Shown here one piece after another: positions 1-36,463 of a stretch of 36,463 nucleotides of DNA. The stretch comes from Chloroflexota bacterium (GTDB taxonomy: Bacteria; Chloroflexota; Anaerolineae; Anaerolineales; VGOW01), in contig VGOW01000040.1 of NCBI GenBank assembly GCA_016875735.1, positions 1 through 36,463 of the forward strand, given 5' to 3'. The notes beneath the pieces were generated by a model. It did not search any database. It saw nothing but the letters and a program-made list of their open reading frames with translations, and was not told the DNA's origin. Position numbers and translations under genes: made by a program. Numbering within the stretch: position 1 is the stretch's first letter; every line of letters begins with the position of its first letter.

Positions 1-93
1 GTTACGCCGGCGATGGCTGCTGGGTTGACCGATCATGTGTGGACGCTGGATGAGTTGCTCAGTTTTCGCGTGCCGCCGAAGTCAATGTGGTGA
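1..93 (+). CDS. 3' end of a probable transposase (partial)
   Basis: An open frame enters from the left edge and ends at TGA 91-93. It encodes 30 residues, including [19 protein letters not shown]. That kind of C-terminal tail ([12 protein letters not shown]...ELL) is familiar from insertion-sequence transposases in Chloroflexota and cyanobacteria; this is from memory, and the family cannot be fixed from so short a piece. About 12-35 bases after the stop comes CACGTTACAGGGACACTACC, which could be the terminal inverted repeat of the element. The catalytic part lies outside the window, so whether the gene is intact is unknown. The stretch 94-332 otherwise shows no convincing gene. Confidence 0.5.
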
Positions 94-105
94 AAAATAC
101 GCAAG

Positions 106-127
106 CACACGTTACAGGGACACTACC
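106..127 (+). repeat. possible right-end inverted repeat of an insertion sequence
   Basis: The segment ending GGGACACTACC lies just past the transposase stop codon, where a terminal repeat would be expected. Its inverted partner would be beyond the left edge. The placement is suggestive only. Confidence 0.25.
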
Positions 128-332
128 AAATTTGCCGTCGGCGCGAAAATCACGGCGAAGCACCATTTGCCATCGCTGATCATCGTTCATGGCCGAAATC
201 ATACGGCAAATGCGCCCGCCCGTCTATCCGAATCTTGCGATCAAAGTCCTGTATGCTTCACCCCCGAAACGTGGTAGATTTTAGGGGCTGAATGATAGAG
301 CCTGAAAGAGAAAGCCATGCCCGCTGAAAAAG

Positions 333-1442
333 ATGCGCGCCAAAACTCCAAAGCAGACTCAAAGGCGGGTGCAGGACACCGCGCCAATGGGCGGCGACTC
401 GCCTCTTCTCATGCAGCAAGCCCTCGCCGATCCGTTGTCGGCTTCGCCCGCGGCCATCCTCTCTCTGCAACGCACACACGGAAATCAAGCAGTCCAACGG
501 CTGATCAGCCATGCCCAGCGAAAGGCGCCGGTGGGAATGGAAGGCGGCGAGTTGGATGCCGACATGCATAGCGAGATCGATCACGCCCGAGGAGGCGGAC
601 GCCCGCTCGACAGCCGGGTGGGATCCGAAATCGGTTCGGCGCTCGGAGCCGACTTTAGCGGAGTCCGTGTCCACACCGATGGACAGTCGGATGCCCTCAA
701 CCGTTCCCTTTCAGCCAAAGCCTTCACTCTCGGCAGTGATATTTTCTTCAGCGAGGGCGCGTGCGACCCGGCCACATCCGGCGGCAAAGAGTTGCTGGCG
801 CATGAGTTGACGCACGTCGTTCAACAGGGCGGCGGCCAAACCAACAAAGTTCAGACCAAACTCACGGTGGCCCCGGCGGGCGACAAATATGAGCAGGAAG
901 CAGATACGGTCGCCAAACGTGTCACGTCGTTCAAGGCCGCGCCCGCTCCGGCGAGAGAGGCGGGCCGAGAAGACTCTGTCCAACGCCACGCCGATCACGG
1001 CGCGACGGTTCGAGAAGAGGATGTGGCGCAGCGCCAAGTTGCGCCTCCCGGCCAAACACCGGTGAGCGTCAGCCAATCGGTGGGCGGGCCGGCCATCCAG
1101 CGCGAAATCCTCGCCGATTGGAAAGGCGAGTCCACTGTGAAAGGCTTCCTCAACATCAAGAAGCCGCGAAGCAAGGCGCTCAAACAAGTGGACAAAGCCG
1201 TTGAGGAATTCAACAAGACTCTGCCCGCGCTGTGGGATGATCGAATCAACAAAGGCACTTCTGTTTATTTCACCAACCCCTGCGCCACCATCAATTCCGC
1301 ATTCAACAACGATCCGCCCGCCGCCCCGCGAATGGTGTTGTGCGATAGCACCACAAACTTCACGTCGAACAGCGGGTCTTCGCGCACGCGGCCCACCACC
1401 GTCGTCATCCCCCGGCCTGCATCGCGATCTCGCCGCGGCTGA
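333..1442 (+). CDS. DUF4157 putative metallopeptidase, C-terminus probably displaced
   Basis: The N-terminal part has the LQRTHGNQAVQRLI motif (residues about 44-58) typical of DUF4157 proteins. It is followed by the DUF4157 core, PLDSRVGSEIGSALGADFSG, and the HELTH zinc-binding motif at residues 157-161. A second partial motif, YEQEADTVAKRV, follows at about 185-196. DUF4157 proteins are often linked to extracellular contractile injection systems as toxin-leader or protease domains; none of the injection apparatus is in this window. The last about 58 codons (1265-1442) are read antisense through the 3' end of asd, so the natural C-terminal domain seems lost. ATG 333 follows an in-frame stop at 303. 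There is no clear ribosome-binding site, and an ATG at 317 in another frame has a better one. Confidence 0.7.
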   Translation: MRAKTPKQTQRRVQDTAPMGGDSPLLMQQALADPLSASPAAILSLQRTHGNQAVQRLISHAQRKAPVGMEGGELDADMHSEIDHARGGGRPLDSRVGSEIGSALGADFSGVRVHTDGQSDALNRSLSAKAFTLGSDIFFSEGACDPATSGGKELLAHELTHVVQQGGGQTNKVQTKLTVAPAGDKYEQEADTVAKRVTSFKAAPAPAREAGREDSVQRHADHGATVREEDVAQRQVAPPGQTPVSVSQSVGGPAIQREILADWKGESTVKGFLNIKKPRSKALKQVDKAVEEFNKTLPALWDDRINKGTSVYFTNPCATINSAFNNDPPAAPRMVLCDSTTNFTSNSGSSRTRPTTVVIPRPASRSRRG

Positions 1443-2314
1443 GGGCGATCCGCTTCGCGCCTCACTTCGATGATCCTTTGCGGCGATGAGGGGAGAGCGC
1501 GGACGATCTCCGGCCCGGCGAATTCGCTCATCACGCGGGCGACATCCGTCGGTGAGGCTTTGGTTTCTAATTCCACCGACGCGCACACGGTGTGGCCGTC
1601 AACCACCCCCACCCGATTCGTGTGCGCCGTTGTTCTGAAGGGGGCCGGTTCGATGGTCCCGCCCACAAACTTCCCCAACATCTTCTGCGGCTCGGTTTCA
1701 ACCTTATCTTCCTCGTTGCCGATGTGCGGAATCACATTGTCCACAATGTCGAGCGAGGCCACGCCCGGATAGCCTGCGCCGGAGAGCGCCTGCATCGAAA
1801 CGGCAAAGATACGTTTGACACCAAAGTTGTCGAGCAACGGGCGGAGAGCAATGGTGAAGCCGGTGGCGGTGCAGTTGGGGTTGGTGGTGAGGAATCCGCT
1901 CCAGCCGCGATTCTTTTGTTGGGCAGTGATGAGCGCCGTGTGATCGGGATTGACTTCGGGGATGAGCAAAGGCACATCGGGCCACATGCGGTGCGCCGAG
2001 GCGTTGGAGGCGACGAAATGCCCGGCGTTGGCGAAGGCCGGTTCGAGTTCTTTGGCCTGATCGGCGGGCAGGGCCGAGAAACAAATGGCGGCGTCCATTC
2101 CCGGCTCGGTCGGAATCACTTTCATGTTTTTGGCGTAATCGGGTATCGGGCCCGCAAGAATCCAGCGGCATCCTTCGGCATACGCTTGGCCGATGGTGCG
2201 GTCGCTTCCGGTGAGCGCGGTCACTTCGAACCACGGATGATTATCGAGCAACTGCACGAAGCGTTGACCCACTGCGCCGGTGGCGGCGAGAACTGCGGCT
2301 TTGATTTTCGGCAT
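1265..2314 (-). CDS. asd: aspartate-semialdehyde dehydrogenase
   Basis: Converts aspartyl-4-phosphate to aspartate-4-semialdehyde with NADPH, the second step towards lysine, threonine, methionine and diaminopimelate. The 349-residue protein has the nucleotide-binding loop ATGAVGQ at 11-17, the catalytic cysteine in TTNPNCTATGF (Cys148) and a likely active-site histidine in VDGHTVCASVE (about 241). The ending HNTIRGAAGGSLLNAEL is typical. The sequence style resembles the archaeal/fungal subgroup of the family. I chose ATG 2314 because MPKIKAAVLAATG is the conserved beginning. No Shine-Dalgarno is evident, so expression probably depends on lysC, 75 bp upstream in the same operon. Its 3' end overlaps the convergent DUF4157 frame by 178 bp. 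Confidence 0.95.
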   Translation of the reverse strand: MPKIKAAVLAATGAVGQRFVQLLDNHPWFEVTALTGSDRTIGQAYAEGCRWILAGPIPDYAKNMKVIPTEPGMDAAICFSALPADQAKELEPAFANAGHFVASNASAHRMWPDVPLLIPEVNPDHTALITAQQKNRGWSGFLTTNPNCTATGFTIALRPLLDNFGVKRIFAVSMQALSGAGYPGVASLDIVDNVIPHIGNEEDKVETEPQKMLGKFVGGTIEPAPFRTTAHTNRVGVVDGHTVCASVELETKASPTDVARVMSEFAGPEIVRALPSSPQRIIEVRREADRPQPRRDRDAGRGMTTVVGRVREDPLFDVKFVVLSHNTIRGAAGGSLLNAELMVAQGLVK

Positions 2315-2340
2315 GGAAAGCAAAGTAAGTGGTAAGTAGC

Positions 2341-2370
2341 AAATGGTAATTGGCAGCGCAATTACCATTT
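2341..2370 (-). repeat. inverted repeat in the lysC-asd gap
   Basis: An 11-bp perfect inverted repeat, AAATGGTAATT / AATTACCATTT, has an 8-base loop. It sits among AT-rich near-heptameric units (TGGTAAT, TGGCAAA, TGGTGAT) that contrast with the GC-rich surroundings. There is no T-tract, so it is more likely a repeat or an mRNA stability hairpin than a terminator. Confidence 0.6.
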
Positions 2371-2389
2371 GCCAATCACCAATTACTAT

Positions 2390-3799
2390 CTACGCGCGTT
2401 TGGCGATAATGAGATCGTGAATTGCCCGCACCGCCTCATCCGCTTCTTTGGCGTCCACCACGAGGCTGATCGAGCATTCCGATGATCCCTGCGCGATGGC
2501 GATGACGTTGACATTGGCGCTGCCGAGCGCGCTGAAAATTTTTCCGGCGAGGCCCGGCGTGTATTTCATGCCCGCTCCCACCACCGTGACAATCACCGCA
2601 TCGTTGATGGCTGTGACGCTGTCGATGTCGCGGCGGGCGAGTTCGAGCCGGAACTCTTCTTCGAGCGCGGCGATGACCCGGCTCACCGACGCCGACGGCG
2701 CAGAGAAGCAAATGCTCTGCTCGGACGAGGCTTGAGTGATGAGCGTGACGCTGACTCTCGACCGCGCCACTGCGCCGAATGTTCGGGCGGCCACGCCGGG
2801 CACGCCCAGCATTCCGCGCCCCTCGATGGTGATGAGGCTCTGCCCTTTGATCGCCGTGACGGCTTTGATCGCTCCGGCGGCTCGCCCGTTATCGGGAACG
2901 ATGAGTGTGCCGGGATGCGATGGGTTGAATGTGTTTTTGATCCACAACTGAATGCCGCGCTCGATCACCGGGCGAATGGTTTTGGGATGCAGAACTTTCG
3001 CGCCGTAATACGCCAATTCGGAGATTTCGCGGAACGACAGTTCGGGCAGGGTTTGCGCGTCGGCGGCCACGCGGGGGTCAGCCGTCATCACCCCGTTCAC
3101 GTCCGTCCAAATCCACACCTCATCGGCGGCCATCGCCGCGCCGATGATGCCCGCGCTGTAATCGCTCCCGCCGCGCCCCAACGTCGTCACCGCACCCGAC
3201 CGTGTCGCGCCAATGAAGCCGGTGATCACGGGGACGCCGCCGCGCCGCATCAACGGGCGCAATCGCAATTCGCATTTGGCCGCCGTCTCCTCCATCTGCG
3301 GGTTGGCCGAGCCGAACATATCATCGGTGAGGATCAGCTCGCTGGCCTCCACCGCCTCTGCTTCGATCCCGATCTCGCGCAAGCGCGCGGCTATGAGGTG
3401 AATGCTCATGCGCTCGCCGAGCGATGAGATCGCGTCGATGGCGCGGGGCGAGGCCTCGCCGAGAATGTTGACGGCGTGGCACAACGATTCGAATTCGGCA
3501 AGATATGGTTCGATGTTTTCCCGCAGGGGCGATTCGCGAATCGCCCCTACCAAATCATGTATGGCGATCTCATGTTTCGCATGCAATTCTTTGGCGATAT
3601 GTCTGAATGTCTCTGCGTCGCCGGCCGCCGCCGTGTGCGCGCCTTTAAGCAACGCATCGGTCACACCGCTCATGGCCGAAACGATGACCGCCACTTGCGG
3701 CCAATCTTTCTTCGCGGCGCGAACGATCTCCGCGCTTTTGGCCATGGCCTCCGCGCCGCCCACCGACGTGCCGCCGAATTTCATAACGAGAGTTTTCAT
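2390..3799 (-). CDS. lysC: aspartate kinase with C-terminal ACT domains
   Basis: Phosphorylates aspartate, the committed step of the aspartate family of amino acids. The 469-residue protein opens with MKTLVMKFGGTSVGG (the amino-acid kinase KFGGTS motif) and carries TTLGRGGSDYSA near residue 200 for substrate and nucleotide binding. Two ACT-type regulatory regions follow in the last about 150 residues (SLITIEGRGMLGVPGVAART and ITVVGAGMKYTPG-like segments), so allosteric control by lysine or threonine is expected. ATG 3799 is preceded by AGGA. The gene lies downstream of a leader with a Thr-rich peptide and a terminator, and is followed by asd. A 24-bp perfect palindrome is embedded in the coding sequence at 3525-3548. 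Confidence 0.95.
   Translation of the reverse strand: MKTLVMKFGGTSVGGAEAMAKSAEIVRAAKKDWPQVAVIVSAMSGVTDALLKGAHTAAAGDAETFRHIAKELHAKHEIAIHDLVGAIRESPLRENIEPYLAEFESLCHAVNILGEASPRAIDAISSLGERMSIHLIAARLREIGIEAEAVEASELILTDDMFGSANPQMEETAAKCELRLRPLMRRGGVPVITGFIGATRSGAVTTLGRGGSDYSAGIIGAAMAADEVWIWTDVNGVMTADPRVAADAQTLPELSFREISELAYYGAKVLHPKTIRPVIERGIQLWIKNTFNPSHPGTLIVPDNGRAAGAIKAVTAIKGQSLITIEGRGMLGVPGVAARTFGAVARSRVSVTLITQASSEQSICFSAPSASVSRVIAALEEEFRLELARRDIDSVTAINDAVIVTVVGAGMKYTPGLAGKIFSALGSANVNVIAIAQGSSECSISLVVDAKEADEAVRAIHDLIIAKRA
3525..3548. repeat. palindromic repeat inside lysC
   Basis: AGGGGCGATTCG is followed directly by its exact reverse complement. With a few outer bases the pairing extends to about 15 bp per arm. 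It is read in frame and encodes roughly VGAIRESPL. A related element lies in the gap at 7857-7877, which shares GGGCGA...TCGCCCCTAC. That points to a dispersed repeat family that has entered a coding sequence. Confidence 0.75.
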
Positions 3800-3810
3800 A
3801 GGATTCCTAT

Positions 3811-3888
3811 TTTCACCACAAAGGCGCGAAGAACGCAAAGGATTTTGAGCAAAAGCCTTGGCGCTCTCTGCGTTCTTTTCGGTTCAAC
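3811..3888. repeat. imperfect palindromic repeat element before lysC
   Basis: The left arm contains CGAAGAACGCAAAGG and the right arm CCTTGGCGCTCTCTGCGTTC. The core pairing is AAGAACGCA (3829-3837) with TGCGTTCTT (3869-3877). Elements of the form CACAAAGGCACGAAGAACGC are familiar as dispersed repeats in many environmental genomes (from memory). It lies between the attenuator terminator and the lysC ribosome-binding site, so it is part of the read-through mRNA. Confidence 0.6.
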
Positions 3889-3893
3889 AAAAC

Positions 3894-3924
3894 AAAAAAC
3901 GCGAAGCCGTCCGGCTCCGCGTTT
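3894..3924 (-). terminator. intrinsic terminator of the lysC leader (attenuator)
   Basis: On the minus strand AAACGCGGAGCC pairs with GGCTTCGCGTTT (12 bp, one G-T pair, loop GGAC), followed by a run of six T and then GTTTTG. It lies 95 bp upstream of the lysC start and downstream of a short leader peptide, and the nearest upstream gene ends almost 200 bp away. That placement fits an attenuator better than a simple end-of-gene terminator. Confidence 0.8.
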
Positions 3925-3949
3925 GGTGTGTCGTGAGTCTCGCTCGTCT

Positions 3950-4003
3950 TCACCCAACCGGAAGCGACGGCTGTCGCGGTCGCGCAGTCGCAGTGGTGGT
4001 CAT
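3950..4003 (-). CDS. putative threonine-rich leader peptide of the lysC-asd operon
   Basis: A 17-codon frame encodes MTTTATARPRQPSLPVG, with four Thr codons among codons 2-6. It ends 26 bases before the terminator stem. Thr codons would act as control codons if ribosome stalling regulates aspartate kinase, because threonine is an end product of the pathway. TCCGGTT at the end of the frame (3962-3956) can pair with AGCCGGA of the terminator's 5' arm (3916-3910) as an antiterminator. The Thr codons ACCACC could pair imperfectly with GGTTGGGT in the alternative fold. A weak point is that there is no strong Shine-Dalgarno before the ATG. Another frame over the same bases reads His/Cys-rich (HCRHDHHCDC), but its ATG would lie at or upstream of the predicted transcription start. 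Confidence 0.55.
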   Translation of the reverse strand: MTTTATARPRQPSLPVG

Positions 4004-4040
4004 GCCGGCAGTGAATCGAATTGACTTCATCGAGCGGCAT

Positions 4041-4068
4041 GGTATCACGCAAAGCGCGCGATGGTCAA
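4041..4068 (-). promoter_or_regulatory. candidate promoter for the lysC leader
   Basis: TTGACC at 4068-4063 is followed after 16 bp by GATACC at 4046-4041 (or ATACCA with 17 bp). The -35 is good and the -10 weak. Transcription would begin near 4034, about 30 bases before the leader peptide ATG. A second TTGACG lies just upstream. Confidence 0.4.
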
Positions 4069-4117
4069 TCGTCAAAGTGGCCGAAGGCGCGCCGCCGCCT
4101 CACGGCAAACTACACAA

Positions 4118-4597
4118 CTACGAAACAACCGCCACTCGCCCGCCGGTCATCGCCGCCAGATCGGCAGGGGTGAGATTGAAAACAGCGTTCGGGGTCCCGG
4201 CGGCGGCCCAGATCGAATCGAACCGCATCAGCGACTCGTCGATGAGCGTTTCCAACGGCTCGGCGTGCCCCAGCGGGGGGACGCCGCCGATGACGAACCC
4301 CGTCCGCGAACGGACGAAATCGGCGTCGGCCTTTTCGATCTTCTCGCCGATCAGATCGCGCAGTTTCTTTTCGTCCACCCGGTTTGCGCCGCTGGCGATG
4401 ACGAGAATGGCCTTGCCCGATTGTTTGCCCCTGAACACGAGCGACTTGGCGATCTGCCCCACCTCACAACCAATGGCCTGCGCCGCTTCAGCGGAGGTGC
4501 GCGTGGTTTGCTCGTGCTCCACCACTCGGTGCGCGAAGCCGAGAGCCGTGAGAGCCTCTTGAACCTTTTGCGCGCTGGGAGAAAGAGACTGAGTCAT
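4118..4597 (-). CDS. YbaK/ProX-type aminoacyl-tRNA deacylase
   Basis: A 159-residue single-domain protein of the YbaK/aminoacyl-tRNA editing family, which hydrolyses mischarged tRNAs such as Cys-tRNA(Pro) or Ala-tRNA(Pro). Visible family segments are VGQIAKSLVFRG (conserved lysine), AILVIASGANRVDEKKL, and TGFVIGGVPPLGH near residues 105-120. I chose ATG 4597 because family homology starts right after it. It begins 7 bases after the stop codon of the rlmD-like gene, so the two are probably co-transcribed, linking tRNA proofreading with RNA methylation. Substrate specificity cannot be read from the sequence. Confidence 0.88.
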   Translation of the reverse strand: MTQSLSPSAQKVQEALTALGFAHRVVEHEQTTRTSAEAAQAIGCEVGQIAKSLVFRGKQSGKAILVIASGANRVDEKKLRDLIGEKIEKADADFVRSRTGFVIGGVPPLGHAEPLETLIDESLMRFDSIWAAAGTPNAVFNLTPADLAAMTGGRVAVVS

Positions 4598-4604
4598 GAT
4601 CGGA

Positions 4605-5864
4605 TTATCTCTCGAGCACGGCGATGGTTTCGATGTGATGAGTCTGCGGGAACATATCGAGCGGCTGTGCCGAGGCGAGCCGGTAGCCTCCGGCGATGAG
4701 TCGCTTCGCGTCGCGGGCCAGTGTGGCCGGGTCGCACGACACATAAACGATGCGCGGGGCGGCGAGGGCGACGAGGTGATCGATCACCGATTTGTCACAT
4801 CCGGAGCGGGGAGGGTCGAGAAGGATGCGGAGGTCAGAGGATTGGAGATTGGTGTGATCGGCGAGGTAGGCGAGGGCGAGTTCGACGGGCGACTCGTACA
4901 GTTCGGCGTTGTCGAATTCGTCGAGGTTGATCTCGGCATCGCGCGCGGCGGGGGCAAACGACTCGACGCCGATGACGCGGGCGGCGACGGGCGCGATGAA
5001 CGCAGTGAACAAACCGACTCCGCAGTAAAGATCGAGCACGGCTTCTCCGCCGCTCAACGCCAGCGACTCCGTCACCGCGCTCACCAGCCTCTCGGCCATC
5101 GCCGTGTTCACTTGAAAGAAACTGCCCGGTGAGGCGCGAAAGGCGCGCCCACCGATTTCGTGAACGAGGTGATCACTGCCGATCATCGTCAGCGATTCCC
5201 CGTCGCCGTTCACGGTGGCGACCGAGATCGGCAAGTCGAGTTCCACATCGGGCGGCTCGCCCGACTCGGACTCGAAGATGAGCATCGGCTCGCCGTCACT
5301 GCCCACGCGCACGGCGATGCGATCCACATCCAGTTTCTCGATGTCGATCTGATCGAAGAGCTGCATGATCTCCGGGCGGGCGATGGGGCACTCGACAATG
5401 GGCAAAACAGAATCGTCAACGGATTTATCGGATTTGACGAAACCTAATTTCCCATTGGAGGATTGGGAGAATTGAACGTGGTTGCGGTAGTGGAACGGAT
5501 CGGGCGAGGGGAGGGTATCGAGTACGTTGGGTGAGTCGATGCCGCCGATGCGAGCCAGTTGATCGATCACGATCTGGCGCTTCCACCGCAGTTGCGCGGC
5601 ATAACTCATGTGCTGATAGTGGCATCCGCCGCATTCACTGAAGTGTTGGCACACAGGCGCGACACGGTCGGGCGAGGGGGTGAGCACTTCCAGCAATCGG
5701 GCGCGGGCAAAGGTTGGCCGCTCTTCGACGATTTCCACGCGCGCGGTTTCGCCGGGAATGGCGAACGGCACGAACACCGCGCGCCCCGTTTCGGGGTCGC
5801 GGCCAATGGCCTCGGGGCCGTTGGCCATTGTGGTCAGTTCGAGAGTGAGTTGCCGGAGAGTCAT
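4605..5864 (-). CDS. rlmD: 23S rRNA (uracil-C5)-methyltransferase, RlmD/TrmA family
   Basis: Transfers a methyl group from S-adenosylmethionine to C5 of a uridine in RNA. The 419-residue protein has an N-terminal TRAM-like beta region (residues 1-60) and a four-cysteine iron-sulfur motif: Cys72, Cys78 and Cys81 in CQHFSECGGC, plus Cys159 in VECP. The methyltransferase fold follows, with FFQVNTAMAE (249-258), LDLYCGVGLFT (277-287), LLDPPRSGC (348-356) and the catalytic cysteine in VSCDPATLARD (Cys377). RlmD (U1939) is the usual assignment for proteins with the cluster, but related family members modify other sites. ATG 5864 lies 9 bases from a palindromic -10 box, so the transcript is probably leaderless or nearly so. 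Confidence 0.9.
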   Translation of the reverse strand: MTLRQLTLELTTMANGPEAIGRDPETGRAVFVPFAIPGETARVEIVEERPTFARARLLEVLTPSPDRVAPVCQHFSECGGCHYQHMSYAAQLRWKRQIVIDQLARIGGIDSPNVLDTLPSPDPFHYRNHVQFSQSSNGKLGFVKSDKSVDDSVLPIVECPIARPEIMQLFDQIDIEKLDVDRIAVRVGSDGEPMLIFESESGEPPDVELDLPISVATVNGDGESLTMIGSDHLVHEIGGRAFRASPGSFFQVNTAMAERLVSAVTESLALSGGEAVLDLYCGVGLFTAFIAPVAARVIGVESFAPAARDAEINLDEFDNAELYESPVELALAYLADHTNLQSSDLRILLDPPRSGCDKSVIDHLVALAAPRIVYVSCDPATLARDAKRLIAGGYRLASAQPLDMFPQTHHIETIAVLER

Positions 5865-5881
5865 GCGGCACGCATTATAAT
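5850..5881. promoter_or_regulatory. bidirectional promoter with palindromic -10
   Basis: The 24-bp gap between divergent starts at 5864 (minus) and 5889 (plus) contains ATTATAAT at 5874-5881, which is its own reverse complement. It gives a perfect TATAAT on both strands: 5876-5881 plus and 5879-5874 minus. Each -10 ends 7-9 bases from a start codon, so both mRNAs would lack a leader. A TTGCCG at 5850-5855 is 17 bp from CATTAT, or 20 bp from TATAAT, on the plus strand. No good minus-strand -35 was found. Confidence 0.6.
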
Positions 5882-5888
5882 CCCGCGC

Positions 5889-6836
5889 ATGAAGGTTTCT
5901 CTGATCACGACGGTGCTGAACGAAGGCGATCACATCCGGCGGTTGCTGGATTCGGTTGCCCGGCAGAGTCGGCGGCCCGATGAAATGGTGGTGTGCGATG
6001 GGGGATCGAGCGACAACACGATAGAGGTCGTGCGGGAGTACGAGGGTCGTCTGCCGATCAAAATCATCGTTGCGAAGGGGGCGAACATCTCGCAGGGGCG
6101 CAACGCGGCGATACGCGCGGCGAGCGGCGAGGTGATTGCGGTGACCGATGCGGGGGTGTGGCTGGAGGAGCGATGGCTCGAAGAGTTGGTTTGGAGTTTG
6201 GAGTTTGGAGTTGGAAGTTCCCCGTCGTTGGCAGCTGGCTTCTATCATTCCGATCCGCAGACGGCACTCGAGGCGGCGCTGGGGGCGACGACGATGCCGG
6301 AGGCGAGCGAGATCGACCCGGCGAAGTTTTTGCCGTCGAGCCGGAGCGCGGCTTTTCGCAAGGAGGCGTGGGAGGCGGTGGGCGGCTACCCCGAGTGGCT
6401 CGATTATTCGGAAGATGTGGTGTTCGATTTGGCGATGCGGAAAAAGTTCGGGGCGTTTGCCTTTGCGCCGAAAGCGGTGGCGCACTTTCGCCCGCGCTCA
6501 TCGCTGGCGGCGTTTGCGAAACAATACTTCAATTATGCGTTGGGCGATGGCAGAGCCAACCTCTGGCCGCGCATTCACTTCATCCGCTACTTCACGTACC
6601 TCGTCGCTCTGCCGTTGGGTGTGTTTGCGGCGATCACCGTCAGCCCGTGGATTTGGCTGTTGGGCGCAATGGCCGGGTTGGCCTACGTGCGGCGGCCACT
6701 GCAAAGATTGGCGCGCGCGAAACAAATCTCTGCGGCAACGCTGTTATGGATTCCGATCATTCGCGTGACGGGCGACGCGGCGAAGATGATCGGCTACCCG
6801 GTGGGGGTGTGGGGGCGGCTGTTCAATCGGCGGTGA
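5889..6836 (+). CDS. family 2 glycosyltransferase with C-terminal membrane segments
   Basis: Transfers a sugar from a nucleotide donor to an unknown acceptor at the inner face of the membrane. The 315-residue protein begins MKVSLITTVLNEGDHIRRLL and has the donor-binding DGGSSDNT (37-44). It also has GRNAAIRAASGEVIAVTDAG (acidic metal-binding region near 84), and YSEDVVFDLAMRKKFG resembling the catalytic ED motif. Two or three hydrophobic segments close the protein. The frame is open far upstream, but homology and the -10 box 7 bases away support ATG 5889. Three perfect TTTGGAG heptamers at 6190-6210 are read within the gene without breaking the frame. The 3' end overlaps the convergent patatin gene by 14 bp. 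Confidence 0.88.
   Translation: MKVSLITTVLNEGDHIRRLLDSVARQSRRPDEMVVCDGGSSDNTIEVVREYEGRLPIKIIVAKGANISQGRNAAIRAASGEVIAVTDAGVWLEERWLEELVWSLEFGVGSSPSLAAGFYHSDPQTALEAALGATTMPEASEIDPAKFLPSSRSAAFRKEAWEAVGGYPEWLDYSEDVVFDLAMRKKFGAFAFAPKAVAHFRPRSSLAAFAKQYFNYALGDGRANLWPRIHFIRYFTYLVALPLGVFAAITVSPWIWLLGAMAGLAYVRRPLQRLARAKQISAATLLWIPIIRVTGDAAKMIGYPVGVWGRLFNRR
6190..6217 (+). repeat. TTTGGAG heptamer repeat inside the glycosyltransferase gene
   Basis: Three exact TTTGGAG copies (6190-6210) and a degenerate fourth unit lie in the coding sequence. They encode about WSLEFGV between the conserved parts of the domain. Twenty-one bases keep the reading frame. Confidence 0.8.
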
Positions 6837-7812
6837 GCTGCGCGCACATCTCGTCAATCGCCAGTGTGTGTTCACGAATGTAATCGTCGGAGATCATTTT
6901 GAGCACGCGAATGTTGGTGCGGCTGGCGTCGTCAATGTTGTCACTGCCTTCGGCCAACAGCGGCTGAAGCCGGTAGTATCGCGCCGGGCCTTCTTTCGTG
7001 TCGGGCAGAAGTTGGCGCAGTTGATAATCCACCGAGTCGCCCATGCCATCAAGGAAAAGGCTGACCAGCGGAACGAGCCATTGGGCGAAACCCCAGTTCA
7101 TCGCATCGGCAATGGGGATGGGGCGGGTGGGGTCGCCGGTTCCCAATGAAACGATCAGCATGTCATCCACCGAGGGATAAATGCGTTTAACTTCGGCATA
7201 GGCGCACATGGCCGGGTTGTTGGCCACCACGCCGCCATCGGCCAACGCATACGAGGCGGATTTCTTTTTGATTCGGATCGGCTCGAAGAAACTGGGCGCG
7301 GCGGAAGTGGCCCGTGCCGCCTGCCACATGGGGAAATCATCGGCGGTGTTTTGCTGTGCTTTGCGGCTCTTGAAGAAGAACGGCGTGCGCTTTTCGATCT
7401 CGTAGCTGGGGATGATCACGTCGGCAATCGCTTCCGAAATCATCGTCTCGCCGAAGTATTCCTGCAACACCGACTCGATTCCTTCGGTGGGATACTTTTC
7501 GTCGAGCGCCGCGCCCAACGACATCACCGACCGCCACGGCGAGCGGTAAAAGATTCGCCCGCCCTCGGTTTCGTACAGCGCGAGCAATTCTTCGGCGCGA
7601 TAATACGGCTTGTCTTTTTTGCCTTTGGCTTTGCCCGCCGGTTTCACCGCGCCGAGCGCAAGGATGCCGCCGGTGGACGTTCCAGCGATGAGATCGAACA
7701 GCTCGGCGATCAGTTTGCCCGTCCGCTTTTCGATCTCGGCCATCAGCATGGCCGGGATGACGCCTCGAATGCCCCCGCCGTCGATAGCAAGAATTTTGAT
7801 TCTCTTGGGCAT
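6823..7812 (-). CDS. patatin-like phospholipase
   Basis: A serine acyl hydrolase that cleaves ester bonds of membrane lipids. The 329-residue protein shows the oxyanion loop DGGGIRG (11-17), the nucleophile elbow GTSTG (44-48, Ser46) and the dyad aspartate in ADGGVVANNP (Asp192). There is no signal peptide, so it is probably cytoplasmic. Patatin domains of this kind include CapV-type anti-phage effectors, but no cyclic nucleotide synthase or other defence gene sits beside it, so a housekeeping lipid role is equally likely. ATG 7812 is preceded by AAAGGAG. It follows the lamin-tail gene by 83 bp, which contain a palindromic repeat. Confidence 0.9.
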   Translation of the reverse strand: MPKRIKILAIDGGGIRGVIPAMLMAEIEKRTGKLIAELFDLIAGTSTGGILALGAVKPAGKAKGKKDKPYYRAEELLALYETEGGRIFYRSPWRSVMSLGAALDEKYPTEGIESVLQEYFGETMISEAIADVIIPSYEIEKRTPFFFKSRKAQQNTADDFPMWQAARATSAAPSFFEPIRIKKKSASYALADGGVVANNPAMCAYAEVKRIYPSVDDMLIVSLGTGDPTRPIPIADAMNWGFAQWLVPLVSLFLDGMGDSVDYQLRQLLPDTKEGPARYYRLQPLLAEGSDNIDDASRTNIRVLKMISDDYIREHTLAIDEMCAQLTAD

Positions 7813-7856
7813 GGCGACTCCTTTGTGCAGGATTTGTGCCGTTGGGCGGCTGCTTT

Positions 7857-7877
7857 GGGCGACTGCGAGAGTCGCCC
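7857..7877. repeat. palindromic repeat, related to the one in lysC
   Basis: GGGCGACT and AGTCGCCC are separated by GCGAG, and CTAC follows the right arm. The core matches the palindrome at 3525-3548 (GGGCGA...TCGCCCCTAC). It lies between the lamin-tail gene and the patatin gene. Confidence 0.7.
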
Positions 7878-7895
7878 CTACAATGGGTACGACAT

Positions 7896-10800
7896 TTACG
7901 ATGCGGGCGTGGGAGACGGCGTCTCGGATTCTTCCGGCATGATCGTGGGGGTGGCCGACTCTTCGGGAAGCGAGTTGGCCGTGGGGGTGAGATCGTCCAC
8001 CACACCTTCGCCTTCCACCCGCCACACGTCTGCGGCGAATCGTATCATAACGCGGTACCCTTTGGCATGTGAGGTGCGCGTGGTGTATTCGCCCACAATG
8101 CCGACCGCCGACCAAATTTGCCCGCGCCGAACTTGGGGCCGCTCCACTCCGGTGGAACTGAGGAAGAAGATTCGGGCCGCGCCGGAGCCGTCGTCGATCC
8201 AAAAAGCGTTGGCCTCCAATCGCACCACCGTTCCGTTGACGGCGACGAGCGTGCCCTCGGTGTCGTCGCCGATCTCTCCGGCGCGGACCGGCACGGGTGT
8301 GGGCGGCGGGCCGATCTCGCCCAACGAAAACAGCCACGCATTCTTCACATACAGTTCGCGCTGGCCGTTGCGCGTGCGCAAATATCCGGCGGCGGTGAGG
8401 GCCTGCCCCACTTGCATCGGCGGCCACGTGCCTTTGCCGAGATACACGGCGATACCGCGCCCGGAATCATCCTGCGCGCAAATCACTCGCGCGCCGAACA
8501 GCGGGTGCGGCCCGGTGGCGCGGGCAACGATGGTGACCCACGCGCCGTCGCTCCACATGCGCGCCACGCGCAGACCGGCGATGATGGGCGTGGGTTTGGG
8601 GCCGAGCCGCGAGCCAACGGCGTGCGGATGGTTGGGCATTCCCGGTGTCGACTGCCAATCGAAATTCCATTCGCCGATTCCGGGAGGCGAGCGGCTGATC
8701 GAGTAATCATCTTTGCGAGTCGTGTCCCAACTCACCTCATCCACCACCGATCCATCAGGGTACAGCAGTCGAACAGAGTCGGCGGAGTCGTTGAACGAGA
8801 GGCCAATGTCTTTCGCGTAGATCAGCCAGTAGCCGCCGGGATCAATGATCGCGCCCGGCCAGAGCACATAGGGGTCGCTTCCGCCGGGGCCGTCGTCGAT
8901 CATCCAATAGCCGATGTCCACCGGGTCGGGGCCGATGTTGAAGAGTTCGATGTATTCGCCGGGCGTGCGGGTGAGGCCGTATTCGAGCCACCACTCCGAC
9001 GGGCCGGGGTTGGGCAAAACTTCATTGAGGCGCACAGTGTTGATGCGCTCGAACGGAGTCGGTGTGGGGGTGGGAACGAGGTTCGAGTTGGGCTGGCGGG
9101 GCGTGCCGCGAATCGGGTTGCCATCGTGATCGAGGCCGTTGATCACGTGGCCGTAGTTCGTTGACCAGTTGCCGTCGGAGTCGGGATCGACGGAGATGCG
9201 CTCCATCGAAGCCCGCGCCGATTCGTCTCCGGCGGGCCATGCGCCGCCGTCCCCGTTGGCGGTGTCAATCGAAGTGAACGAAGGATCGCGCAGATTGAGA
9301 ATGCGCCCATTGTTGCTCATCGAGCCGGTGTAAATGAAGTCGGCGGTGATGTCGGTGATGGTGTTGTCGTCGGTGCGTTCGAGCAGAAAGAATCCGCCCG
9401 CCGAAATGACGCCGCTGAGATTGATCACCGTGTCATCGGGCGCAACGCCGTCGTCAATCGTCAATGTCCAGCCAGTGAGATTGATAGCCGAGCCGGTGGT
9501 GTTGCGCAGTTCGATCCATTCGTCGTTGGCGTCGGCGGCGGCGCCCATCCACATCACTTCGTTGATCACGATGGCGCGCGCCGGAAAGGCAGTGGCGGTG
9601 GCAGTGGGCGTCGCCGTGTTGGTTGGAGTGAGGGTTGCGGTGGGCGTGTCGGTGGGGCACGCTGGAACAGGCGTGGGAGTGCTGGCCGATGGATCGTTGG
9701 CATAGCCGATGGTGGCCGACTGTTTGCTGAATGTGGCCGATGCGTCGGGAAAACGGGCGACGGACTCATCGGAAGCATTCGTTGCATTGCCATCGGGGAC
9801 GCCGCCGACTCCGAGCGAGACGCTGTCGGCAGTGGTTGAGTCGGATCGGAGCAGTGTGAGGGCGGTGTCGTTGTTGAGGTCGCCGGGCGGGTTGCCGACG
9901 ACGAGGTATTCGCCGGGTTTGAAGTTGGCGAGCGATCCGCAATTGCTGAAGATGAACACGGTTGTGCCGGGCGAGGCGAAGTCGAGCGTCGCTGGAGAGG
10001 TGTCGGCCATTGCCAGAGTCCAGCCGAGCAAATTGATCGAGTCGACTCCGGCGTTGTAGAGTTCGATCCATTCGTCGGTGACGGTGACAGAGCCGGAGCC
10101 GGGCAGGCGAGAGAAGGGGATGCTATCGCCGCCGGTGTTGTCGCTCCAATCCTGCTGAGGGTCGGTGACGATTTCGTTGATGAGCGCGAGTTGAAGAACG
10201 GGCGTGTGAGTAAAGGTGGGAGTGGGGGTGGGGGTGTCGGTGGGGGTGTGGGTGGGCGTGAAGGTCTCGGAGGGGGTGAGTGTTTCGGAGGGAGTGAGGG
10301 TGTGGGTGGGTGTGCCGTAATCCACTCGGGCGCGGATGAAATCGTGGCTGGTGGTGATGGAGGCAACGGTTGAACGGTAGGCGAGGAATCGAATCTTGAG
10401 TCCGTTGACATCGGTGGCGGTATCGATGTAGCCGGATACGTTGATGTCTTGCGAGAGATCGGTGTTGGCGGCGGAGGGCAAGGTGATCGGCTCGTCGTGC
10501 CACGTGCTCGTGTCGGTTTCGTACACTTCGAGTTTGGCGGCGGTAAGCACGCCGCCGCGCCGATATTCATGAGTGATGGTGACGCTGGAAACGATTTCGC
10601 CCGCTGAGAGGGCCGGGGTGAACACGAATTCGATATAAAGGTTTTCGTCGTATGCGCCGCTGGTGGGCCACGCGCCATCGCTGGCTTTGCGCAAATTGTC
10701 GCTGACTCTGAGGCGAGTGATGTCGGTTGCGGTGAGTGGGGCTGCGCTTCCACCAGTGGTGTCTGTGCCAGAGGCGGCTGTGAAATCGCCGATCACCAGG

Positions 10801-10922
10801 CGAGGGCGGGCCTCTGCCGGAGTTTGGCCACCAGCGGAGAAGAGCAACGCAAATGCGATGATGGCGATGATGCACAACAGCGCAATTCGGCGGAGGCGTT
10901 TTTGGTGAACGGGTCGGCGCAC
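7896..10922 (-). CDS. large secreted lamin-tail-domain protein with OB-fold-like C-terminus
   Basis: About 1008 residues. An N-terminal hydrophobic segment (LCIIAIIAFALLFSA) acts as a signal or anchor. A beta-rich region covers about 45-205, then come linkers rich in Thr and Pro (TPTDTPTPTPTFTHTP). Three lamin-tail-like domains begin LINEIVTDP, VINEVMWMG and RLNEVLPNP, each with a DEWIELxN- or EYIELFN-type motif, near 245-405, 450-615 and 630-775. Two OB-like segments (about 790-865 and 885-970) and a Thr/Pro/Glu-rich tail follow. This layout is common in Chloroflexota surface proteins; the ligand is unknown. I favour GTG 10922 because AGGGGGT stands just before it; TTG 10937 is the alternative. 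Confidence 0.8.
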   Translation of the reverse strand: MRRPVHQKRLRRIALLCIIAIIAFALLFSAGGQTPAEARPRLVIGDFTAASGTDTTGGSAAPLTATDITRLRVSDNLRKASDGAWPTSGAYDENLYIEFVFTPALSAGEIVSSVTITHEYRRGGVLTAAKLEVYETDTSTWHDEPITLPSAANTDLSQDINVSGYIDTATDVNGLKIRFLAYRSTVASITTSHDFIRARVDYGTPTHTLTPSETLTPSETFTPTHTPTDTPTPTPTFTHTPVLQLALINEIVTDPQQDWSDNTGGDSIPFSRLPGSGSVTVTDEWIELYNAGVDSINLLGWTLAMADTSPATLDFASPGTTVFIFSNCGSLANFKPGEYLVVGNPPGDLNNDTALTLLRSDSTTADSVSLGVGGVPDGNATNASDESVARFPDASATFSKQSATIGYANDPSASTPTPVPACPTDTPTATLTPTNTATPTATATAFPARAIVINEVMWMGAAADANDEWIELRNTTGSAINLTGWTLTIDDGVAPDDTVINLSGVISAGGFFLLERTDDNTITDITADFIYTGSMSNNGRILNLRDPSFTSIDTANGDGGAWPAGDESARASMERISVDPDSDGNWSTNYGHVINGLDHDGNPIRGTPRQPNSNLVPTPTPTPFERINTVRLNEVLPNPGPSEWWLEYGLTRTPGEYIELFNIGPDPVDIGYWMIDDGPGGSDPYVLWPGAIIDPGGYWLIYAKDIGLSFNDSADSVRLLYPDGSVVDEVSWDTTRKDDYSISRSPPGIGEWNFDWQSTPGMPNHPHAVGSRLGPKPTPIIAGLRVARMWSDGAWVTIVARATGPHPLFGARVICAQDDSGRGIAVYLGKGTWPPMQVGQALTAAGYLRTRNGQRELYVKNAWLFSLGEIGPPPTPVPVRAGEIGDDTEGTLVAVNGTVVRLEANAFWIDDGSGAARIFFLSSTGVERPQVRRGQIWSAVGIVGEYTTRTSHAKGYRVMIRFAADVWRVEGEGVVDDLTPTANSLPEESATPTIMPEESETPSPTPAS

Positions 10923-11017
10923 GTGGACCCCCTGCAAGGAGAATCTTCGGTAGCCGGTCTCGATGGCGCGCGTCCCTCGTCGCGCGCCGATAGATGATGA
11001 TGCGCCGATAGTACAAC

Positions 11018-11045
11018 AAAAACCCGCCCTTGGGGAGGCGGGTTT
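11018..11045 (-). terminator. intrinsic terminator after the cNMP-binding gene
   Basis: On the minus strand AAACCCGCC pairs with GGCGGGTTT across a short CTCCCCAA-type loop, followed by TTTTGTTGT. It lies about 40 bp after the stop codon at 11087, so it ends the upstream unit and insulates the lamin-tail gene. Confidence 0.8.
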
Positions 11046-11086
11046 GTTGGGGTTTTCGGCGCGGCCTTCGGGGGGTTGCTATGCCA

Positions 11087-11608
11087 TCACTGGATGGGGA
11101 GAAGCGGCTCCGTTTTGGTGAGCGCCTTCACCGCCGGGCTTTTGGCGCGGAGGGTATAGACTTCGGCGCGGAGGCGGTCTATTTCCAGATGCAGTTGCTC
11201 GCATTTGGCGTGCAGGTCGTTCATCGAGTCGGCCATACGCCGCACGAGCATCATTCCCCATTTGGGATTGGCGAGAAGGGCGCTGATGCTGAGATTGGGG
11301 AAAGCATACACGGCAACGATTCTATCAGCGGCAACGACGGTGGCGGTGCGGGCTTTGTTGAGCACGACCGCCATCTCGCCGAAAAAGTTGACCGCCGAGA
11401 TTTTCCCCAACACTTGCTGGTTGCCGCCCATTTGTTTGCTGATCTGAATCTCGCCCTGCCGGAGGAGGAAGGTGCAGACATCGCTGAGGTCGCCCTCACG
11501 GATGATGACTTCGTTGCGCCGATAGACGCGGAGGTAGCGGCGAAACTGTTGCAGTTCGTCTTCCGGAATATCGAGGTCAACGGGTTCGCGGTTTTTCAGG
11601 ATCGGCAT
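11087..11608 (-). CDS. cyclic nucleotide-binding domain protein with coiled-coil tail
   Basis: A 173-residue protein. Residues about 20-130 form a cNMP-binding (CAP effector) fold, with REGDLSDVCTFLLRQGEIQIS and the phosphate-binding-cassette region NFFGEMAVVLNKARTATVVA. The usual FGE is present, but the canonical RxA arginine step reads KARTATV. The rest is a heptad-rich helix (SMNDLHAKCEQLHLEIDRL...) that looks like a coiled coil. There is no helix-turn-helix, so it is not a Crp-like DNA-binding regulator; it may signal through a partner or dimer. ATG 11608 has GGAGGC upstream, and TATAAT stands at 11633-11628 on the minus strand. Confidence 0.85.
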   Translation of the reverse strand: MPILKNREPVDLDIPEDELQQFRRYLRVYRRNEVIIREGDLSDVCTFLLRQGEIQISKQMGGNQQVLGKISAVNFFGEMAVVLNKARTATVVAADRIVAVYAFPNLSISALLANPKWGMMLVRRMADSMNDLHAKCEQLHLEIDRLRAEVYTLRAKSPAVKALTKTEPLLPIQ

Positions 11609-11627
11609 AGACGCCTCCGATACCTCG

Positions 11628-11633
11628 ATTATA
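11628..11633 (-). promoter_or_regulatory. candidate -10 box for the cNMP-binding gene
   Basis: A perfect TATAAT lies on the minus strand, 20 bases before the ATG at 11608 and upstream of its ribosome-binding site. No -35 matching the TTGCC pattern was found; CTGCAA at 18 bp is the nearest. Confidence 0.45.
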
Positions 11634-11693
11634 GAAAGGATTGGGGGTGGGTTGCAGAAAAATCGCGTGAATCTTTTGGGCGCGGAGGCGGCC

Positions 11694-12056
11694 TCACACG
11701 GAGAGGAAAGCGCCATCGGGGGCGCGGGCGGCGGCGCGGATGCCAACGATGGCGTCGCGGTTGAGCGGGCCGTAAACGTGAGGAAAGAGCCGCTCGGCGG
11801 AGGCAGGGGCCGGGGTCCCACCGGGATGAATCGGCGGTTCCCATTTCACTTCCGAAGTGACGCGGTCAGAGTCGATCTCCAGCACGAGAATCTCGCCGGG
11901 CACGTTGGCGTAAAAACGGTTGGCGATCTCCAACATCACCTCCGGCTCGGCAGTGCAGTGGATGAAGCCGTCGGCGGCGAACTCGGCGGGCAGGTAAGGC
12001 TCGGCGGCAGGTAGCGAGTGAAAGTAGGCGGCGGGGACGAGGTGGAGGATTTGCAT
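11694..12056 (-). CDS. DUF952 domain protein
   Basis: A 120-residue protein matching the DUF952 family layout: an early FxSLPAAEPYLPAEF stretch, then DGFIHCTAEPEVMLEIANRF, then VLEID and the closing ERLFPHVYGPLNRDAIVGI. Family members are small cytoplasmic proteins with conserved Ser/Thr and His residues. Their function is unknown to me, although a relation to glutathione S-transferase- or ADP-ribosyltransferase-like folds has been suggested. ATG 12056 is chosen because homology begins there. It lies 66 bp downstream of the aminotransferase gene, across a stretch of imperfect TGAC-start octamers (12058-12095). Confidence 0.82.
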   Translation of the reverse strand: MQILHLVPAAYFHSLPAAEPYLPAEFAADGFIHCTAEPEVMLEIANRFYANVPGEILVLEIDSDRVTSEVKWEPPIHPGGTPAPASAERLFPHVYGPLNRDAIVGIRAAARAPDGAFLSV

Positions 12057-12122
12057 CTGACAAGATGACTGGATGACACGATGACAGGGTGATCGCAAAG
12101 TTCATCCTGTCACGCGAAGCAG

Positions 12123-13391
12123 TCACGCAGAAGCGTTGAGCGCACCCTCGAACATGCCCAACGCATCTTTGATCTGTTGTTCGTTCACCGTGAGCGGCGG
12201 TATCCAGCGGATGGTGTTGTCGTACGAGCCGCAGGTGAGGAGCATGAGGCCGTTGTCGAGCGACGATTTGGCGACGGCTTTGGCGCGATCCGTCCACGGC
12301 TGATGTTTGGGATCGGTGAACTCGGCGGCGACCATGAGGCCGACTCCGCGCACGTCGCCGATTTCGGGATGCTCCTCTTGAATCTTCCGCAGGCCGGCGA
12401 CGAGCACTTGCCCCATCTTCGCCGAGTTCTCGATGAGGCGCTCGTCGCGCATGGTTTGGATGGTGGCGACTGCCGCCGCGCACGCAACGGCATTGCCGCC
12501 GTACGTGCCGCCGTGCGTGCCGGGCATCCATTTGGCCATGAGGTCGGGGCTGGCGGCGAGGCCCGAAAGCGGCATGCCGGAGGCGATGCCCTTCGCCATC
12601 GTCAAAATATCGGGCACGATGCCGAAGTGTTCGACGGCGAACCATTTGCCGGTGCGGCCGAAACCGCTCTGCACTTCATCGGCCACGAGAAGAATGCCAT
12701 AGTGATCGCACAGATCGCGGAGTTCTTGCATAAAGCGAACGGGCGGCACAACATAGCCGCCCTCGCCGAGCACCGGCTCGATGACGATGGCGGCCGTTTC
12801 TTCGGGGGCGGTTTGGGCTTTGAGAAGGAGTTTGAGTTCTTTGAGGCAGTAGTCGGCCACTTCGTCATCGCTCATGCCGTATTTGTAAGCATACGGATAC
12901 GGAGCGACGAAGATGCCGGGCACGAGCGGCTGGTAACCGATGCGGTACACCGTCTTCGAGGTGGTCATGCTCATGGTGAGATGTGTGCGCCCGTGAAACG
13001 AGCCGCTGAAGACGATGGTGTTGGTTCGTTTGGTGGCTTGCTTGGCGAGTTTCACCGCCCCTTCGAGTATCTCCGCGCCGGAGTTGGAGAAGAAGAACGA
13101 GCCAAGTTTTTCGGGGACGATTTTGAGCAGTTCCTCGACCAACTGAATCATGGGTTGGTGATAGACGATGTTGGCCTGCCCGTGAATCAACTTGGCCGCT
13201 TGATCTTGAATGGCCTTGACGACTCGGGGGTGCGCGTGGCCGGTATTGGTGACGCCGATGCCGCAGGTGAAGTCGAGCAGTTTGCGCCCGTCGGCGGTGT
13301 AGAGGTACGAGCCTTCGCCGCGTTCGGCGATCACCGTCGCACTGCGCGACCAAATGGGAGAGATGTGAGTGAGGGTGGAGAGTTGAGTCAT
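12123..13391 (-). CDS. class III pyridoxal-phosphate aminotransferase (4-aminobutyrate type)
   Basis: A 422-residue omega-aminotransferase that moves an amino group from a terminal amine such as 4-aminobutyrate to an oxoacid. Visible are the cofactor-binding segment NSGAEILEGAVKLA (103-116), SGSFHGRTH (129-137), the cofactor-contacting aspartate in VADEVQSGFGRTG (Asp238) and the Schiff-base lysine in TMAKGIASGMP (Lys267). GTHGGTYGGNAVACAA follows. The best match by feel is GABA/2-oxoglutarate transaminase, but ornithine- or putrescine-specific relatives share these motifs. A polyamine transporter 6 kb away makes amine use plausible. ATG 13391 has AAGGA upstream. Confidence 0.88.
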   Translation of the reverse strand: MTQLSTLTHISPIWSRSATVIAERGEGSYLYTADGRKLLDFTCGIGVTNTGHAHPRVVKAIQDQAAKLIHGQANIVYHQPMIQLVEELLKIVPEKLGSFFFSNSGAEILEGAVKLAKQATKRTNTIVFSGSFHGRTHLTMSMTTSKTVYRIGYQPLVPGIFVAPYPYAYKYGMSDDEVADYCLKELKLLLKAQTAPEETAAIVIEPVLGEGGYVVPPVRFMQELRDLCDHYGILLVADEVQSGFGRTGKWFAVEHFGIVPDILTMAKGIASGMPLSGLAASPDLMAKWMPGTHGGTYGGNAVACAAAVATIQTMRDERLIENSAKMGQVLVAGLRKIQEEHPEIGDVRGVGLMVAAEFTDPKHQPWTDRAKAVAKSSLDNGLMLLTCGSYDNTIRWIPPLTVNEQQIKDALGMFEGALNASA

Positions 13392-13421
13392 GATGATGTC
13401 CTTGTGTTGGCTGTACGGCGA

Positions 13422-13859
13422 TCAGTTTTCTTTCTTTTCTTGCTCGTCCGCTTTTTTCAATCGCTCCTGCTCTTTTTTGGTTTCGGCTTCCTCTTCGATC
13501 AGCGGCCAGACCAATAGCATGAACGCCGCGCCGCTGAGCGCATACGAGGTTGCGCCTTCGATCTTGCCGATGTATTCGTCGGGGCCAACGCGGTGGCGGT
13601 AGAGTTTGCCGTCGCCGTCGGCGTGGCCGAGATACTCATCGAGCGCGGCCGGCTTGTGGCGGAACACTTTGCCCGTATCGAGCTGCACGCGGCCCAAATA
13701 ATTGTTGATGCCCGTGCCGTAAATTTTTCCCGTGTCCAGTTCGACGTGCCCGACGAACTTATCCGGCCCAAAGCGAGCCTCGTAAGTTTTGCCATCGAAG
13801 CCGACGTGGCCGAGATATTCATCGGCGGCCAACGGTTTGTGGCGGAAGACTTTATTCAT
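13422..13859 (-). CDS. uncharacterised repeat protein with C-terminal hydrophobic segment
   Basis: The 145-residue protein is built from about five 20-22-residue repeats over residues 1-110. Each has the pattern (D/N)xYLGxVxxDGKxYRH or close to it: DEYLGHVGFDGKTY, DKFVGHVELDTGKIY, NNYLGRVQLDTGKVF, DEYLGHADGDGKLY, DEYIGKIEGATSY. This predicts a small beta propeller or flower-like fold. A hydrophobic stretch (ALSGAAFMLLVWPLI) and a charged Glu/Lys-rich tail follow, so it may attach to the membrane by its C-terminus. Function unknown. ATG 13859 has TAGGAG just upstream, and the gene starts 20 bp after a small membrane protein gene. Confidence 0.75.
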   Translation of the reverse strand: MNKVFRHKPLAADEYLGHVGFDGKTYEARFGPDKFVGHVELDTGKIYGTGINNYLGRVQLDTGKVFRHKPAALDEYLGHADGDGKLYRHRVGPDEYIGKIEGATSYALSGAAFMLLVWPLIEEEAETKKEQERLKKADEQEKKEN

Positions 13860-13879
13860 GAGTCGCTCCTATGATGAGA

Positions 13880-14191
13880 TTATCTTCGCAGCGCGGCCAG
13901 CGCGCCGAAGAAGAGGCACAGACCAACGACGCCGAGTATAACGCCGACGACAGCAGTTGCTTTGGAACGATTCGCGCCAAACAACCCGCCGACTCCGACA
14001 ATCGCGCCAATGAGGCCGACAAACGCGCTGGTCGCCCCGCACACCAACAACGGCGCCGCCGCCGCGCCGATCCATCCCTGCCGCGCGCCCGCCAACGCGC
14101 ACAAACCAATGCCAAACACCAGCACCGAGGAGGCGATGCCCATCCACAGGCTGGCGTTGCCGAGTGTGTTGGGTTGTTGCGGCGTCTGCAT
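13880..14191 (-). CDS. small membrane protein, DUF4190-like
   Basis: A 103-residue, strongly hydrophobic protein with three predicted membrane helices (about 14-34, 42-67 and 77-97) rich in Gly, Ala and Val. The opening QTPQQPNTLGNASLWMGIAS and the repeated GxxxGxxG segments recall DUF4190-type proteins. ATG 14191 has GGAGGG at a good distance. Function unknown; it sits between a lipid-linked glycosyltransferase and the repeat protein in a co-directional run. Confidence 0.7.
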   Translation of the reverse strand: MQTPQQPNTLGNASLWMGIASSVLVFGIGLCALAGARQGWIGAAAAPLLVCGATSAFVGLIGAIVGVGGLFGANRSKATAVVGVILGVVGLCLFFGALAALRR

Positions 14192-14239
14192 TATTGGCCC
14201 TCCGTCTTTCGCGGCAGAGACACGGGAAGTGCGAAGACT

Positions 14240-15207
<968 letters not shown>

Positions 15208-15211
<4 letters not shown>

Positions 15212-15573
15212 GCGCCCACCATATACGGAACAGCCAAGCCTTTGTCGATCAATTCTTTGTTGAGTAGGGTGCCGTTCGCCAGAATCTCATCGCGCGTTTT
15301 TGCGCCGGGCAGGTAAATCACATCGGCGAGGTAGCGGCCATACTTCTCGGCTTTGTAAGTGTTGAGCACCACCAGCGAGCCGACCGGCAAAGCCTGCTCC
15401 ACAAACGCTTTCGACTTCAACCCGGCCTCGCGCGTCGCGCCGCGAGTCTCCGGCGTGTTCACCCCTTTCAATCGCACGTCGAGTCGGTACTGAATGGCGA
15501 AGCCGAGATCGACATCGAAGTAAATGGTGTCGCCATCGACGACACGAACAACGGTTGCCGCATATTGAAACAT
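15208..15573 (-). CDS. staphylococcal-nuclease-like (SNase) protein
   Basis: A 121-residue OB-fold nuclease domain. It retains the calcium-site acidic residues in VVDGDTIYFDVDL (Asp13, Asp15), the Arg/Glu pair in VRLKGVNTPET (Arg34, Glu42) and the second arginine in EKYGRYLADV (Arg80), so phosphodiester cleavage is plausible. Unlike secreted thermonucleases it has no signal peptide. ATG 15573 has AAGGAG 5-6 bases upstream, and a strong promoter lies 50-78 bp upstream. It is the first gene of a unit with the downstream glycosyltransferase, which is odd for a nuclease. Confidence 0.85.
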
Positions 15574-15622
15574 GGGGGTCTCCTTGTGAACGAGGGACGA
15601 CGGGTGAACGACTTCGGCAGTC

Positions 15623-15651
15623 AGTATAAACCGCGCGCGCAGGTTGGGCAA
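15623..15651 (-). promoter_or_regulatory. promoter of the SNase-glycosyltransferase unit
   Basis: On the minus strand TTGCCC (15651-15646), 17 bp, then TATACT (15628-15623). Predicted start near 15616, about 43 bases before ATG 15573. Confidence 0.7.
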
Positions 15652-15661
15652 GAAGACTGAC

Positions 15662-16522
15662 TCAGCCCCTCTGCCGATGCACGATCCAAATACCGGCCAG
15701 CACCACCGCGCCGCCGACGAGTTGAAAAACGGTGAGGGGTTGATCGAGAAGCGGCACGGCGAGGATGGCCGTGAGCACCGGCTGCCCCAGCAGAGTCGGC
15801 GAGACGATGGAGGCGGGCAAATGTCCGAGCGCATAATTCACCGCCAGATAGGCGATCACTTGCGTGAGCAGCGCCGCGCCGATCATGCTCCAATACGTGA
15901 GGGGCGGATAGCCGATGAGTGATTGGCCGAGCGCCGCCGACGCGCCTAACAGGAGCACCGTGCTCGTGGCCGCCGACACCCACCACGCCGTGAGCGAACT
16001 CAACCCTTCGCGTGCGCGCTGGGTGGCAAGAAAGAACCCGGCATAAAAGACTCCGGCGATGATGGCCAGCACACTGCCGAGATTGACCGACGGCGCATCG
16101 ATATTCTCTCCCACGATCACCAGCGTGCCGATCATCGTCAGCGTCAGCCCGGCCCAAAAGCCCGGCCGCAGTTTCTCTTTGAACAACAGCATGGCCCCAA
16201 GGCTGACCCACAGCGGCGAGGTGTTGCCGAACAGTGTGGCGCTCGCGGCAGAAGTGAGAAGAACGGAGGTGTTCCACGTGCCGAGATCACAGGCGAAGAA
16301 GAGTCCGGCCAGCACGGCGAACCAAAGGTGGCGTTGGGAGATGGGTGCGCGGCGGCGAGCTTCGATGCCGAAGGGCGCCGCCATCACCGCAGTGGCAATC
16401 GCCATCCGATAGAACCCGCTCACCGCGCCCGGCGCATTGGCCCATTTGACGAAGATGGCCGAGAAGCCCAGCCCGAAGATGCCCACGAGGAGGGCGAGAT
16501 AGGGAAGAATGCGTCGAGTCAT
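15662..16522 (-). CDS. EamA-family (DMT) transporter
   Basis: A 286-residue membrane protein with ten predicted helices in two EamA halves. The halves show similar stretches: FSAIFVKWANAPG...FYRMAIATAV in the first, and AVNYALGHLPASIVSPTLLGQPVLTAILAVPLL in the second. The family exports or imports small metabolites such as amino acids or nucleotide precursors; the substrate cannot be read. ATG 16522 overlaps the TGA of the upstream gene (ATGA), so the two are translationally coupled. It ends just before the SNase promoter. Confidence 0.85.
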   Translation of the reverse strand: MTRRILPYLALLVGIFGLGFSAIFVKWANAPGAVSGFYRMAIATAVMAAPFGIEARRRAPISQRHLWFAVLAGLFFACDLGTWNTSVLLTSAASATLFGNTSPLWVSLGAMLLFKEKLRPGFWAGLTLTMIGTLVIVGENIDAPSVNLGSVLAIIAGVFYAGFFLATQRAREGLSSLTAWWVSAATSTVLLLGASAALGQSLIGYPPLTYWSMIGAALLTQVIAYLAVNYALGHLPASIVSPTLLGQPVLTAILAVPLLDQPLTVFQLVGGAVVLAGIWIVHRQRG

Positions 16523-17556
16523 TTGAGTGCGCTTGCCACGTCGAAGTAGAACAACACGAAATAGCCGATAAGCAAAACCAGCCAGCCGATGACTTGCACA
16601 AGATCGAGAAACTGCTCCCACGAGAGGGTGAAATTTTCGTGGATGATGTCGGTGATGGATTCGAGTTGATCGAGTTTGCCTTTCACGGCGGCCTTCCACT
16701 CGTCGATGTAAAACTCGTCCACGATCAGGCGGTAGAGCTGCGCCGTGTACCAATCGCCGATGAGGAGGAGTCCCTGCTCGGTCTTTTCGAAGTTGAGCAG
16801 GAGCTCGAGGCGCTGGCGCAGAGACTGGCGCAAAACGTTGCTAAAAAAACCGAGTCGGCGCTTGTTTTCAAGTTCGTCGCGCACGGTTTGCAAATTGCGG
16901 TCGATGGCCCGATCCAGCAAACGATAGCGCAGAAGCTCGTAGTTGCCGATCTTCAGCAGTTCGATGTCCGATTGAAAGTCTTGCTCGTCGTCGATGATGA
17001 GCGCGCCTTCCCAGTCGACGACGGTGAGATCGCGCTCGGTGTAGCGGGCGCGCGAGACGAGGACTTGATCGACTTCGGACTCGCTGGCGAAGGCGGGCAG
17101 ACTGCGGAGCAACGAAGCGAGCGAGACACGGTTGGCCTGCACAAATTCGTCGGAAGAGACGCCGATTTGCGAAAGGCAGACGATGGTGTACTCCTCGACA
17201 AATGCGCCGCGATAGTCGTGCTCGGCCAGAGTCGTGTCGTGCAGTTTCGTTTGGATAATTTGCTTGCGCGCGTTGCTGGCCGGGCTGAGAACATCGGCGA
17301 GGGTGTAGGCGCATTCCACCGAAACAACCTGCCCGTCGATCACTTGCCGCCGCACGGCGACGGGTTGCCCGTCGATAATCACGTCATTGTCGCTCAGTTC
17401 TGTCAGTTCAATATCCAGATCGAGGAAGTAGGGCGCTTGTTTGGTGAGCGGCGGCTGAAGGCGTTGGCGGCCAGAGGATGTTGACGATGCAGATGCTGGC
17501 TCAGTGTTGGGAAACTGAATGAGGTAAACGATGCGGGCGTTGATGGGAGCAGACAT
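16519..17556 (-). CDS. uncharacterised tail-anchored protein, RMD1/DUF155-like layout
   Basis: A 345-residue protein. The first about 190 residues are mixed beta/alpha, with IIDGQPVAVRRQVIDGQVVS and VDWEGALIIDDEQDF. The last about 155 are helical: ELLKIGNYELLRYRLLDRAIDRNL, a basic linker, LIGDWYTAQLYRLIVDEFYIDEW and QLESITDIIHE. One transmembrane helix (WLVLLIGYFVLFYF) lies nearly at the C-terminus. That overall plan resembles RMD1/DUF155 proteins, but I cannot confirm homology, so treat it as uncharacterised. ATG 17556 has no clear ribosome-binding site. It is coupled to the EamA transporter downstream and lies 77 bp after the C39/LysM gene. Confidence 0.65.
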   Translation of the reverse strand: MSAPINARIVYLIQFPNTEPASASSTSSGRQRLQPPLTKQAPYFLDLDIELTELSDNDVIIDGQPVAVRRQVIDGQVVSVECAYTLADVLSPASNARKQIIQTKLHDTTLAEHDYRGAFVEEYTIVCLSQIGVSSDEFVQANRVSLASLLRSLPAFASESEVDQVLVSRARYTERDLTVVDWEGALIIDDEQDFQSDIELLKIGNYELLRYRLLDRAIDRNLQTVRDELENKRRLGFFSNVLRQSLRQRLELLLNFEKTEQGLLLIGDWYTAQLYRLIVDEFYIDEWKAAVKGKLDQLESITDIIHENFTLSWEQFLDLVQVIGWLVLLIGYFVLFYFDVASALK

Positions 17557-17633
17557 ACAAACAATCAGCCGTTGGCGTTCAGCGCACTGCGCCGAATTCG
17601 CCGACGGCTGAGAGCGACTGAAGGCCGATGCGG

Positions 17634-18560
17634 TTACGGGGTGGGGCCGCCGTGTCCGGGAAGGGGGACGGTGGCGTCGTCCACCGGGGCGAAGTCGGGG
17701 CGCGGGATGAGGTAAGTGTCGCCGGGCTCGACGAGGCTGGGGTGGGCAATGTCGTTGAAGTACACAATGACGCGCCACTTCTCGCGATCCTGATAAAACA
17801 TCACGGCGATCTTCGAGAGGCTGTCGCCGCGGCGCACGGTGTATGTATCCCACACTGCGCCCCAGTTGCCGAGTTTGGCGAAGAGGGCAGAGGCGATGGC
17901 GGGGTCGTTGAGGTTGGGATCGGGTTGGCCCTCGTAGGCGGCTTTGGCGCGGATGCGGCGGCGAGCGGTGTCGTCGAGTTGGGCCGGTTGCGGCGCGGGG
18001 GCCGCTTCCCCGTCGAGGAAGGGCACCGTCTTTTCTGAGATGAGGGCGGCGTAGTTGGGATTCTGGCCCGGCGCGAAACCGCCCCATGCGTCGGTGAATT
18101 GTTCGTAGGTGTAGGCGGAGTATTTGCCCTGCTCGCGGCGGTCGCCTTTGAATAGCGGATCGTGGATGAAAACTTGATCCTCATCGTAGCCGGTGACGAG
18201 GACGAAGTGCGAGCCTTTGAATCCGTTGTGGACGATCGGATCCCAAAAGGCATAGTTGACGAGGGCGATGAACGGTTTGCCCGCGTTGATGGCGGCTTTG
18301 AGATCGTCGAGGGCGCGGGCCGGAACGAAGTTTTTGCGCGTCATGGCGAGGTTGCGCGCTTTGGCCGCGTTGGTGAGATCGGTGAAGGAGGTGTACTGGC
18401 TCGCGCCGCGTTCGCCGATATGGCGATAGAGCTGGTCAGGCGAAATGGGATCGCCGAGCGCGCCGAGCAGCATGGCAAGGCTGGTGGGGCCGCAGTCGGC
18501 GAAATGATCTTTGGCGTCGGCATCCCATTGAGATTTGTATGGCACGGCAAGTTTGGGCAT
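17634..18560 (-). CDS. C39-like cysteine peptidase with C-terminal LysM domain
   Basis: A 308-residue protein. Residues about 1-170 have the papain-like C39 layout: catalytic cysteine in HFADCGPTSLAMLL (Cys23), histidine in FKGSHFVLVTGYDED (His118) and aspartate in FIHDP (Asp134). After a Pro/Ala linker a LysM domain follows (about 238-286: TYTVRRGDSLSKIAVMFY...VEPGDTYLIP), which binds N-acetylglucosamine polymers. Wall-bound cleavage of peptides fits, but no signal peptide is visible even with the upstream in-frame extension, so export would need another route. ATG 18560 has GGAGGAT upstream and a well-formed promoter. Confidence 0.83.
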   Translation of the reverse strand: MPKLAVPYKSQWDADAKDHFADCGPTSLAMLLGALGDPISPDQLYRHIGERGASQYTSFTDLTNAAKARNLAMTRKNFVPARALDDLKAAINAGKPFIALVNYAFWDPIVHNGFKGSHFVLVTGYDEDQVFIHDPLFKGDRREQGKYSAYTYEQFTDAWGGFAPGQNPNYAALISEKTVPFLDGEAAPAPQPAQLDDTARRRIRAKAAYEGQPDPNLNDPAIASALFAKLGNWGAVWDTYTVRRGDSLSKIAVMFYQDREKWRVIVYFNDIAHPSLVEPGDTYLIPRPDFAPVDDATVPLPGHGGPTP

Positions 18561-18598
18561 AACATCCTCCGGCGATGTGGGTTTCCGAATATAAAACA

Positions 18599-18627
18599 AT
18601 GATACTGATTTCGCGGGGATTGGGCAA
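18599..18627 (-). promoter_or_regulatory. promoter of the C39-LysM gene
   Basis: On the minus strand TTGCCC (18627-18622), 17 bp, then TATCAT (18604-18599). Predicted start near 18592, about 32 bases before ATG 18560. Confidence 0.65.
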
Positions 18628-18629
18628 AT

Positions 18630-19793
18630 CTACCCTCCCTTCACCTCTGTCCACAACCTATCGTAGAACACCAGCGCCTCTCCCACGTCGGAGATGGTGT
18701 GGCCGGCCGCCCACGCTTCGGGTGGAGTGTTGGTGATGGGGGAGTTGATGTAGGCATTGTAGAGATCGGGCTGATGCTCTTTGGCGTAATCGAGCGCGGC
18801 TCGATTGGGCATGGTGTATGGAAAATCGCGCAGCATGAGCCAGAAGGTATCACCCTGCAGTGAATAGTTGAGCCAGGCGTAGGCGGCGTCAGCGTGTGGC
18901 GCGTTCATCAGAAGCACGTAACCATCTTGAAACAGAAACGATCCTTCTTCGGGGAACACATATCGTATGGCGCCCTTTTCTCGAAAGGCCAGTTCAGCTT
19001 CGGCGTTCCACACGTAACCAATATCGGCGTCGCCGGCAATGAGCGCCGTCTTCGGGCTGTCGCTGTCGAAAAGTTTGACGGCCCTCACCAATTCCGCCAG
19101 TCTGGGCTTGATCGCTTCGAGGTCTGCCGGGGCGGTCGTGTTGGGGTCGCGCCCTTCGGCGAGGAGCGCAATGCCGATCACACTGCGCATATCGTCCACA
19201 AACACCATGCGCCCGGCAAAGTCGGGGTTCCACAAATCGTTCCACGAGCGCGGCGGCACGGGCACAGCCGCCGAATCGTACACGATGGCCTGCGTTCCGG
19301 CTTGATACGGCACAACATAGTCGCCACTCTCGTCTCCCGGCACGGGAAAGTAAGCCGGATCGATGTTGGCGAAATTTGGCAGCTTGCTCATATCGAGTTT
19401 TTGCGCCATCCCATTGCGGATCATTGCGCCGATGATGTAATCGCTGGGCTGAGCCAGATCATACGCCGCACCGCCCGCCGCCAGTTTAGCGTACATCTCC
19501 TCATTCGACGAAAACTCATCGCGGTTCACCTTGATACCGTACACCATCTCAAAACACTCAACGATGTCCTGCGGAATGTATTCCGTCCACACAAACAGAT
19601 TGAGCTCAGAGGACGACACGTCTATTCCCGGCGAGGGCTCCGGGCAGAGGAAGCCCGAACTGGCGACTCTGGCCGCCGCCGTCGGAGCGCCGCCGCCGCC
19701 GTTTACCGGCCCACGCACGCACGCGGCGGCCATAAGCCCCAAAACGATCAGCCCCGCAACGGCTCCCGGTTGCAGAAAGGAAAACCTGATCAT
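18630..19793 (-). CDS. PotD-like polyamine-binding lipoprotein, second copy
   Basis: A 387-residue substrate-binding lipoprotein of the spermidine/putrescine type. A signal segment ends in the lipobox MAAAC (Cys25), then a Gly-rich linker, then the binding fold: ELNLFVWTEYIPQDIVECFEMVYGIKV, SSNEEMYAKLAAGGAAYDL and TALIAGDADIGYVWNAEAE. It is a clear paralog of the protein encoded at 19893-21032, sharing long blocks such as NSPITNTPPE and RLWTEVKGG/QIWTEVKGG. ATG 19793 follows GGGAG. It lies last in the pot operon after a hairpin, and probably serves the same permease with a different ligand or affinity. Confidence 0.9.
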   Translation of the reverse strand: MIRFSFLQPGAVAGLIVLGLMAAACVRGPVNGGGGAPTAAARVASSGFLCPEPSPGIDVSSSELNLFVWTEYIPQDIVECFEMVYGIKVNRDEFSSNEEMYAKLAAGGAAYDLAQPSDYIIGAMIRNGMAQKLDMSKLPNFANIDPAYFPVPGDESGDYVVPYQAGTQAIVYDSAAVPVPPRSWNDLWNPDFAGRMVFVDDMRSVIGIALLAEGRDPNTTAPADLEAIKPRLAELVRAVKLFDSDSPKTALIAGDADIGYVWNAEAELAFREKGAIRYVFPEEGSFLFQDGYVLLMNAPHADAAYAWLNYSLQGDTFWLMLRDFPYTMPNRAALDYAKEHQPDLYNAYINSPITNTPPEAWAAGHTISDVGEALVFYDRLWTEVKGG

Positions 19794-19814
19794 TGAGCAT
19801 CTCCCATTAAGAGT

Positions 19815-19856
19815 AAACACCGAGCCGCCGCGATTTTCTGCGGATGCTCGGTGTTT
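19815..19856 (-). promoter_or_regulatory. stem-loop between the two potD-like genes
   Basis: AAACACCGAGC and GCTCGGTGTTT form an 11-bp stem, with an inner CCGC/GCGG stem around TTTTC. There is no T-tract after the hairpin on the minus strand, so a processing or mRNA-stability element that lowers or separates expression of the second copy is likelier than a full terminator. Confidence 0.6.
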
Positions 19857-19892
19857 GTCGTTGCTTGCTTCGCAACGTCGCCCGCTGCTGCC

Positions 19893-21032
19893 TCAGCCCC
19901 CTTTGACCTCCGTCCAAATCTGATCGTACAGCGGGGTGGCTTCGCCCACGTCGTTAATGCGGTGGCCGTTGGCAATTTCCTCCGGCGGCGTGTTGGTGAT
20001 GGGCGAATCCATGTAAGCGTTGTAAAGGTCGGGCTGGCTGGTTTTGGCATAGTCGAGCGCGGCTTTATTGGGGTTGGTGTACGGGAAGTCGCGCAACATC
20101 ATCCAGAACACATCACCCTGCATCGAATAGTTCAACCACGCATAGGCGGCGTCGAGGTGCGGAGCGCCGACCGGCATAGCATAATTGTCTTGCCACAGAA
20201 TCGCCCCTTCGGTCGGATATACGTATTGAATGGAGGGGTTCTCTTGTTGGGCGAGGAGGGCTTCGCCCGTCCACGTCATGCCCAAATCTGCGTCTCCGGC
20301 GATGAGCGCGGTCTTCGGGCTGTCGCTGTCAAAGAGTTTGATATTGGGCACGAGTTCGGCCAATTTGTTTTTGGCCTCGTCGAGCTGCGCCGGGTCTTTG
20401 GTATTCACATCGTAACCGAGCGTGAGCAGAACCATGCCGATGGTGGCGCGAGAGTCGTCGAGGAACACCATGCGCCCGGCGTATTCCGGCTTCCACAGAT
20501 CGGCCCATGAAGTCGGCACATTCTGCACTGCCGCAGTGTTGACTACGATGGCATCCGTTCCGGCTTGATATGGCAGGGTGTATTCGTTGCCGGGATCAAA
20601 GGAAAAGTTGAGATAGGTGGAATCAAAGTTCGCCATAATCGGCAGTTTGCTCTTGTCGAGTTTCTGCAAGAGCCCCTGCCGGATCATGAGGCTGACGATG
20701 TAATCGGTGGGCTGGACGAGATCGTAGGAGGCGCTGCCCGCCGAAAGTTTGGCGTACATTTCCTCGTTGCTCGAATACTCGTCGCGGTTCACTTTGATGC
20801 CGTACACCAATTCAAAGCACTCAATCGTGTCGGGCGGGATGTATTCCGTCCACACGAACAGGTTGACTTCCTGCGAGGTGACTTCCATTTTGGGTGACGG
20901 CTCCGGGCAGGCGAACCCGCTGGAAGTGGTTTTGGGGCCGGTGGGCGTTGGCGTTGCCCCCCCGCCGCAGGCGGCCACCACGAGGCCGACGGCGAGAACG
21001 GCGGCTAGGGTCTTCCATATTTTCGATGACAT
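19893..21032 (-). CDS. potD: PotD-like polyamine-binding lipoprotein
   Basis: A 379-residue substrate-binding lipoprotein. The signal peptide KIWKTLAAVLAVGLVVAAC ends in a lipobox (Cys22). A Thr/Pro spacer follows, then the extracellular binding fold with VNLFVWTEYIPPDTIECFELV, QPTDYIVSLMIRQGLLQKLD and SPKTALIAGDADLG. It delivers spermidine, putrescine or a similar amine to the permease encoded by the two genes upstream. The start is ATG 21032, with a strong AAAGGAGG. Forty-one bp separate it from the potC-like gene. The residues that fix the ligand were not evaluated. Confidence 0.92.
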   Translation of the reverse strand: MSSKIWKTLAAVLAVGLVVAACGGGATPTPTGPKTTSSGFACPEPSPKMEVTSQEVNLFVWTEYIPPDTIECFELVYGIKVNRDEYSSNEEMYAKLSAGSASYDLVQPTDYIVSLMIRQGLLQKLDKSKLPIMANFDSTYLNFSFDPGNEYTLPYQAGTDAIVVNTAAVQNVPTSWADLWKPEYAGRMVFLDDSRATIGMVLLTLGYDVNTKDPAQLDEAKNKLAELVPNIKLFDSDSPKTALIAGDADLGMTWTGEALLAQQENPSIQYVYPTEGAILWQDNYAMPVGAPHLDAAYAWLNYSMQGDVFWMMLRDFPYTNPNKAALDYAKTSQPDLYNAYMDSPITNTPPEEIANGHRINDVGEATPLYDQIWTEVKGG

Positions 21033-21073
21033 CTTTCTTTCCTCCTTTGGTTGAAGTGAAGCGTTGGCGTTGA

Positions 21074-21913
21074 TCAGGCTTCGCGGCTTTCGAGGCGTTG
21101 AGAGATGAACACGGCGATCAGCACGGTGAGTATCCACACGGTCGAAAGGGCGTTGACTTCGGGCGTGATGATGCGGCGAAGCAAACCGTACACGTAAATG
21201 GGCAGGGTGGTGGAGCCGGGCCCGTTGGTGAAGAAGGTGATGATGAAATCGTCGAGCGAGAGGGTGAAGGCCAGCAATGCGCCGGAAAGCACTCCGGGGG
21301 CGATGATGGGCAGAGTGACTCGCCAAAAGGTGACGATTTCGTTTGCGCCCAGATCCATGGCCGCCTCTTCCACTGCTTTATCGAATCCGTGCAGGCGCGC
21401 GCGCACCACGAGTGTGACGAAGGGAATGCTGAAAGCAATGTGCGAGACGATGACGGTGCCCAATCCCATCGAGAGTCGTTGAACGCCCGCCAGCCCGAAG
21501 GTGATGTTGATCCATGTGAAGAGGGCGCTGAACAAAACGAGGATGCCGATGCCCATCACGATTTCTGGAATCACGATGGGGATGTAGAGCGCCGCTTCCG
21601 AAAAGTTCCTCACCGGGAAACTGTATCGCTGAAGGGCGAGAGCGGCCATGGCGCCGATGGTGGTCGAAACGACCGTGGAGGTGAAGGCGATGGTGAGCGT
21701 GTTCTTGGCGGCGTCTAACACCTCGTCGTTCTCGAACAGTTTGCAGAACCAAAAGAACGGCCCGCACGGCCCTTGATTGACCACGCCCTCGAACACCACA
21801 TTCGTGCGCGAGGAGTTGAAGGCAAACACCACCAGCACCACGATGGGCGCATACAAGAAGAAATATACCGCTAGCGCGGAGAGGGCCACCAGAGGCGAGC
21901 GGCGGTTGCTCAT
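21074..21913 (-). CDS. potC: polyamine ABC transporter permease, PotC-like
   Basis: A 279-residue inner-membrane protein with six predicted helices. The cytoplasmic EAA loop that contacts the ATPase is [20 protein letters not shown] near residue 185. It pairs with the PotB-like subunit to form the channel. The ATG 21913 overlaps the TGA of the potB-like gene (ATGA), giving equal translation of the two subunits. Confidence 0.93.
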
Positions 21914-22812
21914 GCCGAGGCGATCTCCTCGCCAAAGCCGAACTTGCGGGTGTAAAAGATGGTGACGATGAGGGTCATGACCATGAGGATGATGGACGAG
22001 GCTGAGCCGAAGGCGGGGTCGCGCGCGTCGAGAAATTGACGCTGGATGAGGTTGCCCACGAGAATCACTTGCCGCCCGCCGAGAATGTCGGAGACGACGA
22101 ACGAGCCCATGACCGGGATGAAGACGAGAATGGTGCCGGCCACCACGCCGGGCATGGACAGGGGAAGGGTGACGCGGAGGAAGGTTCGCGCGGCGCTCGC
22201 GCCGAGATCGGCGGCGGCCTCATAGAGCGAGCCGTCAATTTTTTCCAGCGATGTGTAGATGGGCAGAATCATGAACGGCAAGAATTCGTACACCATGCCC
22301 ACCAGCACCGCGCCCGGCGAAGGGTAAAAATCGAACGGCTTGAACGGCAGATTGAAAAGCCCGGCCCCGAGTCCGAGCAAACCGTTGAGCACGCCCTGCG
22401 TGCGCAAGATCATGATCCATGCGTAGATGCGGATGACAAAGTTCGTCCACAGCGGGACGAGAATGAGGAAGAGCAAACTGTTGCGCCATTTGGCCGGGGC
22501 GCGGGCCACAAAATAGGACAGTGGGTAGGCCATGAGGATCACGACGACGGTGGTCTGAAACGCCAACGTGAGCGAGCGCATCAGGATGTTGAGATAAAGA
22601 TCGTCGAAGCCTTCGGGGGTGAAGCCGGCCAAGCGAAGATAATTGTCGAAGGTGAAAGTGTAGATCACGTTGCCGTCGGCGTCGCGGCGGCCAAAGGAAG
22701 TGACGACGGTGAGAAGCAGTGGGATGATCAGCAAGGCGATCATCCACAAGTTGGAGGGCAGGATGAGCAGAAAACCCTGAATGGTTTTGTTTTCGCGGAG
22801 TTTTTGGAACAT
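21910..22812 (-). CDS. potB: polyamine ABC transporter permease, PotB-like
   Basis: A 300-residue inner-membrane subunit with six predicted helices. Its EAA loop ([20 protein letters not shown], near residue 200) docks on the ATPase. A characteristic N-terminal segment [21 protein letters not shown] precedes the periplasmic region. The start ATG 22812 lies 68 bp after the potA-like gene, across a repeat-rich gap, and its ribosome-binding site is weak. Confidence 0.93.
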
Positions 22813-22837
22813 CGGCTAAATGCGGAATACGGAAGGC

Positions 22838-22887
22838 GGAATGATGAATTCGTCATTCGTCATTCACCTTTCACCCTTCATCATTCC
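22838..22887. repeat. inverted repeat and GAATGAC units at the potA stop codon
   Basis: GGAATGATGAA (22838-22848) and TTCATCATTCC (22877-22887) are an 11-bp inverted repeat that covers the stop codon of the potA-like gene. Between them are heptameric TCATTCG units. It has the same style as the heptamer repeats elsewhere in the window. Confidence 0.65.
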
Positions 22888-23978
22888 GTCAACACTCTCG
22901 CCGCTTCCGCCGCGAAGGACACGGAGACCACATTGCCTTCGGCGGCCAGCGGGCGCGAGCCGGGCGCGTTGTTTTGCTCACGCACGCGCACTTCGTGTCC
23001 GCCCATCAATTGCACGCCGTAATGAGTGTCGGTGCCAATGTACACCACGCTCACCACCCGCCCGTCGAATTTGTTGGCGGCCTCCCCCGCGTAATTGATG
23101 TGCATCTTCTCCGGGCGCACGGCCACACTCACCTCGGCGCCGCCCGTCAACTGCGTCTCCGATTCGGAGCGCACTCGCAAGCCGCCGCTCAATTCCACCT
23201 CCACCGCCCGGCCATTTTGCGCAACGACTTTGCCGTTCAGGAAACTCGTCTCGCCGATGAAGTCGGCCACGAATTTGCAATTGGGACGCTCGTAGATTTC
23301 ATTGGCGCCGCCGATCTGCAAAGCCACCCCGCCCGACATCACCGCGATGCGGTCGCTCATCGTCAACGCTTCCTCTTGATCGTGAGTGACGTACACAAAG
23401 GTGATGCCCACCTCGCGTTGAAGCTTCTTCAATTCCAACTGCATCTCTTTGCGCAACTTGAGATCGAGCGCGCCCAGCGGCTCGTCGAGCAGAAGCACTT
23501 CGGGGCGATTGACGAGCGCGCGGGCCAGCGCCACGCGCTGTTGCTGCCCGCCCGAAAGCTGCCGCGCCCGCCGCTTCTCGTAGCCGGGCAAGCGCACCAT
23601 TTCCAACGCCTGCTTCACTCGCTGATCGCGCTCGGCCTTCGGCACGCCCTTCATCTCCAACCCAAAGGCCACGTTCTCGCCAATCGTCATGTGCGGGAAG
23701 AGCGCATAGTTTTGGAAGACGGTGTTCACCGGGCGTTGAAACGGAGGCGTGCGCCCCATCGGCTTGCCATGAATAAGCACTTCGCCTTCGGTGGGCAGCT
23801 CGAAACCGGCGATCATCCGCAGTGAAGTCGTCTTGCCGCAGCCCGACGGCCCCAACATGGAAAAAAATTCCCCGTCCCGTATTTGCATCGTCACGTTGCG
23901 CACGGCGTTGACGACCTCACCAGACGGGGCCGGGAAACGCTTGGAAACCTCTCGGAGTTCTACAGCGAAGTTGGCCAT
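22881..23978 (-). CDS. potA: polyamine ABC transporter ATPase, PotA-like
   Basis: A 365-residue ATP-hydrolysing subunit. Walker A is GPSGCGKTT (43-51), the signature LSGGQQQR (141-148) and Walker B VLLLDEPLGALD, followed by the switch histidine in YVTHDQEEAL. A TOBE-type regulatory region fills the last about 90 residues. ATG 23978 follows GGAGGC. It is the first gene of the operon and has a strong divergent promoter 53 bp upstream. Confidence 0.95.
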   Translation of the reverse strand: MANFAVELREVSKRFPAPSGEVVNAVRNVTMQIRDGEFFSMLGPSGCGKTTSLRMIAGFELPTEGEVLIHGKPMGRTPPFQRPVNTVFQNYALFPHMTIGENVAFGLEMKGVPKAERDQRVKQALEMVRLPGYEKRRARQLSGGQQQRVALARALVNRPEVLLLDEPLGALDLKLRKEMQLELKKLQREVGITFVYVTHDQEEALTMSDRIAVMSGGVALQIGGANEIYERPNCKFVADFIGETSFLNGKVVAQNGRAVEVELSGGLRVRSESETQLTGGAEVSVAVRPEKMHINYAGEAANKFDGRVVSVVYIGTDTHYGVQLMGGHEVRVREQNNAPGSRPLAAEGNVVSVSFAAEAARVLTE

Positions 23979-24030
23979 TCGGCCTGCCTCCAACACGAAG
24001 TCGCGGAGCAAATGCCCGCGCCAAGGGTGG

Positions 24031-24059
24031 ATTGTACAAGAGTGATATGAGTTTGGCAA
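24031..24059 (-). promoter_or_regulatory. promoter of the pot operon
   Basis: On the minus strand TTGCCA (24059-24054), 17 bp, then TACAAT (24036-24031). Predicted start near 24024, giving a 46-base leader before ATG 23978. Confidence 0.7.
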
Positions 24060-24120
24060 CCAACGCATAACTTCATCGGCGGCAAAGCGGTGTATCATCG
24101 ATCACACGCCGGGGGTTGCC

Positions 24121-25398
24121 ATGATCAAAATGTCTCGCTCGCTCACCTCTCTCTTCGCCGTCGTTGCCTTAATTGTCAGCGCCTGCACTCGATTCATCGG
24201 GACGCCGCCTGCGCCGGCCGCAACCCAAACGCCCGGCGCCGCCGCGCCAGCCGCCACCCGCTCCTCTTCCGAACAACCCACTGCCACTGCTCCCGTTCTT
24301 CCGCCCGAAGGCCGCCGCGCCACCGTGAGCGAAATCGTCAACGTTGTCGAAGCCAAAACTTTTGCCGATGCCGCCTTCCAGCCGGTGAGCGATGGAACGG
24401 TGATCAGCGCCGGAGGGCAAGTGCGAACCGGAGTCAATTCGCGGGCGCGCATTGATCTCAGCGAGGGCGCAGTCGTCCGTTTGGCCGCCGACACCGTGTT
24501 CACCCTCGAGGCCCTCACCGAAAGCGGCGGCGGCCCGTTCGCGTTGGTGAGCATCGAATTGGGAAAAATTTGGGTCAGCCTCACTGGCGGCTCATTGCAA
24601 GTGGTCACGCCGGTCGGGTCGGCGTCGGTGCGCGGATCGTTCGCCATCTTTCAATACATTCCCGGCAACCCCGACGACCCAAGCGACGACACACTCATCC
24701 TCGATTGCATCGAAGGCCTGTGCAGTGCGCAGAGCGGCGCAATTGATGAGCAAGCCGGAAATCTTGAGCGCATTGTGTTGGGCAACGGCGGGCAAGTCGT
24801 AGCCCGCGTGACTCTCACCGGCGAAGACGCGCAGAATTTCATTCTCAACAACCCCGAAGTGGGCGAGGCCATCGTGGCCACCCTCACCGCCGCGGCCCCC
24901 GCGCCGCAGGCCGCCGCCCCCACCGAAACGAGCGCCCCTGCCGCGCAAGCCACGCCCTCACCCACGGTGGCGGCGCCCCCCGCCACTCCGGTTCCGATCA
25001 TCGGCCAGCATCTTCTCATCGGCGGAGAGACGTTGTTCTGCATCGGGCGCGCGTACGGGGTATTGCCGGGCGCCATCGCCGAAGCCAACGGACTCGGCCC
25101 GGAGTCGTTTGTGTATCCGGGGCAAGTGCTGGTCATTCCGGCGGCGCAGTGGTTCAACATTCCCGATGGCCCGGTGTGCAATCCACAATTCGATTCACCG
25201 TATCCGGGCTTGCCAGTGACGACTCCCGTTCCCACCGGCGCATCGGCCAATGCCGCAACGTCCACTGCCACCCCCGCTCCCACCGACACCCCGAACCCAG
25301 TTGCCAGCCGCCGGAGTTTTTCGATCCATTCCTCAATCGCTGTCGCTTGCCCGATGCGCCCGTCGTCGATCAACCGGCAGACACCAGCCCGCCCGTGA
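24121..25398 (+). CDS. FecR-LysM lipoprotein, reading frame broken near its C-terminus
   Basis: The lipoprotein signal ends LIVSAC (Cys22), followed by a Pro/Ala/Thr linker. A FecR-like beta domain follows (about 95-185: GGQVRTGVNSRARIDLSEG...GKIWVSLTGG, TPVGSASVRGSFA). A second low-complexity linker leads to a LysM domain (about 298-340: HLLIGGETLFCIGRAYGV...VYPGQVLVIP), then a Thr/Pro linker. From about codon 391 the sequence stops looking like protein. The -1 frame continues sensibly as PEPSCQPPEFFDPFLNRC and about 130 more residues to a stop at 25697. A missing C in the CCCC run at 25289-25292 would explain this, either as a sequencing error or a real mutation. ATG 24121 follows GGGGGTT. 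Confidence 0.8.
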   Translation: MIKMSRSLTSLFAVVALIVSACTRFIGTPPAPAATQTPGAAAPAATRSSSEQPTATAPVLPPEGRRATVSEIVNVVEAKTFADAAFQPVSDGTVISAGGQVRTGVNSRARIDLSEGAVVRLAADTVFTLEALTESGGGPFALVSIELGKIWVSLTGGSLQVVTPVGSASVRGSFAIFQYIPGNPDDPSDDTLILDCIEGLCSAQSGAIDEQAGNLERIVLGNGGQVVARVTLTGEDAQNFILNNPEVGEAIVATLTAAAPAPQAAAPTETSAPAAQATPSPTVAAPPATPVPIIGQHLLIGGETLFCIGRAYGVLPGAIAEANGLGPESFVYPGQVLVIPAAQWFNIPDGPVCNPQFDSPYPGLPVTTPVPTGASANAATSTATPAPTDTPNPVASRRSFSIHSSIAVACPMRPSSINRQTPARP

Positions 25399-25697
25399 TC
25401 TCGTCGGCGTCGGCCTCGCCCACTACAATCGACTCATCAACTACTTGCACTGTCACTTTCACCGCCAACATCACTGACGATAGCGGAGTGTCCGGCGCCA
25501 CTGTGAATTGGAGTTCGGGATCGGGATCGAGCAGCGTTGGTATGTCGTTACTTTCCGGCACAACATGGAGCGCGACCGCTCGTCTGTCGGCTCCACCGTA
25601 TGGGCCGGTGACGTGGTCAGTCAATGCATCGGATAGCGCGGGCAATTCAAGCAAAGCCACCGGCCCCGACGTGACGGCGCTGACTGGGGGATGCTAA
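25289..25697 (+). pseudogene. displaced C-terminal part of the FecR-LysM lipoprotein
   Basis: In the -1 frame the Thr/Pro linker continues as PEPSCQPPEFFDPFLNRC, a small cysteine-bounded motif. An Ig-like or bacterial beta-sandwich segment follows, with SPPVISSASASPTTIDSSTTC and repeated SVNASDSAGNSSKATG, ending at TAA/TAG-type stop 25695-25697. It has no start codon or ribosome-binding site of its own, so it belongs to the 24121 gene. The complete protein would be about 525 residues. Confidence 0.65.
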
Positions 25698-25885
25698 CCT
25701 TGACTCTCGCCACCGCCGCGATTAAACTTCGATCATGCGATCGCAAATCTTCCACCCTCCCCGCTAACTCTCAACCCTCCCTCGCCCGTTCGAGTCGCGG
25801 AGCATAACACGCGCCCGCGCGCCGCCCTGTCTTCGGAAAGCGATGCTTTGCCATTGGCCGCTTCACCGAATACAGGAGACTCTCA

Positions 25886-27094
25886 ATGCTCGCCAAACTG
25901 AATACACACACGCCACAGCGCGCGATGCTGTGGTTCGTCATCGCCCTCTACAGCGTCGAATTCCTCGACGAGTTGATCTACGGGATGGTGGGCGCAGTCC
26001 TGCCCCACCTCAAAACCGATCTCGCGCTCACGTACACGCAGGTCGGAATGCTGTTCACCATTCCCGGCCTCATTGCCATGATGGCCGAGCCGATCATCGG
26101 TTTGCTCGGCGACACGCGCTACCGCCGCGCATTGGTGCTGGGGGGAATCGCCTCCACCACGCTCGGCCTCTTTCTCGTGGGGAGCGGCCACACTTTTCTT
26201 GTCGTCCTCTTGGCCTTCACTATGATGGCTTCGGCCAGCGGCGCATACGTGAACCTCGCCCAAGCCACACTCATCGATCTCAACCCATCGCGCTCCGAGC
26301 AAACGATGGCCCGCTGGGTGCTGTTAGGATACATCGGCGTCGCCGCCGCGCCGCTCATTGCCACCGCCGCATTCTATCTCGGCTACGGCTGGCGCGGGTT
26401 ATACTTGGCGCTGGCCGGAGTGGCCGGGCTGTACACGGCGATGCTGTTGCGGCAGAGGTTCGACGCGCACGCGGGCGCAAATGAAGAGTCCGCCTCACCG
26501 CGCCGACTCGCGCAACTGCTCATGGCCGGGCTTCGCAACTCGGAACTGCTCAAGTGGATGCTGCTCACCGAGATGGCCGATCTCATGCTCGACAAATTTC
26601 TCGAAGTGACCGGACTCTACTTTGCCGATGTGGTCGGCGTGGGGCTGAATGCGGCCAGCGGCGCGGTGGCGGTCGCCACCACCGTGGGGCTGGTGGGGAG
26701 CGTGGCGCTCGTCCCCATCCTCGAAAGGGTGCGCGGGCTGAGGCTGCTCCGAGTCACTGCCGCCATCGTGATGATTGCGTACGTTGCGTTTTTGCTGTTG
26801 CCGTTTGTGTGGCTCAAATACCTTCTGCTCGGCCTCATCAGTTTTTGCGCGGCCCCATGGTATCCCGCCCTTCACGCCAAATCGTATGACGCTCTGCCGG
26901 GGCAGTCGGGGTTGGTGATGGCGGTGGGCGCGTTGGCAAACATAACGAGTCTGTTTGTGCCGGTGGTCATTGGCCGCATCGCCGATGTGGTGGGGTTGCA
27001 GTGGGCGATGTGGCTGTTGGCGTTGGGGCCGGTGGCTCTCATTGTCGGCCTGCCGTGCGGAAATAATGGGGTAGGTCCGGACGGGCGGTCGTGA
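25886..27094 (+). CDS. major facilitator superfamily transporter
   Basis: A 402-residue protein with twelve predicted helices and a central loop near 195-215. The cytoplasmic loop GDTRYRRALVLGG after helix 2 resembles the MFS A motif. The family exchanges small molecules by symport, antiport or uniport; the substrate is not evident. ATG 25886 follows AGGAGA. The gap 25698-25885 upstream shows no gene. An 82-bp gap with a promoter separates it from the hyu operon downstream, so it is probably independent of it. Confidence 0.85.
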   Translation: MLAKLNTHTPQRAMLWFVIALYSVEFLDELIYGMVGAVLPHLKTDLALTYTQVGMLFTIPGLIAMMAEPIIGLLGDTRYRRALVLGGIASTTLGLFLVGSGHTFLVVLLAFTMMASASGAYVNLAQATLIDLNPSRSEQTMARWVLLGYIGVAAAPLIATAAFYLGYGWRGLYLALAGVAGLYTAMLLRQRFDAHAGANEESASPRRLAQLLMAGLRNSELLKWMLLTEMADLMLDKFLEVTGLYFADVVGVGLNAASGAVAVATTVGLVGSVALVPILERVRGLRLLRVTAAIVMIAYVAFLLLPFVWLKYLLLGLISFCAAPWYPALHAKSYDALPGQSGLVMAVGALANITSLFVPVVIGRIADVVGLQWAMWLLALGPVALIVGLPCGNNGVGPDGRS

Positions 27095-27126
27095 GGAAAC
27101 CTGCAAGGCAAAGGTAACTCGCGCTC

Positions 27127-27155
27127 TTGCCCCCCGCCCCGCTTCTGTCTATAAA
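27127..27155 (+). promoter_or_regulatory. promoter of the hyu operon
   Basis: TTGCCC (27127-27132), 17 bp, then TATAAA (27150-27155). Predicted start near 27162, only about 15 bases before ATG 27177, so there is little room for a ribosome-binding site. Confidence 0.65.
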
Positions 27156-27176
27156 CCTCTTCAATCTTCAGATCAC

Positions 27177-28724
27177 ATGTATCGAATAGGCATTGACGTT
27201 GGCGGAACGAATACCGACGCGGCCATCCTGCGTGGCCGCGAAGTGGTGGGCTGGTATAAGCACGCCACCACGCCGGAGGTTACTTCAGGCATTGTCGGCG
27301 CGCTCTCGGGCGCGCTCGAGTCTACCCATATGGGCCGCGCCGACGTGGGCGCGGTGATGATCGGCACCACGCATTTCACCAACGCCGTCGTCCAGCGGCG
27401 GGAACTCAGCCGCGTCGCCGTGTTTCGCCTGTGCGGCCCCGCCACCCATTCGCTTCTCCCTATGGTGGATTGGCCTGTGAGTCTGCGAGAAATCGTCGTC
27501 GGACATGTAGCCCTTTTGCCCGGCGGCGCCGAGTTCGACGGCCAACCGATCACCCCCTTCGACGAAGCCTCCGTGCGCGAAGCGTGCCGCCGCGCGCGCG
27601 ATCTCGGCCTTGAATCCGTTGCCGTGAGCAGTGTCTTCTCCCCGGTCAATCCCGGGCATGAGTTGCTCACCGCCGAGATCATCCGGGCAGAAATGCCCGG
27701 CGCAGCCATCAGCCTGTCGCATGAGATCGGCCGGCTCGGCATGTTGCAACGCGAAAACGCCGCCATCATGAACGCCTGCCTGCACGTCCTCGGCAGGAAA
27801 ACCATCGCCGCGTTCCGCGCCTCGCTCACCGACTTGGGTTTGCGATGCCCGCTTTATCTGGCGCAAAACGACGGCACGCTGATGAGCGCCGACTTCGCCG
27901 AAAGATTCCCGGTGTTCACCTTCGCCTCCGGCCCCACCAATTCCATGCGCGGCGCGGCGTTTCTATCCGGCCTGCGTGAAGCGGTCGTGGTTGACATCGG
28001 AGGAACGACCACCGATATTGGCGCGTTGGCGCACGGTTTTCCGCGCGAAGCATCGGTTGAAGTCGAGGTTGGCGGCGTGCGCACCAACTTCCGAATGCCG
28101 GACGTATTTTCGTTCGGCTTGGGCGGCGGCAGTCTGGTCACGGGCGAGGGCGCGACTCTTCAAGTGGGCCCTCTCTCGGTGGGATACGAACTGACCGCCC
28201 GCGGCCGAGTCTTCGGCGGCGACACGTTGACTGCCACCGACATTGCCGTCGCCGGCGGGCGCGCCTCACTGGGCGAGAGTAGCCGCGTGGCAGATCTATC
28301 CGGGTCATTCATCGCCGATGCGCTGGCCTATATGCAGAAACGAGTTGAAGAGGCCATTGACCAGATGAAGCTGAGCCGCGATCCGGTTCCAGTTATTTTG
28401 GTTGGGGGCGGGAGCATTCTGGTCAACGAGCAACTGGCCGGGGCGTCGCAAGTCCTCCGCCCGCCGCACTATCAGGTAGCGAACGCGGTGGGCGCTGCCA
28501 TCGCTCAAATCTCAGGCGAAGTGGATCGGGTCGTGTCGCTGTCGGAAGTCGGTCGAGAGGAAGCATTGTCAGTGGCGAAAAAGGAAGCCGTTGAGCGGGC
28601 GGTTGCCGCCGGGGCCGAGGCCTCCACAATCCAAATCGTGGATGTCGAAGATATTCCGCTGGCATACCTGCCGAGCAACGCGGTTCGAATCCGCGTCAAA
28701 GTTGCGGGGGATTTGGCATTATGA
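27177..28724 (+). CDS. hydantoinase/oxoprolinase family protein, short form
   Basis: A 515-residue protein of the actin-like ATPase fold. Its first phosphate motif is GIDVGGTNTDAA (5-16) and the second VVDIGGTTTDIGA (271-283), followed by FSFGLGGGSLV (311-321) and VILVGGGSI (406-414). These are the marks of the HyuA/oxoprolinase A family, but it lacks about 160 residues compared with the full HyuA encoded at 29830. Short forms often sit next to DUF917 genes. It probably activates a cyclic amide with ATP. ATG 27177 follows a promoter closely and has no strong ribosome-binding site. It is coupled to the next gene by an ATGA overlap. Confidence 0.85.
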   Translation: MYRIGIDVGGTNTDAAILRGREVVGWYKHATTPEVTSGIVGALSGALESTHMGRADVGAVMIGTTHFTNAVVQRRELSRVAVFRLCGPATHSLLPMVDWPVSLREIVVGHVALLPGGAEFDGQPITPFDEASVREACRRARDLGLESVAVSSVFSPVNPGHELLTAEIIRAEMPGAAISLSHEIGRLGMLQRENAAIMNACLHVLGRKTIAAFRASLTDLGLRCPLYLAQNDGTLMSADFAERFPVFTFASGPTNSMRGAAFLSGLREAVVVDIGGTTTDIGALAHGFPREASVEVEVGGVRTNFRMPDVFSFGLGGGSLVTGEGATLQVGPLSVGYELTARGRVFGGDTLTATDIAVAGGRASLGESSRVADLSGSFIADALAYMQKRVEEAIDQMKLSRDPVPVILVGGGSILVNEQLAGASQVLRPPHYQVANAVGAAIAQISGEVDRVVSLSEVGREEALSVAKKEAVERAVAAGAEASTIQIVDVEDIPLAYLPSNAVRIRVKVAGDLAL

Positions 28725-29830
28725 ACGAATGGTCGCTCACCGAACTGGATTTGGAATACATTGCGTTGGGCGCGGCGATTCTGGGAACGGGCGGCGGCGG
28801 GAATGTTTATCTCGGAAAACTGCGCGGCTGGGAGCAACTGCGCGCCGGACGCCGCATCCGAATCATTTCGCCGGAGGCATTGCAGGACGATGATCTGGTG
28901 ATCGCCGTCGGCGGGATGGGCGCGCCCACCGTGGGCTTCGAGAAATTCGAGAAGGGCGATGAGTGTTATCGCGCCGTGCGCGCCCTCGAGCGGGCGGTTG
29001 GCAAAAGGGCGGTGGCGTTGATGACCGATGAGATAGGCGGCTCGAACGCCATCGAGCCGATGATCGCCGCGGCCCAGGCCGATCTGCCTGTTGTGGATGT
29101 GGACGGGATGGGGCGCGCTTTCCCGGAATTGCAGATGAACACCTTTTTCATTTACGGCGCTCCACCCGCTCCGGGCGCGCTCTGCGATGAGAAGGGCAAC
29201 ACGGTTGTCTTTACCGAAGCCACTTCTCCTGTATGGTTGGAGAAATTAGCGCGCGCCGGAACGATTGCGATGGGTTGCACCGCCGCCTTCGCCCTTCCGC
29301 CGATCACCGGCGGTCAGTTGAAGGCGTGGGGCGTGAAGCACACTGTGAGCCAGGCCTGGCGTTTGGGCGCGGCGGTGATTCGGGCGCGGGCCGAAAAGCG
29401 CGATCCGGTGGAAGCCATTCTCAAACACGAACACGGCCAACTGCTCTTTCGTGGCAAGATCATGGATGTGAAACGCTGGACGACCGGCGGGTTTGCGCGC
29501 GGCAAACTGGAGATGGACGGCCTGGCCGATGACGCGGGACGCGCGCTCGATATCGAATTTCAGAACGAAAACCTGATCGCGCGTCTGGATGGCGAAATCA
29601 TCTGCGCCGTGCCCGATCTGATCTGCATCGTGGATGCCGAATCGGGGCGCCCGATCTCGACCGAAGAAACCCGTTACGGCCTGCGCGTTGCGGTGCTTGG
29701 TTTGCCCGCCACGCCGCTCTTCCGCACCCCTGAGGCGCTGGCGGTCGTCGGCCCGCGCGCCTTCGGTTACGATCTCGATTACCAACCGCTCGGCGAATAC
29801 GTCATGCCCGAGCCAAAGGTGAAACCCTGA
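28721..29830 (+). CDS. DUF917 protein (S-methyl thiohydantoin desulfurase family)
   Basis: A 369-residue protein matching the DUF917 family, now named for S-methyl thiohydantoin desulfurase (from memory). Marks are the Gly-rich opening YIALGAAILGTGGGG (13-27), IAVGGMGAPTVGFEK, the PVVDVDGMGRAFPELQ segment, and a C-terminal domain beginning near 260 (KIMDVKRWTTGGFARG...). The family is thought to act on sulfur-substituted hydantoins, and it commonly occurs beside HyuA and HyuB genes. Starting and ending bases overlap both neighbours (ATGA and TGATG), so the four genes are translationally linked. The exact substrate is inference. Confidence 0.85.
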   Translation: MNEWSLTELDLEYIALGAAILGTGGGGNVYLGKLRGWEQLRAGRRIRIISPEALQDDDLVIAVGGMGAPTVGFEKFEKGDECYRAVRALERAVGKRAVALMTDEIGGSNAIEPMIAAAQADLPVVDVDGMGRAFPELQMNTFFIYGAPPAPGALCDEKGNTVVFTEATSPVWLEKLARAGTIAMGCTAAFALPPITGGQLKAWGVKHTVSQAWRLGAAVIRARAEKRDPVEAILKHEHGQLLFRGKIMDVKRWTTGGFARGKLEMDGLADDAGRALDIEFQNENLIARLDGEIICAVPDLICIVDAESGRPISTEETRYGLRVAVLGLPATPLFRTPEALAVVGPRAFGYDLDYQPLGEYVMPEPKVKP

Positions 29831-31866
29831 TGACCAATCAACGACTCGCAATTGATGTGGGCGGCACGTTTGTGGATTTTGTGTTGTTCGACGAGGCCAG
29901 CGGAGAGATCTGCATTGAAAAGGTGTCGTCGGGCGGCAAGTTGGAGGAGCGATTCTTCGAGGGCATCGAACGCCTCGGCCTCAGTTTGACCGATCTGGCG
30001 ATGATCGTGCACGGCTCGACAACGGTCATCAATACCATTGTGCAGGAGAAGGGCGCGCGCACTGGATTGATCACCACGCAGGGATTCCGCGATGTGTTGG
30101 AATTGGGGCGCGGCAACCGCCCGGAAATCTACAACCTATTCTATCGCCCTCCCGCCCCGCTGGTGCCGCGCTACCTGCGTTACGAAGTGCCCGAGCGATT
30201 GAATCGGCGCGGCGAAACGCTGATCCCGTTAGACGAAGCGGCGGCGCGGCAGGTGATCGCTCAACTCAAGGAACAGGGTGTGCTGGGGATCGCCATTTGT
30301 TTTCTTCACTCCTATGCCAATCCCGCGCATGAACGGCGACTGGCCGAACTCGTCGCGGAAATCTACCCCGAAGCGCACGTCAGCATCTCTTCGGATATCG
30401 TGCGCGAGTGGCGCGAATTCGAGCGCGCCTCCACCACGGTCCTCAACACCTACGTCAAACCGAAAATGGCGGGGTATCTGTCAGCGTTGCAGAGCGGCTT
30501 GAAAGATCGTCACTACACCGGTACGCTCAACATCATGCAATCGTCTGGCGGCATGACTTCGGGACTCGCCGCGCAAAACGCTCCAATCCGCACGTTGGAA
30601 TCCGGCCCGGCGGGAGGGGTGATCGGTGCAGCGGCATTGGGCGCGAAGTTGGGTTTTGCGAATTTGGTCGCCGCTGATGTGGGCGGCACGACCTTTGATG
30701 TGGCGATGATCCATCAGAACCGCCCGCTCGAAAAAGCGGAGACCGCCGTCAATCGCCGCCCGGTTCTGCAGCCGACGCTGGACATCATTTCCATCGGCGC
30801 GGGCGGCGGAAGCATCGCCTGGTTGGATGCAGAAGGCGGATTACGGGTCGGCCCGAAAAGCGCCGAGGCGGCGCCGGGTCCCGCGTGCTTTGGGCTGGGC
30901 GGCGCAGAGCCAACCGTGACCGACGCTCAATTAATTCTTGGCTACCTCGACCCGCAGTATTATCTGGGCAAACGCATGACGCTCGACCGGGCCGCCGCCG
31001 AACGGGCCATCGAAACCAAGATCGCTCAGCCTCTCAATCTGCCCACGACCGAGGCGGCGCAGGGCATTCTGCGACTCGCCGCCGCGAACATGTCGTACGC
31101 CATCCGCAACATCACCATCGAGCGCGGCCACGACCCGCGCGAATTCAGTTTGGTGTGTTTCGGCGGCGGCGGCGGGTTGTTCGCCGCGGCCCTCATGCGG
31201 GAACTGGAAATGGCGCGCGCCATTGTGCCGGTCAACCCCGCCACATTCTCTGCCTGGGGGTTGCTCAACGCCGATTATCGCGAAGACCTCTCGCGCACGG
31301 TGGTCAAACCCCTGAAGGAACTGAGGCTGGAGGAACTGGCCGGTGTCATCTCTCAAATGGAGGCCGAAGCCACCGAGCATTTTGATTCCCATCACATTCA
31401 GGCCGCAAACCGCGCTGTTGAATTGTTCGCCGACTTGCGCTATCTTGGGCAGGAACATACGGTGCGCGTTCCGCTCCAGGCCGACGATCTGAAAGATCCG
31501 CTCTTTGCTTCTCTTCGAACGCGCTTCGATGACCTGCATGAAAAAGCCTACGCTCACGCCCTGCCTCATCTGTCGGTAGAGTTCGTGCATGTGCGGCTCT
31601 CGCTCATCGGGCTGACTCAAAAGCCCGCCATTTTGGAAATGCCCAAAGGCAACAAAGGAGGAGCGCAGAAAGCGATCCGGAAAGTGATCCTGATGGGCAA
31701 CGATATAATGGACTGCCCTATCTACGACCGCCCCCTGCTCGCGGCGGGCGAACGACTCGACGGCCCGGCCATAGTCGAAGAGTGGACTTCGACCACCCTC
31801 CTCCTGCCCGGCCAAACATTGGAAGTTGATCCTTACGGGAACTTGATTCTTCATGCCAGCCATTGA
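29830..31866 (+). CDS. hyuA: hydantoinase/oxoprolinase A subunit
   Basis: A 678-residue ATP-binding subunit of N-methylhydantoinase, 5-oxoprolinase or acetone carboxylase-type enzymes. Phosphate motifs are AIDVGGTFVDF (7-17) and ADVGGTTFDVAM (282-293); others are IMQSSGGM (235-242), LESGPAGGV (256-264), GAGGGS (323-328) and GPKSAEAAPGPACFG (341-355). It phosphorylates or activates the ring carbonyl for hydrolysis with the B subunit. The first codon overlaps the stop of the DUF917 gene, and the last 14 bases overlap hyuB. 5-Oxoprolinase and hydantoinase cannot be told apart from motifs. Confidence 0.93.
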   Translation: MTNQRLAIDVGGTFVDFVLFDEASGEICIEKVSSGGKLEERFFEGIERLGLSLTDLAMIVHGSTTVINTIVQEKGARTGLITTQGFRDVLELGRGNRPEIYNLFYRPPAPLVPRYLRYEVPERLNRRGETLIPLDEAAARQVIAQLKEQGVLGIAICFLHSYANPAHERRLAELVAEIYPEAHVSISSDIVREWREFERASTTVLNTYVKPKMAGYLSALQSGLKDRHYTGTLNIMQSSGGMTSGLAAQNAPIRTLESGPAGGVIGAAALGAKLGFANLVAADVGGTTFDVAMIHQNRPLEKAETAVNRRPVLQPTLDIISIGAGGGSIAWLDAEGGLRVGPKSAEAAPGPACFGLGGAEPTVTDAQLILGYLDPQYYLGKRMTLDRAAAERAIETKIAQPLNLPTTEAAQGILRLAAANMSYAIRNITIERGHDPREFSLVCFGGGGGLFAAALMRELEMARAIVPVNPATFSAWGLLNADYREDLSRTVVKPLKELRLEELAGVISQMEAEATEHFDSHHIQAANRAVELFADLRYLGQEHTVRVPLQADDLKDPLFASLRTRFDDLHEKAYAHALPHLSVEFVHVRLSLIGLTQKPAILEMPKGNKGGAQKAIRKVILMGNDIMDCPIYDRPLLAAGERLDGPAIVEEWTSTTLLLPGQTLEVDPYGNLILHASH

Positions 31867-33529
31867 TCCCATCACAACGCAGGTCATTCGCAACGCTCTC
31901 AAAGCCGCCGCCGACGAAATGCAGATCAGCCTCGTCAAGACGGCGCACAACCCGCTGATCTATGAAGTGCATGACTTTGGCGTGGTGCTCACCGATCATC
32001 TTGGGCAGATACTCGCCGAAGGCTCGGGCTTGCCCGGCTTTCTCGGCTGTTTGCCCTCGGCCATTGTCAGCGGACTCAAAGTTGTCGGCGCGGAAAACTT
32101 TTCCGACGGCGACGTGATTCTCACCAACGAACCCGACGACACCGGCACGCACTTGAGCGATGTGGTCGTATACATGCCGATCCTTTATAAAGGAAGGCTG
32201 GTGGCGTTCTCCAGCGTAATGGCGCACTGGGCGGATGTTGGCGGAGTGACCCCCGGCGGCTGGTGCCCCGATTCAACGGACGTTCATCAGGAGGGGATGA
32301 TCTTCTCGCACCTCAAACTCTATGAGGGCGGCAAATTGAACACCACCCTCGAGCGCATGATCCTCAAAAACGTGCGCTTCCCGGAACTGGTGCACGGCGA
32401 CATGAATGCCATGATCGCCGCCTGTCACACGGGCGCGCGCCGTTATCAAGCGTTGTGTGATCGCTTTGGCGCCGATGTGTTGCAGGCCAGCATGGAGGCC
32501 GTATTCAACCAATCCGAGCAGATGATGCGCCGCAAGGTCGCCGAGATCCCCGACGGCATCTATTCCGCCGAGACGTGGCTGGATCACGATGGCATCGAGT
32601 TGGACAAGCCGCGCAAGATTAAAGTGACGATCACAGTCAAGGGCGAAGAGATGATCATGGATTGGACGGGTTCAAGCGAAGTCGCCAGCGGGCCGATCAA
32701 TCATCCTTTTGTCGAGACGCGAGCATTGGGATACTGTCTGCTCAAGTCGCTCACCGCGCCTTTCGACCCGATGAATCAGGGGCACTTACGCCCGCTCACC
32801 GTGACCGCGCCGCCCAACACGGTGGTCAGCCCCGTGTATCCCGCGCCGTGCGATTCTTACGGTTACGTCGGTGAGATGATTATTCAACTCATCGCGCGGG
32901 CGTTGTCGCAGGCAATCCCCGAACGGTGCCCGGCTTGCTCTTACCAGATGTTTGGACCGTACTTCTTCCGCACTGATCCGCGACACGGCGAGCCGTTCAT
33001 CTTTATCGATCCGGTGGATGGCGGCGGCGGCGCGTTCCCTCACGCCGACGGCCCCAGCGCGTTGATCTTCGTTGGCGACGGCGATTGCCCCAACACACCC
33101 GCTGAAATCATCGAAACGCGTTACCCGCTGCTGGTGCGGCGCTATGCGCTTAATCTCGAAGGCGCGGGGAAGGGCAAATATCGCGGCGGCTTCGGCGTCA
33201 TCCGTGATTATGAGATGCTCGAAGACAACATCCTGATGCAGTTGATGAATGAGAACACGCTCTATCCGCCCTGGGGACTCTTTGGCGGCGACCAGTCGGG
33301 CGTGAGCAAAGCCATTGTGTGGGAGGGCACCGATCATGAGCAGGTGTTGACGCGGCGCATATCCTATTTTGGGCCGCTGCACAAAGGTGACCGGGTGAGC
33401 GCCCGCACGACGGGCGGCGGCGGCTGGGGCGACCCGAAAGAACGCGACCCGGAGCTGGTCAAGAACGATGTGCTGAACGGTTTTCTATCCGCGGCGGAAG
33501 CCGAGAAGATTTATGGCGTGAAGGTGTGA
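31853..33529 (+). CDS. hyuB: hydantoinase/oxoprolinase B subunit
   Basis: A 558-residue metal-dependent hydrolase subunit that opens the activated ring. Conserved positions are DDTGTHLSD (about 95-103), AHWADVGG (124-131) with probable metal ligands His100, Asp103, His125 and Asp128, and PINHPFVETR. The Gly-rich segments DPVDGGGGAFPHADG and GAGKGKYRGGFG, and the closing TTGGGGWGDPKERDPELV, are also seen. Typical length for the family. ATG 31853 begins inside the hyuA stop region (14-bp overlap), giving coupled synthesis of the subunits. Confidence 0.93.
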   Translation: MPAIDPITTQVIRNALKAAADEMQISLVKTAHNPLIYEVHDFGVVLTDHLGQILAEGSGLPGFLGCLPSAIVSGLKVVGAENFSDGDVILTNEPDDTGTHLSDVVVYMPILYKGRLVAFSSVMAHWADVGGVTPGGWCPDSTDVHQEGMIFSHLKLYEGGKLNTTLERMILKNVRFPELVHGDMNAMIAACHTGARRYQALCDRFGADVLQASMEAVFNQSEQMMRRKVAEIPDGIYSAETWLDHDGIELDKPRKIKVTITVKGEEMIMDWTGSSEVASGPINHPFVETRALGYCLLKSLTAPFDPMNQGHLRPLTVTAPPNTVVSPVYPAPCDSYGYVGEMIIQLIARALSQAIPERCPACSYQMFGPYFFRTDPRHGEPFIFIDPVDGGGGAFPHADGPSALIFVGDGDCPNTPAEIIETRYPLLVRRYALNLEGAGKGKYRGGFGVIRDYEMLEDNILMQLMNENTLYPPWGLFGGDQSGVSKAIVWEGTDHEQVLTRRISYFGPLHKGDRVSARTTGGGGWGDPKERDPELVKNDVLNGFLSAAEAEKIYGVKV

Positions 33530-33615
33530 TCGCTATCTAAGGAGGTCATATTGAATTGACTGTTTTGATATAGAAGGACAAACTATCTCAATCAATCACT
33601 CGGAGGAGACCTGCC

Positions 33616-35226
33616 ATGAAACCCAAACTGTTCTCTGCATTCAGCCTTGTGCTGGCGCTGGCTATCGCCTTGGCGGCCTGTAGCGGAACCCCGCCGGCCA
33701 CACAACCGCCCGCTTCGGCCACGGAGGCCCCGGCTCCCACGGCGGCTCCCGCCCAGCCGTCTGTCCTCACCATCGCCAATTCCACCACCTTCCCCGATAT
33801 CGACCCGAGCACCTCGTTCTCCAACGACAGCGCGGTGACCTCCAACATCTACGAAACGCTCACTCGTTACAACCCGCCCGGAAGCAAGGATGTGCTCAGC
33901 CCGCAACTCGCTACCAGTTGGGAATCCTCGGAGGACAGCCTGACCTGGACGTTCCACCTGCGCCAGGGCGTCAAGTTCCACGACGGCGAGCCGTTCAACT
34001 CCGCCGCTGTCAAGTTCTCAGTCGAACGCACCAAGACTCTCAACGGCGGCGCAGCCTGGATCTGGGGCGCGGTCAACAGCATCGAAACGCCCGATGATTA
34101 CACCGTCGTCTTCCACCTCGATTACGCCACCCCGCTTGACCTGATCGCTTCGTCTGGGTATGCGGCGTGGATGATCAGCCCCGGCGCAAAAGACAAGGAT
34201 GGCGCGTGGTTCAACGCCGGCCACGACGCGGGCACAGGCCCCTACACCATCGAGTCGTATGAGCCGGGCCAGCGCGTCATCTTGACTCGGTTCGACGATT
34301 ATTGGGGCGGCTGGAAAGCCGGCCAGTTCGATAAAGTAGTGATCGAGGTTGTCGAAGATCCAACGGTGCGCCAGCAGAAGATCGAATCCGGCGAAGCGGA
34401 TTGGACGATGGAACTTGCCACCGAGAACCTGGCTTCTGTCGGAAACAATCCCGACGTGAAGGTTGTGGTTAACCCATCCTTCCAGAATCTGGTCGGATTG
34501 CTCAACACTCAGAAGCCCCCGCTGGATGATCCAAAAGTCCGCCAGGCGCTTTCCTACAGTTTCCCATATGAGGTATTTATCAACACCGCTATGAGCGGAT
34601 ACGCCACGCAAGCGCGCGGCGTCATTCCTGCCGGGATGTACGGTTCCGACGAATCACTCTTCCAATACCCCTTCGACCTCGACAAGGCGAAATCTCTGCT
34701 GACAGAAGCCGGCCACCCCGATGGAGGTTTCGAGTTATCGATGACCTATGTCACCGGCAATACGGTGGAACAACAAGCCGGTGAATTGTGGAAAGCCGAA
34801 CTCGCCAAACTCGGCATCACTTTGAACCTCCAACCGATGGCCTGGGAAGCGCAGTGGGATCTGGGCAAGGGTGATCCGGCCAACGCGCAGGATGTGTTCG
34901 TCATGTATTGGTGGCCCGCTTACGTAACGCCCTACGACTTCCTCTTCAACATGTTCCACACGGAGGAGCAGCCTCTCTTCAATTTGGGCTACTACCGCAA
35001 TGGGGACTTTGACACATTGATCGACGACGCCAACGCCCTATCCGGAGGTGATAAGGCTAAGGCCGAGTCCATGTTCCAGGAGGCCTCGAAGATGCTGGTG
35101 GATGACGCCGCGTCGCTCTTCATCTTCGACCAGAGCAACATTCACATTGTCCGCGCCGATCTCAAAGGTTACGTGGACAATCCCGCCTACTCGCACGTTG
35201 TGTTCGCCTACCAGCTTTCCCGCTAA
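33616..35226 (+). CDS. ABC transporter substrate-binding lipoprotein (family 5)
   Basis: A 536-residue peptide/oligopeptide-type binding protein. The signal peptide ends in LAAC (Cys22), then a Pro/Ala/Thr linker. The domain starts with SVLTIANSTTFPDIDPSTSF and carries the family signature around RQGVKFHDGEPFNSAAVKFSVER, followed by GTGPYTIESYEPGQRVILTR. Family members bind di- and oligopeptides, nickel, opines and other small amides. Co-location with hyuA/hyuB suggests a cyclic amide or peptide-derived compound. ATG 33616 follows CGGAGGAG. The gap from hyuB is 86 bp and includes an orphan AAGGAGG at 33539-33545. Confidence 0.92.
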   Translation: MKPKLFSAFSLVLALAIALAACSGTPPATQPPASATEAPAPTAAPAQPSVLTIANSTTFPDIDPSTSFSNDSAVTSNIYETLTRYNPPGSKDVLSPQLATSWESSEDSLTWTFHLRQGVKFHDGEPFNSAAVKFSVERTKTLNGGAAWIWGAVNSIETPDDYTVVFHLDYATPLDLIASSGYAAWMISPGAKDKDGAWFNAGHDAGTGPYTIESYEPGQRVILTRFDDYWGGWKAGQFDKVVIEVVEDPTVRQQKIESGEADWTMELATENLASVGNNPDVKVVVNPSFQNLVGLLNTQKPPLDDPKVRQALSYSFPYEVFINTAMSGYATQARGVIPAGMYGSDESLFQYPFDLDKAKSLLTEAGHPDGGFELSMTYVTGNTVEQQAGELWKAELAKLGITLNLQPMAWEAQWDLGKGDPANAQDVFVMYWWPAYVTPYDFLFNMFHTEEQPLFNLGYYRNGDFDTLIDDANALSGGDKAKAESMFQEASKMLVDDAASLFIFDQSNIHIVRADLKGYVDNPAYSHVVFAYQLSR

Positions 35227-35239
35227 CTATTTCTAACGT

Positions 35240-35273
35240 TTCCCCTGCCTGCCGCAATGAGCAGGCAGGGGAA
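35240..35273 (+). promoter_or_regulatory. stem-loop covering the permease ribosome-binding site
   Basis: A 13-bp perfect stem: TTCCCCTGCCTGC (35240-35252) pairs with GCAGGCAGGGGAA (35261-35273), loop CGCAATGA. The right arm contains AGGGGAAG, the only ribosome-binding-site-like sequence before the permease ATG at 35285. It probably stabilises the abundant binding-protein mRNA and reduces permease translation. Confidence 0.7.
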
Positions 35274-35284
35274 GACTTCGCTTG

Positions 35285-36301
35285 ATGGCTGTTTACCTTC
35301 TGCGACGATTGGCGCTGGCCGCGCTCGTCATCATCAGTGTTTCGGCGGTGACGTTCGTCGTTGCGCGGGTGATCCCCTCCGACCCGGCGGCGCTGTACGC
35401 CGGGCAGCGCCCAACCGCCGATCAGATTGAAGCGGCGCGTGAACGTCTCGGACTCGATCAACCGCTTTACGCCCAATACATTCGTTTCCTGGGCGACATC
35501 CTCCAGGGCGATCTGGGAACATCCTACAAAACCAAGCATCCCATTCTGTCCGATATCAGAACATTCCTGCCGGCCACGCTCGAACTGGTCATCGTCAGCA
35601 CGTTGATGGCGCTCCTCGTCGGCGTTCCGCTGGGAGTGTTCGCCGGCGCCAGACGTGGTGGAGGCTTCGATCAAGTCACCCGCATCGCCTCCATCGCCGG
35701 AGTATCGATCCCGACTTTTTGGCTGGCGCTGATTTTTCAGTTATTCTTTTTTGGCGCCCTCAAACTTCTTCCACTTTCCTCGCGGATGTCGAATAGCGTT
35801 GCTCTGTTCAATACCTTTCCCACCATCACCGGCTTCTATCTGATCGACTCTCTGCTGGCGGGAAACCTCGTCGCCTGGCGCGACGCCGCCTGGCATATCC
35901 TCCTGCCCGCCTTCACCCTCGCTACCTACCCCATCAGCCTGACCTTGCGCATGACGCGCGCGGCGATGGTCGAGACGCTCTCCGAAAAATACATCACTGC
36001 CGCGCGCGCGCAGGGATTGCCCGAACACGATGTCCTCTTCCGCTACGCGTTGAAGAATGCCATTATCCCCACTCTCACCGTGCTTGGGCTATCCTTCGCT
36101 TATTCGCTCACCGGCGCCTTCCTTATCGAAGTGATCTTCTCGTGGCCCGGGCTTGGAAAGTATGTCACCGACGCCATTCTCAATGTGGATTTTCCGGTGA
36201 TCGTTTCCGCCACATTAATCGTTACCGTGTTCTACGTTTTCATCAATCTGATCGTTGACATCATTCAGGCCGTTCTCGATCCGCGGGTGGCGTTGCGATG
36301 A
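35285..36301 (+). CDS. ABC transporter permease, DppB-like
   Basis: A 338-residue inner-membrane protein with six predicted helices of the dipeptide/oligopeptide permease B type. The N-terminal MAVYLLRRLALAALVIISVS is followed by the extracellular region QRPTADQIEAARERLGLDQPLY, typical of DppB. The EAA-like loop is EKYITAARAQGLPEHDVLFRYAL (about 235-257). ATG 35285 is chosen; TTG 35282 in the same frame is an alternative. It overlaps the following permease gene by ATGA at 36298-36301. Confidence 0.92.
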   Translation: MAVYLLRRLALAALVIISVSAVTFVVARVIPSDPAALYAGQRPTADQIEAARERLGLDQPLYAQYIRFLGDILQGDLGTSYKTKHPILSDIRTFLPATLELVIVSTLMALLVGVPLGVFAGARRGGGFDQVTRIASIAGVSIPTFWLALIFQLFFFGALKLLPLSSRMSNSVALFNTFPTITGFYLIDSLLAGNLVAWRDAAWHILLPAFTLATYPISLTLRMTRAAMVETLSEKYITAARAQGLPEHDVLFRYALKNAIIPTLTVLGLSFAYSLTGAFLIEVIFSWPGLGKYVTDAILNVDFPVIVSATLIVTVFYVFINLIVDIIQAVLDPRVALR

Positions 36302-36463
36302 CCATTCTGGCCCGCTGGTTTGGCGCGCCCTTTGCATCCGACTCCATCCCTGCCCGCCTGCGCCATGACCCTCTGGCAATATTCAGTTTTCTCGTCGTGT
36401 TGACCCTCATCCTGGCCGCCGCTTTCGCCCCGCTCCTGACTTCCCGCGCCGCCGAAGGACTCG
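36298..36463 (+). CDS. ABC transporter permease, DppC-like (5' end only)
   Basis: The first 55 codons run off the window. MTILARWFGAPF is followed by RLRHDPLAIFSFLVVLTLILAAAFAPLL, a typical N-terminal segment (basic cytoplasmic stretch, then the first helix) of DppC-type permeases. The ATGA overlap with the DppB-like gene supports the start. The ATPase genes of the transporter would be expected further right. Confidence 0.88.
   Translation, partial: MTILARWFGAPFASDSIPARLRHDPLAIFSFLVVLTLILAAAFAPLLTSRAAEGL

What the first reader, a model, noticed from the sequence alone, without database searches (positions are those of the whole stretch)
3894..4068. Threonine-type ribosome-mediated attenuator in front of lysC-asd
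Seen: a 17-codon frame MTTTATARPRQPSLPVG with Thr at codons 2, 3, 4 and 6; a 12-bp hairpin with a T-tract 26 bases later; and TCCGGTT (3962-3956) able to pair with AGCCGGA (3916-3910) of the terminator. AGCCGTC (3972-3966) could also pair with GACGGCT (3911-3905). Known: thr operon attenuation in enterobacteria uses a Thr/Ile leader (thrL). Inferred: threonine starvation stalls the ribosome on ACC/ACT, frees the antiterminator and lets aspartate kinase and asd be made. I know of no described case for lysC in this phylum, and the leader lacks a good ribosome-binding site.
Basis: partly seen in the sequence, partly recalled or inferred. Interest (0 to 1): 0.82.

Follow-up and report, generated by a model that had tools for sequence, protein, structure and literature searches.

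The report
Threonine attenuator before lysC in Chloroflexota
A short threonine-rich reading frame and a transcription terminator sit in front of this bacterium's only aspartate kinase gene, and the same arrangement recurs in dozens of relatives, so these poorly studied bacteria very probably switch the gene on when threonine runs short, by the ribosome-stalling trick known from E. coli.

Summary
The finding is real and its interpretation holds, with corrections. The leader frame has 26 codons, not 17: it starts at ATG 4030, in frame, 8 nt after a -10 box (TACCAT 4044-4039; -35 TTGACC 4068-4063), so the transcript is probably leaderless. That explains the missing ribosome-binding site. A terminator (3924-3897) follows the stop by 25 nt. 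In the window alone the evidence is modest: about 1% of short ORFs have as dense a Thr run. Comparison settles it. 47 lysC leaders (40 non-redundant) from this genome and its relatives, mostly of one order, a few from elsewhere in the phylum, keep Thr codons (24% of residues, z=17.5), a stop usually 18-37 nt before a terminator, and an antiterminator. Terminators fall into 10 sequence types; each leader segment matches its own terminator (0 of 200,000 permutations as good). Upstream genes change while the leader stays with lysC. Met is also enriched beside Thr, so co-sensing of Met is possible. The same model found Phe/Tyr-rich leaders before aroH; two ilvB genes have Ile/Leu/Val-rich leaders. 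No Rfam family matches, and I found no published Chloroflexota case in the open-access library. There are no transcript or reporter data.

The parts
4039..4068 (-). promoter-like site: -35 TTGACC (4068-4063), 18-nt spacer, -10 TACCAT (4044-4039)
   Evidence: same spacing to the leader ATG in relatives
3950..4030 (-). leader peptide frame, 26 codons, MKSIRFTAGMTTTATARPRQPSLPVG, stop TGA 3952-3950
   Evidence: sequence; frame, start position and Thr codons kept in relatives
3986..4000 (-). Thr control codons ACC ACC ACT GCG ACT (codons 11-15); a further Thr codon is at 4012-4010
   Evidence: Thr enrichment across 40 non-redundant leaders
3951..3972 (-). region 2, antiterminator strand in the 3' part of the leader frame up to the stop (AGCCGTCGCTTCCGGTTGGGTG)
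3905..3930 (-). region 3 and start of the terminator's 3' arm, partner of region 2 (CACACCAAACGCGGAGCCGGACGGCT)
3897..3924 (-). intrinsic terminator hairpin, 12 bp, loop GGAC, -19.2 kcal/mol
3887..3896 (-). T-rich tract of the terminator (TTTGTTTTGT)
2390..3799 (-). lysC, aspartate kinase (regulated gene)
1265..2314 (-). asd, aspartate-semialdehyde dehydrogenase (probable second gene of the operon)
   Evidence: co-transcription inferred

Best explanation
A ribosome-mediated (leader-peptide) transcription attenuator controls lysC, and probably asd, in response to charged tRNA-Thr. RNA polymerase starts within a few nt of ATG 4030 and a ribosome translates the leader. When Thr-tRNA is charged, the ribosome reaches the stop (3952-3950) and covers region 2 (3972-3951); the terminator 3924-3897 forms and transcription ends before lysC. 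When Thr is scarce, the ribosome stalls on ACC ACC ACT GCG ACT (4000-3986). Region 2 is then free to pair with region 3 and the start of the terminator's 3' arm, the terminator cannot form, and lysC-asd are transcribed. Shown here: the sequence elements, their conservation and the matching of leader segment to terminator. Inferred: transcription start, translation, stalling, termination and direction of regulation.
For: Thr-rich ORF followed by a terminator upstream of lysC in 21 of 30 same-order genomes and in 47 collected leaders, 40 non-redundant; Thr 24.1% of residues against 11.0% in dinucleotide shuffles (z=17.5), Ile not enriched. Stop codon mostly 18-37 nt before the terminator. In 28 of 47 leaders the ATG lies 7-11 nt after the -10 box. 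Region 2 pairs with its own terminator better than with those of the other 9 types: 0 of 200,000 permutations as good, 5 of 200,000 with the 5' arm only. Core helix paired in 92.9% of cells in window-type leaders. Folding with the ribosome at the stop gives the terminator; with the ribosome on Thr codons it gives antiterminators. Upstream genes differ between relatives while the leader stays with lysC. One lysC match in the genome, itself.
Against: No transcript, translation or reporter data. The window's own statistics are weak. 9 of 30 same-order lysC regions and many other families lack the leader. In one large terminator type, region 2 ends some nt upstream of the stop codon, so how the ribosome masks it there is less clear. 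Covariation inside the window-type group is too small to judge.
Confidence: 0.88

Rival explanations
1. The hairpin is simply the terminator of the upstream gene (ybaK-like deacylase, 4744-4118, same strand) and the Thr-rich frame is a chance ORF.
For: The upstream gene is on the same strand and ends about 190 nt before the hairpin. In the window alone, the Thr run is at the 1% level.
Against: In relatives the upstream gene differs but leader and terminator remain in front of lysC. A promoter-like site lies between. Thr enrichment and terminator matching across leaders.
Confidence: 0.03
2. The element is a bivalent attenuator that senses both threonine and methionine: Met codons interspersed among the Thr codons also stall the ribosome when Met-tRNA is short.
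For: Internal Met is 7.1% of leader residues against 1.9% in shuffles (z=14.2); 64 of 88 internal Met are next to Thr, against 182 of 845 other residues. Drift from Thr codons would give Ile (from ACC, ACT, ACA) more often than Met (from ACG), yet Ile is not enriched. Both amino acids are end products of the pathway.
Against: The window leader has a single internal Met (codon 10). Pure-Thr leaders exist (L011, L022, L192). ATG codons could be internal starts. A stall at Met codons is inferred only.
Confidence: 0.3
3. The leader is a riboswitch or T-box that reads threonine, lysine or uncharged tRNA directly, and the short frame is incidental.
For: Riboswitches and T-boxes also use terminators with alternative pairing; a lysine riboswitch precedes lysC in Shewanella (PMC2659441).
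Against: No Rfam match at the curated score, nor anything relevant at E up to 10. Conservation lies in codons of one frame and in the terminator; no conserved aptamer core is visible in the alignment.
Confidence: 0.03

Closest known systems
thrL, attenuator of the thrABC operon in enterobacteria (Rfam RF00506 Thr_leader)
   Same: Leader peptide rich in Thr codons, terminator and antiterminator, in front of an aspartate kinase gene (thrA carries the kinase domain).
   Different: No Rfam match. thrL combines Thr with Ile codons (own knowledge); here Ile is not enriched but Met is. Different gene (monofunctional lysC with asd, not thrABC), phylum, and probably a leaderless start.
Leaderless leader peptides of Streptomyces (leuL, trpL, ilvL, thrL before thrS; PMC8079986)
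   Same: Leader peptide translated from the very 5' end of the transcript, codon-biased, several before terminators.
   Different: Other genes and phylum; the Streptomyces thrL precedes thrS, has two Thr and no clear terminator.
ilvB-II uORF attenuator of Corynebacterium (PMC10272879)
   Same: Conserved codon-biased uORF followed by terminator and antiterminator.
   Different: Senses branched-chain amino acids, other operon, other phylum.
Lysine riboswitch in front of lysC (RF00168)
   Same: Controls an aspartate kinase gene by alternative RNA folding.
   Different: No match here; signal is a leader codon run for Thr, not a lysine aptamer.

Membership tests
ribosome-mediated transcription attenuator (leader-peptide type) | short ORF with a run of codons for an end product of the regulated pathway | tested here: met
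   Thr 24.1% of residues in 40 non-redundant leaders, z=17.5; other frames 2-4%
ribosome-mediated transcription attenuator (leader-peptide type) | intrinsic terminator between leader ORF and first gene | tested here: met
   3924-3897 plus T-tract; present in relatives
ribosome-mediated transcription attenuator (leader-peptide type) | antiterminator, exclusive with the terminator, formed by a segment between control codons and stop | tested here: met
   permutation 0 of 200,000
ribosome-mediated transcription attenuator (leader-peptide type) | leader ORF is transcribed and translated | tested here: inconclusive
   promoter-like site and fixed start position, frame-keeping length changes in the genus; no expression data
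ribosome-mediated transcription attenuator (leader-peptide type) | termination responds to tRNA charging | not testable with these tools
   needs a reporter or in vitro transcription-translation
Rfam RF00506 Thr_leader | match to the family's covariance model | tested here: not met
   no match at the curated score nor at E up to 10
leaderless leader peptide | transcription start at or next to the leader start codon | tested here: inconclusive
   -10 box 8 nt before the ATG; 7-11 nt in 28 of 47 leaders; start site not mapped
lysine riboswitch or T-box | Rfam match or conserved aptamer/T-box sequence | tested here: not met
   no GGGTGGNACC motif in the region

The most novel reading that the evidence does not exclude
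Chloroflexota possess an undescribed set of leader-peptide attenuators, mostly with leaderless leaders: a bivalent Thr+Met one on lysC-asd, a Phe/Tyr one on aroH and DAHP synthase, and an Ile/Leu/Val one on some ilvB genes. Ribosome stalling would then be a main control of amino-acid synthesis in this phylum, with two end products of the aspartate pathway sensed at once.
Probability: 0.35. Interest if true: 0.75.

Novelty: new member of a known kind. Interest (0 to 1): 0.62.

Why it matters
It would be a well-supported leader-peptide attenuator for an aspartate kinase gene in a largely uncultured phylum, where I found none described in the open-access library. It puts the first common step of the Lys/Met/Thr/Ile pathway under threonine control at transcription, probably from a leaderless mRNA, which implies close coupling of transcription and translation in these bacteria. 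Leader codons also offer a way to read, from metagenomes alone, which amino acid controls which operon.

Tried and rejected
Terminator of the upstream gene: rejected, since the element follows lysC and not the neighbour. Riboswitch or other known RNA: no Rfam match. The 17-codon frame as the full leader: replaced by 26 codons, because the ATG at 4030 keeps a fixed distance to the -10 box in relatives. Thr leaders on other Thr genes: the genome's hom has none and none was detected before 30 thrC genes. Window-only statistics: weak. Covariation inside the window-type group: little variation, inconclusive. Two structure strings of wrong length failed and were corrected. Literature searches found no Chloroflexota case; two comparative papers known to me by title (Vitreschak 2004, Lopatovskaya 2010) are not in the library and could not be checked.

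Full report
OBSERVATION. The hairpin 3924-3897 with its T-tract is the strongest terminator-like site in the first 9 kb. The genes downstream are an aspartate kinase (lysC, 3799-2390) and an aspartate-semialdehyde dehydrogenase (asd). A search of the genome with the lysC protein finds one match, itself.

THE LEADER IS LONGER. An in-frame ATG at 4030 gives MKSIRFTAGMTTTATARPRQPSLPVG. It lies 8 nt after TACCAT (4044-4039), which has TTGACC 18 nt upstream. In 28 of 47 leaders the ATG lies 7-11 nt after the -10 box. If transcription starts 6-8 nt after the -10 box, as is usual (own knowledge), the transcript begins at or within a few nt of the ATG. This inference explains why no ribosome-binding site is seen. 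In some other lineages (L011, L013, L022, L061) a Shine-Dalgarno-like motif precedes the ATG instead, which supports that the frame is translated. Within the genus and L005 the leaders differ in length by whole codons only, although the -10 to ATG distance and the nucleotides around the stop are fixed.

CHANCE, WINDOW ALONE. Two of 227 short ATG ORFs in the window have four or more Thr within six codons. The full antiterminator duplex has p=0.048 against shuffles; with the 5' arm alone p=0.35. On its own the window would not carry the claim.

COMPARISON. lysC upstream regions were taken from 30 same-order genomes, 80 loci of named genomes and a phylum-wide sample. The sets overlap; identical leaders were dropped. 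21 of the 30 same-order regions contain a Thr-rich ORF followed by a terminator. Examples: MSISPFTTTNTMTTTARTRQPSLPVG (L002), MYPNAGTTTTTMQTAPTGWEAAACAW (L006), MKFPQTICPSLPGTTTTTTTSRT (L011), MSELNLGRSSFGTTTTTTTET (L022). In all, 47 leaders were collected, 40 of them non-redundant. Thr makes up 24.1% of residues, against 11.0% in dinucleotide shuffles and 2-4% in the other frames; Ile is not enriched. Named carriers include Anaerolineales and Thermoflexales metagenome-assembled genomes. Outside the order, clear cases occur in family f58 (L192, L194) and weaker ones in f86, f23 and f24; families f35, f40, f45, f54, f63 and f67 showed none. The genes upstream of the leader differ among relatives, so the element belongs to lysC.

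ALTERNATIVE STRUCTURES. In the window, 3972-3951 can pair with 3930-3905 (AGCCGTCGCTTCCGGTTGGGTG with CACACCAAACGCGGAGCCGGACGGCT), -29.4 kcal/mol against -19.2 for the terminator. In 14 window-type leaders the core helix (GCTTCG with CGGAGC) pairs in 92.9% of cells. The GCTTC core is kept although it falls in different reading frames of the peptides (SLPV in this genome, ASS or ASH elsewhere), which points to selection on the RNA. Among 10 terminator sequence types (for example CGCGGAGCC, GCCTCACGG, GTCGCGCC, ACGCCCC, GCCCTGCG) the leader segment matches its own terminator: 0 of 200,000 permutations reach the observed sum, 5 of 200,000 with the 5' arm only. Within one type there is little variation, so covariation tests there are inconclusive.

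MECHANISM. With the ribosome at the stop only the terminator is left to fold; with the ribosome on the Thr codons region 2 is free, and in most leaders tested the predicted fold up to the terminator loop is an antiterminator (L006 folds otherwise). This is the classical design (E. coli trp and thr attenuators, own knowledge). In type B leaders region 2 ends upstream of the stop codon, so masking there may need a further 1:2 hairpin or timing. All dynamic steps are inferred from sequence.

KNOWN OR NEW. No Rfam family, Thr_leader included, matches. Leaderless leader peptides are known from Streptomyces (PMC8079986) and codon-biased uORF attenuators from Corynebacterium (PMC10272879). Searches for Chloroflexota cases found none; the library lacks most subscription papers. 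I class it as a new member of a known kind: it works like thrL but is not a member of the Thr_leader family as Rfam defines it. Whether it shares ancestry with thrL was not tested.

BEYOND THE FINDING. A covariance model built from window-type leaders also found, in this genome (contig C51:24578-24714) and in relatives, Phe/Tyr-rich leaders (such as MKPTRRFAFYFYFSDSPPAAVPA) in front of AroH-type chorismate mutase; in this genome two genes resembling DAHP synthase follow. Two ilvB genes have Ile/Leu/Val-rich leaders before a terminator. Several trpE genes carry T-box-like motifs instead (GGGTGGCACC...CGTCCC). Met is enriched next to Thr in the lysC leaders, which leaves open that methionine is sensed too.

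LIMITS. No experiment. Most relatives are metagenome-assembled. The leaders are related, so combined p-values overstate independence. At each locus the ORF with most Thr among those ending near a terminator was chosen, which inflates the Thr figure somewhat; the matching of leader segment to terminator type does not rest on the Thr count directly.

Noticed in passing
L227 (own genome, contig C51:24578-24714, minus) and L228-L249, L255, L259: A second attenuator family: Phe/Tyr-rich leader peptides, many with a -10-like box just before the ATG, with a similar terminator, in front of AroH-type chorismate mutase; DAHP-synthase-like genes follow in this genome, and in L245, L248 and L252 DAHP-synthase-like genes come first.
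   Followed up: partly
L276 and L282, upstream of ilvB: Ile/Leu/Val-rich short frames (MLINLLVLVPVILLLVIEKPLLFGTAAVRSTRR; MSISIIVVLVVLIELLIVKGPFVFGTAEKQASK) end 27 and 22 nt before a terminator; probable branched-chain attenuators.
   Followed up: no
lysC leaders of relatives (40 non-redundant): Internal Met is enriched nearly four-fold and sits next to Thr; possible co-sensing of methionine.
   Followed up: partly
window 3880-3810 (minus), and the same spot in L004, L005, L018: Between terminator and lysC lies a repeat-like inverted sequence (CTTTGCG.. type); relatives have unrelated inverted repeats at the same spot, as if small dispersed repeats insert there.
   Followed up: no
L293-L299, upstream of trpE: T-box-like motif (GGGTGGCACCACGG...CGTCCC), with an additional hairpin upstream in most; Rfam gave no match at its gathering score in the four loci scanned, L293, L294, L295 and L297.
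   Followed up: no
L173, L175, L176 (family f35), 34 nt upstream of lysC: A conserved long hairpin with a T-run precedes lysC without any Thr-rich frame; another kind of control or a plain terminator.
   Followed up: no

Follow-up and report, generated by a model that had tools for sequence, protein, structure and literature searches.

An operon at the 3′ end of the window, the 36,463-nucleotide stretch of DNA analyzed here, may encode a route by which a small neutral cyclic amide is imported and its ring opened, both at the expense of ATP. We infer a cyclic dipeptide (2,5-diketopiperazine) as the likeliest substrate and a 5-substituted hydantoin as the next likeliest, and we give this reading about an even chance of being right. 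A DppABCDF-type ABC importer would take up the neutral cyclic amide, and the ring would be opened in the cytoplasm by ATP-dependent enzymes. The long HyuA would activate the ring amide with ATP and HyuB would hydrolyze it at a metal site, in the manner of caprolactamase, N-methylhydantoinase, and 5-oxoprolinase. Short HyuA and DUF917 would constitute a second unit, in which short HyuA would activate the ring and DUF917 would take the place of HyuB.

Gene order and predicted functions in the operon

The window is an entire contig (C40 of genome G000), the 3′ end of which falls inside DppC. Seven genes form one operon, in the order short HyuA, DUF917, long HyuA, HyuB, family 5 binding lipoprotein, DppB, and the start of DppC (Table 1). 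The first-pass annotation had described an overlapping four-gene set followed by a lipoprotein and permeases, and these overlaps were reproduced. Its family assignments were borne out by a profile search, in which all families of the operon exceed their Pfam cut-offs, and two kinds of HyuA are indeed present, a short form that has no Hydant_A_C match and a long form. The single well-formed promoter that it had placed before the operon was not recovered: a promoter scanner detected no site upstream of short HyuA, and the site chosen by eye has a quality (9/12) found at 21 sites in the window, both strands counted.

Table 1. Features of the operon and its surroundings (positions in the window)
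Feature	Position	Strand	Remarks
Weak promoter-like site TTGCCC-17-TATAAA	27127..27155	+	by eye; 9/12 matches
Short HyuA, 515 aa	27177..28724	+	PF05378 132.6 bits, PF01968 117.6 bits; no Hydant_A_C match
DUF917/S-Me-THD family protein, 369 aa	28721..29830	+	ATGA overlap with short HyuA; PF06032 194 bits, PF20906 242 bits
Long HyuA, 678 aa	29830..31866	+	TGATG overlap with DUF917; N-methylhydantoinase/caprolactamase alpha type
HyuB, 558 aa	31853..33529	+	14-bp overlap with long HyuA
Family 5 solute-binding lipoprotein, 536 aa	33616..35226	+	lipobox Cys22
Hairpin between lipoprotein and permease genes	35239..35274	+	14-bp stem, no T run; -30.3 kcal/mol, z -4.76
DppB-type permease	35285..36301 (or TTG start 35282, 339 aa)	+	
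DppC-type permease, start only	36298..36463	+	ATGA overlap with DppB; 55 codons before contig end

Long HyuA keeps the ATP-site residues Asp9 and Asp283, and HyuB has the metal tetrad Asp41, His100, Asp103, and His125, as in caprolactamase CapB, whose metal ligands are named in PMC8453981. The domains PF05378, PF01968, and PF02538 and the catalytic residues are all present, and long HyuA and HyuB are probably, judging from their sequences, an ATP-dependent ring-opening enzyme. The caprolactamase models give 509 bits for long HyuA and 269 bits for HyuB, below the equivalog cut-offs of 1000.

For the importer, an SBP_bac_5 lipoprotein and two permeases are encoded in one operon, with DppC present only as its first 55 codons; this fragment is 45% identical over 33 aa (E 3e-5) to the DppC of locus L052. 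The ATPases cannot be read here because the window is the whole contig and ends in DppC. In Escherichia coli DppA, Arg383 and Asp436 clamp the ends of the dipeptide (PMC12136057). The binding lipoprotein of the window lacks both residues, with Ala435 at the Asp436 position and a gap at the Arg383 position.

Recurrence of the importer and the short HyuA-DUF917 pair

The importer was surveyed in 298 genomes of the same class and in a plasmid collection; loci were read with a codon-usage gene caller, by which small genes may be missed or invented. In all ten opened plasmid loci, with binding proteins (SBPs) of 39–58% identity, short HyuA and DUF917 immediately precede the SBP-DppB-DppC genes, and two ATPases follow the permeases, whereas the window contig stops in DppC. 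The importer travels with short HyuA and DUF917, which agrees with the link between importer and enzymes proposed earlier; a search for the ABC genes recurring with unrelated catabolic genes instead did not reveal such a pattern. Long HyuA and HyuB, which had been taken as part of the same unit, occur in none of these ten loci and are an add-on outside the recurrent unit. At E 1e-160, the only HyuB relative among the 298 class genomes was that of the window. The recurrent cassette sits on plasmids of Shinella, Ensifer, and Sinorhizobium, and in this minimal form it is testable in culturable strains.

Eleven other genomes of the 298-genome class sample have an SBP at 60–66% identity, and these SBPs retain Asp at the DppA Asp436 position. 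Among these relatives, three of whose contigs are cut short, the cluster includes DUF917 in seven, an Asp/Glu/hydantoin racemase in seven, and both cyclodipeptide oxidase (CDO) genes in four. Their DUF917 proteins, approximately 30% identical to that of the window, belong to another clade, and short HyuA is found in none of the eleven. Locus L044 has the order short HyuA, two copies of DUF917, fused CDO, long HyuA, and HyuB, and parts of this order are seen in L041, L042, and L134. PMC11055893 associates CDO clusters with DUF917, with hydantoin racemases, and with ABC importers for dipeptides, and the CDO linkage points to cyclic dipeptides. The genome from which the window comes gave no CDOB (PF19585) match in a search that was positive in five of five control genomes with CDO.

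Short HyuA is an ATP-binding ASKHA-type subunit that keeps the phosphate-site residues Asp7 and Asp273 and from which the C-terminal domain of long HyuA is absent. It forms a standing pair with DUF917: across 301 genomes of the phylum, 23 short-HyuA matches were found in 18 genomes, 22 of them on the same contig as DUF917 and 20 within 200 bp of it, and short HyuA is present in 78 of 80 named DUF917 loci. In the DUF917 tree the pair spans Chloroflexota, Rhizobiaceae, and archaea. Such units also accompany other importers (Pot-type, TRAP, and cytosine/allantoin-type permease), which was counted against the main reading. Short HyuA and DUF917 might tentatively be regarded as the two components of an ATP-dependent cyclic-amide hydrolase, with DUF917 standing in for HyuB, a proposal that we hold with more doubt than confidence. 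In two AlphaFold2 runs on short HyuA joined to DUF917, one for each gene order, the domains were well folded and neither run gave a confident docking (pTM 0.62 and 0.58, by our estimate about the value expected of two undocked domains); alignments A2, A5, and A8, which placed DUF917 rows in part or entirely over the HyuA half, were left out of the folding. HyuB was not among the matches listed for DUF917 in two structure searches, which does not by itself show its absence. If the proposal is true, the short HyuA-DUF917 enzyme would add a new branch to the oxoprolinase superfamily, one that occurs together with dedicated importers in both bacteria and archaea, and would explain cyclic dipeptide degradation.

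Alternative substrates

The first-pass annotation had suggested a thiohydantoin or ergothioneine breakdown product as substrate, and S-Me-THD is Pfam's name for the family, both domains of which (PF06032 and PF20906) score above their cut-offs of 27 in DUF917. A route in which DUF917 desulfurizes an ergothioneine-derived thiohydantoin and HyuA/HyuB opens the resulting hydantoin is nevertheless very improbable. Against the desulfurase models NF058529 and NF058532, DUF917 scores 104.8 and 100.1 bits; the curated cut-offs, 440 and 450, are about four times as high, and proteins that exceed them do exist (611, 604, 597, and 555 bits). DUF917 falls in a HyuA-linked clade, with the desulfurases across a branch of support 100, and has the signature GRAFPE where they have RAHPT; the His of RAHPT is present in five of five desulfurase rows, and Phe134 occupies that position in DUF917. 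Glu104, Asp128, Glu136, and Glu174 of DUF917 also differ from the desulfurases, which have Gln/His, Val/Ala, Thr, and Ser there. Annotated desulfurase-type loci contain urocanate hydratase in four of six cases and HyuA in none, and the single urocanate hydratase relative in the genome of the window is below the thiourocanate hydratase cut-off. The thiohydantoin/ergothioneine route was thus rejected on model scores, tree, residues, and neighbors, and the name of DUF917 refers to a desulfurase activity against which the present evidence speaks. Beliaeva et al. 2021 are said to have placed metal hydrolases at the end of the ergothioneine pathway. A search of the open PMC literature for "thiohydantoin desulfurase" gave no match. 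It is likewise very improbable that long HyuA and HyuB are an ATP-dependent carboxylase of the acetone/acetophenone type and that the operon serves a ketone. The proteins share a superfamily, and the acetophenone carboxylase models score 341 and 124 bits; however, these models have cut-offs of 1500, the caprolactamase models score higher, the operon has no gene for a third carboxylase subunit, and the importer is of the peptide type.

A hydantoin or ureide route, in which a 5-substituted hydantoin or another purine- or pyrimidine-derived ring would on opening yield an N-carbamoyl amino acid or a comparable product, deserves more weight and is still rather unlikely. It is favored by an Asp/Glu/hydantoin racemase, which occurs in 7 of the 80 named loci and in 5 of the 20 loci from genomes, by PucR regulators (6/100 loci), molybdenum hydroxylase subunits (11/100), and a cytosine/allantoin-type permease cluster in seven loci, and by N-methylhydantoinase as the nearest PDB relative of long HyuA/HyuB. 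In the open PMC literature carrying the term "DUF917", function was found discussed only in PMC11055893, which proposes that DUF917 proteins are hydantoinases. A carbamoylase and a dihydropyrimidinase are absent from the operon, however, and the CDO linkage favors cyclic dipeptides. We consider it improbable that the importer takes up small linear or pyroglutamyl peptides, which may contain D-residues or carry a terminal pyroglutamyl group, and that the HyuA enzymes open their lactam end. Genes for an M55 metallopeptidase, a P1 peptidase, and a D-amino-acid transaminase are divergent from the cassette on two Shinella plasmids, an M19 dipeptidase gene lies near a DUF917 gene on another contig (C81) of the genome of the window, and the SBPs of the class relatives retain Asp; but the three peptide genes occur in just two loci, and the SBP of the window has neither dipeptide anchor. 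In favor of the main reading, that a neutral cyclic amide is imported and opened, we counted the pair linkage, the plasmid recurrence, the relatives in CDO clusters, the intact HyuA/HyuB residues, and the missing DppA anchors. Counted against it were the lack of a CDO in the genome of the window, the divergent DUF917, absent short HyuA, and retained SBP Asp of the class relatives, and the two AlphaFold2 runs without confident docking.

Comparison with known systems

The thiohydantoin and S-methyl thiohydantoin desulfurases belong to the same Pfam family as DUF917 and differ from it in identity (22–27%), clade, signature, and neighbors. The closest class relatives of the window importer sit in CDO clusters, as described in PMC11055893, whereas the genome of the window has no CDO, and the DUF917 of those clusters is of another clade, with short HyuA absent. 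With E. coli DppABCDF (PMC12136057) the operon shares a family 5 SBP and DppB/DppC permeases, although its SBP is without the two charged dipeptide anchors of DppA. The best PDB match, N-methylhydantoinase (7hk5, 9h03; 449 bits for long HyuA and 318 bits for HyuB), is one fused chain of 1288 aa, in which a Gln is aligned to His125 of HyuB. Caprolactamase CapAB from Pseudomonas jessenii (6yra; PMC8453981) differs in that the operon proteins score below the caprolactamase cut-offs and are accompanied here by short HyuA, DUF917, and an importer; long HyuA and HyuB nevertheless align with CapAB from end to end and share with it the ATP-site Asp pair and the Asp-His-Asp-His metal tetrad.

Operon layout and the short HyuA-DUF917 pair

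The operon lies at the right end of the window, which is the entire contig G000:C40, and all of its families score above the Pfam cut-off. The gene overlaps claimed by the first-pass annotation were borne out as described, and DppB and DppC also share an ATGA overlap; the promoter it had called well formed matches 9 of 12 positions and is nothing special. A strong hairpin of 14 pairs between the lipoprotein and DppB genes could perhaps set the expression ratio of lipoprotein versus permease genes. Upstream of the operon is a spermidine/putrescine-like ABC cluster, named from its translations, with two similar binding proteins; importers of this kind also adjoin HyuA-DUF917 pairs elsewhere.

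Features of the operon and its surroundings in the window
Feature	Position	Remark
Spermidine/putrescine-like ABC cluster	18630-24098	minus strand
Promoter-like site	27127-27155	
Short HyuA	27177-28724	
DUF917	28721-29830	
Long HyuA	29830-31866	
HyuB	31853-33529	
Binding lipoprotein	33616-35226	
Hairpin	35239-35274	
DppB	35285-36301	
DppC	from 36298	

Short HyuA and DUF917 belong together. All three DUF917 genes of the genome adjoin a short HyuA, and the remaining long HyuA genes sit on other contigs. A search of 301 genomes of the phylum with the short HyuA sequence yielded 23 matches in 18 genomes; DUF917 was matched on the same contig in 22 of the 23 (within 200 bp in 20 and within 3 kb in 21), the single exception, G215:C208, being a separate 8.7 kb contig. 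DUF917 is present in 18/18 genomes with short HyuA, and short HyuA is absent from 10 of the 28 genomes with DUF917. Among the named loci (the best 80 of 502 confirmed relatives), 78 contain short HyuA, and of 79 short HyuA genes longer than 430 aa, 70 have DUF917 and three have HyuB as an adjacent gene. The pair occurs in Chloroflexota, Pseudomonadota, Actinomycetota, Bacillota, Deinococcota and archaea.

Elsewhere in the genome, two further pairs flank a Pot-type (spermidine/putrescine-like) importer (L034, G000:C81, 2774-13167), one of them adjoining an M19 dipeptidase gene. Five loci (L098, L116, L120, L132, L035) have one short HyuA followed by a tandem array of three to four DUF917 genes.

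Identity of the DUF917 protein

The desulfurase identity was rejected for this DUF917: its 105 and 100 bits fall short of the cut-offs, 440 (NF058529) and 450 (NF058532), whereas plasmid proteins above the cut-offs reach 611, 604, 597 and 555 bits. In a FastTree tree of 83 rows (thinned from 173 at ≥72% identity), a branch with support 100 separates the seven desulfurase-type rows from the 74 rows that include the window protein; short HyuA lies within four genes in 56 of these 74. The His of the RAHPT motif is found in 5/5 desulfurase rows, and Phe occupies its position in 52 of 57 HyuA-linked rows. Glu104, Asp128 and Glu174 (57/57 each) and Glu136 (56/57) of the HyuA-linked rows are missing from all five desulfurase rows. 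Eight desulfurase-type plasmid loci were examined, two of them without annotation; among the six annotated, urocanate hydratase is listed in four and HyuA in none, and the one urocanate hydratase tested exceeds the thiourocanate hydratase cut-off. On a Salinigranum plasmid (L203), an archaeal DUF917 that resembles the desulfurases but scores below their cut-offs is accompanied by a Dpp importer, DUF1177, AroM, an aminopeptidase and a racemase.

Importer and candidate substrates

The Dpp importer belongs to the short HyuA-DUF917 pair, as seen in searches anchored on the binding protein and hence free of bias from DUF917 anchoring. Twelve of 27 matching plasmid records were examined. In 10/10 loci at 39-58% identity (H1-H8, H10, H11), short HyuA and DUF917 are directly upstream of the binding protein, which is followed by DppB, DppC and two ATPases; long HyuA and HyuB occur in 0/10, and an Lrp/AsnC regulator precedes the cassette in eight. 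The two loci at 35.6% have an amidase in place of the pair. L065, the closest relative of the operon as a whole (78% identity in DUF917, 74-75% in the binding protein), likewise combines the pair with the binding protein; there a ROK-family gene separates short HyuA from DUF917. In the class sample (298 genomes), 11 other genomes have the binding protein at 60-66%, with DUF917 in the same cluster in 7/11, an Asp/Glu/hydantoin racemase in 7/11, the cyclodipeptide oxidase genes CDOA and CDOB in 4/11, and short HyuA in 0/11; the contigs of G403, G350 and G468 break off early, and G538 lacks DUF917, racemase and oxidase. Among relatives at 43-48% (8 + 2 loci) none has DUF917, and 8/10 have a CN-hydrolase cluster gene near the ATPases (Pfam name checked on three). 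On two Shinella plasmids (L190, 2636-5348; L195), genes for an M55 metallopeptidase, a P1 peptidase and a D-amino-acid transaminase diverge from an AsnC-HyuA-DUF917-Dpp cassette.

Cyclic dipeptides are favored as substrates by the occurrence of close importer relatives with cyclodipeptide oxidase (PF19585 is taken as CDOB after PMC11055893) and by a fused CDOA-CDOB gene between DUF917 and long HyuA in L044, a relative of which is in the same place in L041, L042 and L134. The binding protein also has Ala435 at the position of Asp436 and a gap at that of Arg383 in E. coli DppA, residues described in PMC12136057 as holding the charged ends of the dipeptide. Against this, CDOB was not found in the own genome, and Asp is retained at the Asp436 position in the class relatives and in L104, L193 and L200; Rhizobiaceae-type binding proteins have Thr. 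The racemases, PucR regulators and molybdenum hydroxylases are equally consistent with hydantoins or ureides. In cyclodipeptide oxidase clusters, a protein of ~347 aa adjoins DUF917 and CDOA (L179:16771-17811, L183:11671-12711), with zero Pfam matches for the two tested; genes of nearly equal length adjoin DUF917 in L180, L181 and L187.

The long HyuA/HyuB unit and mode of action

Pfam finds all three HyuA domains in the long protein and no Hydant_A_C match in short HyuA. Both keep the phosphate-site Asp pair (D9 and D283 in the long, D7 and D273 in the short), and HyuB retains the tetrad Asp41, His100, Asp103 and His125, the equivalent of which is required for CapB activity according to PMC8453981. 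Because these residues are kept, long HyuA/HyuB would by sequence be a complete ATP-dependent amidohydrolase of the caprolactamase/N-methylhydantoinase kind, though it scores below every equivalog cut-off. It is an add-on, recruited more than once: among the same best 80 of 502 relatives, eight carry HyuB and six carry long HyuA, and HyuB is found in 3/20 genome loci. Separate acquisition of the pair in the window is probable, since the HyuB proteins of L065, L101, L107, L041, L042 and L044 are 49-95% identical to one another but 37-38% to that of the window. Because recruitment was repeated, the two units may act on related substrates.

The predicted folds of short HyuA and DUF917 are sound: the former matches HyuA-type subunits (Z 24-31 over 490-503 residues) and the latter 2o3i (Z 40.6, rmsd 2.2 over 335). 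Two AlphaFold2 runs of the joined chains (mean pLDDT 88.8 and 86.0; pTM 0.62 and 0.58) did not support docking of one on the other. In caprolactamase, as described in PMC8453981, the HyuA-type subunit uses ATP to activate the ring amide, which then moves in its activated form to the metal site of the HyuB-type subunit for hydrolysis. Judging from their gene linkage, short HyuA and DUF917 may share the same division of labor, DUF917 taking the role of HyuB.
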